This document shows positions 1 to 64,000 of a stretch of 64,000 nt of DNA, one piece after another. Source of the DNA: Luteococcus japonicus (GTDB lineage Bacteria > Actinomycetota > Actinomycetes > Propionibacteriales > Propionibacteriaceae); NCBI RefSeq assembly GCF_003752415.1, contig NZ_RKHG01000001.1:2976001-3040000 (forward strand), written 5' to 3'. The notes below the pieces were generated by a model. The model saw nothing but the letters and a program-made list of their open reading frames with translations, was not told the origin of the DNA and did not search any database. Within the stretch, counting starts at the first letter, position 1, and each line of letters opens with the position of its first letter. Made by a program: the position numbers and the translations under genes.

Positions 1-1
1 C

Positions 2-406
2 ACCGATGACGCGGCCATGGTCCGCACCGAGATCCTGCGGCTGAGCGGCCGCGTGGCCTCCCGGATGCGTCGGGCACGGATGTTGGGCCGGGTGGTGTGC
101 GTGGAGGTGCGTTTCGCGGACTTCTCCACCACCAGCCGCACCATCACGCTGGACAGTCTCACCGATGTCACCGACGAGGTCTTCGACGGCGCCTGGCGGG
201 CCTTCGGCAGGTTGAAGCTGCAGCGGGCCCGGATCCGACGGGTGGGGGTCAGGGTGGAGGGCCTGGTGGAGGCGGACCAGGCCTTCCAGCAGCTGCCACT
301 GGATGCCCCGGAGCGGGGGATGCGGGAGGTGGAACTGGTGGCCGACGAGGTGGTCAACCGCTTCGGACCGGCCGCGGTGCAGCGGGCGTCGCTGACCCGT
401 CGCTGA
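2..406 (+). CDS. dinB: DNA polymerase IV (DinB), C-terminal part, truncated by window edge
   Basis: The reading frame enters from outside the window at base 2 and stops at 406, giving about 134 residues. The residues match the little-finger domain of Y-family translesion polymerases: a basic 'RTEI..LSGRVASRMR' helix, then 'SRTITLDSLTDVTDEVFDGAW', then 'RIRRVGVRVEGL'. This domain grips DNA and sets lesion specificity. The palm and fingers with the catalytic carboxylates lie upstream and cannot be seen. DinB bypasses damaged template bases with low fidelity. The first ATG visible in frame is an internal methionine, not the start. Confidence 0.85.
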   Translation, partial: TDDAAMVRTEILRLSGRVASRMRRARMLGRVVCVEVRFADFSTTSRTITLDSLTDVTDEVFDGAWRAFGRLKLQRARIRRVGVRVEGLVEADQAFQQLPLDAPERGMREVELVADEVVNRFGPAAVQRASLTRR

Positions 407-447
407 ACCGGGCCCCCCCGCGCCTTCCGCCGGGCCGTCGGCCGACC

Positions 448-453
448 TACACT
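448..453 (+). promoter_or_regulatory. -10 box (TACACT) of the DUF3040 gene
   Basis: TACACT fits the actinobacterial TANNNT -10 pattern. The ATG is 50 bases downstream with AAGGAGG in front of it, so this transcript has a normal leader. No clear -35 is visible. Confidence 0.45.
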
Positions 454-503
454 GGAGGGTAACCGACGGACCCGGCCGGCGGTGACGGACCAAGGAGGCA
501 GCG

Positions 504-893
504 ATGGCTCTTTCGGAGCAGGAACAGCGCTTGCTCGAACAGTTGGAGGCCTCTCTGGCCGCCGATGACCCCACCTTGGCCCGAGCACTGCGTGGTGACG
601 GGCCCGCCCCGCGCCTTCAGCGGCGCCATGCGGGAGTGATGCTGCTGGGGCTCGCCGTCGGGCTGGTCGGCCTGATCGGCGGCATGCAGCTGCACCCCGT
701 GGTCAGTGTGCTGGGCTTCGTCGTGATGCTGATCTCCGCGGTCTCCCTGTCCGAACAGCTGCGCGCCGTGGGCGAGGGGAAACCCCGCGCACCGCGCGCC
801 ATGCCTCGGTCATCACGCATGCCCGGCAGCCCCTTGGACGACGAGCACCTGGACCGTGCGCGTGAGCGCTGGCGTCAGGAGGGCGGCCGCTGA
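504..893 (+). CDS. DUF3040 family membrane protein
   Basis: A 129-residue protein that opens with MALSEQEQRLLEQLE, the signature of DUF3040 proteins, which are restricted to actinobacteria and have no known biochemical function. Residues 1-40 are a charged helix. Two adjacent hydrophobic segments at about 46-64 and 67-84 form a membrane hairpin. The tail after 90 is basic and proline-rich. AAGGAGG lies 6 bases before the ATG, which settles the start. In many actinobacteria this gene lies between dinB and the division cluster, as here, so a link to envelope or division is suggested only by position. Confidence 0.85.
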   Translation: MALSEQEQRLLEQLEASLAADDPTLARALRGDGPAPRLQRRHAGVMLLGLAVGLVGLIGGMQLHPVVSVLGFVVMLISAVSLSEQLRAVGEGKPRAPRAMPRSSRMPGSPLDDEHLDRARERWRQEGGR

Positions 894-900
894 GCCACCC

Positions 901-1882
901 TCAGGAGATCAGGGCCAGGGCGAGCAGGGCCACCTGGGGATCCGGGTCGCCTGTGAGCTGACGAGGCGTGCGCGGGCACGAGGGGTTGCGATCTCGACGA
1001 GCGCCTGGGCCAGCCGAGCACGTGCCGGCGCCGGAGTCGAGGGAGCGGCCAGGGCGGCGTCGACGGCATCCATGACGTCGTCGACGAGGTCGGCGGAGCC
1101 GCTCAGCCGGGCGAGGCTCTCGGCGGCCTCGACGTCGTGGTCACCATCCACCACCAGACCCAACAGCACCGGGATGGCGGCAGCGATGCCCTGCCCGGAC
1201 AGGGTCATGGCCGCATGCCGCCGCACCCCCGGGTCGCTGTCGGGCAGGGCGGTGGTGAGCACCGAGCGTGGCATCCGCGGGGAACTTGCTGATGGTGAGG
1301 ACGGCCCGCCGCCGCACGGTGGGATCAGCCTCTCGCGCGGCCTCGGACAGCGGCTCGATCGCGGCCGGGCCGAGGCGCGCCAGCGCCCAACCCAGGGCGC
1401 CGGCCACATGGGCGTCGGACTCTCCCACGAGCGCCCGGACCAGGGTGGCGGGGGGCAGGGCCGGTGCGGTCTGGCCCTGCCCCAGCGCGACCTGCTGGCG
1501 CTGGGCGGGTTCGCCACGGTGCAGGGTGCGTACCGAGGGGGTCACGCAGCATGTCCTGGGTGGTCCAGGGCCAGGTGCTCGGTTCGGCGATCTTGGACAG
1601 GCTGTGCAGGGCCTGGCTGCGTGCCTGCGGATTGCGTGACTCCAGCTCGGGCTTCAGGCGGGGCAGGGTCAGCTCGGCGGGCAGCTGGACCAGCGCCCAG
1701 GTGAGCATGTCGCGCACGAAGAAGTCCGGCTCGATGCCGCACCGCATGATCACGACCTTCACGAGGCTGGCCTCGGGCGGGGAACCGGCCGCCATCGCTG
1801 CCGATAGCCGGGCGGACGAGTCGCCGGCGCCCAATGCGTCGGCAAGGCTCTGGGCTCGCGGGGAGAACTGTCGTGGGCTCAT
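901..1882 (-). pseudogene. HEAT-repeat protein gene broken by three frameshifts
   Basis: The ATG at 1882 follows AGGAGG and opens a good frame (MSPRQFSPRAQSLADALGAG..., then 'EPDFFVRDMLTWALVQLP' and 'NPQARSQALHSLSKI'), typical of an actinobacterial HEAT-repeat family. The frame is lost at a run of five Cs (plus-strand G run 1537-1541). Homology-like text resumes one base over ('SDAHVAGALGWALARLGPAAIEPL'). It is lost again at a run of four Cs (1279-1282) and resumes as 'SDPGVRRHAAMTLSGQGIAAAIPVLLGL'. Near 957-960 the sense frame moves once more, so the most HEAT-like ending is 'LTGDPDPQVALLALALIS' with a stop at 901-903. An intact version would have about 326 residues. Either a real pseudogene or local sequence errors; every other gene in the window is intact. 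Confidence 0.75.
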
Positions 1883-1909
1883 GTGGCCACCTCCTGGGAA
1901 ACAGGAGAC

Positions 1910-1930
1910 ACCTTGACACTGTGTCAAGGT
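1910..1930. promoter_or_regulatory. Perfect 10-bp-arm dyad, probable operator
   Basis: The core CCTTGACACTGTGTCAAGG (1911-1929) extends by one more pair on each side, giving two perfect 10-base arms around a single central base. TTGACA, a -35 sequence, appears on both strands inside it. It lies 28 bases before the HEAT-gene ATG and 8 bases past the transglutaminase stop. A one-base loop argues against a terminator and for a protein-binding site. The shape resembles operators of MerR-type activators, which is an inference. Confidence 0.6.
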
Positions 1931-1937
1931 CAAACGA

Positions 1938-4196
1938 TCAGGACACGTAGTGCTGGTGGTCGGTCTCCTGACGCACCGCGACGTGACCGTCGGCGGTGCC
2001 GGTGAGTCGCTTCCACAGCGAGCGGGGCAGCAGCAGCGCCAGCATCCGGCCACCGGTGGTGGCGCCGGCCAGCAGCTGGTTGCGCAGCTCCCGCACGTCG
2101 TCGCCCACATTGCCCAGCTCGCCCAGCGTGCGGGCATAGCGGGAACGTTCGACCCCCATGGCGAGCCGGTCCAGCGCCTCGCCTCCCCGCTCGTCGAAGT
2201 GGGGGGACAGCGCGGCGGCATTCTCCCGCGGCGTGCCCTGCGGCCAGGGCTGCCCGAGGTCGTGCAGGGTGTCGCGCAGCTCCAGCCAGCCGCGGGTGAC
2301 CCGGTCGTACGGATCGGCGGATGCGTCGAGACGACGTGAGCGGCTGAGCAGGCGGATCATCGAGGGCAGCGAGAGTAGTCCGAGCAGACCCAGGATGCCG
2401 GCACCCCACTTGATGATCTTCGTCCAGGCGGTGGGCTCGCCGGCTGGGGTGGGGTCGATGCTGCTGGCCGAGGAGCTCGGGCTGGCCGAGGCGGAGCTGG
2501 GGGACTTGCTGGGGGCCTTGGAGCTGGCACCACCCGATGCGGTGGCGGAGGGCAGCGGCTTGACGTCCTTGTTGACCAGGGACCACTCCGGGGCGGAGGC
2601 GACGCGGCTGGTGGGCTCGAAGCGGACCCAGCCGTAGTCCTTGAAGTACAGCTCCGGCCAGGCGTGCATGTTGCTGGCCTTGACCTCGTAGTGGTCGCCC
2701 TTCTTCTCGCCGGGAAGGAAACCGACCGAGACGCGTGAGGGGATGCCCTCGATGCGTGCCATCAGGGCCATCGCGGAAGCGAAGTGCACGCAGTAGCCGG
2801 TCTTGTCCTTGGTGAGGAAGTTGGTCAGCACCTCGAAGCCGTCGCCGGGCGGGGCGGTGGTGGAGTACCCGAAGTTGCGAGGGCTGGACAGGTAGGCCTG
2901 GATGGCGGCCGCCTTCAGCACCGGCGTCGACGCGCCCTTCGTGACGTCATGGGCAATGTCCATGATCGGCTTGGGGACGTCATTGGGCACTGCCGCGGTC
3001 GTCTTGGCATCGGAGGGGGTGCCGCTCTCGGCCAGGGTGAAGTTCTCGGCCTGAGGATCGTTCAGCGCCGAGGTCACCTGGTAGGTCTTGTTGCGGATCG
3101 AATCGGTGCGGTTCTCGTCCTCGGTGGACAGGATCGTCAGCGTCTGCGGGTCATAGCGCCAGCGGCCCTCGGCGGTGTGGCTCTGGGGGGCATAGGGCGC
3201 GGGCAGGTACTCGCCGGACAGGTCCTGCACGGAGATCTCCGCAGTGACCTGCTTGCCCGGGGTGGTCAGTCCGGGGGGTGCGGGCAGCGCGCCGTCCTTG
3301 AGCTGGACCGGGGACATGTGCCAGCCCTTGGCATCCATCACGGTCAGTGAGGCGGTGCGCAGGTAGAGCGGTTCGTCGGCCTTGTAGGTCAGCACGACGC
3401 GGTCCACCGGAAGGTTCAGGTTCTTCGAGAGGTCGATGGTGGGGTCCGCCATCTCCAGCGGGCCGCTGCCCCGGGGACGGGCGGACTCGATGTCCAGGTT
3501 GCCCAGCCGGGGGACGATGGCGCCCAGTCCGAGCGCCAGGACCAGGGCCGGGACACCCACCAGGGCACCCAGGCGCAGCGCGCCGGCCTTGGAGTGCGGG
3601 TTGTGGGCGGAGTCGCTGGCCAGGTTCCTGGTCCAGGCGGAGTTCTCGTTGATGCCGTCGGCCACCAGGACGACGAGGTAGCCCACGCCGAGCAGTGCGA
3701 AGACCCACCAGGAGACGTCACGGCCGATGGCCAGTGCCGGGATCAGGTAGAGCGTGAGCAGCGGGGCCAGCATCCAGGCGGTGGCCTGCAGGGTGACCAC
3801 CAGGATGTCGGCGACGATGGTGACCAGTCCGATCAGCAGCACCATCAGCCAGGTGACCGCGGCGGTCGGTGTCATCGGGGCCAGCTCGACGCGGATCTGC
3901 ATCACGGCTCGCGAGAGCAGTGCGGGCAGGTGGGTGATGCCGCGGTCCGCGGCGGGCTGGGCCAGCAGCCCCAGGCCAAGACCGACGGCTGTCAGGCTCA
4001 CCAGCTGTGCCAGGTGCACCACCATGGCGGGCAGGCCGAAGCGTCGCAGGAGCAGGGAGAGCACCTGCAGCAGCAGGATGACCCCGGCGCCCTGGGCCAG
4101 GAAGAGCCGGTCCTGGGTCAGCGGAACCAGGCTGAACTGCCCCAGCAGCATGGCAAGGGCGACGGCCAGCGTCAGACGATCGGACGGGCGCATCAT
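1938..4196 (-). CDS. TgpA-like transmembrane transglutaminase (DUF3488/DUF4129)
   Basis: A 752-residue membrane protein. The first 200 or so residues hold several hydrophobic helices (DUF3488). A large extracytoplasmic part follows with a transglutaminase-like core: Cys469 in 'TGYCVHFAS', His511 in 'NMHAWPE' and an acidic residue in 'GWVRFEPT'. After a Ser/Pro/Ala-rich stretch comes another membrane helix near 'IIKWGAGILGLLGLLSLP', then a cytoplasmic DUF4129-type tail. The ATG at 4196 overlaps the stop of the DUF58 gene (ATGA), so this start is preferred over in-frame codons further upstream. The MoxR-DUF58-TgpA trio is a common operon with a suspected role in envelope protein handling; the substrate is unknown. 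Confidence 0.88.
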   Translation of the reverse strand: MMRPSDRLTLAVALAMLLGQFSLVPLTQDRLFLAQGAGVILLLQVLSLLLRRFGLPAMVVHLAQLVSLTAVGLGLGLLAQPAADRGITHLPALLSRAVMQIRVELAPMTPTAAVTWLMVLLIGLVTIVADILVVTLQATAWMLAPLLTLYLIPALAIGRDVSWWVFALLGVGYLVVLVADGINENSAWTRNLASDSAHNPHSKAGALRLGALVGVPALVLALGLGAIVPRLGNLDIESARPRGSGPLEMADPTIDLSKNLNLPVDRVVLTYKADEPLYLRTASLTVMDAKGWHMSPVQLKDGALPAPPGLTTPGKQVTAEISVQDLSGEYLPAPYAPQSHTAEGRWRYDPQTLTILSTEDENRTDSIRNKTYQVTSALNDPQAENFTLAESGTPSDAKTTAAVPNDVPKPIMDIAHDVTKGASTPVLKAAAIQAYLSSPRNFGYSTTAPPGDGFEVLTNFLTKDKTGYCVHFASAMALMARIEGIPSRVSVGFLPGEKKGDHYEVKASNMHAWPELYFKDYGWVRFEPTSRVASAPEWSLVNKDVKPLPSATASGGASSKAPSKSPSSASASPSSSASSIDPTPAGEPTAWTKIIKWGAGILGLLGLLSLPSMIRLLSRSRRLDASADPYDRVTRGWLELRDTLHDLGQPWPQGTPRENAAALSPHFDERGGEALDRLAMGVERSRYARTLGELGNVGDDVRELRNQLLAGATTGGRMLALLLPRSLWKRLTGTADGHVAVRQETDHQHYVS

Positions 4197-5455
4197 GCGC
4201 CACCTCCTCGGCGTTCGAGTTCGGCCCAGGCCTCGGCGACGGAGCTGCCACGCTTGACCTGCACGACGCGCCACTGGGCCTCGGACAGCTGGCGGACACA
4301 TTCTTCGTGCTGGGCAATGACCTCGGGTTCGGCCCGCAGGCCGCGGATGGTGAAGGAGTCGACGTCCAGCACGATGGCCAGGCCGACGGTGCGGCCGCGC
4401 CGGGCGGTGGCCAGCGCCGTCACGTCATCGGGGGACAGGCGGCCCAGGACGGCCACCAGCATCTCTCCCTGGCGCTGCAGGTTGGTCTCGAGCGCGGTCT
4501 CCAGGCTGTCGATGGCGCAGGTGTCCTCGTCGGTCATCGCGAGCAGGACGGCCTCCCGGGCGGCATAGGGGTCCTCGGCGCTGGAGGTGGGCACCAGTCC
4601 TTCGGAGTCCACCATCGCCAGCCGGTATCCATTGGTGATCAGGTGGTGGGCGATGCTGGTGGCGGCCGAGACGGCCCATTCGAAGCTGGAGGTGCGGCCG
4701 GTGCCGGCGTGCGAGCTCTCGCGGGAGTCGAGCAGGATGGTCACGCTCGGGTCCCACGCCTGCTCCTCGCGGCGCACCATGATCTCGCCCTTGCGGGCCG
4801 TGGAGCGCCAGTGGATGCGACGCACGTCGTCGCCGTCGCGGTATTCGCGCACCAGCACGTCGTCCTGGCCCACCAGGCCGATCTTCTGCGGGGTGGACTC
4901 GCCCGAGGCATTGTTGCCGGCGGCGGCGCCCATCTGAGTCAGCGGCACGACCTCCGGGGTGACCAGCACCTCGTTGGAGGCGCGGAACTGGCGGTCGATC
5001 TGTGCCAGGCCGAAGGGGTCCACGGCGCGCACCAGCAGTGGGCCGACGCGGTAACGACCGCGGGCCAGACCCATCAGTGGGTAGGTGAGCTGGCGCTTCC
5101 AGTCACCGGCGAAGGTGTGGATGGTGAAGCGCGGGCGGCGTCCCAGCTCACGGGGAACGGTGTCCTCGAAGCGCAGCAGGCCAACAGGAAGGGCGCCGGC
5201 CTTGCGCAGGTCCAGCGTCGCGTCCATCCGTTCGCCCAGCGTGACGCGGGGCGGGTCGATGGTGCGTTCGCTGACCAGGTGGAGGCGGGAACGGCCGACG
5301 ACGCCGATGGCGGCCACGGGCAGCAGGATGAGCAGGATGCTCACCCGTGCCAGATCGCGCTGGCCGAAGGCCATGCAGGCGATCAGCAGCACCACCCCGA
5401 GGACAAGGAATGCCTTGCCTCGGGGTGTGAGCGCTCGCCAGGACTTGGCGATCAA
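4193..5455 (-). CDS. DUF58 domain protein
   Basis: A 420-residue protein with two hydrophobic segments near the start ('AFLVLGVVLLIACMAFG' and 'VSILLILLPVAAIGVVG'). A beta-rich region follows, then the DUF58 motif 'REYRDGDDVRRIHWRSTARKGEIMVRREEQ' leading into a von Willebrand A-like fold ('VTILLDSRES'). The chosen start is TTG at 5455, four bases after the moxR stop; no ATG or GTG fits this position in frame, and longer readings would overlap moxR deeply. DUF58 proteins accompany MoxR ATPases and may be their membrane-anchored partners. Start confidence is moderate. Confidence 0.85.
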   Translation of the reverse strand: MIAKSWRALTPRGKAFLVLGVVLLIACMAFGQRDLARVSILLILLPVAAIGVVGRSRLHLVSERTIDPPRVTLGERMDATLDLRKAGALPVGLLRFEDTVPRELGRRPRFTIHTFAGDWKRQLTYPLMGLARGRYRVGPLLVRAVDPFGLAQIDRQFRASNEVLVTPEVVPLTQMGAAAGNNASGESTPQKIGLVGQDDVLVREYRDGDDVRRIHWRSTARKGEIMVRREEQAWDPSVTILLDSRESSHAGTGRTSSFEWAVSAATSIAHHLITNGYRLAMVDSEGLVPTSSAEDPYAAREAVLLAMTDEDTCAIDSLETALETNLQRQGEMLVAVLGRLSPDDVTALATARRGRTVGLAIVLDVDSFTIRGLRAEPEVIAQHEECVRQLSEAQWRVVQVKRGSSVAEAWAELERRGGGA

Positions 5456-5459
5456 GAAT

Positions 5460-6431
<972 letters not shown>

Positions 6432-6601
6432 CGGGTTCTCCTTCATGTCGGGCACTCGAGGGCGCCTTGGCGTTGCTGGCATAGGACGGCCGGTCTGATG
6501 ACCAACTGCTTGGTGAATCGTACCGTGCACACCCCTTCATCCCAACGTCACCGGACGGGGGTCGGCGGACCTGAAGATGCCCCAAATGGAGCGAAAGGGG
6601 A

Positions 6602-6674
6602 GTGGAAGGTGTTTGAAGTGGAGGGTTGTGGAGTATTGTGGAGTCAAGTGGAGGAAATCGGCGTGATCGTGGAG
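6602..6674 (+). repeat. Array of GTGGAG direct repeats, MraZ operator
   Basis: GTGGAG occurs at 6618, 6628, 6638 and 6648, spaced exactly 10 bases apart, with a further copy at 6669 and a near copy (GTGGAA) at 6602. The array ends 18 bases before the mraZ start. MraZ proteins of other bacteria bind short direct repeats with about one helical turn between them upstream of their own gene, so this is very probably the autoregulatory operator of the division cluster. Confidence 0.8.
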
Positions 6675-6691
6675 TGAGCGGAGGTGGCCAG

Positions 6692-7120
6692 GTGTTCCTG
6701 GGTACCCATACTCCGAAGATCGACGAGAAGGGTCGTTTCTTCCTGCCGGCGAAGTTTCGCGACGAGTTGGCCGAGGGCCTGGTGATCACCAGGAGTCAGG
6801 ATCGCTGTCTGGCGATCTACCCGACGGCCACCTTCGTCGAGATGACCAAGCAGGTGAGCACCGCTCCGACGACCCTGAAGCAGGTCCGTGACTTCCAGCG
6901 CATGCTGGCGGCCGGGGCCTCGGACGAGACGCCGGACAAGCAGGGGCGAGTCACCATCCCGCCCCAGCTGCGCAGCTACGCGGGTCTGGAGTCCCAGATC
7001 GTCGTGGTGGGTGCCATCAACCGGGTCGAGGTCTGGGACGTCGCCGCGTGGGAGGAATACTCCGCGCAGCAGGAATCGGTCTTCGCCGAGATGAACGAGG
7101 AGGTCTTCCCCGGCCTGTGA
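6692..7120 (+). CDS. mraZ: Transcriptional regulator MraZ
   Basis: A 142-residue protein starting VFLGTHTPKIDEKGRFFLPAKFRDEL, with two AbrB/SpoVT-like repeats. The second repeat carries 'DKQGRVTIPPQLRSYAGL' (about residues 80-97). GTG at 6692 is preceded by GGAGG and gives the usual family length; the longer in-frame ATG at 6626 would start inside the repeat array. MraZ forms a ring-shaped oligomer that binds direct repeats and controls the division and cell wall operon. The GTGGAG array just upstream is the expected target. Confidence 0.95.
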   Translation: MFLGTHTPKIDEKGRFFLPAKFRDELAEGLVITRSQDRCLAIYPTATFVEMTKQVSTAPTTLKQVRDFQRMLAAGASDETPDKQGRVTIPPQLRSYAGLESQIVVVGAINRVEVWDVAAWEEYSAQQESVFAEMNEEVFPGL

Positions 7121-7148
7121 GGTCGGGTTGGACCAACGATGGGAAACG

Positions 7149-7270
7149 GATTGCGCCCTGAGGCTTCAATCCGGGGTTCCGACCCCCTGGCTCACCTTCC
7201 CCGGTGCCAGGTGGTCCTTCCCGCGGGGTGCATACCCCAGGAATCCCGGGTTGAAACCCCTGGGCGCAAA
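7149..7270. repeat. Long imperfect inverted repeat between mraZ and rsmH
   Basis: The segment beginning TTGCGCCC at 7151 and running to about 7182 is matched, in reverse complement, by the segment ending GGGCGCAAA at 7270. About 28 of 32 positions pair, with small bulges. The loop of about 60 bases contains a perfect inner hairpin, GGGGT-GCAT-ACCCC, at 7225-7238. No convincing coding potential is seen in it. It could be a REP- or MITE-like element or a leader RNA structure controlling rsmH. No second copy was found in this window. Confidence 0.55.
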
Positions 7271-7281
7271 CGAATGGATGG

Positions 7282-8289
7282 GTGGCGAGAATGGTCGGGA
7301 CCGAGCTGACGGAGGAGTCCGTCGAGGCTGTGGTCGATCCTGCCCGCATCCACATCCCTGTGATGCGTGACCGGATCCTCGAACTCCTGGCTCCCGCGCT
7401 GGAGGCCCCGGGCAGCATCCACGTCGACGGCACCCTGGGCATGGGCGGCCACGCGGAATCGGTACTGCAGGCCTGCCCCACCGCCCGCGTCATCGGCATA
7501 GACCGGGACCCCAATGCCCTGGCCATCGCCACGAAGCGACTCGAGGGATTCGGAGACCGCTTCACCCCCGTCGAGGCCGTCTACGACGAGCTGCCGGAGG
7601 TCCTGGAGGAACTCGGCGTGCGACACATCGACTCCATGCTGCTGGACCTCGGCCTGTCCAGCATGCAGATCGACCGCCGCGAACGAGGCTTCGCCTATTC
7701 CGTCGACGCCCCGCTGGACATGAGGATGGACGGAAAGCAGGAGCTCACTGCGGCCGGGGTGCTCAACACCTACGAGCCGCGCGACCTGGTGCGCATCCTG
7801 CGCGTCTACGGCGAGGAGCGTTTCGCGGACCGGATCGTGCGGCGAGTCGTCGCGGCCCGCGAGGTCGAGCCCTTCACGGACTCCGCCCGGCTGGTGCAGG
7901 TGATCTGCGACGCCATCCCGATGGCCGCCCGCAAGACTGGGGGACACCCCGCCAAGCGGACCTTCCAGGCCCTTCGGATCGAGGTGAACGCGGAGCTGGA
8001 GGCGCTCGAGGGGGTGCTGCCGGCGGCGCTCGACGCGCTGACCGTCGGTGGTCGGCTGGCCGTGCTGGCCTACCACTCGTTGGAGGACCGGATGGTCAAG
8101 AACCTCTTCCGGACCGGCTCCACCGACTCCGCACCGCGCAACCTGCCCGTGGTGCCCGAGTCCATGCAGCCCGAACTGCGGCTGCTGACCCGCGGCGCGG
8201 AGAAGGCCAGCGAGGACGAGACCATTGCCAACCCACGCGCAGCCTCCGCCCGGCTGCGCGTCGCCGAACGCATCAGGAGGGCACGATGA
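7282..8289 (+). CDS. rsmH: 16S rRNA (cytosine(1402)-N4)-methyltransferase RsmH (MraW)
   Basis: A 335-residue methyltransferase that uses S-adenosylmethionine to methylate C1402 in the ribosomal P site. The binding site '[15 protein letters not shown]' lies near residue 50, followed by '[11 protein letters not shown]', '[13 protein letters not shown]' and '[16 protein letters not shown]', all diagnostic. The C-terminal part has '[21 protein letters not shown]'. The GTG at 7282 and the ATG at 7291 are both possible starts; neither has a strong ribosome site, and the inverted repeat ends just upstream. The stop overlaps the next start (ATGA), so the two genes are translationally coupled. Confidence 0.94.
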
Positions 8290-8960
8290 GCGCACTGCTG
8301 GCACCGCTGGAGCAGACCAGGACGTCCGGTCCGCGCGCCGAGAGGCCGGTGCTGCGCCCCGTCGCATCCAGTCCGCTGAAGCTCTCCCGCGTCGGCTTCA
8401 TCATCTTCCTCACCACCCTGCTCGGTGCCGGCATGGTGGGCATCCTGCTGCTCAACACCCACATCCAGCAGCGCGCCCAGACCGTGGCCGTCGCCCAGCG
8501 CGAGGCCGACGACCTGGGCCACCAGCAGGCGTCGCTGACCGCGAAGGTGGAACAGCTGCGTTCCTCCTCGGACCTCGCCACCCGCGCATGGGAACTGGGG
8601 CTTCGCCCCAATCCGCACCCCGTCTTCGTGAAGCTGGGCGCCGACGGCAAGCCCGGGCAGGTGATCGGTGAGCCGATGGCCGTCAACGGCTCCGAGATGC
8701 CGGACCAGAAGTACGTCGGCGCGGACACCGTGACCGCCCGGATCGCCCAGGCCAAGGCTCAGTACAGGGCCAAGGAGGCCGCAGAGAAGGCGCGCCGGAT
8801 CGCGGCCGCGAAGAAGGCGGAACAGGACAGGATCGCCCGGATCAAGGCCGCCGAGGCCAAGCAGAAGGCGGATGCCGCGGCGAAGAAGAAGGCGGATGCC
8901 GCGGCGAAGCAGAAGGCCGCTGCGGCCGCCAAGGCGAAGAGCAGCACCGGAGGCCGCTGA
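8286..8960 (+). CDS. FtsL-like septal membrane protein with Ala/Lys-rich tail
   Basis: A 224-residue protein in the place where ftsL always lies, between rsmH and ftsI. It has a cytoplasmic start of about 35 residues, one membrane helix ('[21 protein letters not shown]', about 38-57), then a coiled-coil-like segment ('[25 protein letters not shown]'), as in FtsL/DivIC proteins that bridge FtsQ and FtsWI. Residues 155-224 are almost only Ala, Lys, Arg and Glu, a long charged helix beyond the normal FtsL length. The call rests on topology and position, because FtsL sequences diverge strongly. ATG overlaps the rsmH stop. Confidence 0.72.
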
Positions 8961-10870
8961 TGGCGGGCAAGCAGCCCACCCGTCGGCCCGCACCCCGAGG
9001 GTCATGGCTGGACACCTCCCGGATCCAGCTCGCAGAACCGGACAAGCGGCTGCGCTGGATGCTCCTGGCGATCCTGGTGGCCGTGACCCTGTTCATGGGA
9101 CGAGCGCTGCAGCTGCAGGCCTTCGACTCCAAGGCCTATGCCGCCAAGGCGGCCCAGCAGATGACCCACACCGTTCCGCTGGTTCCCCAGCGTGGCACCA
9201 TCAGCGACCGCTTCGGAACCGTGATGGCAACCACCGTCCCCGCCGTGCGGATCGTCGCCGATCCGAGCATGATCGCCCGCAATGGCGTGGACAAGCGCGT
9301 CGACCTGACCGAGAAGCAGCAGAAGACCGCCAACGCCAATGCTCCGGCGATGTCCAAGATCCTCGCCAAGCACCTGGGTGGCAAGGAGGCGGACTACCTG
9401 AAGTCGCTCACCGCCAAGGGCAAGGACGGTGAGCTGCTCAGCTGGAAGGTTGTCGCGCCGCAGGTGGAGGCCAGCGTCTGGAACGGGATCAACAAGGAAC
9501 TGCGGGCCGGCGGACCCGTAGAGGGCGTCGCCAAGGGCTCGCCCTACTGGTACGGCCTGTACAAGCAGGACAATCCCAAGCGCATCTACCCGTCGGGCTC
9601 CGTGGGCGGCAACCTGATCGGCGTGGTCCGCAGCGAGGTTGATCCGGAGCCGCACGTGAAGGCCCTGACCGGGGTCGAGAAGTTCCTGGACCCCGAGCTG
9701 ACCGGCACGGCCGGCCGCGAGGTCTACGAGAGCTCCGCCTATGGGCGCATCCCGCTGGGCACCGACGTGCTCACCCCGGCCGTCGACGGCAATGACTACA
9801 CGCTGACCATCGATGCCACCCTCCAGCAGGCCACGGAGGCCGCCCTGGCCAAGTACACCGCCCAGGCCGCGGCCACCACCGGCACCGCCATCGTGATGAA
9901 TGTCAAGACCGGGGAGGTGCTGGCCAATGCCAATGTGCCCAGCTACGACCCGAACAAGATCAGTGAGGCCGCCGCGAAGAGCGGCCTGGTCAACCGCTCC
10001 GTCGAGGCCATCTACGACCCGGGGTCGGTGCAGAAGGTGCTGACCATGGCCGCCCTGGCGGACAAGGGCCTGGTCAAGGCCGACACCCGGGTGCTGGTGC
10101 CGAGCAAGCTCGAGTCCGGCGGAGGCTACATCCGTGACTCCTATGCCCACAGTGATGTCCCGATGACGGCCCGCGGCGTGATCGCGAAGTCCTCCAACAT
10201 CGGCACCGCAATGCTCTCCCGCCAGCTGGACAAGCCCAGCCTGGTGCAGTACCTCAAGGACTTCGGTCTGGGCAGCAAGACCGGGGTGGAGCTGCCCGGG
10301 GAGTCCGCCGGCATCATCCCCAAGCCGGACATGGCCGACTACTCACGGGACCAGATCGCCTTCGGCCAGGGCCTGTCCACCACCCCGATCCAGGAGGCCG
10401 CCGCCGTCGCGGGCGTCGTCAACGACGGCGTCTACAACCCGCCGACGATGGTGAAGGCCGCCACCGGCAGCGACGGCAAGCCCGCCAAGCTCCCGGCGAA
10501 GGAGCCGCGTCGCGTCATCTCCAAGGAGGCCTCGGCCGAGGTGCGGGACATGATGGAGGCCGTGATCACCCTGGATCCCAAGAAGCGCGCCATCCCCGGC
10601 TACCGTGCCATCGGCAAGTCCGGCACCGCCGAGCGCGCCGACGGCAAGGGCGGATACGACGGATACACCGCCTCTTTCGTGATGGCAGCCCCCGCCGAGA
10701 ACCCGCAGATCCTGGTCTACGTGCTGCTCGACGAGCCGCTGGACGGCCACCAGGGATCCGAGGTGGCGCTGCCAGTGACCCAGGAGGTCATGAAGCTCGC
10801 CCTGCCGCGCTACGGCGTCCTGCCCTCCACCACACCCGCACCCGAGAAGCCGCTGGAGTATGAACCGTGA
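8960..10870 (+). CDS. ftsI: Septal peptidoglycan transpeptidase FtsI (class B PBP)
   Basis: A 636-residue class B penicillin-binding protein: cytoplasmic basic start, membrane helix at about 34-52, pedestal domain ('RGTISDRFGTVMATT'), then the transpeptidase. The catalytic motifs are Ser356-Val-Gln-Lys359 (SxxK), Ser411-Ser-Asn413 (SxN) and Lys553-Ser-Gly-Thr, i.e. KSG in place of the more usual KTG. It crosslinks stem peptides at the septum with FtsW as glycosyltransferase partner. Its ATG overlaps the stop of the FtsL-like gene (TGATG), and murE starts within its stop codon. Confidence 0.93.
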   Translation: MAGKQPTRRPAPRGSWLDTSRIQLAEPDKRLRWMLLAILVAVTLFMGRALQLQAFDSKAYAAKAAQQMTHTVPLVPQRGTISDRFGTVMATTVPAVRIVADPSMIARNGVDKRVDLTEKQQKTANANAPAMSKILAKHLGGKEADYLKSLTAKGKDGELLSWKVVAPQVEASVWNGINKELRAGGPVEGVAKGSPYWYGLYKQDNPKRIYPSGSVGGNLIGVVRSEVDPEPHVKALTGVEKFLDPELTGTAGREVYESSAYGRIPLGTDVLTPAVDGNDYTLTIDATLQQATEAALAKYTAQAAATTGTAIVMNVKTGEVLANANVPSYDPNKISEAAAKSGLVNRSVEAIYDPGSVQKVLTMAALADKGLVKADTRVLVPSKLESGGGYIRDSYAHSDVPMTARGVIAKSSNIGTAMLSRQLDKPSLVQYLKDFGLGSKTGVELPGESAGIIPKPDMADYSRDQIAFGQGLSTTPIQEAAAVAGVVNDGVYNPPTMVKAATGSDGKPAKLPAKEPRRVISKEASAEVRDMMEAVITLDPKKRAIPGYRAIGKSGTAERADGKGGYDGYTASFVMAAPAENPQILVYVLLDEPLDGHQGSEVALPVTQEVMKLALPRYGVLPSTTPAPEKPLEYEP

Positions 10871-12417
10871 CGAGCCAGAACCTCCTGCGTCCCGCCGCAC
10901 GCCCGGTCCGGCAGCTCAATGAGCTGTTCGAGGACTCGGGCGACGATGCCGTCGAACTGCCCGAGCAGTCCGTCGAGGTCAGCGGCATCACGCTGGACTC
11001 CCGCACCGTGGCCCATGGTGACCTCTACGTCGCCCTGAGCGGAACCCGCGCGCACGGTGCGCAGTTCGCCCCAGGGGCGGTCGGGCGGGGAGCCGTCGCG
11101 ATCCTCACCGACGAGGCGGGCCGTCAGCAGGCCGGGGCCACCGGGGTCCCGGTGGTCGTCGCCGTCGATGCACGCGACGCCATGGCCGATGCCGCCGCGA
11201 CGCTCTTCGGTTCGCCCACGCACCAGCTGATGATGTTCGGCCTGACCGGTACCAATGGCAAGACCACCACCACCTTCCTGCTGGAGGCGGCTCTCGTGGC
11301 CGCAGGCCGCCGGGTGGGGACCATCGGGACCAATGGCTTCCGGCTGGACGGCGTCGAGCTGCCCAGCAATCGCACCACCGTCACCACGCCGGAGTCGCCG
11401 GACCTGCAGGCGCTGCTCGCCGTGATGCTGGAGCGCGGGGCGGACAGCGTGGCCATGGAGGTCAGCTCCCACGCCCTGGCGCTGCAGCGGGTGGACCACA
11501 TCGGTTTCGACGTCGCGGGCTTCACCAACCTGGGCCGTGACCACCTAGACTTCCACCCCACCATCGAGGACTACTTCGAGGCCAAGGCACGGCTCTTCGA
11601 GGCCGAGCACTGCCGGGTGGCCGTCATCAACACCGATGACGAGCATGGCCGCATCCTGGCCGAGCGGATCACCACCGCCGGGGCGCCGCGCCTGGTCACC
11701 ACCGGTTTCGGGGACTCGGACCACCAGTTGCTGGAGGTCACGCCCGAGGGGCCGGGCAGCCGGGTGCGCTACCGCGGCCCCGTCGGCGAGCGTGAGTTCA
11801 CCATCGACCTGCCCGGTGACTACAACGCCCGCAATGCCGTGATGGCGCTGGCGATGGCCGTCGAGGCCGGGTTGGACGCCGACGCCGCGCTGGAGGGCAT
11901 CAAGCACGCCCAGGTCCCGGGCCGGATGCAACTGGTACGCCTTGCGACGGCCGAGCGTGTCGAGGCCCCCACGGTCTACGTCGACTTCGCGCACACCCCG
12001 CAGGCGATCGAGCAGGCGGTTCGCTCCGCCCGTCCCGGTCCGGGCGGGAGGACCATCGTCGTCGTGGGAGCCGGGGGAGACCGCGACGCCGCCAAGCGGG
12101 GCCCGATGGGGCAGGCCGCGGCCGCCGGCACCGGCATGGTGGTGGTGACCGATGACAATCCCCGCACGGAGGACCCGGCGCTCATCCGTGCCGCGGTGGT
12201 CGAGGGAGCACGCGCCGCGGGCGGCGCAGAAGTGGTGGAGCAGGCCGGCCGACGCGCCGGGATCGGCGCGGCGCTTGCCGCCGCCGGTCCGGCGGACGTG
12301 GTGCTGGTGCTCGGCAAGGGACACGAGAAGGGCCAGACCGTCGGAGAGACGGTCCACGACTTCGACGACGTCGAGGTGGTCCTGGAAGAGTGGGAGAAGA
12401 TCCATGAGGAGAACTGA
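10867..12417 (+). CDS. murE: UDP-MurNAc-tripeptide synthetase MurE
   Basis: A 516-residue Mur ligase that adds the third stem-peptide residue to UDP-MurNAc-L-Ala-D-Glu using ATP. The P-loop '[10 protein letters not shown]' and the 'YVDFAHTPQAIEQAV' segment are present. The DNPR motif at about 430-433 is the mark of enzymes that use diaminopimelate rather than lysine; the motif does not tell meso- from LL-diaminopimelate. GTG at 10867 overlaps the ftsI stop (GTGA). The start lies 14 residues ahead of the conserved N-terminal domain, which is normal for the family. Confidence 0.95.
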   Translation: MTSQNLLRPAARPVRQLNELFEDSGDDAVELPEQSVEVSGITLDSRTVAHGDLYVALSGTRAHGAQFAPGAVGRGAVAILTDEAGRQQAGATGVPVVVAVDARDAMADAAATLFGSPTHQLMMFGLTGTNGKTTTTFLLEAALVAAGRRVGTIGTNGFRLDGVELPSNRTTVTTPESPDLQALLAVMLERGADSVAMEVSSHALALQRVDHIGFDVAGFTNLGRDHLDFHPTIEDYFEAKARLFEAEHCRVAVINTDDEHGRILAERITTAGAPRLVTTGFGDSDHQLLEVTPEGPGSRVRYRGPVGEREFTIDLPGDYNARNAVMALAMAVEAGLDADAALEGIKHAQVPGRMQLVRLATAERVEAPTVYVDFAHTPQAIEQAVRSARPGPGGRTIVVVGAGGDRDAAKRGPMGQAAAAGTGMVVVTDDNPRTEDPALIRAAVVEGARAAGGAEVVEQAGRRAGIGAALAAAGPADVVLVLGKGHEKGQTVGETVHDFDDVEVVLEEWEKIHEEN

Positions 12418-13867
12418 CGCGGCCCGGGTGGCCGCCTTCGCCGGTGGCGAGCTGGTGGGGCCGGACATGGGTCTGGGCCCCGACGTCGTGATCGACGCCC
12501 GGCAGGCGACGCCGGGCAGCATCTTCGTCGCCATCCCCGGTGAGCGGGTCGACGGGCACGACTTCACGGCCCAGGCCGCCGAGAACGGCGCCGCGGCGGT
12601 GATCGCCACCCGACAGACCGACGCGGAGCTCCCGCACGTCCTCGTCGAGGACTCGGTGCAGGGCCTGTCCCTGCTGGCCCGTGGGCTGGTCGGCGTCGAG
12701 CGGGAGCGCGGTCTGGTCACCCTGGCCGTCACGGGCAGCTCCGGCAAGACCTCCACCAAGGACCTGCTGGCCCAGCTGCTGGAGGCAGCCGGCCCCACCG
12801 TCAGCCCGGTGGGCTCCTTCAACAACGAGATCGGCGTCCCCCTGACCGCTTGTGGCGTCGACGAGCAGACCCGCTTCCTGGTCAGTGAGATGGGTGCCCG
12901 CGGTCTGGGGCACGTCGCGTGGCTGTGCTCGCTGACGGCCCCCACCATCTCCCTGGTGCTGAACATCGGTACCGCCCATCTGGGCGAGTTCGGCAGCCGT
13001 GAGGTGATTGCGCAGGCCAAGGGCGAGATCGTCGAGTGCCTGCCCGCCGAGGGCTGGGCCGTGCTGAATGCCGACGACGACCTGGTGGCCGCCATGGCCT
13101 CGCGCACCCGGGCCCGTCTGGCCTGGTGGAGCCGCACCGGGTGGACTGCCCAGGACGGCACCGCTCCTGAGGGTCAGCTGTACGTCAGCGCCCGCGACAT
13201 CGCGGCCAATTCCCTCGAACAATATGGCTTCACGATGGTGGTCTCCCGTGACGGGCAGACCAGCGAGCACCCGGTGCAACTGCAGCTGCTCGGCAGCCAC
13301 CAGGTCTCCAATGCACTGGCGGCCGCGGCAGCCGCGATCGCCGCCGGGTGCAAGCCGGCCCAGGTCGCGGCCAGCCTGGCCGCGGCGACCACCCGCAGTC
13401 ACTGGCGGATGCAGATGGACGTGCGCGCGGACGGCGCCGCGGTGCTGAACGACGCCTACAACGCCAATCCCTCCTCCATGGCCGAGGCGATCGGCACCAT
13501 CGGGCGGATCGGTGAGGCCCGCCGTGCGGCCGTGCCGTCCGCGAAGGTATACGCCGTGCTGGGCGACATGCTGGAGCTCGGCGACGATGCGGCCGACCTG
13601 CACCGGCAGGCCGGTGCGCTGGCCGCCCGCAGCGGCGTGGACGAGGTGATCGCCATTGGCGAGCACGCGGCGGACATCGCCGCCGGGGTCCGTGCTGCCG
13701 GCGGCGTGGCGCGCGAGTGCGAGGCAGCCCAGGTGTCCAGATCGCTAGTCTTGATGCCGGCCGACGTGGTGCTGGTGAAGGCATCGCGCGGCCTTGCCCT
13801 GGAGAAGGTGGCCGAAGCGCTGCTGGCCGGTGGCGCCACGACGGGTACGAGCGGAGTGCAACGGTGA
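12404..13867 (+). CDS. murF: UDP-MurNAc-tripeptide:D-Ala-D-Ala ligase MurF
   Basis: A 487-residue Mur ligase that adds D-Ala-D-Ala to finish the UDP-MurNAc pentapeptide. Seen are the P-loop 'GSSGKTSTKDLLAQLL', 'NEIGVPLT' and 'VLNDAYNANPSSM', all typical of MurF. The ATG at 12404 overlaps the murE end by 14 bases; the longer in-frame reading from 12152 would lie inside murE and is rejected. The next gene starts in its stop codon. Confidence 0.95.
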   Translation: MRRTDAARVAAFAGGELVGPDMGLGPDVVIDARQATPGSIFVAIPGERVDGHDFTAQAAENGAAAVIATRQTDAELPHVLVEDSVQGLSLLARGLVGVERERGLVTLAVTGSSGKTSTKDLLAQLLEAAGPTVSPVGSFNNEIGVPLTACGVDEQTRFLVSEMGARGLGHVAWLCSLTAPTISLVLNIGTAHLGEFGSREVIAQAKGEIVECLPAEGWAVLNADDDLVAAMASRTRARLAWWSRTGWTAQDGTAPEGQLYVSARDIAANSLEQYGFTMVVSRDGQTSEHPVQLQLLGSHQVSNALAAAAAAIAAGCKPAQVAASLAAATTRSHWRMQMDVRADGAAVLNDAYNANPSSMAEAIGTIGRIGEARRAAVPSAKVYAVLGDMLELGDDAADLHRQAGALAARSGVDEVIAIGEHAADIAAGVRAAGGVARECEAAQVSRSLVLMPADVVLVKASRGLALEKVAEALLAGGATTGTSGVQR

Positions 13868-14937
13868 AGAACATCCTGTTGGCCGGGGGACTGGCCATGG
13901 TCGGGACCCTGCTGGGTACCCGGATCCTGATCGGTTTCCTGGTACGCAAGGGATACGGCCAGTTCATCCGTGATGACGGCCCCACGGCGCACCACACCAA
14001 GCGCGGCACGCCCACCATGGGCGGCCTGGTGATCATCATCTCGGTGGTCCTGGCCTACTTCCTGGCCCACCTGCTCACCTGGACGCCCATCACCATCTCG
14101 GCGCTGCTGGTGCTCTACCTCTTCGTGGGGCACGGCGTGCTGGGCTTCCTGGATGACTGGGCCAAGATCTCCAAGCAGCGTTCGCTGGGCCTGCAGGGGC
14201 GCGCGAAGCTCGTCGGGCAGGCCCTGCTGGCCGGTTCCTTCGGCTGGCTGGCGCTGCAGTTCCCCAATGACCGGGGCTACCGTCCGGCGTCCACCGCGAT
14301 CAGCTTCCTGCGCGACATCAGCTGGTTGGCGCTGCCCGCGGCCATCGCGATCATCTGGATGATCGTGCTGATCGCCGGTGCCTCCAATGCCGTGAACCTG
14401 ACCGACGGCCTCGACGGCCTCGCCTCGGGTGCCGCGACGATGGTCTTCAGCGCCTACGCCCTGATCAACATCTGGCAGTTCAACCAGTGGTGCGGCAACC
14501 AGTCGACCATGGGCCCGCGCTGCTACGAGGTGCGCAATCCCCATGACCTGGCCGTGGTGGCGATGGCGCTGGCCGGCGCCTGCTTCGGCTTCCTGTGGTG
14601 GAATGCCAAGCCCGCGAAGATCTTCCTGGGCGACACGGGTTCCCTCTCGCTGGGCGCGGCACTGGCCGGTCTGGCCATCATGACCCGCACCGAATTCCTG
14701 CTGGTCATCCTGGGTGCCCTGTTCGTCATGGAGACCGTCTCGGTGATGATGCAGGTGGGCTACTTCAAGGCAACCGGTGGCAAGCGCATCTTCAAGATGA
14801 CGCCGATCCACCATCACTTCGAACTGCTCGGCTGGAATGAGGTGACGGTCGTGATCCGCTTCTGGATCATCTGTGGCCTCGCCGTCGCCACCGGGCTGGG
14901 AATCTTCTACGCGGAATGGGTGGTGGGGCAGCAGTGA
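13864..14937 (+). CDS. mraY: Phospho-MurNAc-pentapeptide transferase MraY
   Basis: A 357-residue integral membrane enzyme with about ten helices. It moves phospho-MurNAc-pentapeptide from UMP to undecaprenyl phosphate, making lipid I. Diagnostic motifs are 'GTPTMGG' near residue 43, the paired aspartates in 'FLDDWAKI', '[13 protein letters not shown]', 'FLGDTGSL' and the histidine cluster '[10 protein letters not shown]'. GTG at 13864 overlaps the murF stop (GTGA). The stop in turn overlaps murD. Confidence 0.96.
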
Positions 14938-16409
14938 GCGCTCTGGACTGGATGGCCGACGCTGACAGGCTCTCGCCCTGGCCACAGGCCAAGGTCGTCG
15001 TGGCAGGCCTCGGGACCTCCGGCTTCGCCGCTGCCGACGGCCTGCTCGAGGTCGGTGCGCAGGTGCGCGTGCTGGACGAGAACGACAACCAGGTCAACAC
15101 GGAGAAGGGCACCGTGCTGGAGATGCTCGACGCCACCGTCGAGCTCGGCCAGGGCACCACCACCACGCTTCCCGACGACGTCGACCTCGTCGTGACCTCG
15201 CCCGGTTGGCGCCCGTCGGCGCCGCTGCTGGCGCAGGCCGCCGCCCGTGGCATCCCGATCTGGGGCGAGGTGGAGCTGGCCTGGCGGATGCAGCACCCTG
15301 ACCGCACCGTGCCCTGGCTGGCGGTCACCGGCACCAATGGCAAGACCACCACCACCCAGATGTTGGAGTCCATCCTGCTGGCGGCGGGCCTGAAGACCTC
15401 CGCCGTCGGCAACATCGGCCGGCCCGTGATGGAGGCCGTCCTCGACGAGACCCCCTACGACGTCTTCGCCGTGGAGCTGTCCAGCTTCCAGCTGCACTGG
15501 ATGAACAGCGTGCAGATGCATTCGGCGGCCGTGCTGAACCTGCAGCCCGACCACCTCCAGTGGTACGAGGGCGACGGTTTCGACGATGAGTTGTCCCCGA
15601 TGCAGCGCTACCGTGCGGACAAGTCGCGCATCTTCCACCACGTGCGCCACTCCTGCGTCTACAACGTGGCGGACCAGGCCACCGAGCAGATGGTGGAGCA
15701 GGCCGATGTGATCGAGGGCGCCCGCGCCATCGGCTTCACCCTGGGGGTTCCCGGGATGAGCATGCTGGGCGTGGTCGACGACCTGCTGGTGGACCGCGCC
15801 TTCGTCGAGCAGCGCAAGGACTCCGCGATGGAGCTGGCGCGGGTCGATGACGTGCACCCCAATGCCCCGCACAACATCGAGAACGCGCTGGCCGCGGCCG
15901 CCTTGGCCCGCTCCTTCGGCGTCACTCCGCGCGCCGTGGCGGATGGCCTGCGCAACCTCCAGCTCGGCGGTCACCGGATCCAGACCGTGCACGAGCACGA
16001 CGGGGTTCGCTGGATCGACGACTCCAAGGCGACCAACCCGCACGCCGCGAACTCCTCGATGCGGGCCTTCGGCTCGATCGTGTGGATCGCGGGCGGCCAG
16101 GCCAAGGGCACCAGCTTCGACGAGCTGGTCCAGACCCACGCCAGCCGGCTGCGCGGAGCGGTCCTGCTGGGCGTCGACCGGCATGTCGTGGCCGAGGCCC
16201 TGGCGAAGCATGCGCCCGAGGTCCCTGTCGTCGTGCTCGACTCCACCGAGACCTCCGTCATGGAGGAGGCTGTGCGCGCGGCCTCCGGCATGGCCAAGCC
16301 TGGTGACGTCGTGCTGATGGCACCCGGCTGCGCCAGCCAGGACATGTGGAGCGGCTACGACGCCCGTGGGAATGACTTCGCCGAGGCCGCACGCCGCCTG
16401 GGGGCCTGA
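14934..16409 (+). CDS. murD: UDP-MurNAc-L-alanine:D-glutamate ligase MurD
   Basis: A 491-residue ligase that adds D-Glu to UDP-MurNAc-L-Ala. An N-terminal Rossmann-like domain ('[17 protein letters not shown]') is followed by the P-loop '[12 protein letters not shown]', 'LSSFQLHW' and 'DHLQWY'. The C-terminal domain has '[13 protein letters not shown]'. GTG at 14934 overlaps the mraY stop. Gene order murE-murF-mraY-murD-ftsW is the standard one. Confidence 0.95.
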
Positions 16410-17647
16410 TGGCCAGCCGCAGCACCGTACGCCCCGGCCCCACCCGGTTGACCATGATCGGCGACGCTCTGGCTCGGCCGATGGCCTCCTGGTACCTGGT
16501 GCTGGTCTCCGCGGTGCTGCTGGTGGGGCTCGGAGCCCTGATGGTGCTGTCCAGTTCCTCGGTCTACTCGCAGGCCGTCAACAAGGGCGACCCCTACTAC
16601 ATCGCTGAACGCCAGCTGATCTTCCTGGTCATGGGCCTGCCGATCGCCTGGTGGCTGAGCCGCCAGAAGGAGCGGATGCTCAAGGTACTGGGTTGGGTGG
16701 CCTTCATCGGATCCCTGCTGCTCCTGCTGGCCATCTTCGTACCCGGCCTGGGCAGCGACGCCGGCAAGGGCAACCTGGCCTGGTTGGACCTCGGCCCGGT
16801 GCGCCTCCAGCCTTCGGAGTTCGCCAAGCTGGGGCTGGTGATGTGGTCGGCCGCCGTCGTGGGCACCAAGCAGAAGGTGCTCGACCGTCCGAGGGAACTG
16901 CTGCCCCTGCTGGTCGGCTTCTTGACGGTCGAGATCCTGGTGCTGGCCCAGAAGGACCTGGGCACCGGACTGGTGGTCGGCGCGATCATCTTCTCCATCC
17001 TTTTCGTGATCGGCATCCCGGTGCGAATGCTGGGCGCGCTGCTGGGGCTCGCGATGACGGGTGTGCTGGCCCTGGTGGTCACCAGCCCCAACCGCATGAC
17101 CCGCATCGCGGCCTTCATCACCGGCAATGCCGCCGATGACCCCAATGCCTCGCAGCAGCCGATGAGCGCCATCTACGCCCTGGCCTCCGGTGGCTGGTGG
17201 GGACGTGGCCTGGGAGGGTCGCGGCAGAAGTGGGGTGGCCTGAACGACGGAGCCCAGAACGACTTCGTCTTCGCCGTCATAGGCGAGGAGCTGGGACTGT
17301 TGGGAACCCTGACGGTGCTCTTCCTGTTCGCGGTCCTCGGCTACGCGGGCTTCCGGATCGCGATGCGCGCGGACAGCCTGCACATCCGGGTGCTGGCGGC
17401 GGGCACCACAAGCTGGATCATGTTCCAGGCCCTGGTCAACATCGGCGTCGCGATGAAGATGCTGCCCGTGGTGGGCGTCCCGCTGCCCTTCATCTCCGCC
17501 GGCGGTTCCGCCCTGATGGCCAACCTGTTCGCCGTCGCGGTGCTGCTGGCCTGTGCCCGTCAGGAGCCGGCGGCGCGCAAGGCACTGGCCCGCAAGGCTG
17601 GCGAGCCACGGCCCAAGGTCACTACGGTGGTGGACGGAGGCCGTTGA
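16409..17647 (+). CDS. ftsW: Septal peptidoglycan glycosyltransferase FtsW
   Basis: A 412-residue SEDS family protein with about ten membrane helices, polymerising lipid II at the septum together with FtsI. Recognisable are 'GNLAWLDLGPVRLQPSEFAKLGLV', 'QKDLGTGLVVGAI', 'QNDFVFAVIGEELGLLG' and 'PFISAGGSALMANLFAVAVLL', all SEDS hallmarks. The 'QNDF' aspartate is the likely catalytic base known from this family. The ATG shares one base with the murD stop (TGATG). The place in the dcw cluster favours FtsW over RodA. The C-terminal tail is basic. Confidence 0.94.
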   Translation: MASRSTVRPGPTRLTMIGDALARPMASWYLVLVSAVLLVGLGALMVLSSSSVYSQAVNKGDPYYIAERQLIFLVMGLPIAWWLSRQKERMLKVLGWVAFIGSLLLLLAIFVPGLGSDAGKGNLAWLDLGPVRLQPSEFAKLGLVMWSAAVVGTKQKVLDRPRELLPLLVGFLTVEILVLAQKDLGTGLVVGAIIFSILFVIGIPVRMLGALLGLAMTGVLALVVTSPNRMTRIAAFITGNAADDPNASQQPMSAIYALASGGWWGRGLGGSRQKWGGLNDGAQNDFVFAVIGEELGLLGTLTVLFLFAVLGYAGFRIAMRADSLHIRVLAAGTTSWIMFQALVNIGVAMKMLPVVGVPLPFISAGGSALMANLFAVAVLLACARQEPAARKALARKAGEPRPKVTTVVDGGR

Positions 17648-17687
17648 TGTCTTCTTCCCCAGTCCGTCGACGGCAGGAGCAGTGCGC

Positions 17688-18833
17688 ATGAGTGAACACA
17701 CCACCACCGGTCAGGCGGCCCCTCTCATCGTGCTCGCGGGCGGCGGCACGACGGGCCACATCGCCCCGATGATCGCGACCGCCGAGGCCCTGGAGAGGAT
17801 GGTTCCCGGCGTCGAACTGACCTGCATCGGCACCTCCAAGGGCCTGGAGACGCGCCTGGTGCCGGCTGCCGGTCTGCGGCTGGAACTCATCCCGCCGGTA
17901 CCGATGCCGCGCAAGCCCACCGTCGACCTCGCCAAGGTGCCGCTGCGGCTGGCCGGTTCCGTGCGCCGTGCCGGTGAGGTACTTGACCAGGCGCGCGCAC
18001 AGGCCGTCGTGGGCTTCGGCGGCTATGTCTCGATGCCCGCCTACCTTGCCGCCCGTCGTCGCGGCATCCCCGTCGTGATCCACGAGGGCAATGCCGTGCC
18101 GGGCCTGGCCAACAAGGTGGCAGCCCGCTTTGCCCGTCGGGTGCTGACCAGTTTCCCGGGCACCACGTTGCCGCGCCGTGAGCAGGTGGGGCTGCCGGTG
18201 CGCCGTGAGCTCACCGAGCTGGCCACCCAGGGCCGGGCCGGGCGCCGCGCCCAGGCGCGTGCCCACTTCGGCCTGGATCCCGAGCGCCCCACGCTGCTGG
18301 TGACCGGCGGCTCCCAGGGCGCCCGCAGCATCAACAATGCAACACTCGCCGCGCGCCAGGAAGTGCTGGCCGCCGGGGTCCAGGTGCTGCACATCTGGGG
18401 TCCCAAGAACTACACCGATGACCTCGTCGTGCTGCGCGACGAGCAGACCGGTGCCGCCTACCATCCGGTGGCCTATGTGGACGGGATGGAGAATGCGTAC
18501 GCTGCGGCAGACATGATGGTGGCCCGCTCCGGCGCCGGCACCGTCTTCGAGGCCGGCATGTGCGGGCTGCCGGCCGTCTTCGTCCCGCTGCCCCACGGGA
18601 ATGGTGAACAGGCCCGAAATGCCACGGACCTGGTGGCCGCCGGTGGCGGCGTCCTGGTTCCCGATGCGGAGCTGGACGGACCTCGGCTGGTGCGCGAGGT
18701 GCTTGAGCGGATCACGGATCCGGAGCGACTGGCCACCATGGCCGCCGCCGGCCCGGGACTGTTCGACGCGGCCGCCGCCGATGCGGTGGCGCGGATCGTG
18801 CTGGACTGCGCACGTGACGCGGCCCGCAAGTAG
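17688..18833 (+). CDS. murG: Lipid I:UDP-GlcNAc transferase MurG
   Basis: A 381-residue GT-B glycosyltransferase that adds GlcNAc to lipid I, giving lipid II, on the inner face of the membrane. 'LAGGGTTGHIAPMIATAEAL' near the start and 'VTGGSQGARSINNA' in the middle are the family glycine loops; 'RSGAGTVFEAGMCGLPAVFVPLPHGNGEQARNA' forms the UDP-GlcNAc pocket. ATG at 17688 is preceded by AGGAGC and gives normal length; the in-frame upstream ATG would overlap ftsW. Confidence 0.95.
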   Translation: MSEHTTTGQAAPLIVLAGGGTTGHIAPMIATAEALERMVPGVELTCIGTSKGLETRLVPAAGLRLELIPPVPMPRKPTVDLAKVPLRLAGSVRRAGEVLDQARAQAVVGFGGYVSMPAYLAARRRGIPVVIHEGNAVPGLANKVAARFARRVLTSFPGTTLPRREQVGLPVRRELTELATQGRAGRRAQARAHFGLDPERPTLLVTGGSQGARSINNATLAARQEVLAAGVQVLHIWGPKNYTDDLVVLRDEQTGAAYHPVAYVDGMENAYAAADMMVARSGAGTVFEAGMCGLPAVFVPLPHGNGEQARNATDLVAAGGGVLVPDAELDGPRLVREVLERITDPERLATMAAAGPGLFDAAAADAVARIVLDCARDAARK

Positions 18834-18851
18834 AGGATGAGGGAGAACCAG

Positions 18852-20282
18852 ATGTTGCGCGAACCCGTCGAGCTGCTGCCCGCCGACCAGATCGGCCCGG
18901 TGCACTTCATTGCGATCGGTGGCGCCGGGATGAGCGGCATCGCGGAGCTGTACCACGACCTGGGCCTCGAGGTCTCGGGCTCCGACCAGTCCGATTCGCC
19001 CGCGCTGCGCCAGCTGGGGCACCTGGGCATTCGCACGCACATCGGGCATGACCCTGCTCAGCTGGGCGATGCAAGGACCGTGGTCGTCTCCTCGGCCATC
19101 CGGGAGAGCAATCCCGAGCTGTCCGCCGCTCGCGAGCGCGGCTTGAGGATCTGGCACCGCAGCACCGCCCTGGCCGCGCTGATGCTCGGCCGTGAGGCCG
19201 TCTCCATCGCCGGAACGCACGGCAAGACCACCACCACCGGCATGACCTCGGTGATGCTCACCGAGGTGGGCGCAGACCCGTCCTACGTGATCGGTTCGCC
19301 CTTGGCCAGCACCGGCAAGAGTGCCCATCTGGGCAGCGGCGAGGCCTTCGTCGTCGAGGCCGACGAGTCCGACGGCACCTTCCTGCAGTACCCGACCACC
19401 ATCGCGGTGGTCACCAATGTGGAGGCCGACCACCTGGACAACTGGGGCACGGCAGAGGCCTACCATGCCGGCTTCACCCGCTTCGCGACCGGTGAGCACG
19501 TCCGGGCCGTGGTCCTCGACGGCGATGACCCGGTGGCCGCGACGCTGGCGCACCAGTTGCGCGCCGAGGGCCGCACCGTGCTCGCCTACGGCGAGGGTCC
19601 CGAGTGCGAGGTGCGGCTGACCGAGCTGGACTTCGAGGGGACCACGGCCAGCGCCACCCTCACCCACGACGGGTGGAGCGGCCGGCTCCAGCTGCAGGTT
19701 CCCGGACGCTACAACCTGGGCAATGCGGCGGCGGCCTTCGCCGTCGGGCGGCTGCTGGGACACGACCCCGAGGCCCTGGTGCGGGCGGCAGGCAGCTTCA
19801 CCGGCACCCTGCGCCGCTTCCAGCTGGTCGGCGAGGTGGACGGCGTGCGTGTCTTCGACGACTACGCCCACCACCCGACCGAGATCCGTGCCGCCCTCAC
19901 GGCGGCCCGCAAGGCGGCGGGGGAGGGACGGCTGGTCGCGTGCTTCCAGCCCCACCTGTTCAGCAGGACCCGTGACTTCGCCGCCGAGTTCGGCCAGGCC
20001 CTGGCACTGGCCGACCTCGTCGTGGTCACCGATGTCTACGCCGCCCGCGAGGACCCGATGGAGGGTGTCGACGGCACGCTGGTGCTCGACGCCGCGCTGG
20101 CCGCCGGCGCCGATGCCCTCTACGTGCCTAACAAGGCACACCTGCCCTCCGCGCTGGCCGAACTCGCCCAGCCGGGGGACCTGGTGATGACATTGGGCGC
20201 CGGCGACGTGACCCTGGTGGGTCCGCTGCTGGTGGACCAGCTGCACGGCCGCCCCGGTGAGCCCGGGGCCGAGGACCGATGA
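18852..20282 (+). CDS. murC: UDP-MurNAc:L-alanine ligase MurC
   Basis: A 476-residue ligase that attaches the first stem residue, L-Ala. 'HFIAIGGAGMSGIAEL' begins the N-terminal domain, 'AGTHGKTTTTGM' is the P-loop, and 'VFDDYAHHPTEIRAAL' marks the C-terminal domain. An in-frame ATG at 18837 is possible, but GAGGGAG sits six bases before the ATG at 18852, which is therefore preferred. Three bases separate the murG stop from the upstream ATG. The stop overlaps ftsQ. Confidence 0.94.
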   Translation: MLREPVELLPADQIGPVHFIAIGGAGMSGIAELYHDLGLEVSGSDQSDSPALRQLGHLGIRTHIGHDPAQLGDARTVVVSSAIRESNPELSAARERGLRIWHRSTALAALMLGREAVSIAGTHGKTTTTGMTSVMLTEVGADPSYVIGSPLASTGKSAHLGSGEAFVVEADESDGTFLQYPTTIAVVTNVEADHLDNWGTAEAYHAGFTRFATGEHVRAVVLDGDDPVAATLAHQLRAEGRTVLAYGEGPECEVRLTELDFEGTTASATLTHDGWSGRLQLQVPGRYNLGNAAAAFAVGRLLGHDPEALVRAAGSFTGTLRRFQLVGEVDGVRVFDDYAHHPTEIRAALTAARKAAGEGRLVACFQPHLFSRTRDFAAEFGQALALADLVVVTDVYAAREDPMEGVDGTLVLDAALAAGADALYVPNKAHLPSALAELAQPGDLVMTLGAGDVTLVGPLLVDQLHGRPGEPGAEDR

Positions 20283-21040
20283 CCCCGGCGAGCGTCGATC
20301 CTGCCGCCTCGCGCCCGCGTCCCGCCACGCCGACGGATGTCTCGGCGGCCATCGCCGAGAGGCGCCGCCGGGAGAACCGTCGTCGACGGTTGCTGGTGTC
20401 CGGCGTGGCGGTGCTGCTGGCGCTGGCCCTGGGGCTGGTGTGGCTGGTGCGTTTCAGCCCGCTGCTCTCGGCTCGGCAGGTGGAGGTCCGTGGTGCCTCG
20501 ATGGTCAGTCAGGACCAGGTCGTCGAGGCGGCCCAGGTGCCGTTGGGAACTCCGCTGGCCACGCTGGACACCCAACCGGTCGCCGAGCGGGTGGCGGGGG
20601 CGCTGGCCCCCGTCGAGAAGGTCAGGGTGACCACCTCCTTGCCCCGAACGGTCCGCATCGAGGTCACCGAGCGCACAGCCGTCTTCCTGCGCCAGTCGGG
20701 TTCCCAGTACCAGTCCGTCGACCATGCGGGCGTGGTCTTCGCCTCCAGCGCCCGGCCCACCAAGGGCGCGGTGCTGGTGCGCACCGACACGGTGGACAAC
20801 AGGCTGCTCTCCGACATCGCGACCGTCGTCCAGTCCCTGCCTCCGCAGTTGCGCGGCCAGGTGCAGGTGGTGCAGGCCACCGGCCCGGACCACATCACCC
20901 TGGCGCTCAGCAAGGGGCGCACCGTGGTCTGGGGAAGTGCCGCCGCCTCGAACGAGAAGGTGCCGGTGTTGATGACCCTGCTCGGCCAGAAGGCCACCGT
21001 CTTCGACGTCAGTTCGCCGGGCAGCCCCAGCACCCGTTGA
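20279..21040 (+). CDS. ftsQ: Cell division protein FtsQ
   Basis: A 253-residue bitopic protein. A basic cytoplasmic start rich in Arg ends at a membrane helix ('LLVSGVAVLLALALGLVWLV', about 41-60), followed by a POTRA domain ('SARQVEVRGASMVSQDQVVEAAQVPLGTPL') and a beta domain ('TVRIEVTERTAVFLRQSG'). It scaffolds the septal FtsL-DivIC-FtsWI complex. ATG overlaps the murC stop (ATGA). It is the last gene before a 202-base gap to ftsZ. Confidence 0.92.
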   Translation: MTPASVDPAASRPRPATPTDVSAAIAERRRRENRRRRLLVSGVAVLLALALGLVWLVRFSPLLSARQVEVRGASMVSQDQVVEAAQVPLGTPLATLDTQPVAERVAGALAPVEKVRVTTSLPRTVRIEVTERTAVFLRQSGSQYQSVDHAGVVFASSARPTKGAVLVRTDTVDNRLLSDIATVVQSLPPQLRGQVQVVQATGPDHITLALSKGRTVVWGSAAASNEKVPVLMTLLGQKATVFDVSSPGSPSTR

Positions 21041-21110
21041 GCGTGCTGAGGGACCGGCAGGTGAGGGCTCAAGGCTTGGTTGAGACTCTCACCCAGCACT
21101 CGACGCACTG

Positions 21111-21141
21111 TTGGACAGGGCTTTTGCCCACCTCATAGCCT
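21111..21141 (+). promoter_or_regulatory. Probable ftsZ promoter
   Basis: TTGGAC (21111-21116) and TAGCCT (21136-21141) lie 19 bases apart in the gap between ftsQ and ftsZ. This would start a leader of roughly 95 bases ahead of ftsZ. The spacer is a little long. A separate ftsZ promoter inside the cluster is common in actinobacteria. Confidence 0.5.
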
Positions 21142-21242
21142 GTGGAGGTCAAACGATCCGTCGCTCCCGGACACCCAGTTGTTCCCGGGCGCCCGCAGGG
21201 TCGCCAGAACCGTACGTGTACAAGAATTGAGGCGGGATCCCC

Positions 21243-22508
21243 GTGGCGAGTGCTTCGCAGAACTATCTGGCAGTGATCAAGGTCGTCGGCGTGGGTGGCG
21301 GCGGTGTCAACGCCGTGAACCGCATGATCGAGGCCGGGCTCAAGGGTGTGGAGTTCATCGCGATCAACACCGACGCGCAGGCGCTGCTGATGAGCGATGC
21401 GGACGTCAAGCTCGACGTCGGCCGCGAGCTGACCCGCGGTCTCGGCGCCGGCGCCGACCCGGACAAGGGTCGTCAGGCCGCCGAGGACCACGCCGACGAG
21501 ATCGAGGAGACCCTCAAGGGTGCCGACATGGTCTTCGTCACCGCGGGCGAGGGCGGCGGCACCGGTACCGGTGGTGCCCCCGTCGTCGCGAAGATCGCGC
21601 GCTCGCTGGGCGCCCTGACCATCGGCGTCGTGACCCGCCCCTTCTCCTTCGAGGGCAAGCGTCGCTCGACCCAGGCGGAGGAGGGCATCGCACGTCTGCG
21701 TGAGGAGGTCGACACCCTCATCGTCATCCCGAACGACAAGCTGCTGCAGATGACCGACCACCAGGTCGCCATCCTGGACGCCTTCAAGCAGGCCGACCAG
21801 GTGCTGATGCAGGGCGTCTCGGGCATCACCGACCTGATCACCACCCCCGGCGTGATCAACCTTGACTTCGCCGACGTGAAGTCCGTGATGAGCAATGCCG
21901 GCTCCGCCCTGATGGGCATCGGCTCGGCCCGCGGCGAGGACCGCGCCCGCGCCGCCGCAGAGCTGGCCATCAACTCGCCGCTGCTGGAGACCTCCATCGA
22001 CGGCGCGCACGGAGTGCTGCTCTCGATCGCGGGTGGCTCGGACCTGGGTCTGTTCGAGGTCTCGGCCGCCGCCAACCTGATCGAGGCCGCCGCGCACGAC
22101 GAGGCCAACATCATCTTCGGCACCATCATCGACGACGGTCTGGGCGACGAGGTGCGCGTCACCGTGATCGCCGCCGGCTTCGACGGTGGCGCCCCGCCCC
22201 GTCGCCAGCCCGGCGTGCAGCGCTCGCCCGGCCTGAACGTCAACGGCACTCGCAACACCGCGCTCACCCCGCCGCAGGCGCAGAACACGCCCACCGCGAC
22301 GCAGGTGGCCCGCGGCCCGCAGGTGATGGGCTCGTCCAGCTCGCCGTCCTCGCCGGCGCAGCCGACCTTCCAGAACACGCAGCAGAACAACCCTTACAGC
22401 CACCAGGCGCAGCCTCCGGTTCCGCAGCAGACGGGTTTCGAGACGGCGCGCACCCCGCGCCCGGCCGAGTCCGACGATGACCTGGACATCCCGGACTTCC
22501 TGAAGTAA
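21243..22508 (+). CDS. ftsZ: Cell division GTPase FtsZ
   Basis: A 421-residue tubulin-like GTPase that forms the Z-ring. The GTP-binding signature GGGTGTG is at residues 104-110 and the T7 loop 'NLDFADVK', which activates the neighbouring subunit, begins at Asn206. After about 320 a Gln/Pro/Asn-rich linker leads to the conserved tail '[11 protein letters not shown]', the docking site for SepF and FtsW in actinobacteria. The GTG start follows GAGGCGGGA. No ftsA lies next to it, as expected for this phylum. Confidence 0.97.
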
Positions 22509-22519
22509 GACCTCCCGTC

Positions 22520-22551
22520 AAGGCCCCCCGACCAAGCGTCGGGGGGCCTTT
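22520..22551 (+). terminator. Rho-independent terminator after ftsZ
   Basis: Two perfectly complementary 13-base arms (22520-22532 and 22538-22550) around loop CAAGC, followed by T. It lies 11 bases past the ftsZ stop and closes the division cluster. The next -10 box overlaps its end. Confidence 0.9.
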
Positions 22552-22556
22552 ACGAT
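22551..22556 (+). promoter_or_regulatory. -10 box (TACGAT) for leaderless pgeF
   Basis: TACGAT ends six bases before the pgeF ATG, so transcription would begin at or next to the start codon. It starts inside the T end of the ftsZ terminator. Confidence 0.6.
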
Positions 22557-22562
22557 GTCTGC

Positions 22563-23330
22563 ATGTTCAGCTTCCTCGCCCGCCCTGCCCCCGACGTCCC
22601 GGTCGGGGTCTGCTTCACCGACCGCCACGACGGCTCCAGCACCGGTAGCCTCGGCTCACTCAACCTGGGCCGAACCGACGTGGACGAGGTCACGCACCTG
22701 CGGGCCAATGGGCACGCCGTCCGCGACGCGCTGGGCATCAGCCGGCTCGTGGCGCTGCACCAGGTCCATGGCCACGAGGTGCTGACCGTCGACGAGGACT
22801 TCCTCTCCACCTGGACCGAGGACTCATGGCTGGGGGAGCCGCATGCGCAGGCGCTGCCGGTGGCGGACGCGGCCGTGACCACCCAGCCAGGTATCGGCCT
22901 GGTGATCCGGGTGGCGGACTGCGTCCCGGTGCTGCTGGCCGACCCGGTGGCCGGCGTCATCGGGGGAGCGCATGCCGGGCGGGTCGGCTTCGACCGTGGG
23001 GTGCTGGGGGCCACTGTCGAGGCAATGGGTGCCCTGGGGGCCACCGACATCCGGGCCTGGATCGGACCGCATGTGTGCGGTTCCTGCTACGAGGTTCCCG
23101 AGCGGATGGCGCAGGAGGTGGACGCTCGGCATCCCGGGGTCGCATCCACCACCTCCTGGGGCACCCCGTCCCTGGACCTGGGACTCGGCTGCCAGCGGCA
23201 GCTGGGGGCACTCGGCATTGCCGTCGAACGTGACGACATGTGTACGCTCACGGAGGAATCGCTGCACTCGTACCGGCGCGACGGTGCTGGCGCCGGGCGC
23301 CAGGCGGGCATCATTTGGCGCGTGTCGTGA
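22563..23330 (+). CDS. pgeF: Purine nucleoside phosphorylase / polyphenol oxidase family protein PgeF (LACC1-like)
   Basis: A 255-residue protein of the YfiH/LACC1 family. Metal ligands are seen as His69 ('QVHGHEV'), Cys120 ('RVADCVPVLL') and His137 ('GGAHAGR'). 'IGPHVCGSCYEVPE' and 'LDLGLGCQRQLGALGI' are further family marks. Members have been described as multicopper oxidases, purine nucleoside enzymes and as PgeF, which removes wrong L-Ser from UDP-MurNAc. The last role fits its place behind ftsZ. The ATG has no ribosome binding site and follows a -10 box by six bases. Confidence 0.88.
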   Translation: MFSFLARPAPDVPVGVCFTDRHDGSSTGSLGSLNLGRTDVDEVTHLRANGHAVRDALGISRLVALHQVHGHEVLTVDEDFLSTWTEDSWLGEPHAQALPVADAAVTTQPGIGLVIRVADCVPVLLADPVAGVIGGAHAGRVGFDRGVLGATVEAMGALGATDIRAWIGPHVCGSCYEVPERMAQEVDARHPGVASTTSWGTPSLDLGLGCQRQLGALGIAVERDDMCTLTEESLHSYRRDGAGAGRQAGIIWRVS

Positions 23331-23362
23331 GGCTGCGCGCGGCGCGCGCGGCGTGCACCGGG

Positions 23363-23368
23363 TAACCT
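23363..23368 (+). promoter_or_regulatory. -10 box (TAACCT) of sepF
   Basis: TAACCT lies 27 bases before the sepF ATG, leaving room for the AGGAGG ribosome site. A GC-only alternating stretch (GCGCGCGGCGCGCGC) fills the -35 region, so no -35 is recognisable. Confidence 0.45.
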
Positions 23369-23395
23369 GTCGAAGACGTCATTCCAGGAGGGCAT

Positions 23396-23956
23396 ATGTC
23401 GGACAGCAGCATGAAGAAGGTGGGCAAGTGGCTGGGCCTCATCGAGGACTCGCGCTACGACTACGAGGCGGACGGTGAGCTGACCGAAGAGGTCTTCAGC
23501 GACAACGAGTACGAGCCCTCGCAGATCACCTCGCTGCCCGAGCGTCGCCCGGCGGCACAGCAGCCTGCCAGCCAGCCGGCGCCGCAGGCCGTCACGGTCA
23601 ACCAGGCCACGGCGCGCCCCAGTGGTGCCAGTGGCTCCAGTGGTGCCAGCGCGGCCCCCGGCCCGCGCACCGCTGACCTGACCCGGATCATCACCGTGCA
23701 CCCGCGCACCTACAACGAGGCGCGCACCATCGGCGAGCACTTCCGTGACAATGTGCCGGTGATCATGAACCTGTCCGAGATGGAGGACACCGACGCCAAG
23801 CGGCTGGTGGACTTCGCCGCTGGCCTGATCTTCGGCCTGCGCGGCACGATCGAGCGGGTGACCAGCAAGGTCTTCCTGCTCTCCCCGCAGAATGTCACCG
23901 TCACGGCGGAGGACAAGGAACGCATTGCCCAGGGTGGATTCTTCAACCAGAGCTGA
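23396..23956 (+). CDS. sepF: Cell division protein SepF
   Basis: A 186-residue FtsZ membrane tether. The first 15 residues ([15 protein letters not shown]) form the amphipathic membrane helix. A Pro/Ala/Gln/Ser-rich linker spans about 45-95, and the SepF core follows ('[28 protein letters not shown]' to '[11 protein letters not shown]'). In actinobacteria, which lack FtsA, SepF is the main anchor of the Z-ring and binds the FtsZ tail. ATG is preceded by AGGAGG. The yggS gene that often lies between pgeF and sepF is missing. Confidence 0.95.
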
Positions 23957-24019
23957 GGGTTGAGGCCCGGACCACCTGAACCCTCGAGTGCTTGGTGGTG
24001 CGGGTTGGTACCGCTGGAG

Positions 24020-24052
24020 TAGCCTGAGGGGCAGTCCCCGCGGGGGGCTGCC
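24020..24052 (+). promoter_or_regulatory. wag31 -10 box and 5'-end hairpin
   Basis: TAGCCT at 24020-24025 is followed by a 10-base stem-loop (arms 24030-24039 and 24043-24052, loop GCG, one G-T pair). The predicted transcript would begin within this hairpin. A hairpin at the very 5' end often protects mRNA from decay; this is an inference. Confidence 0.45.
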
Positions 24053-24078
24053 ACAAGTCATCGAGCTGGGAGTTTCAC

Positions 24079-25059
24079 ATGACGCTGACCCTTGAGGACG
24101 TGAAGAACGTTCGCTTCCCTATCGCCAAGCGAGTGGGCGAGGGCTACCGTGCCACCGAGGTGGACGACTTCGTCGACAAGGTCGATGTCACCTTCGCGAC
24201 CATGCTGGAGGAGAACGAGCGCCTGCAGGCCCAGCTCGAGGCGCTGGACGGGTCCTCCGCTGAGTCCGACGGTGACCCGGACCTGCGCACCGAGAATGAG
24301 CGTCTGCGCGCCGAGCTGGAAGAGGCTCGCAAGCAGCAGTCCGAGACCGTGGCCGCAGCGGCCCCGGCCGAGGACAAGGACCAGGCGGCCGAGCTGGCCC
24401 GTCTGCGGGACGAGAATGCAGACCTGCGTCAGCAGCTCGAGCAGGCCCGCCAGTCCACCGGTCTCACCGTGATGGATGGTCAGGGCGGTGGCAAGGTGGA
24501 GAAGATCGTCGTCGCCACGGCCGCGCAGGCCAGCCCGGCGGTGACCCGTCTGGTGCAGCTGGCCACCGAGCAGGCAGAGTCCGTGGTGTCCGAGGCGGAG
24601 AGCGAGGCCCAGCGCAAGCTGGACGAGGCCAACCGCAAGGCCCAGGAGCTGACCCTCGACGCCCAGACCCGCGCCGAGCGCACCCAGTCCGAGTCCCGCG
24701 TCAATGCGGACCAGATGACCGCGGCCGCGCGTGCCGAGGCCGAGCGTCTGGCCACCGAGGCGCGCACGAATTCCGAGCGGGTCAACCTCGACGCGGAGAA
24801 TCGCCGCCGCGAGCTCTTTGCCCAGCTGGAGGCCGAGCGCGACGAACTGGTCGGCAAGGTGGACCGCCTGCGCAGCTTCGAGGACGACTACCGCAGCTCG
24901 ATGGTGCAGCACTTCACCGCCCAGCTCGAGGCGGTCAAGTCCGGCAAGCTCGAGCCCTCGGGCAAGCCTGCCCTGTTGGGCGAGGCGCGAGCCACGGACA
25001 AGGACCACGGCGGTTCGCAGACTCCGCGTCTGGACGCCCTGCTGGCCGAGGGCAACTGA
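24079..25059 (+). CDS. wag31: Polar growth and septum scaffold Wag31 (DivIVA)
   Basis: A 326-residue coiled-coil protein. The N-terminal DivIVA domain reads 'MTLTLEDVKNVRFPIAKRVGEGYRATEVDDFVDKV' and binds curved membrane. Long coiled coils at about 45-80, 110-135 and 165-275 are joined by acidic and Gln-rich linkers. In actinobacteria it marks poles and old septa and guides wall synthesis. The ATG follows GGGAG. The yggT membrane gene that often precedes wag31 is absent. Confidence 0.95.
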   Translation: MTLTLEDVKNVRFPIAKRVGEGYRATEVDDFVDKVDVTFATMLEENERLQAQLEALDGSSAESDGDPDLRTENERLRAELEEARKQQSETVAAAAPAEDKDQAAELARLRDENADLRQQLEQARQSTGLTVMDGQGGGKVEKIVVATAAQASPAVTRLVQLATEQAESVVSEAESEAQRKLDEANRKAQELTLDAQTRAERTQSESRVNADQMTAAARAEAERLATEARTNSERVNLDAENRRRELFAQLEAERDELVGKVDRLRSFEDDYRSSMVQHFTAQLEAVKSGKLEPSGKPALLGEARATDKDHGGSQTPRLDALLAEGN

Positions 25060-25079
25060 TCCCAGCGCTCTTGCATTCG

Positions 25080-25112
25080 CCGGGCCCCGACACCGTTGGT
25101 GTCGGGGCCCGG
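25080..25112 (+). terminator. Strong hairpin after wag31
   Basis: Two perfect 15-base arms (25080-25094 and 25098-25112) around a GTT loop, 20 bases past the wag31 stop. There is no T run, as is usual for actinobacterial terminators. Confidence 0.75.
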
Positions 25113-25255
25113 CGCCATGTTGGGCCGAAACGCCTGGCGGGGTGGGTGCGCACTCTTGACAGCTGGTGTATCTTCGCCTCTCAGGCGGCATGGATGCCGT
25201 GACCCAACAGGGCGTCGTCCCACGCGACGTCACGCCAGCCCGAGGAGCAGCGCAG

Positions 25256-25678
25256 ATGGCCACCAGCAAGACGAAGGTCGAACAGACGGTTCTGCCGGTC
25301 CGTGAGGGCGAGGAGCCCTGGACCGTCGAGGAGGTCGCGGAGGTCCGTGAGGAGCTCGTCAGTGAGATCGAGCGCATGGAGAAGGCCATCGAGGTCACCG
25401 AGGCTGAGCTCGCCGGCCTGATGCGCGAGGGTTCCGATGGCGCCGGGCGGGATCCGGCCGACGTGGGTTCCTCCAACTTCGAGCGTGACCAGGAGATGTC
25501 CCTGGCCCAGAATGCGCGCGAGATGCTGGACCAGTCGCGCCTCGCCCTGGGCCTCTTCGACAAGGGCCAGTACGGCCTGTGCGAGAACTGCGGCAAACCG
25601 ATCGGCAAGGCGCGTCTCCAGGCCTTCCCCCGCGCCACCATGTGCGTCTCCTGCAAGCAGCGACAGGAACGACGATAA
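25256..25678 (+). CDS. DksA/TraR family zinc finger protein
   Basis: A 140-residue protein. The first 60 residues form an acidic coiled coil ('EEVAEVREELVSEIERMEKAIEVTEAEL') and the C-terminal part a four-cysteine zinc finger: Cys109, Cys112, Cys130 and Cys133 in 'CENCGKPIGKARLQAFPRATMCVSC'. DksA-type proteins enter the RNA polymerase secondary channel. This one is shorter than enterobacterial DksA and belongs to the actinobacterial TraR/DksA group, whose role is less clear. GAGGAG before ATG 25256 sets the start. It leads lspA and rluD. Confidence 0.85.
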   Translation: MATSKTKVEQTVLPVREGEEPWTVEEVAEVREELVSEIERMEKAIEVTEAELAGLMREGSDGAGRDPADVGSSNFERDQEMSLAQNAREMLDQSRLALGLFDKGQYGLCENCGKPIGKARLQAFPRATMCVSCKQRQERR

Positions 25679-25686
25679 GCACCTCC

Positions 25687-26184
25687 GTGGAGCAGACCGA
25701 TCTCCGACGCCGCGCGCGCTGGACGATGCTGGTCGTCGTCCTGATGGGACTGGTCTTGGACCAGCTCACCAAGTACCTGGCGGTGGAGCACCTCGATCCG
25801 CAGCGTCCCGTGCGGGTGCTGGGGCAGTGGCTCCAACTGCACCTGATCCGCAATCCCGGAGCGGCCTTCAGCCTGGGTGACCAGGCGACCGCCGTGATCA
25901 GCGTGCTGGCGGTCGTCGCCAGCTTGGTGATGTTCCTGGTGGTGCTGCCACGGGTGCGCACGGTGGCCTCGGGCATCCTGGCCGGCATGGCGACGGCCGG
26001 TATCGTCGGCAACCTCGTGGACCGCTTGTTCCGCCCCCCGTCGCCGATGCGCGGCCATGTGGTGGACTTCCTCCAGGTGCCGCACTTCGCCATCTTCAAT
26101 GTCGCGGACATCTTCATCACCATGACCGCCGCCATCCTCCTCCTGGAGGCCTTTCGCGGTGGTGCGGACCAGGAGGACCAATGA
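25687..26184 (+). CDS. lspA: Lipoprotein signal peptidase LspA
   Basis: A 165-residue aspartic protease with four membrane helices that cuts the signal peptide of prolipoproteins after diacylglycerol is added. Motifs in order: 'DQLTKYLA' (about 25-32), 'RNPGAAFS', 'GNLVDRL', catalytic Asp127 in 'HVVDFLQ' and catalytic Asp141 in 'FNVADIF'. GTG at 25687 lies eight bases after the previous stop. Likely substrates in this window are the two Rieske lipoproteins. Stop and next start overlap (ATGA). Confidence 0.93.
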
Positions 26185-27101
26185 GCGTCTTGCTCGTTCC
26201 CGATGGGCTCGACGGGGATCGTGTCGATGCCGCCGCCGCCCGGATGACCGGGCTCTCGCGGTCCCGGATCGCGGATCTCGTCGAGGCCAGTGCCGTGCGT
26301 CTTGACGGCTCGACGGTGGACAAGCCGTCGGTGCGCGTGCGAGGTGGCCAGATGCTCGAGGTCGACCTCGAGGCCGTGCCGTCGGGTGTGCAGGTGACGC
26401 CACGCGAGGTCGAGGGCGTGGGCATCGTCCATGACGATCGCGACATTGTCGTGGTGGACAAGCCCGTCGGGGTGGCTGCGCACCCGTCCCTCGGATGGGA
26501 GGGGCCCAGCGTCGTGGAGCACCTGGCCGGTGCGGGCTTCCGGATCTCCACCAGCGGTGCCCAGGAACGGCAGGGGATCGTGCAGCGGCTCGACGTCGGG
26601 ACCTCGGGGCTGATGGTGGTGGCGAAGAGCGAGCGCGCCTACACCGTGCTGAAGCAGGCCTTCCGGGACCGAACCGTCGACAAGACCTACCACGCCCTGG
26701 TCCAGGGGCACCCGGATCCCTTCGAGGGGACCATTGACGCGCCCATCGCGCGCCATCCCGGCTCGGAGTGGAAGATGGCGGTCGTCGAAGGTGGTCGCCA
26801 CTCGGTCACGCACTACGAGACGTTGGAGGCCCACCGCGCCGCCACATTGCTCAAGATCCACCTCGAGACCGGGCGTACCCACCAGATCCGGGTGCACATG
26901 GCGGCCATGAAGCACCCCTGCTTAGGGGACCCCACCTATGGCGCGGACCCGGTGCTGGCAGCCAAGCTCGGTCTGGAGCGGCAGTGGCTGCACGCCGTCG
27001 AGTTGTCCTTCACGCATCCGGGGACGGGGGAGTGGGTCACCTACACCTCGGAGTATCCGGCGGACCTGCAACATGCCCTCGATCTCGTGCGCTCATGGTG
27101 A
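26181..27101 (+). CDS. rluD: RluD-type rRNA pseudouridine synthase
   Basis: A 306-residue RluA-family pseudouridine synthase. An S4-like RNA-binding domain comes first ('[21 protein letters not shown]'). The catalytic domain carries '[18 protein letters not shown]' with the catalytic Asp, and '[23 protein letters not shown]' later. RluD modifies helix 69 of 23S rRNA. Assignment to RluD rather than another RluA member rests on the S4 domain and the usual lspA-rluD pairing. ATG overlaps the lspA stop. Confidence 0.9.
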
Positions 27102-27206
27102 GACTCTCCGTCCCGCATGGTGGGCGCTGAGCGCGCGCTGTGTGACGACCGTATGAACAACCCTCGGCATCGACCCCCGGAGGAGGGCTTGGTGGCCGGT
27201 CATGGG

Positions 27207-27212
27207 TAAGCT
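27207..27212 (+). promoter_or_regulatory. -10 box (TAAGCT) for leaderless pyk
   Basis: TAAGCT ends seven bases before GTG 27220. The in-frame ATG at 27202 would lie upstream of the predicted transcript start, which supports the GTG. Confidence 0.6.
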
Positions 27213-27219
27213 GGGGTGC

Positions 27220-28647
27220 GTGCGTAGAGCTAAGATTGTTTGCACGCTCGGGTCGGCAGTGTCGACCCCGGAGCGTATGGAAGAACTCGTCAATGCGGGA
27301 ATGGATGTTGCCCGCCTCAACATGAGTCACGGTGACCACTCAGAACATGAGAAGCGGCTCACTCTGACGCGTGAGGCTGCCGTCAAGGCCGGCCGCACCG
27401 TGGGTGTGCTGGCTGACCTGCAGGGCCCCAAGATCCGCCTCGGGCGCTTCGCGGAGGACAGGGTCACCCTGACCTACGGCCAGACCTTCACCATCACCAT
27501 CGATGACATCCAGGGCGACGCCACCCGGTGCTCGACCACTTTCAAGGGCCTGCCGGGGGATGTGAACCCCGGGGACGCCATCCTGATCGACGACGGCCGC
27601 ATCGGCCTGGAGGCGGTGGAGGTCACCGCCACCGACGTCGTGTGCAAGGTCACCGTGGCCGGGCCCGTCTCGAACAACAAGGGCATCAACCTCCCCGGCG
27701 TCTCCGTGAGCGTCCCCGCCCTGAGCGAGAAGGACGAGGCCGACCTGCGCTGGGCGCTGAGCCACGATGTCGACCTGATCGCCCTGTCCTTCGTGCGCAA
27801 TGCCGAGGACATCCGGCGCGTCCACGAGATCATGGACGAGGAGGGCAAGCGCCTTCCCGTGATCGCCAAGCTCGAGAAGCCGCAGGCCATCGAGAACCTC
27901 GATGCGATCATCGACGCCTTCGACGCCTTCATGGTGGCCCGTGGTGACCTGGGTGTGGAGCTCCCGCTGGAGGAGGTCCCGCTGGTCCAGAAGCGGATCG
28001 TGCGCGCTGCCCGCAAGTGGGCCAAGCCGGTCATCGTTGCCACCCAGATGCTGGAGTCGATGATCTCGGCTCCTCGTCCGACGCGCGCCGAGGCCTCCGA
28101 CGTCGCCAACGCCATCCTCGATGGTGCCGACGCGGTCATGCTCTCCGGTGAGACCTCGGTGGGTGCCTACCCGATCGAGACCGTGCGCACGATGGCCAAC
28201 ATCGTGACGAACACCGAAGAGCACGGCATGGCCAAGATCAACGAGATCGACTGGGATCCGCACACCACCGGTGGCGTGATCGCCAAGGCGGCCGCAGAGG
28301 TGGCCGGGCGGGTCGACGCGAAGTACCTGGTGGCCTTCACCAAGTCCGGTGACACCGCCAAGCGCCTGTCGCGCCTGCGCTCCGAGATCCCGATGCTGGT
28401 CTTCACCCCCGACGAGTCCACTCGTCAGCAGATGACCCTCACCTGGGGCGCCACGGCACAGATCACCCCCGAGTTCACGGACCCGGAGGAGATGGTGCGC
28501 GCCGTCGAGAAGAGCCTTCTCGAGGCCGGCACCGTGCAGGTTGGCGAGTACATCGTGATCGTCTCCGGCTCGCCCATGGGTGTGCCCGGCAAGACCAACT
28601 CGCTGCGGGTGCACAAGATCAAGCCGCAGGCGATGGACCACCACTGA
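27220..28647 (+). CDS. pyk: Pyruvate kinase
   Basis: A 475-residue enzyme that turns phosphoenolpyruvate and ADP into pyruvate and ATP. 'RRAKIVCTLGSA' opens the TIM barrel, 'ARLNMSHGDH' and 'ADLQGPKIRLG' follow, 'AKLEKPQAIENLD' holds the catalytic Lys, and 'VARGDLGVE' and 'ATQMLESMI' bind substrate and metal. The final domain ends near 'VVIVSGSPMG'-like text ('YIVIVSGSPMGVPGKTNSLRVHKI'). GTG 27220 gives the usual start (MRRAKIV) and sits seven bases after a -10 box, so the message is probably leaderless. Confidence 0.95.
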   Translation: MRRAKIVCTLGSAVSTPERMEELVNAGMDVARLNMSHGDHSEHEKRLTLTREAAVKAGRTVGVLADLQGPKIRLGRFAEDRVTLTYGQTFTITIDDIQGDATRCSTTFKGLPGDVNPGDAILIDDGRIGLEAVEVTATDVVCKVTVAGPVSNNKGINLPGVSVSVPALSEKDEADLRWALSHDVDLIALSFVRNAEDIRRVHEIMDEEGKRLPVIAKLEKPQAIENLDAIIDAFDAFMVARGDLGVELPLEEVPLVQKRIVRAARKWAKPVIVATQMLESMISAPRPTRAEASDVANAILDGADAVMLSGETSVGAYPIETVRTMANIVTNTEEHGMAKINEIDWDPHTTGGVIAKAAAEVAGRVDAKYLVAFTKSGDTAKRLSRLRSEIPMLVFTPDESTRQQMTLTWGATAQITPEFTDPEEMVRAVEKSLLEAGTVQVGEYIVIVSGSPMGVPGKTNSLRVHKIKPQAMDHH

Positions 28648-28673
28648 GTCACACGCAATTCTGACAGCTCGAC

Positions 28674-28708
28674 GGCTGGCGGGGATCCCCTGAGGATGCC
28701 CGCCGGCC
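28674..28708 (+). terminator. Hairpin after pyk
   Basis: GGCTGGCGGG (28674-28683) pairs with CCCGCCGGCC (28699-28708) apart from one mismatch, between the pyk stop and the tRNA. It is flanked by an outer 8-base inverted repeat, CAATTCTG (28656) and CAGAATTG (28719). Confidence 0.55.
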
Positions 28709-28737
28709 GTGGGTGTGGCAGAATTGGTGCGCCCCCG

Positions 28738-28820
28738 GCCCGGGTGGCGGAATGGCATACGCGGACGGCTCAAACCCGTCTGGTCTCACGACCGTAGGGG
28801 TTCGACTCCCCTCCCGGGCA
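28738..28820 (+). tRNA. tRNA-Leu(CAA)
   Basis: The acceptor GCCCGGG (28738-28744) pairs perfectly with CCCGGGC (28813-28819), with A as discriminator base. The anticodon loop CTCAAAC gives CAA, which reads the leucine codon TTG. A long variable arm (around TGGTCTCACGACCGTA) marks class II leucine tRNA, and the T arm is GGGGTTCGACTCCCC. CCA is not encoded and must be added by enzyme. Confidence 0.95.
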
Positions 28821-28904
28821 CGAATCATCGCGATCCTTGGACAATTCACCACTCTCGTCATCGATTTTTGAAAGACTGGGCACGGTTCCTTCTCGTGGAC
28901 GGCG

Positions 28905-28910
28905 TAGTCT
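28905..28910 (+). promoter_or_regulatory. -10 box (TAGTCT) of pdtaR
   Basis: TAGTCT lies 62 bases before the pdtaR GTG, giving a leader of about 55 bases. No clear -35 is visible. Confidence 0.4.
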
Positions 28911-28972
28911 TGACGGAGAGCCAAGGTCAGACCACAGGTGAACAACGCAGGACCAGTAGGCAAGGACGCAAC

Positions 28973-29581
28973 GTGACCAACGAAGAGAACAGCAACCGCC
29001 CTCGACCCCGCGTCCTGGTTGCGGAGGATGAAGCGCTCATCCGGATGGACCTCGTCGAACTCCTCGGAGACGAGGGATATGACGTGGTGGGGCAGGCCGG
29101 CGACGGCGAGGCAGCGGTAGAACTGGCCCGTGAACTGAAGCCCGACCTCGTCGTGATGGACGTCAAGATGCCCAAGATGGATGGCATCACCGCCGCCGAG
29201 ATCATCGCGGAGGAACGCATCGCCCCCGTCGTGATGCTCACCGCCTTCAGCCAGCGTGACCTCGTCGAGCGCGCTCGCGAGGCCGGTGCCATGGCCTATG
29301 TCGTCAAGCCCTTCGACGCCTCCGACGTCGTCCCGGCCATCGAGATCGCCATGGGCCGCTTCGCCGAGATCCGCGCCGTGGAGGACGAGGTCCAGGACCT
29401 CGAGGAACGACTGGCCTCCCGCAAGGCCGTCGACCAGGCCAAGGGGATGCTGCAGGAGGGGCTGGGGCTGAGCGAGCCCGAGGCCTTCCGCTGGATCCAG
29501 AAGACCGCGATGGACCTGCGGATCAGCATGCGTGAGGTGGCCGACAAGGTCATCGCCCAGGGCAAGGGCAACAAGAAGTAG
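28973..29581 (+). CDS. pdtaR: ANTAR-domain response regulator PdtaR
   Basis: A 202-residue two-component regulator that acts on RNA. The receiver domain has the acidic cluster 'VAEDEAL' (about 16-22), phosphoacceptor Asp63 in 'LVVMDVKMP', Thr90 and Lys112 ('VVKPFD'). A coiled coil leads to the ANTAR domain at about 137-194 ('AVDQAKGMLQEGLGLSEPEAFRWIQKTAM'), which binds paired hairpins in leader RNAs and prevents termination. Its kinase PdtaS is not in the window. GTG 28973 has AAGGA upstream. The gene ends one base from the convergent thioesterase gene. Confidence 0.9.
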   Translation: MTNEENSNRPRPRVLVAEDEALIRMDLVELLGDEGYDVVGQAGDGEAAVELARELKPDLVVMDVKMPKMDGITAAEIIAEERIAPVVMLTAFSQRDLVERAREAGAMAYVVKPFDASDVVPAIEIAMGRFAEIRAVEDEVQDLEERLASRKAVDQAKGMLQEGLGLSEPEAFRWIQKTAMDLRISMREVADKVIAQGKGNKK

Positions 29582-29582
29582 T

Positions 29583-29990
29583 TCAGGCGGGGCGCAGCAG
29601 GCAGGTGAGGCGGCCCGTAGCCGTGGTCCGGCCGTCCTCGTCGGTGATCTCCACCTGGTAGGAGGCCACCGTGCCGCCCAGCCGGACGGCCACTGCGACT
29701 CCCGTCACCCATCCGGACCGAGCAGCCCCCAGATGGGTGATGTTCAGCTCGAGCCCGACGGCGACCATGCCGCGGCTGCGGGCGTGGGCCGTGGCGCCGA
29801 TCGAGCCCAGGGTCTCCACCAGCACCGCATTGGCGCCCCCGTGGAGCAGCCCGAGGGGCTGGGTGTTGCCGACCACCGGCATGCGTCCCACGACGCGGTC
29901 CGCGCCGACCTCCACGAGCTCGATGCCCAGCTTCTGGTCGAGTGCGCTGTCCAGGTCCCCGGTCCAGCCGGGCAGTGCGTCTCCATGCAT
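29583..29990 (-). CDS. PaaI-type hotdog-fold thioesterase
   Basis: A 135-residue hotdog-fold protein. 'PLGLLHGGANAVLVETLGS' is the central helix region of PaaI/YdiI-type acyl-CoA thioesterases, followed by the strands 'VGLELNITHLGAARSGWVTGVA'. The substrate cannot be told; menaquinone-related DHNA-CoA and phenylacetyl-CoA are typical of the family. The ATG at 29990 follows a TACAGT -10 box by six bases, so the message is probably leaderless. It is divergent from polA with only 34 bases between the start codons. Confidence 0.85.
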   Translation of the reverse strand: MHGDALPGWTGDLDSALDQKLGIELVEVGADRVVGRMPVVGNTQPLGLLHGGANAVLVETLGSIGATAHARSRGMVAVGLELNITHLGAARSGWVTGVAVAVRLGGTVASYQVEITDEDGRTTATGRLTCLLRPA

Positions 29991-29996
29991 GGGGCC

Positions 29997-30002
29997 ACTG
30001 TA
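29997..30002 (-). promoter_or_regulatory. -10 box (TACAGT) for leaderless thioesterase gene
   Basis: Minus-strand TACAGT ends six bases before the ATG at 29990. It faces the polA -10 box nine bases away, so the two promoters must overlap. Confidence 0.6.
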
Positions 30003-30011
30003 GGGGCAGGC

Positions 30012-30017
30012 TAGAGT
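30012..30017 (+). promoter_or_regulatory. -10 box (TAGAGT) for leaderless polA
   Basis: TAGAGT ends seven bases before GTG 30025. There is no Shine-Dalgarno sequence. Confidence 0.6.
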
Positions 30018-30024
30018 CGCCTGC

Positions 30025-32736
30025 GTGACTGATGCCGCGACCGCACGCCCCAAGCTCCTGCTGATCGATGGCCACTCGGTGGCCTACCGGGCCTTCTTCG
30101 CCCTGCCCGTCGAGAATTTCTCCACCAGCACCGGGCAGCACACCAATGCCGTCTACGGCTTCACGTCGATGCTGATCAACCTGTTGCGCGACGAGGCACC
30201 CACCCACCTGGCCGTCGCCTTCGACCTGTCGCGGGTCACCTTCCGTACCGAGAGCTATGCCGACTACAAGGCCACTCGCTCGGCCAGCCCCGACGAGTTC
30301 AAGGGTCAGGTGGCGCTCATCCAGGAGGTCCTGGGGGCGCTGGAAGTCCCCTTCGTGAGCAAGGAGAACTACGAGGCCGATGACATCATCGCCACGCTGT
30401 CCACCCAGGCCACCGCGGCCGGCTTCGAGACCCTTGTGGTCTCCGGTGACCGCGACGCCATGCAATTGGTCAACGAACACGTCACCGTGCTCTACCCGAA
30501 GAAGGGCGTCAGTGACCTGGCCCGGATGACCCCTGCCGCGGTGGAGGAGAAGTACCTCGTGCCGCCGGCCACCTATCCCGAGCTCGCGGCCCTGGTCGGG
30601 GAGACCAGCGACAACCTGCCCGGCGTGCCCGGGGTTGGTCCGAAGACGGCCGCCAAGTGGCTGGCCCAGTACGAGGGCCTCGAGAACCTCATCCGGCGCG
30701 CCGACGAGGTCAAGGGCAAGGCCGGCGAGAGCTTCCGGGCCCACCTGTCCGACGTCATCCGCAACCGTCAACTCAATGCGCTGGTCAGGGACCTCGACCT
30801 TCCCGTGGCCCCCGCAGATCTGGAGCGGCGCGACTGGAACCGTGAAGCCGTGCACAGCCTGTTCGACCAGCTGGAGTTCCGGGTCCTGCGCGACCGACTG
30901 ATCGAGTACTTCGGCGAGGCCGAGACCCCCGTCGAGGGCGGTTTCGAGGTCTCCGGTGAGATGCTGGGCGAGGCCCAGGTGGCGCCATGGCTCGAGGCCC
31001 ACGGGCATGGCGAGGTCACCGGGCTGGATGTGACCGGCCACTGGGCCTCCGGCACGGGCGACATCACGGCGATGGCTCTCGCCGCGGGGGACGGTGCGGC
31101 CTGCTGGTTCTCCACTGAGGCCCTCACCCCCGCCGACGACGCCGCGCTGGCCGGCTGGTTGGCCGACGAGGGCGTCGGCAAGGCCGTGCACGAGGCCAAG
31201 GGACCGATGCTGGCCGCCTGGGCCCGCGGCTGGGAGCTGCGCGGCGTCACCTGCGACACCGTGCTGGCCGCCTACCTGCTCAAGCCGGACCAGCGCACCT
31301 TCGACCTGGCCGACCTGACCCTGCGCCACCTCAAGCGGGAACTTCGGGTGGAGGGCGGCGGCGCCTCCGAGCCCGTCGAACAGGACTCCCTGTTCAGCCT
31401 GGGTGACGACGACTCCGGATCCGAGGAGGCTGCCCAGGCCTCGATGGTGCGCGCCCGCGCCGTGATCGACCTGGCCCTGGCCCTGACCGCCGAGTTGGAG
31501 GCCCAGGGTGGCTCAAGCCTGCTGGCCGAGGTGGAGCTGCCCTTGCTCGCCACCCTCGCCCGGATGGAAGAGGTCGGCATCGCCGTCGACGTCGACCACC
31601 TGGAGCGGCTGCGCAGCGACTTCGACGCACGCGTCGTGGAGGCGGAACAGGCCGCCTACGAGACCATCGGCAAGCAGATCAACCTCGGTTCGCCCAAGCA
31701 GTTGCAGGCCGTGCTCTTCGACGACCTCCAGATGCCCAAGACCCGCAAGACCAAGAGCGGCTGGACCACCGATGCGGACGCGCTGGAGGGGCTCTACGCC
31801 AAGACCGGGCACCCCTTCCTGGAGCACCTGCTGGCCCACCGTGACCAGATCCGGCTGCGCCAGACCGTCGACGGGCTGCTCAAGAGCGTCCAGGACGGCT
31901 CGCGGATCCACACCACCTATGTGCAGACCATCGCCGCCACCGGCCGGCTCAGCTCCACCGATCCGAACCTGCAGAACATCCCGATCCGCACCGAGGCCGG
32001 CCGTCGGATCCGCGATGCCTTCGTCGTGGGCGACGGCTACGAGTGCCTGATGACCGCCGACTACTCGCAGATCGAGATGCGGATCATGGCCCATGTCTCC
32101 GGCGACGAGCAGCTCGTCGAGGCCTTCCGCAGCGGGATGGACTTCCACAGCGTGACGGCCGCCAAGGTCTTCGACGTCCCGGCCGACGAGGTCACCGGTG
32201 AGCAGCGGGCCAAGATCAAGGCGATGAACTACGGGCTGGCCTATGGGCTGAGCGCCTTCGGTCTGGCCAACCAGCTGGGGATCACCAACAGCGACGCGAA
32301 GGCGCTGATGGACGACTACTTCGAGAGCTTCGGCGGGGTGCGGGACTACCTGCAGGGCGTCGTCGCCCAGGCCCGGCGCACCGGACACACGGAGACCCTG
32401 CTGGGACGCCGCCGCCACCTGCCGGACCTCAACTCGTCCAACCGCCAGCGGCGTGAGATGGCCGAGCGCGCGGCGCTCAACGCACCGATCCAGGGCTCCG
32501 CCGCCGACATGATCAAGATCGCCATGCTGGATGTGGAGGCCGCGCTGGTGCAGCAGGGGCTGGCCAGCCGGATCCTGCTGCAGGTGCACGACGAACTGGT
32601 GCTCGAGGTGGCACCCGGCGAGCGCGAGCAGGTGGAGGCGCTGGTGCGGGACAAGATGGGTCACGCGATGGACCTGCAGGTGCCGCTGGACGTCAGCGTC
32701 GGCACCGGGCGCAGCTGGCACGACGCCGCCCACTGA
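30025..32736 (+). CDS. polA: DNA polymerase I
   Basis: A 903-residue repair and Okazaki-fragment polymerase. The 5'-3' nuclease domain starts 'LLIDGHSVAYRAFFAL' and runs to about 300. The middle domain lacks the DxE and later acidic motifs of an active 3'-5' exonuclease ('GLDVTGHWASG' where DTE is expected), so proofreading is probably absent. The polymerase has motif A 'TADYSQIEMRIMAH', motif B 'KAMNYGLAYG' with Tyr736 where E. coli has Phe, and motif C 'QVHDELVLEV'. Tyr at this site reduces discrimination against dideoxynucleotides in known relatives. Confidence 0.96.
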   Translation: MTDAATARPKLLLIDGHSVAYRAFFALPVENFSTSTGQHTNAVYGFTSMLINLLRDEAPTHLAVAFDLSRVTFRTESYADYKATRSASPDEFKGQVALIQEVLGALEVPFVSKENYEADDIIATLSTQATAAGFETLVVSGDRDAMQLVNEHVTVLYPKKGVSDLARMTPAAVEEKYLVPPATYPELAALVGETSDNLPGVPGVGPKTAAKWLAQYEGLENLIRRADEVKGKAGESFRAHLSDVIRNRQLNALVRDLDLPVAPADLERRDWNREAVHSLFDQLEFRVLRDRLIEYFGEAETPVEGGFEVSGEMLGEAQVAPWLEAHGHGEVTGLDVTGHWASGTGDITAMALAAGDGAACWFSTEALTPADDAALAGWLADEGVGKAVHEAKGPMLAAWARGWELRGVTCDTVLAAYLLKPDQRTFDLADLTLRHLKRELRVEGGGASEPVEQDSLFSLGDDDSGSEEAAQASMVRARAVIDLALALTAELEAQGGSSLLAEVELPLLATLARMEEVGIAVDVDHLERLRSDFDARVVEAEQAAYETIGKQINLGSPKQLQAVLFDDLQMPKTRKTKSGWTTDADALEGLYAKTGHPFLEHLLAHRDQIRLRQTVDGLLKSVQDGSRIHTTYVQTIAATGRLSSTDPNLQNIPIRTEAGRRIRDAFVVGDGYECLMTADYSQIEMRIMAHVSGDEQLVEAFRSGMDFHSVTAAKVFDVPADEVTGEQRAKIKAMNYGLAYGLSAFGLANQLGITNSDAKALMDDYFESFGGVRDYLQGVVAQARRTGHTETLLGRRRHLPDLNSSNRQRREMAERAALNAPIQGSAADMIKIAMLDVEAALVQQGLASRILLQVHDELVLEVAPGEREQVEALVRDKMGHAMDLQVPLDVSVGTGRSWHDAAH

Positions 32737-32756
32737 GCTGCCAACCAGGGGCGCCG

Positions 32757-33578
32757 TCAGGAAGCGGCCAGCGGTTCGGCGTAGAAGATGATCCTCGACG
32801 CCCAGAACTTGGTGGACCTCTCGTAGTCCCAGCAGATAACGATGGCCAGCATCGGCGCGCCGTGGTCGTCGTAGAGCACTGTGGACTTCGGGTCGTAGTC
32901 CTTGACCATCACCTTGGCGGTGCGGGTGTGGCGGTAGCACAGCGTGCGGCCGGAGGCGTCGGTGAGGCGGATCACGTCGCCGAGGCGCAGTCCCTGCTCG
33001 GAGTTGAGGGCATTGCCCAGGGCGCCGCCCCGGTGGTAGGTGTGCGCCGTCAGCACGACCTTGCCCTTGTCCGATCCGGGGCGTGGACCGAGGTTGTACC
33101 AGCCGACGGTCTTCGGCTGGTCCTTCGGTGGGGCCGCCGCGGTGCCGTCCGCGGCCAGGCCCAGGGACATCACGGGGGCGTCGGAGGCCACGTCGCCCAG
33201 GGTGATCCGGGTGGGCACCAGGGGGGAGGCCGACGTGGAGCAGCCCTCGGGAAGCGAGCTCGCGGATGGACCGGGCGGCCGGCCAGATGGCGAGCTGCCC
33301 GATGATGATGCACCGGCAGACGGGGTCCTCGACGCCGTGGACGCCCTCGTCGTTGCCGTGGATGCGCTGGAGGTGGATGCGCTGGAGGTGGATCCGGGGG
33401 AGGAGGGGCGGGATGACGGGTGGCCTGCCGCAGACGGTGTGCCCTGGACGGGAGCCTCGGTGCCCTGGTGGTCCCGGGTGGAGTCCCTTCCGAGCCACCA
33501 AGCGACGAACAGTCCCACGGCCAGCAGGCCGGAGACGATTGCCAGGATGCTGCGGCCCCGCCCGCGTCGTCGATCCAT
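32757..33578 (-). CDS. Class F-like sortase
   Basis: A 273-residue membrane-anchored transpeptidase. A basic start precedes one helix (about 11-29). A Ser/Thr/Pro/Ala stalk spans about 33-125 and the sortase domain follows. Catalytic residues are His179 in 'VVLTAHTYH', Cys249 in 'LAIVICWDYER' and Arg262 in 'WASRIIFYAEP'. The single N-terminal helix and the C-terminal text fit the actinobacterial class F group; class E is the alternative. No LPXTG-type substrate is seen nearby. ATG 33578 lies seven bases after a -10 box; the upstream ATG would fall before the transcript start. Confidence 0.85.
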   Translation of the reverse strand: MDRRRGRGRSILAIVSGLLAVGLFVAWWLGRDSTRDHQGTEAPVQGTPSAAGHPSSRPSSPGSTSSASTSSASTATTRASTASRTPSAGASSSGSSPSGRPPGPSASSLPEGCSTSASPLVPTRITLGDVASDAPVMSLGLAADGTAAAPPKDQPKTVGWYNLGPRPGSDKGKVVLTAHTYHRGGALGNALNSEQGLRLGDVIRLTDASGRTLCYRHTRTAKVMVKDYDPKSTVLYDDHGAPMLAIVICWDYERSTKFWASRIIFYAEPLAAS

Positions 33579-33585
33579 GTCACCG

Positions 33586-33591
33586 ACCCTA
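33586..33591 (-). promoter_or_regulatory. -10 box (TAGGGT) for leaderless sortase gene
   Basis: Minus-strand TAGGGT ends seven bases before the ATG at 33578. TTGACG lies close upstream of it but too near to serve as -35. Confidence 0.55.
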
Positions 33592-33624
33592 CCCGTCAAG
33601 GGCGGCAGCTCCCTGAGACCCGGA

Positions 33625-33654
33625 TTGACCCTTCAGCAGGGCGAAAGATAGGCT
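33625..33654 (+). promoter_or_regulatory. rpsA promoter
   Basis: TTGACC (33625-33630) and TAGGCT (33649-33654) are 18 bases apart, the best full vegetative promoter in the window. It gives a leader of about 145 bases before the rpsA ATG, in which no known riboswitch was recognised. Confidence 0.65.
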
Positions 33655-33805
33655 GTTGGGGCGCTGTGGTCTGCGCATCCTCGGACGGAGCAGGCTGTGC
33701 TCGTCGTGTCATGTCAACCGTCGGAACTCGTTCCGGCCCGATCCTGGCTCGTCGGAGGGCCACGGAGCATCACCGACACACACATCCACTACGGAGTCCT
33801 ACTAC

Positions 33806-35269
33806 ATGACCTCCACTTCTGAGGCCGCACCTCAGGTTGCCATCGACGATTTCGGTTCCGCCGAGGCCTTCATGGCCGCCATCGATGCCACCATCAAGTA
33901 CTTCAACGACGGCGACATCGTCACCGGCACCGTCGTCAAGGTTGACCGCGACGAGGTTCTCCTCGACATCGGCTACAAGACCGAAGGCGTCATCCCCTCC
34001 AAGGAACTCTCCATCAAGCACGACGTCGACCCCTTCGAGGTCGTCAGCGTGGGCGATGAGATCGAGGCCCTGGTCCAGACCAAGGAGGACAAGGAAGGTC
34101 GCCTGATCCTGTCCAAGAAGCGCGCACAGTACGAGCGCGCCTGGGGCACCATCGAGAAGATCAAGGAAGAGGACGGCGTCGTCACCGGCTCCGTCATCGA
34201 GGTCGTCAAGGGTGGCCTCATCGTCGACATCGGTCTGCGTGGCTTCCTGCCCGCCTCCCTGGTCGAGATGCGTCGCGTCCGCGACCTCCAGCCCTACGTG
34301 GGCCAGGAGCTCGAGGCCAAGATCATCGAGCTGGACAAGAACCGCAACAACGTCGTCCTGTCGCGTCGTGCATGGCTTGAGCAGACCCAGAGCGAGGTTC
34401 GCCAGAACTTCCTCACCCAGCTGCAGAAGGGCCAGGTCCGCAAGGGCGTCGTGTCCTCCATCGTCAACTTCGGTGCCTTCGTGGACCTGGGTGGCGTCGA
34501 CGGCCTGGTGCACGTCTCCGAGCTGTCCTGGAAGCACATCGACCACCCGTCCGAGGTTGTCGAGGTCGGCATGCCCGTCACCGTCGAGGTGCTGGACGTC
34601 GACATGGACCGCGAGCGCGTCTCGCTGTCGCTGAAGGCCACCCAGGAAGACCCGTGGCAGACCTTCGCCCGCATGCACCAGATCGGGCAGATCGTTCCCG
34701 GCAAGGTCACCAAGCTCGTCCCCTTCGGCGCCTTCGTGCGTGTCGAGGAGGGCATCGAGGGCCTGGTGCACGTCTCCGAGCTGGCCGAGCGCCACGTGGA
34801 GATCCCGGAGCAGGTCGTCACCGTCAACGACGAGGTCATGGTCAAGATCATCGACATCGACCTCGAGCGTCGTCGCATCAGCCTCTCGCTGAAGCAGGCC
34901 AATGAGGGCGTCGACCTGGGTGCCGACGACTTCGACCCATCGCTGTACGGCATGACCGCCAGCTACGACGAGAACGGCAACTACATCTACCCCGAGGGCT
35001 TCGATCCGGAGACCAACGAGTGGAAGCCGGGCTTCGAGGACCAGCAGCGCGCGTGGGAGGCCCAGTACGCCGAGGCCCAGGCCCGCTGGATGGCGCTCAA
35101 GAAGCAGGCGGAGGAGGCCGAGCAGGCCGACAAGACCGCCGCTGTCGAGTCCGTCACCGCGGCCACCTACTCGTCGACCGCTCAGGCCGACGTGGAGCCC
35201 GAGGGCTCGCTGGCCTCCGACGAGGCCCTGCAGGCCCTGCGCGACAAACTGTCGGGCGGCGCCAGCTGA
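33806..35269 (+). CDS. rpsA: 30S ribosomal protein S1
   Basis: A 487-residue protein with four S1 RNA-binding domains, at about 30-105 ('GDIVTGTVVKVDRDEVLLDIGYKTEG'), 115-190, 205-275 ('VSSIVNFGAFVDLGGVDGLVHVSELSW') and 290-365 ('VTKLVPFGAFVRVEEGIEGLVHVSEL'). An acidic, Ala-rich tail without S1 fold follows, as in other actinobacterial S1 proteins. S1 guides mRNA to the 30S subunit, though leaderless messages, frequent here, need it less. ATG 33806 has GGAG upstream; the longer frame from 33656 lies in the leader. Confidence 0.95.
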   Translation: MTSTSEAAPQVAIDDFGSAEAFMAAIDATIKYFNDGDIVTGTVVKVDRDEVLLDIGYKTEGVIPSKELSIKHDVDPFEVVSVGDEIEALVQTKEDKEGRLILSKKRAQYERAWGTIEKIKEEDGVVTGSVIEVVKGGLIVDIGLRGFLPASLVEMRRVRDLQPYVGQELEAKIIELDKNRNNVVLSRRAWLEQTQSEVRQNFLTQLQKGQVRKGVVSSIVNFGAFVDLGGVDGLVHVSELSWKHIDHPSEVVEVGMPVTVEVLDVDMDRERVSLSLKATQEDPWQTFARMHQIGQIVPGKVTKLVPFGAFVRVEEGIEGLVHVSELAERHVEIPEQVVTVNDEVMVKIIDIDLERRRISLSLKQANEGVDLGADDFDPSLYGMTASYDENGNYIYPEGFDPETNEWKPGFEDQQRAWEAQYAEAQARWMALKKQAEEAEQADKTAAVESVTAATYSSTAQADVEPEGSLASDEALQALRDKLSGGAS

Positions 35270-35282
35270 TCAGCTGAATATT

Positions 35283-35319
35283 GAACCGGGGTCCCGACCA
35301 TGTCGGGGCCCCGGTTCTT
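35283..35319 (+). terminator. Terminator after rpsA
   Basis: Arms of 15 bases (35283-35297 and 35303-35317) with one G-T pair around CCATG, ending in a short TTCTT. It lies 13 bases past the rpsA stop. Confidence 0.8.
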
Positions 35320-35332
35320 GCGTACGGGGGGT

Positions 35333-35338
35333 TAGTCT
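35333..35338 (+). promoter_or_regulatory. -10 box (TAGTCT) for leaderless iminopeptidase gene
   Basis: TAGTCT ends seven bases before GTG 35346. Confidence 0.55.
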
Positions 35339-35345
35339 TCTGCGT

Positions 35346-36359
35346 GTGTATCCCCCGATATCCCCCCACGATCACGGGATGCTGACGGTTGGCGACGGTC
35401 ACCAGGTCTACTGGGAGTCCTCCGGCAATCCCGACGGCATCCCTGCCCTGTACCTCCATGGCGGCCCCGGTGGCAGTCTGAAGCCCGGCTATCGACGCCA
35501 CTTCGACCCGGCCGCCTACCGCATCATCGGCCTGCAGCAGCGAGGCGCAGGCCGCAGCACTCCCAGCGCCGCGTCCCCCGCGCACCGCCCGGAGCACAAC
35601 ACCACCGAGCATCTCGTGCGGGACATCGAGGCCCTGCGCGCCCATCTGGGGATCGAGTCCTGGCTGCTCGCCGGCGTCTCCTGGGGTTCGACCCTCGCCC
35701 TGCAGTACGCCCTGGCGCACCCGGGCCGGGTGCGCGGCATCGTCCTGGTCTCCGTCACCACCACCAGCCCTGCCGAGGTGGACTGGATCACCGAGGGTGT
35801 CGGTGCCCTCTACCCCGAGGCCTTCCAGTCCCTCTGTGACGTGGTGATCACCCACAGCGGCTGGCGGCCGGGGCAGGGACGCCTCATCGATGCCGTGGCC
35901 GGCGTGATGACCGGCGATGACGCCGAGGCGCGGCTGGACTTGGCCCTGGCCTGGATGGCCTGGGAGGAGACCCACATCCAGATCGGGCTGCCGGTCGCCC
36001 AGTTGCGTCCCGTCGGTCTGTGCGAAGCGCCCATCGAGGAGCAGATCGCCTTCACCACCCTGGTCAGCCACTACTGGTCCCACCACGCGGGGCAGGCCTC
36101 CGGGTGGGTTCCAGACGGGGGGTTGGCGGCGCACCTCCAGGAGCTCCGGGGCCTGCCGATCTGCATGATCCACGGCCGGAGAGACGTTTCGGATCCGGTC
36201 AGTACCCCCTGGGCCGTCAAGCGAGAGCTCCCCGCGGCCCAACTGCACGTCGTCGAGTCCGAGGGGCATGGTGGGCCGCACATGATGGAACTGTGGTGCC
36301 GTGCGGCCGACAGCTTTGCCGTCACCGGGACCTTCGCCGCAGTCGGGGGCGGGGCATGA
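35346..36359 (+). CDS. pip: Proline iminopeptidase (alpha/beta hydrolase)
   Basis: A 337-residue S33-family peptidase that removes N-terminal proline from peptides. The oxyanion-hole motif 'LHGGPGGS' lies at 37-44, 'QQRGAGRSTPSA' follows, and nucleophile Ser112 is in 'GVSWGST'. The catalytic Asp is likely in 'GRRDVSDP' and the His in 'EGHGGPHM'. 'DQRGCGRS' of classic members is here 'QQRGAGRS'. Related hydrolases acting on other amides cannot be excluded. The stop overlaps the coaE start (ATGA). Confidence 0.85.
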   Translation: MYPPISPHDHGMLTVGDGHQVYWESSGNPDGIPALYLHGGPGGSLKPGYRRHFDPAAYRIIGLQQRGAGRSTPSAASPAHRPEHNTTEHLVRDIEALRAHLGIESWLLAGVSWGSTLALQYALAHPGRVRGIVLVSVTTTSPAEVDWITEGVGALYPEAFQSLCDVVITHSGWRPGQGRLIDAVAGVMTGDDAEARLDLALAWMAWEETHIQIGLPVAQLRPVGLCEAPIEEQIAFTTLVSHYWSHHAGQASGWVPDGGLAAHLQELRGLPICMIHGRRDVSDPVSTPWAVKRELPAAQLHVVESEGHGGPHMMELWCRAADSFAVTGTFAAVGGGA

Positions 36360-36979
36360 TCCGCGTCGGCCTGACCGGCGGGATCGCGTCCGGGAAGTCC
36401 GCCGTCGGTGAGCTGCTGCGGCAGCACGGGGCGCTGGTCATCGACTCGGACCAACTGGCCCGTGACGTCGTCGCCCCGGGAAGCGCGGGTCTGGCCGCCG
36501 TCATCGAGCGGTTCGGCGAGGGAATCCTGCTGCCCGACGGAGGCCTGGACCGAGCAGCCCTGGGGCGGCTCGTCTTCTCCGACGACGCGGCTCGGGCGGA
36601 GCTCAACGCGATCATCCACCCCCGGGTCCGGGCGGCCGCCACGACCCTCGAGGCCCAGGTGAGCGACCCCTACGCGATCGTGGTGCACATGATCCCGCTG
36701 CTGGTGGAGACGGGGCAGCAGGACTCCTTCGACGCGCTGGTGGTGGTGGACGTCGACGAGGACACCCAGCGGGCCCGGTTGATGGCGCGCAACGACCTCA
36801 CCGAGGACGAGGCCCAGGCACGTATCGACTCCCAGGCCTCGCGCACGGACCGGCTGCGCGTCGCGGACTTCGTGATCCGCAACGACGCCGGAATGGAGGA
36901 GCTGGCCGATCGCACCCATGCCGTCTGGCACGAACTCCTCAAGCGCCGCGGGCAGCAGGGCGACGGCTGCGGCTGCTGA
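36356..36979 (+). CDS. coaE: Dephospho-CoA kinase
   Basis: A 207-residue kinase for the last step of coenzyme A synthesis, phosphorylating the 3'-OH of dephospho-CoA. P-loop GGIASGKS is at 8-15, 'VIDSDQLARDVVAPG' follows, and the lid and CoA-binding regions include 'IIHPRVRAA' and 'IPLLVETG'. 'SQASRTDRLRVADFVIRNDA' is typical. The protein ends in an unusual Cys-Gly-Cys. ATG 36356 overlaps the iminopeptidase stop, so the longer in-frame reading is rejected. rpsA-coaE-uvrB order is common in actinobacteria, with pip inserted here. Confidence 0.94.
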   Translation: MIRVGLTGGIASGKSAVGELLRQHGALVIDSDQLARDVVAPGSAGLAAVIERFGEGILLPDGGLDRAALGRLVFSDDAARAELNAIIHPRVRAAATTLEAQVSDPYAIVVHMIPLLVETGQQDSFDALVVVDVDEDTQRARLMARNDLTEDEAQARIDSQASRTDRLRVADFVIRNDAGMEELADRTHAVWHELLKRRGQQGDGCGC

Positions 36980-37055
36980 GAGCACTGCTCAGCGAGTTCG
37001 GAGGAGAATCTCAGGCAGCCTGCTGACCGCCACGACACCGGCCGAGGCCGCCACC

Positions 37056-37508
37056 ATGTACTACGGCCAGGTGACCTCCAACACCGTGACGGTTCGAACC
37101 GCCCCCAGCGCTCGCGTCGCGAAGGACAGCCACTTCGGCAAGGAGAAGATCATGCTGGTCTGCAAGGTGCGCGGTGAGTCCGTGCGCGGCAATGACATCT
37201 GGTACAAGGTCCCCATCCAGGGGGTGGGCTTCGTCTCCGCCCGCTATGTGCGCAATGTCGGCAACGCGCCGCGGTGGTGCACCGGTAACCGGGTGCCCGT
37301 GAAGGCCCTCGTCAACATCCCCATCCGCAAGGCCCCGCTGACGGCCGCCGCCCAGGTGCGCACCGTTCGCAAGGGCAGCACGATCACCGCGGTCTGCGCC
37401 GTGCCCTCCCAACAGAAGAATGGTCCGCAGTGGTACTACCTGACAGACGGCCGCTGGATCTCCTCCAAGCACCTCCGCCAGAACATGCCCACCTCGCCCT
37501 GCAGCTGA
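37056..37508 (+). CDS. SH3-like domain protein with damaged N-terminus
   Basis: Two bacterial SH3-like domains are seen, at about residues 2-70 ('[15 protein letters not shown]' to '[12 protein letters not shown]') and 80-145 ('VPIRKAPL'-like text to '[15 protein letters not shown]'), with two Cys each region. Such domains bind the cell wall in secreted proteins. In frame before ATG 37056 the codons read 'GSLLTATTPAEAAT', the end of a signal peptide with an Ala-x-Ala site, and GGAGGAG lies at about 37001-37007. Yet no ATG, GTG or TTG in frame supplies the first half of the signal. The gene has probably lost its start; only an unexported product could be made. Confidence 0.6.
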
Positions 37509-37538
37509 TCGGCCGGCGGTTTTGTCGGAGCCTCCTTG

Positions 37539-37544
37539 TAGCCT
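37539..37544 (+). promoter_or_regulatory. -10 box (TAGCCT) for leaderless uvrB
   Basis: TAGCCT ends seven bases before ATG 37552. No SOS-type CGAAC-N4-GTTCG box was seen near it. Confidence 0.6.
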
Positions 37545-37551
37545 TCAAGGC

Positions 37552-39642
37552 ATGCGAGCAGTCGACGAGATCCAGCGCGTGGTGGCCCCCTTCACAATGC
37601 AGGCGGGCTTCGAGCCATCAGGGGACCAGCCCAAGGCCATCGACGAGTTGGAGCGGCGCATCCGCGCCGGTGAGCAGGACGTCGTGCTGCTGGGTGCCAC
37701 CGGCACCGGCAAGACCGCCACCATCGGGTGGCTCACGGAGAGGCTGCAGCGGCCCGTGCTGGTGATGCAGCCGAACAAGACCCTGGCGGCGCAGTATGCC
37801 AACGAGCTGCGGCAGTTCTTCCCGGACAATGCGGTGGAGTACTTCGTCAGCTACTACGACTACTACCAGCCAGAGGCCTATGTGCCGCAGACAGACACCT
37901 ACATCGAGAAGGACTCCAGCCTGAACGAGGAGGTGGAGCGTCTGCGGCACTCCACCACGGCCTCCCTGCTGACCCGCCGCGACGTGATCGTGGTGGCCAC
38001 CGTGAGCGCCATCTACGGTCTTGGTACGCCCGAGGAGTACGTGGACCGGATGGTCCGGCTCAAGGTCGGCGAGGAGTACGAGCGGGAGGCCCTGCTGCGG
38101 CGGCTGGTGGAGATCCAGTACGCCCGCAATGACCTGGCGGGAACTCGCGGCACCTTCCGGGTGCGTGGCGACACGCTCGAGGTCTTCCCGATGTACGAGG
38201 AGAATGCGGTCCGCATCGAGTTCTTCGGCGACGAGGTGGAGGCACTGTCCACCATGCACCCGCTGACCGGTGAGGTGCTGACCACCGACGAGGAGATGTA
38301 CATCTTCCCGGCCACGCACTACGTCGCCGGCCCCGAACGGATGGAGCGGGCCATCGTCGGGATCGAGAAGGAACTCGAGGAGAGGCTCGACGAGCTGCAC
38401 AAGCAGAACAAGTTGCTGGAGGAGCAGCGGCTTCGGATGCGCACCAACTACGACATCGAGATGATGCGCCAGATCGGCACCTGCTCGGGCATCGAGAACT
38501 ACTCACGGCACATGGACGGCCGACAGGCGGGGGACCCCGCGCACACCCTGCTGGACTTCTTCCCCTCGGACTTCCTGCTGGTGATCGACGAGTCACACGT
38601 CACAGTCCCGCAGATCGGCGGCATGTACGAAGGAGACGCCAGCCGCAAGCGGACCCTGGTGGAGCACGGCTTCCGGCTGCCCAGTGCCATGGACAACCGC
38701 CCGCTGCGCTTCGAGGAGTTCGTCGAGCGGATCGGGCAGACCGTCTACCTGTCCGCCACCCCCGGAAACTACGAGATGGCCCGTGCCGACGGCTTCGTCG
38801 AGCAGATCATCCGCCCCACCGGCCTGGTTGACCCGGAGATCGTCGTGAAGCCCACCAAGGGGCAGATCGACGACCTGCTGGGCGAGATCCGCACCCGGGC
38901 GGACAAGAACGAGCGCATCCTGGTCACCACCCTGACCAAGAAGATGGCCGAGGACCTGACCGACTACCTGATGGAGAACGGGGTGCGTACCCGCTACCTG
39001 CACTCCGAGGTGGACACCCTGCGACGGGTGGAGCTGCTGCGGGAGCTGCGGATGGGTGAGTACGACGTGCTGGTGGGCATCAACCTGCTGCGTGAGGGCC
39101 TCGACCTGCCCGAGGTGAGCCTGGTGGCCATCCTGGACGCCGACAAGGAGGGCTTCCTGCGCTCGGACCGCTCCCTGATCCAGACCATCGGCCGTGCCGC
39201 CCGCAATGTGGACGGTCAGGTGCACATGTATGCGGACAGGATCACGCCCAGCATGGAGCGTGCCATCGACGAGACGAATCGTCGCCGCGCCATCCAGGTC
39301 GCCTACAACACCGAGCACGGCATCGACCCGCAGCCGCTGCGCAAGAAGATCGCCGACATCACCGACATGTTGAACCGGGAGGATGCGGACACCGCCGCGT
39401 TGGTGGAGAAGGCCCAGCCGAGGGGGCGCAAGCCCTCGCAGCCGGTGCCGCAGCTGGGGGAGAAGCGGGCCCTCGACACGTCGAACATGGCCGTCAGTGA
39501 GCTGGCGGACCTGGTGCAGGAGCTCACCGAACAGATGCACACGGCGGCCAAGGAGCTGCAGTTCGAGCTCGCGGCCCGGCTGCGCGACGAGGTGGGTGAC
39601 CTCAAGAAGGAGCTCCGCAGCATGATCGAGGCGAACAAGTAG
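37552..39642 (+). CDS. uvrB: Excinuclease ABC subunit B
   Basis: A 696-residue helicase-like damage verifier of nucleotide excision repair. Walker A is 'GATGTGKT' near residue 44-51, the beta-hairpin that probes DNA is in '[25 protein letters not shown]', 'VIDESH' is the Walker B box, and 'QTIGRAARN' is motif VI. The C-terminal UVR motif ('[32 protein letters not shown]') binds UvrC. The upstream in-frame ATG at 37522 precedes the predicted transcript start; ATG 37552 is chosen. Confidence 0.97.
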
Positions 39643-39646
39643 CAGC

Positions 39647-39684
39647 CGAGCGCCCCACCACCCGGAGGGGTGATGGGGCGCTCG
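39647..39684. terminator. Bidirectional terminator between uvrB and terC gene
   Basis: Two 17-base arms (39647-39663 and 39668-39684) with a single mismatch and loop GGAG. It lies between the convergent uvrB and TerC genes and can serve both. Confidence 0.8.
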
Positions 39685-39704
39685 GGGGTCCTGACCGGCG
39701 GGGC

Positions 39705-40682
39705 TCAGTGCATCTCGGCGAGTTCCTCGTCGGACATGTTGCGGGTCTTCATGAGGCTGGCGACGGTCGTGACGACGAGGGTGACGACGATCACGCCGAG
39801 GCTCATCTCGATGCCGATCTCCGCCCAGTCGCCCACCAGGTGGTAGTGGTGCGCCGCGTGCAGCACGAGCTTCACACCGATGAAGCCCAGGATGATGGAC
39901 AGGCCGATCGGCAGGTAGACCAGCTTGTTCAGCAGGCCGCCGATCAGGAAGTAGAGCTGGCGCAGGCCCATCAGCGCGAAGGCATTCGCGGTGAAGACCA
40001 GGTAGGGCTCCTGGGTGAGGCCGTAGATGGCGGGGATGGAGTCCAGGGCGAAGAGCACGTCGGTGGAACCCAGGGCGACGATCACCAGGAACATCGGGGT
40101 GAAGAAGCGCTTGCCGTTGATCTTGACGGCGCTCTTGGTGCCCTGCCAGTCCTCGGTGAAGGGCAGCGTGCGCTTCACCCAACGGATCATCAGGTTCTCG
40201 GTTGCCTCGTCGTCGTGGTCCTTCTCGAAGTAGTCCTTGACCAGGTCGATCGCGGTGTACAGGAGGTACGCGCCGAAGATGAAGAAGACCCAGGCCGCGG
40301 CCTCGATCATGCTCTTGCCCAGCGCAATGAAGATCCCGCGGAAGACCAGGGCCAGGATGATGCCCACCAGCAGCGCGTACTGCTGCAGCTGACGGGGGAC
40401 CTTCATCTTCGCCATGATGATGATGAAGATGAACAGGTTGTCCAGGCTGAGGCTGTACTCGGTGAGCCAGCCGGCGAAGAACTCCTTGCCGTACTGGGGC
40501 CCGGAGAAATAGGTCACGCCGATGCCGAAGAGGATGGCCAGGCCGACGAAGGCACCGACGAAGATGCCGCACTCCTTCATCGAGGGCTCGTGCGGCTTGC
40601 GGCCGATCACGAAGACATCGAAGAGCAGGACGGCTGCCATCACGCCGATCGTGATGAGCCAGGTGTAGAGATGGATGTTCAT
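39705..40682 (-). CDS. TerC family membrane protein, probable Mn2+ exporter
   Basis: A 325-residue membrane protein with about nine helices. The two TerC motifs with metal-binding acids are 'EYSLSLDNLFIFIIIM' and 'ALGSTDVLFALDSIPAIYGLT'. TerC/Alx-type proteins move manganese out or across the membrane, sometimes to feed exported metalloproteins. The manganese riboswitch directly upstream strongly supports a manganese role. ATG 40682 follows AAAGG; upstream in-frame codons lie inside the riboswitch. Confidence 0.9.
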   Translation of the reverse strand: MNIHLYTWLITIGVMAAVLLFDVFVIGRKPHEPSMKECGIFVGAFVGLAILFGIGVTYFSGPQYGKEFFAGWLTEYSLSLDNLFIFIIIMAKMKVPRQLQQYALLVGIILALVFRGIFIALGKSMIEAAAWVFFIFGAYLLYTAIDLVKDYFEKDHDDEATENLMIRWVKRTLPFTEDWQGTKSAVKINGKRFFTPMFLVIVALGSTDVLFALDSIPAIYGLTQEPYLVFTANAFALMGLRQLYFLIGGLLNKLVYLPIGLSIILGFIGVKLVLHAAHHYHLVGDWAEIGIEMSLGVIVVTLVVTTVASLMKTRNMSDEELAEMH

Positions 40683-40703
40683 CCAGGACCTTTCGAGAGG
40701 GTC

Positions 40704-40837
40704 AGGGGAGTGCTGGAGGTCTCGTCCGCCACCCGTCCATGGGACAGGATGACCGCGGGCCGGACGCCGTGCTGGTGGCATCGTGATGACGACCCTGCTG
40801 CGTGGGATTACTCCCCTCCGGGGGAAATCCTCCCACG
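40704..40837 (-). promoter_or_regulatory. yybP-ykoY manganese riboswitch
   Basis: Reading the minus strand, the 5' signature GGAGGGGAGTA (40819 downward), GTCGTCA, CCGGCCC and the 3' signature GACGAGACCTCC (to 40715) appear in the order of the yybP-ykoY aptamer; GGAGG and CCTCC close stem P1. Downstream, ACTCCCCT (40711-40704) is the exact complement of AGGGGAGT in the aptamer (40817-40810). This gives an alternative pairing and thus a likely expression platform. Upstream CGTGGGA (40837-40831) can pair with TCCCACG (40807-40801). A small hairpin covers the AAAGG ribosome site. Confidence 0.85.
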
Positions 40838-40878
40838 GATCACGGCTCGGCCCAATTCAGCATCCAGAACCGATGCGG

Positions 40879-41505
40879 TCACCAGCCGCGTTGGCGCCAT
40901 ACGTCGAGGTGGGGGCGCTCGGCCCCCAGGGTGGTGGGCTCGCCGTGTCCCGGCCACACCACCGTGTCGTCGTCGAAGACCTCGAAGAGCTGGGTGATGA
41001 CCCCGTCGAGCAGGCTGGAGAAGTCCTCCGGCGTGCCGGTCTTGCCGACGCCGCCGGGAAAGAGCGAATCTCCCGTGAAGAGCTGCACCGGGGCATTCTG
41101 CGGGCGCAGCACCAGGGTGATGGAACCCGCGGTGTGCCCCACCAGACCGATGACGCCGATCCGGTGCTTGCCCAGCTGCACCCCGTCCCCGGTCCACAGT
41201 GGCTCGCTGGCAATGCCGGTCCGGCGCTCGATGTCGTCGCAGTCCGGGCGGCCGGCCAGGGTGCGAGCACCCGTGAGCCGGGCCGTCGCGAGGAGTGCGC
41301 CGACGTGGTCATGGTGCCGGTGTGTGGTGACGATCGTCTCGACGGTGAAACCGTCGACCAATCGGGCCAGGGTCTCTGGTTCTGCGGCGGCATCGACCAA
41401 CAGGGCTCGGCCGGCGCCGTCGTCGAGCAGATAGGCATTGTTGCCCATGCCGCCCACCACCACGCGGGTCAGGGTGAGTCCGTCGTCGAAGGTCGTCGTC
41501 TGCAT
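40879..41505 (-). CDS. MBL-fold hydrolase (glyoxalase II-like)
   Basis: A 208-residue metallo-beta-lactamase fold protein. The metal motif H-x-H-x-D-H is seen as His62, His64, Asp66 and His67 in '[13 protein letters not shown]'. Further ligands are His in 'LVGHTAGS' and Asp in '[13 protein letters not shown]', with '[11 protein letters not shown]' at the end. The length and motifs fit glyoxalase II-like thioester hydrolases; in actinobacteria the thiol is likely mycothiol rather than glutathione. ATG 41505 has AGGAG upstream and shares a base with the stop of the preceding gene. Confidence 0.87.
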
Positions 41506-42257
41506 CACAACTCCTGTATGCCGAGTCTCTCCGCGCCGCCCACCAGCTCGGGGCCGCCGCGGCCGGTCAACCAGCCCAACAGGCCGGCATCTGTTCCATG
41601 GACGTCCACCGGTACCTCGTGCTCGGGGGCAGGGCGGCCCACGGTGGCCTGCAGACCGGAGCTGCTGAGGATTCGCAGGGGTGGCAGATCTGTCCGTTGT
41701 CCGAGCCGGGAACAGTTCCACTCCAGCAGCCACCGGGCAATGTCCGCCTCCACGTCCGTGGCGCTGAATCCGTGGTCGAGGTCGATGCGGTGCAGCACCA
41801 CCTCGTTGAGCCGGGCCACCATCAGGTGGTGCACCGGCATGGCGAGCCCCGGCAGTACCTGGACCTCCTCCGTGCTGCCGGACTCCTGCAGGTAGCTGAA
41901 GGTGTCGTTCAATTGCCCGGCCGAGGTGTCCAGGTCTATCTGGAGGTCCAGTGCGCCCCGCCGCGAGCCGGCCTCCAGGTCTCGTCGTCGTTGCCGGGAG
42001 TCCGGGTACATCAGGCTGGGGGTGTGGGTCAGCAGGCCATGCACCACGCGGCGGATGCCGTCGGCATTGCGCGCAATGTGGGTGGCGACGTGGGCTCGCG
42101 TCCAGCCCGGCAACCGGCTGGGCTGCTGCCAGTCCTCGTCGCTGATGGAGATCGTGTCGCCCAGCAGTCCCTGGGTGGCCTCCAGCTTGCGGCGGCGAAG
42201 ATGAGCCACCGACGCGCTGACCGGCAGGGAAACCGGCTCCTGCTCTTCTGGGCTCAT
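41505..42257 (-). CDS. Maleylpyruvate isomerase family (mycothiol-dependent, DinB-like fold) protein
   Basis: A 250-residue protein. The N-terminal four-helix metal-binding domain has His56 and His60 in '[17 protein letters not shown]' and a later His in '[11 protein letters not shown]', the pattern of mycothiol-dependent maleylpyruvate isomerase enzymes. A C-terminal SCP2-like part follows ('LLGWLTGRG'). Overlap with the MBL hydrolase gene (TGATG) suggests a joint role in thiol-linked detoxification, which is an inference. ATG 42257 follows a TAGGTT box by six bases, so it is probably leaderless. Confidence 0.83.
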
Positions 42258-42263
42258 GGCTCC

Positions 42264-42269
42264 AACCTA
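42264..42269 (-). promoter_or_regulatory. -10 box (TAGGTT) for leaderless maleylpyruvate isomerase-like gene
   Basis: Minus-strand TAGGTT ends six bases before ATG 42257. TGGTCA lies 17 bases upstream as a possible -35. Confidence 0.6.
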
Positions 42270-42346
42270 ACCAAGACGGAGTGCCTTGACCACCGGTGCG
42301 GACTGCTCGTGCGACGCAACGTTGAACTTCTGTCAGTGGGGCCATC

Positions 42347-42352
42347 TACTCT
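42347..42352 (+). promoter_or_regulatory. -10 box (TACTCT) for leaderless uvrA
   Basis: TACTCT ends seven bases before GTG 42360. Confidence 0.6.
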
Positions 42353-42359
42353 TGACGAC

Positions 42360-45329
<2,970 letters not shown>

Positions 45330-45341
45330 CCGTGGGTGCGC

Positions 45342-45740
45342 TCAGGCGCTGACGTTGACGGTGTCGCCGTCGAGCTTGGCGGTGGCCGGTCCGAGGCCTG
45401 CCGTCGCGGGGCCACTCAGCCGGGCACCGTCGGCGGCGCTGAACCGGGAGTTGTGGCAGGTGCAGACGATCTCCGCCTTCTCCACCTTGCTGACCTTGCA
45501 GCCGGCGTGCGGGCACAGCCGGGTGTAGGCCTTGTACTCGCCGGCCTTCGGCTGGGCCACCACGAAGTTGCTCTCCTCGATGATGGCTGCGCCGCCCACG
45601 GGCACGTCGGCGGCCTTGATGGAGGCGGGGCCGGTCTTGACCTCCTCCGGCTTCGAGCATCCGGTCACCGCACCGGTGGTGGCTGCGGCTCCGGCGGCCA
45701 GGCCGGCGGTCTTGAGGACGTCACGACGGGTGGGACTCAT
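45342..45740 (-). CDS. Rieske 2Fe-2S Tat lipoprotein (copy 1)
   Basis: A 132-residue exported iron-sulfur protein. The twin-arginine motif 'SPTRRDVLK' starts it, '[17 protein letters not shown]' is the signal with lipobox Cys28. The Rieske cluster ligands are Cys76, His78, Cys93 and His96 ('CPHAGC' and 'CTCH'), with Cys81 and Cys95 placed for the stabilising disulfide. Such small arsenite-oxidase-type Rieske proteins carry electrons, but no partner enzyme is seen here. AGGAG precedes ATG 45740. It converges on uvrA with 12 bases between stops. Confidence 0.88.
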   Translation of the reverse strand: MSPTRRDVLKTAGLAAGAAATTGAVTGCSKPEEVKTGPASIKAADVPVGGAAIIEESNFVVAQPKAGEYKAYTRLCPHAGCKVSKVEKAEIVCTCHNSRFSAADGARLSGPATAGLGPATAKLDGDTVNVSA

Positions 45741-45774
45741 GGGGCACTCCTGGGAGATCGACTTGTTCTGCCCC

Positions 45775-45780
45775 AAGCTA
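45775..45780 (-). promoter_or_regulatory. -10 box (TAGCTT) of Rieske copy 1
   Basis: Minus-strand TAGCTT lies between the two Rieske genes, 34 bases before ATG 45740, so copy 1 may have its own promoter. Confidence 0.4.
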
Positions 45781-45785
45781 CCCCG

Positions 45786-46187
45786 TCAGGCGTCGGCGAC
45801 GGTGATGGTGTCCCCGGCCAGCGTGGCCTTCGCTGCGGTCAGGCCGGTCTCGGCCGGGCCGCTCAGCCGAGCCCCGTCGGCCGCGGAGAAGCGGGCATCG
45901 TGGCAGGTGCAGACGATCTCGGCCTTCTCCACCTTGTCCACCTTGCATCCGGCGTGTGGGCACATCCGGCTGAAGGCCTTGTACTGGCCCGGCTCTGGCT
46001 GCGCGACGACGTAGTTCGAGTCCTGCAGCACAGTGGCACTGCCCACGGGGACATCGGCGGCCTTGATCGAGGCCGGGCCGGCCTTGATCTCCTCGGGGGA
46101 GGAACAGCCGGTCACGGCGCCGGTGGTGGCTGCGGCTCCGGCGGCCAGACCAGCGGTCTTGAGGACATCTCGGCGGGAAGGGCTCAT
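45786..46187 (-). CDS. Rieske 2Fe-2S Tat lipoprotein (copy 2)
   Basis: A 133-residue paralogue of the next gene downstream, about 77 percent identical by hand count. Tat motif 'SPSRRDVLK', lipobox Cys28, and the cluster ligands Cys76, His78, Cys93 and His96 are all kept. Differences gather at 52-60, 65-74 and the C-terminus, as expected for two working copies that have begun to differ in surface and partner contacts. TGGAG precedes ATG 46187. It is divergent from uvrC. Confidence 0.88.
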
Positions 46188-46222
46188 GGGGTGCTCCAGT
46201 GCTCGACGGATCTGGTCCCGCC

Positions 46223-46228
46223 AACCTA
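46223..46228 (-). promoter_or_regulatory. -10 box (TAGGTT) of Rieske copy 2
   Basis: Minus-strand TAGGTT lies 35 bases before ATG 46187, leaving a short leader with a ribosome site. Confidence 0.45.
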
Positions 46229-46277
46229 GCCGAGCGGTTCCCCGCGTGATCCAGCAGGTCCTGTCGGTGGCGGCTCC

Positions 46278-46283
46278 TACACT
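46278..46283 (+). promoter_or_regulatory. -10 box (TACACT) for leaderless uvrC
   Basis: TACACT ends seven bases before ATG 46291. Confidence 0.6.
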
Positions 46284-46290
46284 TGCCCGC

Positions 46291-48273
46291 ATGGCCGATC
46301 CGTCCAGCTACCGCCCCGCGCCCGGCACCATCCCCACCGACCCGGGGGTCTACCGGTTCAGCGACGCCCACGGCCAGGTGATCTACGTCGGCAAGGCCAA
46401 GAACCTTCGCCAGCGCCTCAACTCCTACTTCGCGGACCCGGCCAACCTGCACTTCCGTACCCAGACCATGGTGCGCACCGCGGCCAAGGTGGAGTGGACG
46501 GTGGTGCAGAACGAGCTGGAGAGCCTGCAACTGGAATACACCTGGATCCAGCAGTATGACCCGCGCTTCAACGTGAAGTACCGCGATGACAAGTCCTACC
46601 CCTGGCTCTGCCTGACCTGGTCCGACGAGTACCCGCGGGTCTTCGTCGGGCGGGGCAGCAAGCGCAAGGGATACCGCTACTTCGGCCCCTTCGGGCAGGC
46701 CTGGGCCATTCGGGAGACCGTCGACGCCCTGCTGCACGTCTTCCCGATGCGCTCCTGCAGCACTGGGGTCTTCAACAATGCGAAGTCTGCCGGCCGCCCG
46801 TGCCTGCTGGGCTACATCGGCAAGTGCTCGGCCCCCTGCGTGGGACGGATCAGCCCGGAGGACCATCGCGAGATCGTCGAGGACTTCGCCAGCTTCATGG
46901 CGGGCCGTACCGGCCAGCTCACCCGCAAGCTCGAGCGCCAGATGACGCAGGCCAGCGAGAACCTGGAGTTCGAGAAGGCCGCCGTCCTCCGGGACTCCTT
47001 GACCGCCCTGAATCAGGCCACCGAGAAGAATGCCATCGTGCTGGCTGACGGCACCGATGCCGACGTCATTGCCCTGGCGGAGGACCCGCTGGAGGTTGCA
47101 GTGCAGATCTTCAACGTGCGCTCCGGCCGGGTGCGTGGGCAGCGCGGCTGGGTGGCGGACCGCGCCGACGACGGGGACACCGCAGAACTCGTCGAACAGT
47201 TCCTCTTGCAGATCTATGCCGATGCCCGGACCGCGGACACGGAGGTGGCCAGCGCCATCCCGCGGGAGGTGCTGGTGCCGGTCATGCCCGCCTCGGGGGA
47301 GGCGATGGTGCAGCTGCTGCGGGAGGAGCGTGGAGCCCACGTCAACCTGCACGTGCCCCAGCGGGGGGACAAGCGAGTCCTCCTGGACACCGTCGCGAAG
47401 AATGCCGCCGAATCCCTGCAGCAGCACAAGATGAAGCGGGCCAGTGACCTGTCCACCCGCAACCGTGCCCTGGAGCAGCTGCAGGCCACGCTGGAGCTGC
47501 CCACCGCTCCGTTGCGCATCGAGTGCTATGACATCTCGCACCTGCAGGGCACCGAGGTGGTGGCCTCCATGGTGGTCTTCGAGGACGGCCTGCCGCGCAA
47601 GAGCGAGTACCGGCGCTTCGTGATCAAGTCCTTCGAGGGCTCCGACGACCTGCGCGCCATGAAGGAGGTCCTGACCCGTCGCTTCCGTCGCCTGCTCGAC
47701 GACCGCGCGTCGATGAGCGACGAGGCCGAGGGCGGCCCGGTGCTGGTCGATGCCACGACGGGGGCTCCCCGCAAGTTCGCCTACGCCCCGCACCTGGTGG
47801 TGGTCGACGGCGGCGAACCGCAGGTGGCGGCGGCCGCCGAGGTGCTGGAGGAGCTCGGGCTGGCCGACGAGGTGGCGCTGTGCGGCCTGGCCAAGCGCCT
47901 GGAGGAGGTGTGGATCCCCGACGAGGAGTATCCCCTGATCCTGCCCCGCTCCTCCGAGGGGCTCTACCTGCTGCAGAGGCTGCGCGACGAGGCACATCGC
48001 TTCGCCATCACCCACCACCGCGGCCGCCGCAGCAAGGCGATGGTGGAGTCCGTGCTGGACGACGTGCGAGGGCTGGGGGAGACCCGTCGCAAGGCACTGC
48101 TCAAGCACTTCGGCAGCCTGCGCAAGCTGCGCGCAGCGTCGGTCGAGGAGATTGCGCTCGTGCCGGGCTTCGGACCGCGGCTGGCCGCCAACGTGGTGGA
48201 AGCGCTCGGCGCCCAGCAACCAGGGGAGGCGATCAACATGACCACGGGCGAGGTGCTGCCCGGTCGGCCATAA
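46291..48273 (+). CDS. uvrC: Excinuclease ABC subunit C
   Basis: A 660-residue dual endonuclease of excision repair. The GIY-YIG nuclease that cuts 3' of the lesion is at about 17-95 ('[25 protein letters not shown]'). A Cys cluster ('[13 protein letters not shown]') and a UVR motif ('[17 protein letters not shown]') follow. The RNase H-like domain that makes the 5' cut has '[21 protein letters not shown]' and '[12 protein letters not shown]', and helix-hairpin-helix motifs close the protein ('[23 protein letters not shown]'). The in-frame codons upstream overlap the Rieske gene and are rejected. Confidence 0.96.
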
Positions 48274-49169
48274 TGGGCCTCGTGAGCACACCTACCACTA
48301 CCCCAGCCGCAGCCGTGAACCCGCGCCTGGTGATCATCACCGGCCTGTCCGGGGCCGGGCGTCGCACGGCCGCGCACGCCATGGAGGACCTGGGTTGGTA
48401 TGTGGTGGACAACCTTCCCCCGTCGCTGCTGCCCAATCTCGTGGACCTGGCCCGGGGCAAGGGGATCGGCAAGCTCGGGGTGGTGCTGGACGTGCGCAGC
48501 CGCACCCTCTTCGAGCAGCTGGGCTCCGTCTTCGCCGAGCTCACCGAGCAGGGCCTGGACATCGAGGTGCTCTACCTCGAGGCCGACGATGCCGCCATCG
48601 TGAAGCGGCAGGAGTCCACCCGTCGCCCGCTGCCCCTGCAGGGGGATGGCAGGCTGATGGACGGCATCGAGAAGGAACGGGCGATGCTGTCCACGCTCCG
48701 TGCCTCGGCGGACCTGGTGGTGGACACCACCAACATCAACGTGCACCAGCTGGCCGCCCGGGTGGCCCACGCCTACGGAGGCGACGAGGGCAACCGGATC
48801 CGGGTGGCGGTGATGAGCTTCGGCTTCAAGAACGGCCTGCCGCTGGATGCGGACCTGGTGCTGGATGTCCGCTTCCTGCCCAACCCGCACTGGATCCCGG
48901 AGCTGCGCCCCCAGACCGGCCTGTCGGAGGCCGTCAGCAGCTATGTGCTGGCCCAGCCCGGTGCCGAGGACTTCCTGACCCGGTTGGAGGGGCTCTTCGA
49001 GACGATGGCTCCCGGATACATCCGGGAGGGCAAGCGTCAGGTGACCGTCGCCATCGGATGCACCGGAGGAAAACACCGCTCCACGGCGATGAGCGAGGAG
49101 TTCGGCCGCCGCCTGCGGGCCAAGGACGTCCCCGTGACCGTGATGCACAGAGACCTGGGCAAGGAGTGA
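48273..49169 (+). CDS. rapZ: RapZ/YvcJ family nucleotide-binding protein
   Basis: A 298-residue P-loop protein of the RapZ family, which binds nucleotides and regulates amino-sugar metabolism through small RNA decay in enterobacteria; the actinobacterial role is not settled. The Walker A reads GLSGAGRRT (24-32), with Arg in place of the usual Lys and of the following Ser. 'VSFGFKNGLPLDADLVLDVRFLPNPHWIPELRPQTG' and 'AIGCTGGKHRST' are family hallmarks. ATG 48273 overlaps the uvrC stop (TAATG); GTG 48282, seven bases after CATAAT, is the alternative. rapZ-yvcK-whiA form an operon. Confidence 0.92.
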   Translation: MGLVSTPTTTPAAAVNPRLVIITGLSGAGRRTAAHAMEDLGWYVVDNLPPSLLPNLVDLARGKGIGKLGVVLDVRSRTLFEQLGSVFAELTEQGLDIEVLYLEADDAAIVKRQESTRRPLPLQGDGRLMDGIEKERAMLSTLRASADLVVDTTNINVHQLAARVAHAYGGDEGNRIRVAVMSFGFKNGLPLDADLVLDVRFLPNPHWIPELRPQTGLSEAVSSYVLAQPGAEDFLTRLEGLFETMAPGYIREGKRQVTVAIGCTGGKHRSTAMSEEFGRRLRAKDVPVTVMHRDLGKE

Positions 49170-50134
49170 ACGCCGCACGGCGCCCCGCCCGGGGCGAACG
49201 GACCAGCCGTCCTGCCGTCACGGCCCTGGGAGGTGGACACGGACTGTCGGCCAGCCTCAGCGCCCTGCGACGCGTCACGGACCGCCTCACCGCCATCGTC
49301 ACGGTGGCCGACGACGGCGGCTCATCTGGCCGTCTGCGCAGCGAGTTCGACTGCCTGCCGCCGGGGGACCTGCGGATGGCGCTGGCCGCCCTGTGTGAGG
49401 ACGACCACGCCGGACGACAGTGGGCCGACGTGCTGCAGTCACGCTTCACCGGCAGCGGTCCGCTGGGCGGGCATGCCGTCGGCAACCTGCTGATCGCAGG
49501 CCTGTGGCAGCACCTGGACGACCCGGTGGCCGGCCTTGACCAGGTGGGGGAGCTGCTGCGCACCCGCGGCCGGGTGCTGCCGATGTCGCTGACCCCCCTG
49601 ACGATTGCGGCGGAGGTGATCGGCCTGGATCCGCTGCGGCCCGACGAGGTGTGCACCCTGTCCGGCCAGGCCACCGTCGCCAAGACCCGGGCCGAGGTGC
49701 AGAAGATCCGGCTGGAACCCGAGGATGCGTCAGCCTGCCCCGACTCGCTGGAGGCCATCGCGGACAGCGACTTCGTGGTGCTGGGGCCCGGTTCCTGGTT
49801 CACCTCGGTGCTCCCTCACCTGTTGGTTCCGGAGCTGGCCGACGCCATCGTGGACTCTTCGGCCCGCAAGGTCGTCGCGCTCAACATGTCGTCCGCCGGG
49901 GAGACCGACGGTTTCACACCCTCGCGGCACATTGAGCTGCTCGCCGAGCACGCCCCCCGGTTGCGGCTGGACACGGTGATTGCGGACCAGAGCTTTGCCG
50001 ACGAGCACCTGGACAGCTATGTCCGTTCCCTGGGCGCCGAGCTGGTGGTGGCCGATGTCGCCATGAGGGACGGTTCGGCGCGGCATGACCCGCTGCGCCT
50101 CGCGTCGGTCTTCGCCGACGTGATGGGATGCTGA
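49166..50134 (+). CDS. yvcK: YvcK/GlmR family protein
   Basis: A 322-residue protein of the YvcK (CofD-like, GlmR) family. '[17 protein letters not shown]' is the phosphate-binding loop, '[14 protein letters not shown]' the catalytic-type loop, and '[22 protein letters not shown]' follows. In Bacillus it binds UDP-GlcNAc and steers carbon into wall precursors; in mycobacteria the homologue (CuvA) is needed for wall integrity. This fits a genome section rich in wall genes. GTG 49166 overlaps the rapZ stop (GTGA). Confidence 0.92.
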
Positions 50135-50237
50135 CAACGGCGGGATGCCTCGTCGGCTCGTGGCGTGGTTCAATTTCATGTCTTCGGGGCACAGCCCCGG
50201 CCTCGGGGCGCAGCAGGACAGGAAGGAACCAGACCTC

Positions 50238-51221
50238 ATGGCCATGACACAGCAGGTGAAGACGGAGCTCGCCACCATCAGGGTGACGAAGCCGTGCTGC
50301 CGCAGGGCGGAAGTGGCCAGCATGCTGCGTTTCGCCGGAGGCATCCACATCGTGAGCGGACGCATCGTGATCGAGGCGGAGTTCGACACCGGAGCCGCGG
50401 CGCGCAGGTTGCGCACCGCCATCCAGGACCTCTACGGCTTCACCGCCGAGATGATCATGGTCAATGGCTCGGGGATCCGCCGCGGTACGCGCTACACCCT
50501 GCGCCTGGTCTCCGAGGGGGAGTCACTCGCTCGCCAGACAGGACTGACCGATGCCCATGGCCGCCCCGTGCGGGGTCTGCCCGCCATTGTGGTCGGCGGC
50601 GGCACCTGTTGCCAGGTGGCGGCCTGGCGGGGAGCCTTCCTTGCCCACGGCTCGCTCACCGAACCCGGCCGATCGATGGCCCTCGAGGTGACCTGCCCCG
50701 GCTCGGAGGCCGCGCTGGCGCTGGTCGGCGCCGCTCGTCGCCTGCAGATCGGTTCCAAGGCGCGCGAGGTGCGCAATGTGGACCGGGTGGTGATCCGTGA
50801 TGGTGACGCGATTGCCGCCATGCTGACCCGGCTGGGCGCCCACGAGTCCCTGCTGGCCTGGGAAGAGCGGCGGATGCGTCGCGAGGTCCGCGCCTCCGCC
50901 AACCGGCTGGCCAATTTCGACGACGCCAACCTGCGCCGTTCTGCGAGGGCCGCCGTCGCTGCAGGGGCACGCGTGGAGCGCGCTCTGGAGATCCTCGGGG
51001 ACGAGGTCCCGGACCACCTCAAGGCCGCGGGACTTCTTCGCCTGGAGCACAAGAATGCGAGCCTGGAAGAACTGGGTCAGTTGCACAATCCTCCGTTGAC
51101 CAAGGATGCCGTGGCGGGACGGATCCGTCGCCTGCTGGCCACCGCGGACAAGATTGCAGCCGAACGCGGAATTGCCTCCACGGAGGCCAACCTCAGTGCG
51201 GAGATGCTCGACGAGCGGTGA
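50238..51221 (+). CDS. whiA: Sporulation/division regulator WhiA
   Basis: A 327-residue DNA-binding protein with two LAGLIDADG-like homing endonuclease folds (about 1-220, lacking catalytic acids) and a C-terminal helix-turn-helix ('[26 protein letters not shown]'). In Streptomyces it works with WhiB to switch on ftsZ and other division genes; it is also kept in non-sporulating actinobacteria. Targets here could include ftsZ and wag31, but no site was tested. Two start codons (50238 and 50244) follow AGGAAGGAA; the first is chosen. It is the last gene of the rapZ unit. Confidence 0.94.
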
Positions 51222-51352
51222 ATTTTCTGTGACAAGGACTTTCATCCCCTGAAGCCGGGTCTCATCCGGTGTGTTTCGCCGAATGCTAGACCTTTGTGCC
51301 GTGATACCACCACGTTGTGCGGTCTGCTGGCGCGCGGGCGCGATCGATTCGT

Positions 51353-51358
51353 TAGACT
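51353..51358 (+). promoter_or_regulatory. -10 box (TAGACT) of gap
   Basis: TAGACT lies 66 bases before the gap ATG. The 203-base whiA-gap gap otherwise shows no clear structure. Confidence 0.45.
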
Positions 51359-51421
51359 CGGAAGCGTCCGAACACGCCTCTTCACCTGGTGCAGAGGCAC
51401 TGAATATCTCGAAGGAGATAA

Positions 51422-52429
<1,008 letters not shown>

Positions 52430-52449
52430 TCTCCCGATCAAACCGTGTG

Positions 52450-52485
52450 ACGGGGTGGGACGCTCCGGCGTCCCACCCCGTTTCC
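52450..52485 (+). terminator. Hairpin between gap and pgk, terminator or attenuator
   Basis: Two perfect 14-base arms (52450-52463 and 52468-52481) around TCCG, followed by TTTCC, 20 bases past the gap stop. No strong promoter was recognised between it and pgk, so partial read-through is likely. Confidence 0.8.
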
Positions 52486-52553
52486 ACACCCGCAACACCT
52501 GCTGCGTAATTCCGGGGCGAAGCCGCCCCACCATTCCCAACGGAAGGATTGAC

Positions 52554-53765
52554 GTGAAGTCGATCAAGGATCTTGGCGATCTGAAGGGCAAGCGGGTAGT
52601 CATCCGCTGCGATTTCAACGTGCCGCTGGATGGCGACACCATCACCGACGACGGCCGCATCAAGGCCGCCCTGCCCACCCTGGGCGAGCTGCGCGAGGCC
52701 GGCGCCCGCGTGGTCGTGCTGGCCCACCTGGGACGCCCGAAGGGTGAGGTCAACCCCAAGTACTCCCTGGCTCCCGTCGCCAAGCGACTGGGCGAGCTGC
52801 TGGGTACCGAGGTCAAGCTGGCCGGCGACGTCGTCGGTCCCTCCGCGCAGGAGACCGCTGCCGCCCTCGCCGATGGCGAGGTCGCACTGATGGAGAACGT
52901 CCGCTACGAGAAGGGCGAGGAGAGCAAGGACGAGGCCGAGCGCATCGAGCTTGCCAAGAAGTACGCCGAGCTGGGCGACGTGTACGTCTCCGAGGGCTTC
53001 GGCGTCGTGCATCGCAAGCAGGCCAGTGTCTACGACATCGCCAAGCTGCTCCCGAGCGCTGCCGGTCTTCTGGTGAAGAAGGAGGGCGACGTCTTCTCCA
53101 AGGTCCTCTCCGACCCCGAGCGTCCCTTCGTCGTGGTGCTGGGTGGCGCCAAGGTGGCCGACAAGCTGGCCGTCATCGACAACCTGCTCAAGCTGGCCGA
53201 CACCGTCATCATCGGCGGTGGCATGGCCTACACCTTCCTCAAGGCCCAGGGCCATGAGGTTGGCAGCTCCCTGCTCGACGAGGCCAATGTGGAGACCTGC
53301 AAGGGCTACCTCGAGCAGGCCAAGGCCGCCGGCAAGCAGCTGCTGCTGCCCGTCGACGTCCGCATCGCCAAGGGCATGGACTTCGATGCCAAGACCGTCG
53401 ACGGTGCCGTCACCGTCGTGAAGTCCGACGCGATCCCCGCCGACCAGGGTGGCCTGGACATCGGCCCGGAGACCGAGAAGCTGTTCGCGGACACCATCAA
53501 GGCCGCCAAGACCGTCGTCTGGAACGGCCCGATGGGCGTCTTCGAGATCGAGGAGCTGTCCAATGGCACCAAGGCCGTGGCGAAGGCTCTGACCGAGGTC
53601 GACGGCCTGTCCGTCGTCGGTGGTGGCGATTCCGCCGCCGCCGTGCGCGAGTTCGGCCACGCCGACAGCGACTTCGGTCACGTGTCCACCGGTGGTGGAG
53701 CCTCGCTCGAATACCTGGAGGGCAAGGAGCTCCCGGGTCTCACCGTTCTGGAAGGAAAGAACTGA
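52554..53765 (+). CDS. pgk: Phosphoglycerate kinase
   Basis: A 403-residue kinase that makes ATP from 1,3-bisphosphoglycerate. '[21 protein letters not shown]' and 'LAHLGRPKG' bind substrate, '[11 protein letters not shown]' follows, and '[12 protein letters not shown]' with '[10 protein letters not shown]' and '[11 protein letters not shown]' bind ATP. GTG 52554 is preceded by GGAAGG and gives the standard start; the longer frame would begin at the terminator. TGATG joins it to tpiA. Confidence 0.96.
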
Positions 53766-54559
53766 TGGCACGCAAGCCACTCATGGCCGGCAACTGGAAG
53801 ATGAACCTCGACCACGTCGAGGCCACCGGCCTGGTGCAGAAGCTCGCCTGGACCCTGAAGGACAAGGGTTACGACGAGAGCAAGTCCGAGGCTGCCGTCC
53901 TGGTGCCCTTCACCGACATTCGCACGGTGCAGACCCTGATCGAGGCCGATCGCCTGCCGATCGCCTTCGGTGCCCAGGACGTCTCCACCCAGGAGTCCGG
54001 TGCCTACACCGGCGAGATCTCCGCCCCGATGCTGGCCAAGCTGAACTGCTCCTACGTGGCCGTCGGCCACTCCGAGCGTCGCCAGTACCACGGTGAGGAC
54101 GACGCCACCGTCAACGCGAAGGCCAAGAAGGTCATCGAGCACGGCATGACCCCCATCATCTGCGTGGGTGAGGGTCTGGACATCCGCAAGGCCGGCAACC
54201 AGGTGCAGTACACGCTGGACCAGGTCAAGGGTGCCCTCGACGGCATCAGCGCCGCCCAGGTCGCCAACCTGGTCATCGCCTACGAGCCCGTCTGGGCCAT
54301 CGGCACCGGCGAGGTTGCCACTCCCGAGGATGCGCAGGAAGTCTGCGGCGCCATCCGCGAGGAGATCGGCAAGATCTACGACGCCCCCACCGCTGAGGCC
54401 GTGCGCATCCAGTACGGCGGCTCGGTGAAGGCCAAGAATGTCGGCGAGCTAATGGCCAAGCCCGACGTCGACGGCGCACTGGTCGGCGGCGCCAGCCTCG
54501 ACCCGGAGGAGTTCGCCGGGATCGTGCGCTTCTACGAGCTGCCCGCCGTCTCTGCCTGA
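53765..54559 (+). CDS. tpiA: Triosephosphate isomerase
   Basis: A 264-residue TIM barrel enzyme that interconverts dihydroxyacetone phosphate and glyceraldehyde 3-phosphate. '[10 protein letters not shown]' carries the active-site Asn and Lys, '[13 protein letters not shown]' the catalytic His, '[20 protein letters not shown]' the catalytic Glu and the mobile loop, and '[10 protein letters not shown]' and 'ALVGGASL' the phosphate site. The ATG shares a base with the pgk stop. Confidence 0.97.
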
Positions 54560-54577
54560 GGCATCGAAGCACTGACC

Positions 54578-54618
54578 CGAACGGGGCGTCACCGCTGGTG
54601 GCGCCCCGTTCGTTCTTT
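54578..54618 (+). terminator. Terminator after tpiA
   Basis: Arms of 16 bases (54578-54593 and 54597-54612) with one G-T pair and loop GCT, followed by TTCTTT. It closes the glycolytic unit 18 bases past the tpiA stop. Confidence 0.88.
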
Positions 54619-54633
54619 CGGGTGACGGTGGGT

Positions 54634-54639
54634 TACGCT
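54634..54639 (+). promoter_or_regulatory. -10 box (TACGCT) for leaderless secG
   Basis: TACGCT ends seven bases before GTG 54647. Confidence 0.6.
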
Positions 54640-54646
54640 TGCCCAC

Positions 54647-54910
54647 GTGAATCTGGTACTGCTGATGACCTGGCCCATCATGACGCTGTCGATCATCCTG
54701 GTCGTCCTGAGCGTGATCCTCGGCCTGTTCATCCTGCTCCACAAGGGGCGCGGTGGCGGCATGTCCGATCTCTTCGGTGGCGGCATGTCGACGTCGATGG
54801 GCGGAACGTCCGTGGCCGAGCGCAATCTGGATCGGCTGACGGTCATCGTCGGCCTGTTGTGGTTCGGCACCATCATCGGCCTGCTGGCCCTCTACCGCTT
54901 CGGCGGCTGA
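54647..54910 (+). CDS. secG: Protein translocase subunit SecG
   Basis: An 87-residue protein with two membrane helices (about 10-30 and 63-82) joined by a loop with 'LLHKGRGGGMSDLFGGGMSTSMGGTSVAERNLDRLT', the hallmark of SecG. It assists SecYEG protein export. The place after tpiA is conserved in actinobacteria. No ribosome site precedes the GTG, in line with a leaderless message. Confidence 0.93.
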   Translation: MNLVLLMTWPIMTLSIILVVLSVILGLFILLHKGRGGGMSDLFGGGMSTSMGGTSVAERNLDRLTVIVGLLWFGTIIGLLALYRFGG

Positions 54911-54994
54911 GCGGCCCACGTCGTCGTACCTACCCACCGTCGGCGCACCACTGGCGTCGTCGTATCAAGTACTTGTGAAAATAGGAGAACAACT

Positions 54995-55351
54995 GTGGCA
55001 GGTGGCAGCGCCATCCGGGGGAGCCGCGTAGGGGCAGGGCCCATGGGCGAAGCGGAGCGCGGAGACGCGGCTCCTCGTCTGTACGTCTCGTACTTCTGCT
55101 CCAACGGACACGAGACCCGTCCGGCCTTCGCGGCCGAGGCAACCATTCCCGAGAGCTGGGACTGCCCGCGCTGCGGACTGCCGGCGAACACGGACGCGGA
55201 GAATCCGCCGCCTCCGCCGAAGATCCAGCCCTACAAGACGCACCTGGCCTATGTGAAGGAGCGTCGCTCCGATGCCGAGGCCAAGGCCATCCTGGCCGAG
55301 GCGCTGAAGATGCTGCGCACCCGCCGCAAGAACGGAGAGGTCATCTACTGA
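54995..55351 (+). CDS. rbpA: RNA polymerase-binding protein RbpA
   Basis: A 118-residue actinobacterial transcription factor that binds sigma and helps open promoters. The central core reads 'YFCSNGHETRPAFAAEATIPESWDCPRCGLPA', with Cys and His pairs placed like a zinc-ribbon remnant. A basic linker and the sigma-interacting helix ('KTHLAYVKERRSDAEAKAILAEALKMLR') follow. GTG 54995 has AGGAG upstream. A 10-base direct repeat CGTCGTCGTA (54919 and 54955) lies in the promoter region; no SigR-type GGAAT box was seen. Confidence 0.94.
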   Translation: MAGGSAIRGSRVGAGPMGEAERGDAAPRLYVSYFCSNGHETRPAFAAEATIPESWDCPRCGLPANTDAENPPPPPKIQPYKTHLAYVKERRSDAEAKAILAEALKMLRTRRKNGEVIY

Positions 55352-55367
55352 CCGCCCAACTGGCTGA

Positions 55368-55399
55368 GACGGCCCCCGACCTGCTGGTCGGGGGCCGTC
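55368..55399. terminator. Bidirectional terminator between rbpA and pgl
   Basis: Two perfect 14-base arms (55368-55381 and 55386-55399) with loop TGCT between convergent genes. Confidence 0.85.
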
Positions 55400-55423
55400 G
55401 TCGTCTTCCGGGGCTGTCGTGCC

Positions 55424-56152
55424 TCAGAGTTCACACCGGTACTGGGGCAGCTGGGAGGCTGCCTCGGCGTCCAGGAACCACAGCGTCTCCAACTGGCCGC
55501 GAACATGGGCGGCGGGCAGATCGGGGTCACCCGCCAGGGCCCGCGCCACGACGGAGGCCTTCTGTTCGCCACCAACCCACAGCCACACCCGGCGCGAGCG
55601 GTTGATGGCGTTCAGGGTGAGGCTGATCCGTTCCGAGGGGGCCTGCGGCGCGTCGTTCACGCCCACGGCCAGGGAGCTGGAGGTGTCGTCCAGCCGTCCC
55701 GGGAAGAGGGAGGCGACGTGACCGTCGACACCCAGCCCCAGCAGGCAGACGTCGAAGATGGTGTTGCCCAGCTCGTGCGCATAGGCGTAGGCGGCCTCAC
55801 CCGGATCCGCCTTGCCGCCGCTGGCGGGCATCGGATGGGTCTGGGCGCTGGACAGTTGGAGCGTGCGGGCCAGGATCGACAGCGTGCGCAGGGCATGGCG
55901 CTCGGGGTCGGTGGTGGGCACGAAGCGCTCGTCCCCCCACCACAGGTGCAGCGCCTGGGTGTTGAGCCCGGAGTCGGGGACCAGTTCCGCGAAACGTTCA
56001 TAGATCTGGTTCGCCATCCGGCCGCCGGTGAGGCACAGGTGCACGGTCTCCTGGGTGGCCTGCAGCCCCAGCAGCGTGTCCATCAGTGACTGGGCGGCGT
56101 CCTGCACCAGCTCGTCGAGGTCATCGTGCCGCAGCACGCGCGGTGCGCTCAT
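55424..56152 (-). CDS. pgl: 6-phosphogluconolactonase
   Basis: A 242-residue enzyme that hydrolyses 6-phosphogluconolactone in the oxidative pentose phosphate pathway. 'LCLTGGRMANQIYERF', 'LHLWWGDERFVPTTDPERHA' and 'CLLGLGVDGHVASLFPG' are the family's phosphate-binding and catalytic segments. ATG 56152 overlaps the opcA stop (ATGA). It is the last gene of the tal-zwf-opcA-pgl operon. Confidence 0.93.
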   Translation of the reverse strand: MSAPRVLRHDDLDELVQDAAQSLMDTLLGLQATQETVHLCLTGGRMANQIYERFAELVPDSGLNTQALHLWWGDERFVPTTDPERHALRTLSILARTLQLSSAQTHPMPASGGKADPGEAAYAYAHELGNTIFDVCLLGLGVDGHVASLFPGRLDDTSSSLAVGVNDAPQAPSERISLTLNAINRSRRVWLWVGGEQKASVVARALAGDPDLPAAHVRGQLETLWFLDAEAASQLPQYRCEL

Positions 56153-57087
56153 TTCTCGTCAGCCTTTCCCTCCGGCTGCGCCGCGCGCGCCGTCTCGCGC
56201 TCCAGGAGCACCTGTGTTGCCTGGTGGAAGATCAGGTCCGGGTCCATGCGGCGCAGCTCCTCGGTGATGAGTTCGTTGATCTCGCGACGCTTGAGTGCCA
56301 CCTCGCGCTGCGGCTGCCCGGGCACCAGGTAGGTGGCCGTGCTGGCCTTGCCGGGGCGGAGCAGGGCGATGTCACCGGCCGCGGTGGTCAACCGGATGCC
56401 GGTCATGCCAGGTCCCTTGGTGAACTTGCGTTCCACCTCGACGCCGAGCCGTGCCTGCAGCCAGGCGGCCATCAACTCGGCGGGGGCATTGTCCTTGGCC
56501 GCCTCGACGGTGGCGTGCCGTACGCGGCCCGGGTACTGGTCCACGGCTGCGGCCAACAGGGCTCGCCAGGGCGTGAGACGGGTCCAGGTGAGGTCCGTGT
56601 CGCCGGGGGAGTGGTAGCGGGCCCGCACCACGACGGCGGAGACGGGGTCGCTGGCCCCCGCGGCATCGGTGATCCGACGGGTCGCCAGGGCACCGATCTG
56701 GTCGTCGGAGGGTGATTCCGGGGAGGCATTGGGCCACCAGACGACCACCTTGGAATCGGGCAGCAGCAATGGCAGCACCACCGAGGCACTGTGCTGGGCC
56801 AGTTCCCCGGACATCCGGAGGGTCACCAGGTCACCGGGGATTCCCTCACCCATCCGGATCTGGGCGTCCAGCCGTGACTCCTGGCCGATGGCGTGCACCA
56901 CCACCAGGATCCGCGACGGGTGTTCACCTCCCGCCTGCAGGCAGGCGTGGATCACCTTGTCGTAGTGCTTCTCCTGGGTGACCACCACCAGGGTGAAGGC
57001 CATCGCGGAGGTGCCGGTGCTGCGGTGGCCGTGGCGGATCTCCCGCGCGACCTGGGCGGTGGAGGTGTTCTCGAGTTCGATGATCAT
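56149..57087 (-). CDS. opcA: Glucose-6-phosphate dehydrogenase assembly protein OpcA
   Basis: A 312-residue protein found with zwf in actinobacteria and cyanobacteria; it promotes assembly and activity of glucose-6-phosphate dehydrogenase. Seen are 'AFTLVVVTQEKHYDKVIHACLQAGGEHPSRILVVV', 'LPLLLPDSKVVVWWPNASPE' and 'RREINELITEELRRMDPDLIFHQAT', all typical. It starts 11 bases after the zwf stop behind AAAGGCG. Confidence 0.93.
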   Translation of the reverse strand: MIIELENTSTAQVAREIRHGHRSTGTSAMAFTLVVVTQEKHYDKVIHACLQAGGEHPSRILVVVHAIGQESRLDAQIRMGEGIPGDLVTLRMSGELAQHSASVVLPLLLPDSKVVVWWPNASPESPSDDQIGALATRRITDAAGASDPVSAVVVRARYHSPGDTDLTWTRLTPWRALLAAAVDQYPGRVRHATVEAAKDNAPAELMAAWLQARLGVEVERKFTKGPGMTGIRLTTAAGDIALLRPGKASTATYLVPGQPQREVALKRREINELITEELRRMDPDLIFHQATQVLLERETARAAQPEGKADEK

Positions 57088-57098
57088 GTCCGCGCCTT

Positions 57099-58634
57099 TC
57101 AGGGACGTCGCCAGGTGAAACCGTCACGGGCCAGCATCTCGTCGGCGCTGGCTGGGCCCCAGGTGCCGGCCGCATATCCTTCCGGCTGCTCACCCGTCGA
57201 TGCCCAGAAGTCCAGCACCGGGTCCAGGATCTTCCATCCCAGTTCCACCTCCTCGTGCTGCGGGAAGAGCGGCGGGTCGCCCAGCAGGACGTCCAGGATG
57301 AGGCGCTCGTAGGCCTCCGGTGAGCTTTCGGTGAAGGAGCCGCCGTAGCCGAAGTCCATGCTCACCTCGCGGATCTCCATCGCGGTGCCGGGCACCTTGG
57401 CCCCGAAACGCATGGTGACGCCCTCGTCGGGCTGGATCCGCATCACCAGGGCATTGGTCCCCATCTCCTGGGTGTCGGTGTCCGCGAAGGGCAGGTGCGG
57501 GGCCCGCTTGAAGTTCAGCGCGATCTCCGTCACCCGTCGGGGCATCCGCTTGGCGGTGCGCAGGTAGAAGGGAACGCCCGCCCAACGTCGGTTGTCTACG
57601 TCGACTCGGATCGCGGCATAGGTCTCGGTCATCGAGCCCGGCTCGATGCCCTCCTCCTCCAGATAGCCCCTGACCTTCTCTCCGCCCTGCCAGCCGCCCA
57701 GGTACTGCCCACGGGCAGTGTGGGCCGCAAGGTCGGCCGGGGTGGAGGCAGCCGCCAGCACCTTGCGCTTCTCCGCCCGCAGCTCGTCGGCCTCGAAGTT
57801 GTTGGGCTCCTCCATCGCGGTCAATGCCATCAACTGCAGCAGGTGGTTCTGGATGACGTCGCGGGCAGCGCCGATGCCGTCGTAGTAGCCCGCGCGGCCG
57901 CCGATACCGATGTCCTCGGCCATGGTGATCTGCACGTGGCTGACGTAGTTGTTGTTCCAGATCGGCTCGAACATCTGGTTGGCGAAACGCACCGCCAGCA
58001 TGTTCTGCACCGTCTCCTTGCCCAGGTAGTGGTCGATCCGGAAGACCGACTCGGGTGGGAAGACGCTGCCCACGACCCGGTTCAGCTCCTGCGCGCTCTC
58101 CAGGTCATGGCCGAAGGGCTTCTCGATGATCACCCTGCTCCACCGGGCACCGCCCTGGTCGGCCAGACCGAGCCGACGCAGCTTGCCCACGACACCGTCG
58201 AAGTGGCCCGGCGGGATGGACAGGTAGAAGGCATTGTTGCCCGCCGTGCCCTGGCTCTCCTCCAGGTCACGCAGGGTCTCGCGCAAGGCCTGGAAGCCCT
58301 CGTCGTCGCTGAAGTTGCCACTGACGAACCGGATGCCGCGGCGAAGCTGCGTCCACACCTCCTCCTTGAAGGGGGTGCGGGCATTCTTCTTGACGCTCTC
58401 CAGCACCACCGACGCGAAGGCCTCGTCGTCCCAGTCGCGACGGGCATAGCCCACCAGCGCGAAGCCGGGCGGCAGAAGCCCACGATTGGCCAGGTCATAG
58501 ACGGCGGGCAGCAGCTTCTTGCCGGCCAGGTCACCGGTCACGCCGAAGATCACCAGGGCGCAGGGGCCCGCGATGCGGGGGAGCCTGCGATCCCGGGGAT
58601 CCCTCAGCGGATTGCTGCGGTGGTCGTCGTTCAC
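57099..58634 (-). CDS. zwf: Glucose-6-phosphate 1-dehydrogenase
   Basis: A 511-residue NADP-dependent enzyme, first step of the oxidative pentose phosphate pathway. 'VIFGVTGDLAGKKLLPA' binds NADP, 'IIEKPFGHD' and 'FRIDHYLGKETVQN' hold the substrate Lys and catalytic His, and 'MAEDIGIGGRAGYYDGIGAARDVIQNHLLQ' is the dimer core. GTG 58634 lies six bases after AAGGAG. Downstream opcA and pgl complete the pathway to 6-phosphogluconate. Confidence 0.96.
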   Translation of the reverse strand: MNDDHRSNPLRDPRDRRLPRIAGPCALVIFGVTGDLAGKKLLPAVYDLANRGLLPPGFALVGYARRDWDDEAFASVVLESVKKNARTPFKEEVWTQLRRGIRFVSGNFSDDEGFQALRETLRDLEESQGTAGNNAFYLSIPPGHFDGVVGKLRRLGLADQGGARWSRVIIEKPFGHDLESAQELNRVVGSVFPPESVFRIDHYLGKETVQNMLAVRFANQMFEPIWNNNYVSHVQITMAEDIGIGGRAGYYDGIGAARDVIQNHLLQLMALTAMEEPNNFEADELRAEKRKVLAAASTPADLAAHTARGQYLGGWQGGEKVRGYLEEEGIEPGSMTETYAAIRVDVDNRRWAGVPFYLRTAKRMPRRVTEIALNFKRAPHLPFADTDTQEMGTNALVMRIQPDEGVTMRFGAKVPGTAMEIREVSMDFGYGGSFTESSPEAYERLILDVLLGDPPLFPQHEEVELGWKILDPVLDFWASTGEQPEGYAAGTWGPASADEMLARDGFTWRRP

Positions 58635-58658
58635 GAACGCTCCTTGGGTGGGGGACGG

Positions 58659-59771
58659 TCAGGGCTGCGGTTCCTGCAGCACCGAACCTACGCTACTGAC
58701 CAGTTCCTCCCAGGAGGCATTGAACTTCGAGACGCCCTCGTCCTCCAGTTGGGCCACGACGTCGTCGAGGTCGATGCCCACCTCCTGCAGCTGCCCCATC
58801 ACGCCGATCGCGTCGTCGATGTTGTCGGTGATCGTGTCGCCGGTGACCTGGCCGTGGTCCGCGACGGCATCCATCGTCTTCTCGGGCATGGTGTTGACGC
58901 ATCCGTCGGCCACCAGCTGCGTGACGTACATCGTGTCGTCGTAGTCGGGGTTCTTCACGCCCGTCGACGCCCACAACGGACGCTGCGGGTGGGCACCGCG
59001 GTTCCTGAGGGTGGCCCAGCGCTCGCCGGTCATCACCTCCAGCCAGGCCGCGTAGGCGATCCGGGCATTGGCCACTGCCGCGCGCCCGCGCAGGACCAAG
59101 GCCTCGTCCGTGCCGATGGCCTCCAGTTGCTTGTCCACCTCGGCATCCACCCGGGAGACGAAGAAGCTGGCCACGGAGTGGATCTCGTCGATCTCCCGCC
59201 CGGCGGCCAGGGCATCCTCCAGGCCGCCCAGCCAGGCGTCGAGCACCTCGCGGTAGCGCTCGATGGAGAAGATCAGGGTGACATTGACGCTGATCCCCTC
59301 GGCGATGGTGCGCCGGATGGCCTCCAGCCCCGGCTTCGTGGCGGGGATCTTGACCAGGACATTGGGCCTGTCCACCGTGGTGAAGAGCTCCTTGGCCTGC
59401 GCGACGGTGCCCTCGGCGTCCATGGCCAATCCTGGCTCCACCTCGATGGAGACACGGCCGTCGACCCCGTCGGTCTCCGCGTTGATGCCCGCGAACAGGT
59501 CACAGGCGTCACGGACGTCGGTGCTGGTCAGGTGCCTGATCACCTCGTCGACGGCGGTCACGCCGGCGGCCTCGAGCTCGGCGACCTGCCCGGCATAGGA
59601 CTCGCCGTGGGACAGGGCGGCGGCGAAGATCGTGGGATTGGTGGTGACGCCGGTGACGGACTTCTGCTCGATGAGTTCGGCGAGGTCCCCACTGGTCAGG
59701 CGCTCCCGGGACAGGTCGTCCAGCCAGATGGACACGCCCTGGTCTGCAAGGGCCTTGAGACGGTCGTTCAC
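58659..59771 (-). CDS. tal: Transaldolase
   Basis: A 370-residue TIM-barrel enzyme of the non-oxidative pentose phosphate pathway. '[16 protein letters not shown]' and '[12 protein letters not shown]' open it, the Schiff-base Lys141 is in '[10 protein letters not shown]', and '[11 protein letters not shown]' and '[11 protein letters not shown]' follow; this is the longer actinobacterial type. GTG 59771 has AGGAGG upstream. The transketolase gene that usually comes just before tal in actinobacteria is not here; ctaB is divergent instead. Confidence 0.95.
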
Positions 59772-59902
59772 TGCTACCTCCTGGGCTGGATGCGTTTCCA
59801 GCACCAACGCTAGCCAGTGGTGGACGCCGCGCCCAGCGCTTGGCGGGTGTTGCCCGGAACCGGGCCCCGGCACACGGAATCGGTTTTGTTGGTCCGAGTG
59901 CG

Positions 59903-59908
59903 TAGAAT
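59903..59908 (+). promoter_or_regulatory. -10 box (TAGAAT) of ctaB
   Basis: TAGAAT in the tal-ctaB divergent region, 74 bases before the ctaB GTG. Confidence 0.4.
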
Positions 59909-59982
59909 CGCTCCAGTTACCCCGGCAGACCGGGGTCGAGGGCAGCATGGCGACGGCCGCGCCCAGGGGAGGGAATAGCCAC

Positions 59983-60975
59983 GTGACCACGCACAGCACT
60001 GTCAGGAATGCCGCGACCGCCGTTCGTGACGGCGCCGCCGGCCGGGCAGTCGATGCCGTTGCGGATCCCGAGCTCCACCTCGGCCGGGCCAACACCGCCG
60101 ACGTCGTGAAGGCCTATGTCGCCCTCACCAAGCCCCGCATCATCGAACTGCTGCTGACCACCACGCTTCCGGTGATGTTCCTCGCCGCGAAGGGCCTGCC
60201 GCCACTGGGCGTCGCCACCTGGACGATGCTCGGCGGCATGCTGAGCGCCGGCAGCGCCAATGCCTTCAACTGCATCCTCGATGCGGACATCGACGAGAAG
60301 ATGCGCCGCACCCGGCGCCGTCCGATGCCGCGCCACCAGGTGCCCGCCCGCAATGCCTGGATCTTCGCCGTGGCCCTGGCCGTCGTCTCCACCCTGATGC
60401 TGGGCCTGGGTGCCAACTGGCTGTCCGCCGGCCTGGCGCTGGCGGCGAACGCCTTCTACGTCTTCGTCTACACGATGTGGCTGAAGCGCTCCACCAGCCA
60501 GAACATCGTCTGGGGTGGCATCGCCGGCTGCTTCCCGCCCCTGATCGGCTGGACCGCCATCACCGGACGGGTGGACTGGACGCCGCTGATCCTCTTCCTG
60601 GTGGTCTTCTTCTGGACCCCGCCGCACACCTGGGCGCTGGCCTTCCGCTACCGCGAGGACTATGCCGCCGCCGAGGTGCCCATGCTTCCCGTCGTGATGG
60701 ACGCCGTGGGTGTCTGCCGTCGGATCCTGGCCTACTCGGTGGCCACCGTCGCCACCACCCTGGCCCTGTGGCCCGTGGCGCACACCGGCTGGCTCTACCC
60801 GCTGGTTGCCATCGTCTCCGGCGCCGTCTTCCTCTGGGAGGCCGTGCAGCTGCTGCTGCGCGCCAAGGCCGGCAAGCGTGACGCCGAGCTGAAGGCGATG
60901 CGCCTGTTCCACTGGTCCAACAGCTACCTGGCCATCCTCTTCCTCGCCATCGCCATTGATCCGCTCGTCTTCTGA
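59983..60975 (+). CDS. ctaB: Protohaem IX farnesyltransferase (haem O synthase)
   Basis: A 330-residue UbiA-family membrane enzyme that farnesylates haem b to haem O for cytochrome oxidase. The Asp-rich motif '[21 protein letters not shown]' and the second motif region '[28 protein letters not shown]' are diagnostic, with about nine helices. GTG 59983 has GGGGAGGGAA seven bases upstream and is preferred over ATG 59947. A cytoplasmic tail of about 40 residues precedes the first helix. Confidence 0.94.
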
Positions 60976-60985
60976 TCCCTGCCGC

Positions 60986-60991
60986 TAGATT
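60986..60991 (+). promoter_or_regulatory. -10 box (TAGATT) for leaderless SDR gene
   Basis: TAGATT ends seven bases before ATG 60999; TTG 60990 in the same frame overlaps the box and cannot be the start of this transcript. Confidence 0.55.
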
Positions 60992-60998
60992 GGGGCGC

Positions 60999-61745
60999 AT
61001 GAGTGCTGTCCTGATCACCGGAGTGGGCCGTCGACGCGGGATCGGGGCGGCGATTGCTCGACGTCTCGCCGATGACGGCTGGAGCCTGGCCCTGGGCTAC
61101 CACGCCGACTATGACCAGCGCGTCATGCACGAGCCCTCCGACGTGGAGCTGCTGGCCGACGAACTGCGTGCCACCGGCAGCACCGTCACGCTGGTGCCGG
61201 GGGACCTGTCAGACCCTGCGGTCCCCGCCACTGTCGTGGAGCAGGCACACAGACAGCTGGGAGTCTTGGACGCGCTGGTGATGAGCCACTGCGAGAGCGT
61301 CGACTCCGACTACTTCAGCACCACCGTGGACAGCTTCGACCGGCACTATGCGGTGAACGTGCGCGCCCCGTGGCTGCTCACCCGCGCCTTCGCGGAGAAG
61401 GCGGGGCCGGACGGGGGAGTGGTGCTGGCGCTGACCAGCGACCACGTCGCCTTCAACCTGCCCTATGGCGTCACCAAGGGCGCGCTGGACCGGCTGGTGA
61501 TCGCCGGGGCCACCGAACTGGCCGATCGCCAGATCCGGTGCAATGTGATCAACCCGGGCCCGATCGACACCGGCTGGATGGACGACGAGACCCGCGCGAC
61601 GCTGGGCGGCATGACCCCGGGCGGGAAGCTGGGCGGCCCGGAGACCACCGCCAACCTGGTGGCCTGGCTGCTCTCGGAGCAGGGGAGCTGGATCAATGGC
61701 CAGCGCCTGTTCAGCGACGGGGGCTTCAACCCCACCCGGGTCTGA
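60999..61745 (+). CDS. Short-chain dehydrogenase/reductase
   Basis: A 248-residue Rossmann-fold oxidoreductase. The nucleotide loop is 'TGVGRRRGIGAAIA' (7-20), Asn120 is in 'YAVNVRAPW', Ser147 in 'LALTSDHV', and Tyr156 and Lys160 form YxxxK in 'PYGVTKGAL'. 'INPGPIDTGWMDDE' is the usual substrate-side text. The loop after strand 2 ('YHADYDQRVMHEPSDVE') is long and acidic, so NAD or NADP preference cannot be read safely. The substrate is unknown. It lies between ctaB and the convergent ctaA. Confidence 0.85.
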   Translation: MSAVLITGVGRRRGIGAAIARRLADDGWSLALGYHADYDQRVMHEPSDVELLADELRATGSTVTLVPGDLSDPAVPATVVEQAHRQLGVLDALVMSHCESVDSDYFSTTVDSFDRHYAVNVRAPWLLTRAFAEKAGPDGGVVLALTSDHVAFNLPYGVTKGALDRLVIAGATELADRQIRCNVINPGPIDTGWMDDETRATLGGMTPGGKLGGPETTANLVAWLLSEQGSWINGQRLFSDGGFNPTRV

Positions 61746-61759
61746 CCGGACGGAGGGCC

Positions 61760-62665
61760 TCAGGCGGGCAGGCCGCGACGGGTGCCGTAGTACAGCCAGC
61801 TGACGGCGGTGGTCACCAGGCCGATGCCGATCATGTGGCAGATCACCAGGCCCATCGGCAGTCCGTTGAAGTACTGGGCGTAGCCGATGGCACCCTGCAG
61901 CAGTTCGGCGGCCAGCAGCCAGAGCACCATCGAGCGCAGTCGCAGGTTGCCAGTGCGGATCGCGATGACGAGCAGGGCGATGGTGAGGGCAACGACCGCC
62001 CAGATGGTCCAGGCGTGGGCCTTGGCGACGGTCTCGATCTCCAGGTTGTTGCGAGCCGCGCCATGGTCACCGGAGTTGGGGCCGGCGCCGGTGACGACGG
62101 TTCCCAGCCACAGGCCGAACATCAGCAGCCAGAAGAGCACGGTCACCAGCGTGCGGTGCAGGGGAGCCACCGTCACGGGCTCGCCGTCGCCGCTCCACTG
62201 AACGAGGCGCACACACCAGGCGATCAGCATCACCGAGAGCAACAGGTGCAGCGCCACCACCCACGGGTTCAGGTGGGTGAGTACCGTGATGCCGCCGATC
62301 ACACCTTGCAAGGGGATGCCGGCGAAGATCAACCACGCCATCATCCGCTCCCGCTGCGGGGCACCCGAACGGATGGCGGTGACCACGGTGGCGATGGCGA
62401 TGGCCAGCAGCACGAAGGTGAGCGTGCGGTTGCCGAACTCTACATAGGAGTGCCAGCCCAGCGCGGGGTGGGCGGTGTAGGACTCGTCGCTGCACTTGGG
62501 CCAGGTGTCGCAGCCCAGGCCGGAGCCGGTTAGCCGCACCACGGCGCCGGTGACGATGATTCCGCAGTTGGCCACCAGGTTGGCGATGGTCCAGCCGCGC
62601 AGGGCGCGTCGGGTGCCGAACAGGCCGCCCATCTCAGCGGCAGGAGAGCTTGTCACGACGTCCAT
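61760..62665 (-). CDS. ctaA: Haem A synthase CtaA
   Basis: A 301-residue membrane protein with eight helices in two related four-helix halves. It oxidises the methyl group of haem O to give haem A. His ligands are seen in 'HSYVEFGNRTLTF', 'LTHLNPWVVALHLLLS', 'VAKAHAWTIWAVV' and 'VICHMIGIG'. The Cys pair in 'GCDTWPKCSDE' of the first outer loop matches Gram-positive CtaA. ATG 62665 overlaps the end of the ABC permease gene by 13 bases. It works after CtaB, whose gene lies 0.8 kb away. Confidence 0.93.
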   Translation of the reverse strand: MDVVTSSPAAEMGGLFGTRRALRGWTIANLVANCGIIVTGAVVRLTGSGLGCDTWPKCSDESYTAHPALGWHSYVEFGNRTLTFVLLAIAIATVVTAIRSGAPQRERMMAWLIFAGIPLQGVIGGITVLTHLNPWVVALHLLLSVMLIAWCVRLVQWSGDGEPVTVAPLHRTLVTVLFWLLMFGLWLGTVVTGAGPNSGDHGAARNNLEIETVAKAHAWTIWAVVALTIALLVIAIRTGNLRLRSMVLWLLAAELLQGAIGYAQYFNGLPMGLVICHMIGIGLVTTAVSWLYYGTRRGLPA

Positions 62666-63438
62666 CGGAAGGCCTTTCGGGCAATGAGGTGGGCCACGAC
62701 GGCCCACACGATCAGGACCAGCAGTGAGGTCCAGGTGACGCCACCGGAGGTCCAGTGGCGCAGGATCTCGCCCAGTGCACCCGTCGGGGTGCCGGCGATG
62801 AGGGGCTGCAGGCGAGTGGGGAAGGAGCTGACCGGCCACATGATGCCCCCGGCCATCAGCCCCACCAGGTAGATGATGTTGGCGAAGGCCAGCGTGGCCT
62901 CGGCGCGCAGAAGGCCGGCCATTGCCAGCGCCAGGTTGGCGAAGACGAACATGGCCAGGGGTACGCCCAGCAGCATCACGGGCCACTGCAGCGCAGACGG
63001 CTCGATCCGCCAGCCCAGCAGCTGCCCGACGGCACCGAGCAGCAGGAACTGCCCGGTGGCGATGATGGTGATGCCCACCGCCTTGCCGGCCAGCAGGCCG
63101 CCGTGGCCCAGCGGCGTGGCGGACAGTCGTTCCAGGACGCCGTATCGCCGTTCGAAGGCCGTCGCGATGGCCAGTGACGTGAAGCAGGAGCTCCACACGG
63201 CCAACGCCAGCACATTGGGGGCGACGTGGTTCTCCGTGATGCCGTAGCGGCCGTCGGCGAAGTGCCCGAAGAAGAGCAGTCCCAGCGGGATCAGCAGGGC
63301 GATCATCAGCTGTTCGCCATTGCGCAGGATCAGCTTCGCCTCGGTCAGGGCGTGGTTGCGGATCATCGCCCCGCGATTGGCCGGCGCGGCATCCGGGGCG
63401 AAGTCCAGCGGCGTGTCCAGTGGCTTGTCGACGATCAT
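62653..63438 (-). CDS. ABC-2 type transporter permease
   Basis: A 261-residue membrane protein with six helices of the ABC-2 exporter type. 'ERRYGVLERLSATPLGHGGLLAGKAVG' is the cytoplasmic coupling helix found in drug and antibiotic exporters, and 'AGGIMWPVSSFPTRLQPLIAGTPTGALGEILRHW' the conserved outer segment. It pairs with the ATPase upstream (overlap ATGA) and with ctaA downstream; the same trio is found in mycobacteria near the suf operon. The cargo is unknown. Confidence 0.9.
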   Translation of the reverse strand: MIVDKPLDTPLDFAPDAAPANRGAMIRNHALTEAKLILRNGEQLMIALLIPLGLLFFGHFADGRYGITENHVAPNVLALAVWSSCFTSLAIATAFERRYGVLERLSATPLGHGGLLAGKAVGITIIATGQFLLLGAVGQLLGWRIEPSALQWPVMLLGVPLAMFVFANLALAMAGLLRAEATLAFANIIYLVGLMAGGIMWPVSSFPTRLQPLIAGTPTGALGEILRHWTSGGVTWTSLLVLIVWAVVAHLIARKAFRWTS

Positions 63439-64000
63439 CGACGTCCTCCTCGTCGGGAGTGGCCGCCGACGCGGGCGGTGGTGTTGAGCAGGAAGACGTC
63501 CTCCAGGGGCGCCTCACGGGTCAGTTCTTGTACGGTGCCGCTGACCACGACGCGGCCCTGGTCCACCATCCAGACGTGGTCCGCCAGCCGTTCCGCCTCG
63601 TCCATCGCGTGGGTGGTGAGGAGCACGGCGACGCCGTCGTCGCGCAGCTTGCGGATCACCTGCCAGGTGTGACGGCGCACGTGCGGGTCCATGCCGGCCG
63701 TCGGCTCGTCGAGGAAGACCAACTCCGGGCGTCCGACCAGGGCTCCGGCAAGATTGACGCTCTGCTGCTGGCCGCCGGACAGCCGACGGTAGGGGGTCCG
63801 GGCGAAGTCGGTGATGCCCAGCAGGTCCATCAGCTCGTCGACGTCCTGCGGATTGGCGTACAGACCGGCCAGGTAGTGCAGCAGCTCCTCGGCGCGGATG
63901 CCGCTCCAGGCGCCGGTGGACTGCGGCATCAGCCCGATCCGGTTGGATGCTTCGGGGCTTCCCGCGGCGTGCCCGAGCACCCGGATGCTGCCGGCGTCCG
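63435..64000 (-). CDS. ABC transporter ATP-binding protein, N-terminus cut off by window edge
   Basis: About 188 residues from the C-terminal side of an ABC ATPase. The Q-loop 'IGLMPQSTGAW', signature 'LSGGQQQSVNLAGAL', Walker B 'LVFLDEPTAGMDP' and switch His in 'LLTTHAMDEAE' are present; Walker A lies outside the window. It drives the ABC-2 permease encoded directly downstream, with which its stop overlaps. Confidence 0.9.
   Translation of the reverse strand, partial: DAGSIRVLGHAAGSPEASNRIGLMPQSTGAWSGIRAEELLHYLAGLYANPQDVDELMDLLGITDFARTPYRRLSGGQQQSVNLAGALVGRPELVFLDEPTAGMDPHVRRHTWQVIRKLRDDGVAVLLTTHAMDEAERLADHVWMVDQGRVVVSGTVQELTREAPLEDVFLLNTTARVGGHSRRGGRR

Follow-up and report, generated by a model that had tools for sequence, protein, structure and literature searches.

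We consider it quite probable that the leader at positions 40821-40683 on the minus strand of the window, i.e. the whole stretch of 64,000 nucleotides of Luteococcus japonicus DNA analyzed here, is a yybP-ykoY Mn2+ riboswitch that activates a TerC/Alx manganese exporter at the level of translation. The element belongs to a known class, of which it is an ordinary example, an Mn2+ riboswitch ahead of a TerC/Alx gene. The features of the leader and of the gene that follows it are collected in Table 1.

Table 1. Features of the terC leader and the gene downstream of it, in window coordinates
Feature	Position	Strand	Basis
Mn2+ riboswitch aptamer (yybP-ykoY type)	40711-40821	-	R1 67.9 bits, E 4.2e-13, model positions 1-109 of 109
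P1 (switch helix) 5' strand GGAGG	40815-40819	-	P1 pairs covary
P1 3' strand CCUCC	40715-40719	-	P1 covariation; also complementary to the Shine-Dalgarno region in many relatives
P2 5' strand GGGUCG	40790-40795	-	pairs with CGGCCC (40762-40757); fold of the window and P2 covariation (77 leaders)
L3 metal-site loop UCAUCAC	40783-40789	-	core CGUCANN(A/C)CG in 102 of 105 TerC leaders
P3 hairpin GAUGCC/GGCGUC	40763-40782	-	fold of the window; P3 pairing across leaders
P4 hairpin AUCCUGUCC/GGACGGGU	40731-40750	-	fold of the window; weak family support
Switching strand of the sequence-only reading, ACTCCCCT	40704-40711	-	unconserved; 1 of 105 leaders
Shine-Dalgarno GAAAGG	40689-40694	-	sequence; 6 nt ahead of the ATG at 40682
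TerC/Alx family membrane protein, 325 aa	39705-40682	-	Pfam TerC 160 bits; NCBIfam TIGR03718 359.2 bits
Predicted -10 box GAGGAT	40827-40832	-	fits the A(-12)/T(-8) signal; inferred

The conserved yybP-ykoY blocks follow one another in order on the minus strand between 40821 and 40711, as an earlier sequence-only reading of this DNA had described, beginning with GGAGGGGAGTAA (from 40819), continuing with TCGTCATCACG (40792-40782) and CCGG, and closing with GACGAGACCTCC (ending at 40715), after which come GAAAGG and the ATG at 40682. The identification of these blocks as a manganese riboswitch in that reading was supported by R1, a covariance model for which 44 leaders from Actinobacteria were aligned (alignment A1) with the genus of the window held out. 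R1 matched the element over its full length at E 4.2e-13, while the next best match in the 64-kb window had an E of 0.13, and across the genome R1 matched nothing but this element at E up to 0.01. The seeds of the model came from the TerC loci of relatives, 110 in number (30 plus 80 collected), of which the 230 bases upstream were scanned. The element was absent in 19 of these 110 loci by a looser and in 20 by a stricter pattern. A strict pattern, which the window itself did not fit, was matched by 77 loci (68 distinct sequences), and the 44 seeds were those taken from the 77 at less than 86% likeness, leaving out the window's genus. Comparisons across leaders were made on a set of 105, made up of 91 of the 110 TerC loci and 14 other loci, with some duplicates and 96 distinct tails; the other genome of Luteococcus (L002) is outside this set. 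In 13 of the 19 TerC loci that lack the riboswitch (L037, L064, L066, L067, L069, L071, L073, L076, L077, L081, L083, L112 and L117), the end of uvrB lies no more than 700 nt upstream, on the strand of terC. The same position of uvrB was seen in 25 loci with the riboswitch, and in the window uvrB (37522-39642) and terC (39705-40682) are convergent.

The downstream gene had been named as a TerC gene fitting manganese export, and its assignment to this family was borne out by both protein models, with the score for TIGR03718 well above the curated cut-off of 246.4. The name of this model, R_switched_Alx, presumably hints at a known tie between the family and the riboswitch. Homologues and the Shine-Dalgarno sequence favour a TerC start at 40682 over an in-frame ATG at 40781, which lies within the aptamer and would lengthen the protein to 358 aa. 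A second TerC gene of the same genome (G000:C1:474760-475374, L141; 161.8 bits) is without a riboswitch, since the only R1 match of the genome at the above threshold is that of the window. In addition, a near copy of the leader stretch 40720-40697 (96% over 24 bases) was noticed at G000:C1:2873222-2873245 (L027), where it sits at the start of an apparent coding frame and is probably due to chance.

The structural assignment draws on covariation across 77 leaders. When these were aligned to R1, 96.6% of the cells were paired, in an alignment that leans to the model, and pairing fell to 32.6-51.3% when the partner was slid by 1-3 columns. Changes on both sides of a pair were found in 133 cells compared to a shuffled mean of 37.1, a count reached by none of 500 shuffles, while the number of pairs with any both-side change (9) was matched by 28 of 500 shuffles and hence is less telling. 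In P1, G-C was replaced by A-U in 22 and 15 of the 77 rows at two of the pairs, and six of the ten P2 pairs were altered on both sides. The R1 alignment put the window's P2 3' strand further on than the fold of Table 1, at CGGUCAUCCUG. For P3, 242 of 310 cells were paired versus a shuffled mean of 182.2, with 0 of 500 shuffles as high, in a count that covered 62 of the 77 leaders, omitted the 15 rows with an L3 off pattern and had the window's own row out of register. The most stable stretch after L3, a stretch chosen for its stability, beat 90% of shuffles in 16 of 45 cases. The family signal for P4 was weaker, as three of 12 offset pairs exceeded all 200 shuffles and all three represent one register at different depths, the best of them pairing in 154 of 244 cells versus 127.3 in shuffles. 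The overall stability of the leader in energy folding was like that of its shuffles (z -0.47).

The loops agree with this picture. The L1 block GGGGAGUA at 40816-40809 adjoins the 5' strand of P1, the L1 sequence of the window being GGGGAGUAA, and GGGGAGTA is invariant in the 44 rows of A1. Both the L3 block UCGUCAUCACG after P2 and the CCGG after P3 are present in the window, and the 3' block GACGAGACCUCC leads into the 3' strand of P1. GAGACC is likewise invariant in A1, partly through the choice of seeds by that motif. The element has the L1, L3/CCGG and GAGACC features as well as the helices P1, P2 and P3 of the yybP-ykoY class, in which L3 forms the metal site according to PMC6754395.

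The sequence-only reading had named a scan with the Rfam model RF00080 as one check on its proposal and the lack of a hit as one possible refutation. RF00080 (Rfam 15) failed to match the window at the gathering cut-off, a 501-base stretch at E up to 10 and the entire genome at E up to 0.001; its one weak match in this genome (E 1.45) lies elsewhere, off the element. No match above cut-off was obtained in 20 related loci, and none of the 117 genomes of the order passed the cut-off. At E up to 10 some match was present in 33 of these 117 genomes and at E up to 0.001 in five, three of which (G049, G086 and G098) have it overlapping Gdt1 leaders detected by R1. R1, on the other hand, matched 101 of the 117 genomes at E up to 0.01, some of its seeds having been drawn from these, and 61 of 296 genomes of the phylum at E up to 0.001. 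The absent Rfam match represents a limit of RF00080 and the refutation does not hold, since the same model, with E allowed up to 10, still fails to detect the alx leader of E. coli and scores E. coli mntP at 41.6 bits versus a cut-off of 45, while R1 ranks alx first among its matches in 11 kb (E 0.0013, 21.2 bits). On mntP, R1 pointed to the right place with a weak match that ranked third (8.1 bits, E 0.96). RF00080 is thus nearly blind to the actinobacterial TerC version of the riboswitch.

The genes that follow other R1 matches bear on the ligand. We took 60 further loci, namely 40 of the 77 R1 matches listed for the phylum and 20 of the 22 in the order that were judged by eye to lie away from the listed TerC genes, two of which (L169 and L173) do precede TerC. 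The matches lie ahead of TerC/Alx in 27 cases and of Gdt1 in 20 (tblastn; Pfam GDT1 was confirmed for all three Gdt1 proteins tested), and the genes of the remaining 13 were neither of these and not MntP. Pfam assigned ten proteins of the 13 to P-type cation ATPases (eight), a Na+/Ca2+ exchanger (L212) and, at L205, an M50 peptidase that carries a CBS domain. No gene was recognised after L155 and L156, where a frame of 652 aa at L156 had no Pfam match. In Vibrio parahaemolyticus, MneA (UPF0016/Gdt1) and TerC are Mn2+ exporters that are induced by Mn and predicted to be under riboswitch control, as reported in PMC13274385, and PMC7380456 reports a UPF0016 gene under this riboswitch in 328 of 333 screened bacterial strains. 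By analogy, Mn2+ is likely the ligand of the window riboswitch, since one and the same model picks the alx leader along with leaders of Gdt1/MneA and cation ATPase genes.

Two other readings of the leader as a whole have to be weighed against an Mn2+ riboswitch. An aptamer of yybP-ykoY type could have had its main signal shifted to alkaline pH, Ca2+ or another metal. The best E. coli match of R1 is the leader of alx, which responds to alkaline pH besides Mn2+ according to PMC9603457, and the P-type cation ATPases and the Na+/Ca2+ exchanger behind some of the sister leaders would fit such a shift. The same source, however, states that top activation of alx requires Mn2+ plus high pH, and the Gdt1/MneA genes behind other sister leaders belong to a family with reported Mn2+ exporters (PMC13274385). 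We regard a shifted signal as very unlikely. That the leader is conserved for a reason other than a riboswitch, e.g. as a protein-binding leader, seems extremely improbable to us. The missing RF00080 match would be in keeping with it, as would the fact that binding of Mn2+ to this leader is a prediction, but R1 recovers the alx leader of E. coli and the conserved loops fit the class.

The comparison of loci also revealed two types of L3. Three of the 105 leaders departed from the core listed in Table 1, one being a row cut at the wrong place (L088) and two carrying the variant CGCCAUCACG (L089 and L100), and all three were kept in the count. Among the 60 further loci the same core was found in all 27 leaders of TerC/Alx genes and in all 13 of the others, while all 20 Gdt1 leaders (L157-L168, L170-L172, L174, L196, L204, L213 and L214) had C(G/A)ACAYRCU. 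The two E. coli leaders divide in the same manner, with alx (L154 2465-2575) belonging to the first type and mntP (L153 4375-4482) to the second. These counts cover Actinobacteria plus E. coli, include the kinship between loci and come from loci that were detected with a first-type model. It appears distinctly unlikely that the class consists of two aptamer subtypes, one of Alx/TerC and one of MntP/Gdt1, that travel with their genes and sense Mn2+ differently. If it did, the subtypes would differ e.g. in affinity or pH coupling, RF00080 would favour the MntP/Gdt1 type, and most actinobacterial TerC leaders would be unannotated. Our searches, confined to open-access literature, turned up no paper on the mechanism of actinobacterial TerC leaders or on two L3 types. 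Several of the Gdt1 leaders (L157, L159, L161, L162 and similar) carry a GC-rich hairpin and a short T run before the start, for example GGACGAGGAGCCTTTTT in L159, and leaders of this kind may act via transcription termination.

Among known systems, E. coli alx resembles the window in its TerC gene family, the GGGGAGUA block and the type of its L3 core (CGUCAUUACG), and it is missed by RF00080 just as the window is. It differs in an A-rich P1 strand (CAAAGG) and a lower GC content (0.48). The leader of terC (cg2157) in Corynebacterium glutamicum shares phylum and gene with the window. In PMC3890552 it has 49.1 bits for RF00080 in an earlier annotation and an observed transcription start, which lies 6 nt inside the annotated element and agrees with a start near P1. 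C. glutamicum, one of 14 control genomes, was not among the present RF00080 matches. E. coli mntP is alike in class and in its probable mode, in which Mn2+ frees the ribosome-binding site, and PMC11647493 describes it as a translational Mn2+ ON switch of this kind. It is unlike the window in its L3 type (CAACAUACU), its gene family (MntP) and its weak match to R1. The yybP-ykoY aptamer of Xanthomonas oryzae, for which a crystal structure is available, has a weak switch helix (P1.1 there) stabilised by Mn2+ (PMC6754395), as well as L1-L3 docking and a four-way junction, all of which are predicted for the window too, whereas its proposed platform is transcription antitermination.

The start of transcription matters for how the switch is read. 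When 85 leaders, the unique ones among 89, were aligned on P1, A at -12 (69%) and T at -8 (51%) stood out as a weak -10 signal, from which we infer that transcription starts at P1. In the window this signal would correspond to the -10 box of Table 1, with TTGGGC at 40855-40850 as a candidate -35 and a spacer of 17; no promoter was picked up in a scan that used a strict consensus. The sequence-only reading had further proposed an upstream pair of CGTGGGA (40837-40831) and TCCCACG (40807-40801). These are exact complements; the role assigned to them in the RNA is not supported, as CGTGGGA overlaps the predicted -10 box and so probably lies upstream of the start and outside the transcript.

In the mechanism that we favour, high Mn2+ would place the metal between L1 and L3, dock the legs of the junction and stabilise P1, and the closed helix (GGAGG 40819-40815 with CCUCC 40719-40715) would hold the strand CCUCCAG. 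At low Mn2+ P1 would open, and in most relatives its 3' strand would then pair with the Shine-Dalgarno sequence (CCUCCGG with CCGGAGG) and block binding of the ribosome. The 3' strand of P1 has an exact downstream complement of at least 7 nt in 64 of the 105 leaders. Duplexes were compared with shuffles in a set of 83 leaders (without repeated tails, tails shorter than 15 nt and loci below L030 except L002), and those of the 3' strand beat shuffles (p <= 0.05) in 53, compared to five for the 5' strand. In the window the duplex of the P1 strand with the start region was no better than shuffles (p 0.37), as was that of L002 (0.595), these being among 30 of the 83 leaders in all. Here UCCAG (40717-40713) could pair with CUGGA (40686-40682), beside GACC/GGUC; a similar CCAGC/GCUGG is present in L060 from Aestuariimicrobium (p 0.13 versus shuffles). 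No terminator-like site was found in 40650-40950, and this, together with the possible pairing of the P1 3' strand with the Shine-Dalgarno region in many relatives, suggests a platform that is probably translational. The earlier preference for translation over termination thus names the likely level, and the small hairpin over AAAGG on which it had been based can indeed be formed over GAAAGG by GACC/GGTC.

For the window, a second pairing competes for the OFF state. It had been proposed from the letters that ACTCCCCT captures AGGGGAGT (40817-40810), that is, the 5' strand of P1 plus L1, at low Mn2+, with the upstream CGTGGGA/TCCCACG hairpin as a third state in the full version. This would still be an Mn2+ riboswitch, one that is turned off by a different pairing, and the proposal overlaps the explanation given above, the alternative strands of the OFF state being ACUCCCCU and UCCAG. 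The two octamers are exact complements, as had been stated, and folding favours their pairing when the RNA starts at P1. For RNAs beginning at 40820 the octamer had a mean pair probability of at least 0.9 in seven of ten lengths (0.26, 0.56 and 0.67 in the others), and the values from 40819 were nearly the same. In all 20 cases of ligand-free folding with a start at P1, P1 itself stayed at or below 0.08 and UCCAG:CUGGA at about 0. The energies of a 161-base RNA were -59.2 with the octamer, -55.1 with the start region and -54.2 with P1 closed, in folds that contain neither ligand nor the order of synthesis. With 30 more bases upstream, the octamer fell to 0.18 or less in ten of ten lengths because the CGTGGGA hairpin forms, which is then part of the minimum-energy fold (-73.0), and the other Luteococcus genome likewise contains GTGGGA/TCCCAC. 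The octamer and the arm therefore exclude each other, so that the three-way switch would need parts that do not go together, one of which is probably promoter.

The relatives do not support an octamer switch, which may have arisen by chance. ACTCCCCT is the window's alone, since complements to the 5' strand do not exceed 6 nt in any other leader of the 105, and it is missing from the other Luteococcus genome. An octamer able to pair fully with the 5' strand appeared in 1498 of 20000 dinucleotide shuffles (7.5%) of the window's C-rich tail, a duplex as good as that of the window was obtained in 678 of 2000 tail shuffles, and the pairing itself leaves the Shine-Dalgarno sequence uncovered. When a leader is rich in GC, the presence of an exact complement counts only weakly as evidence for a switch. 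The octamer may be how the window's leader switches off, a reading that we consider rather unlikely, and the OFF pairing of the window may be formed either by the P1 3' strand with the start region or by the octamer.

The preferred reading, an Mn2+ riboswitch that acts through P1 on translation of terC, supports the view that, in a relative of propionibacteria, a TerC/Alx exporter is controlled by an Mn2+ riboswitch. In Actinobacteria, Mn2+ homeostasis is likely annotated incompletely, since RF00080 reaches its cut-off in none of the genomes of the order while the lineage model matches most of them.
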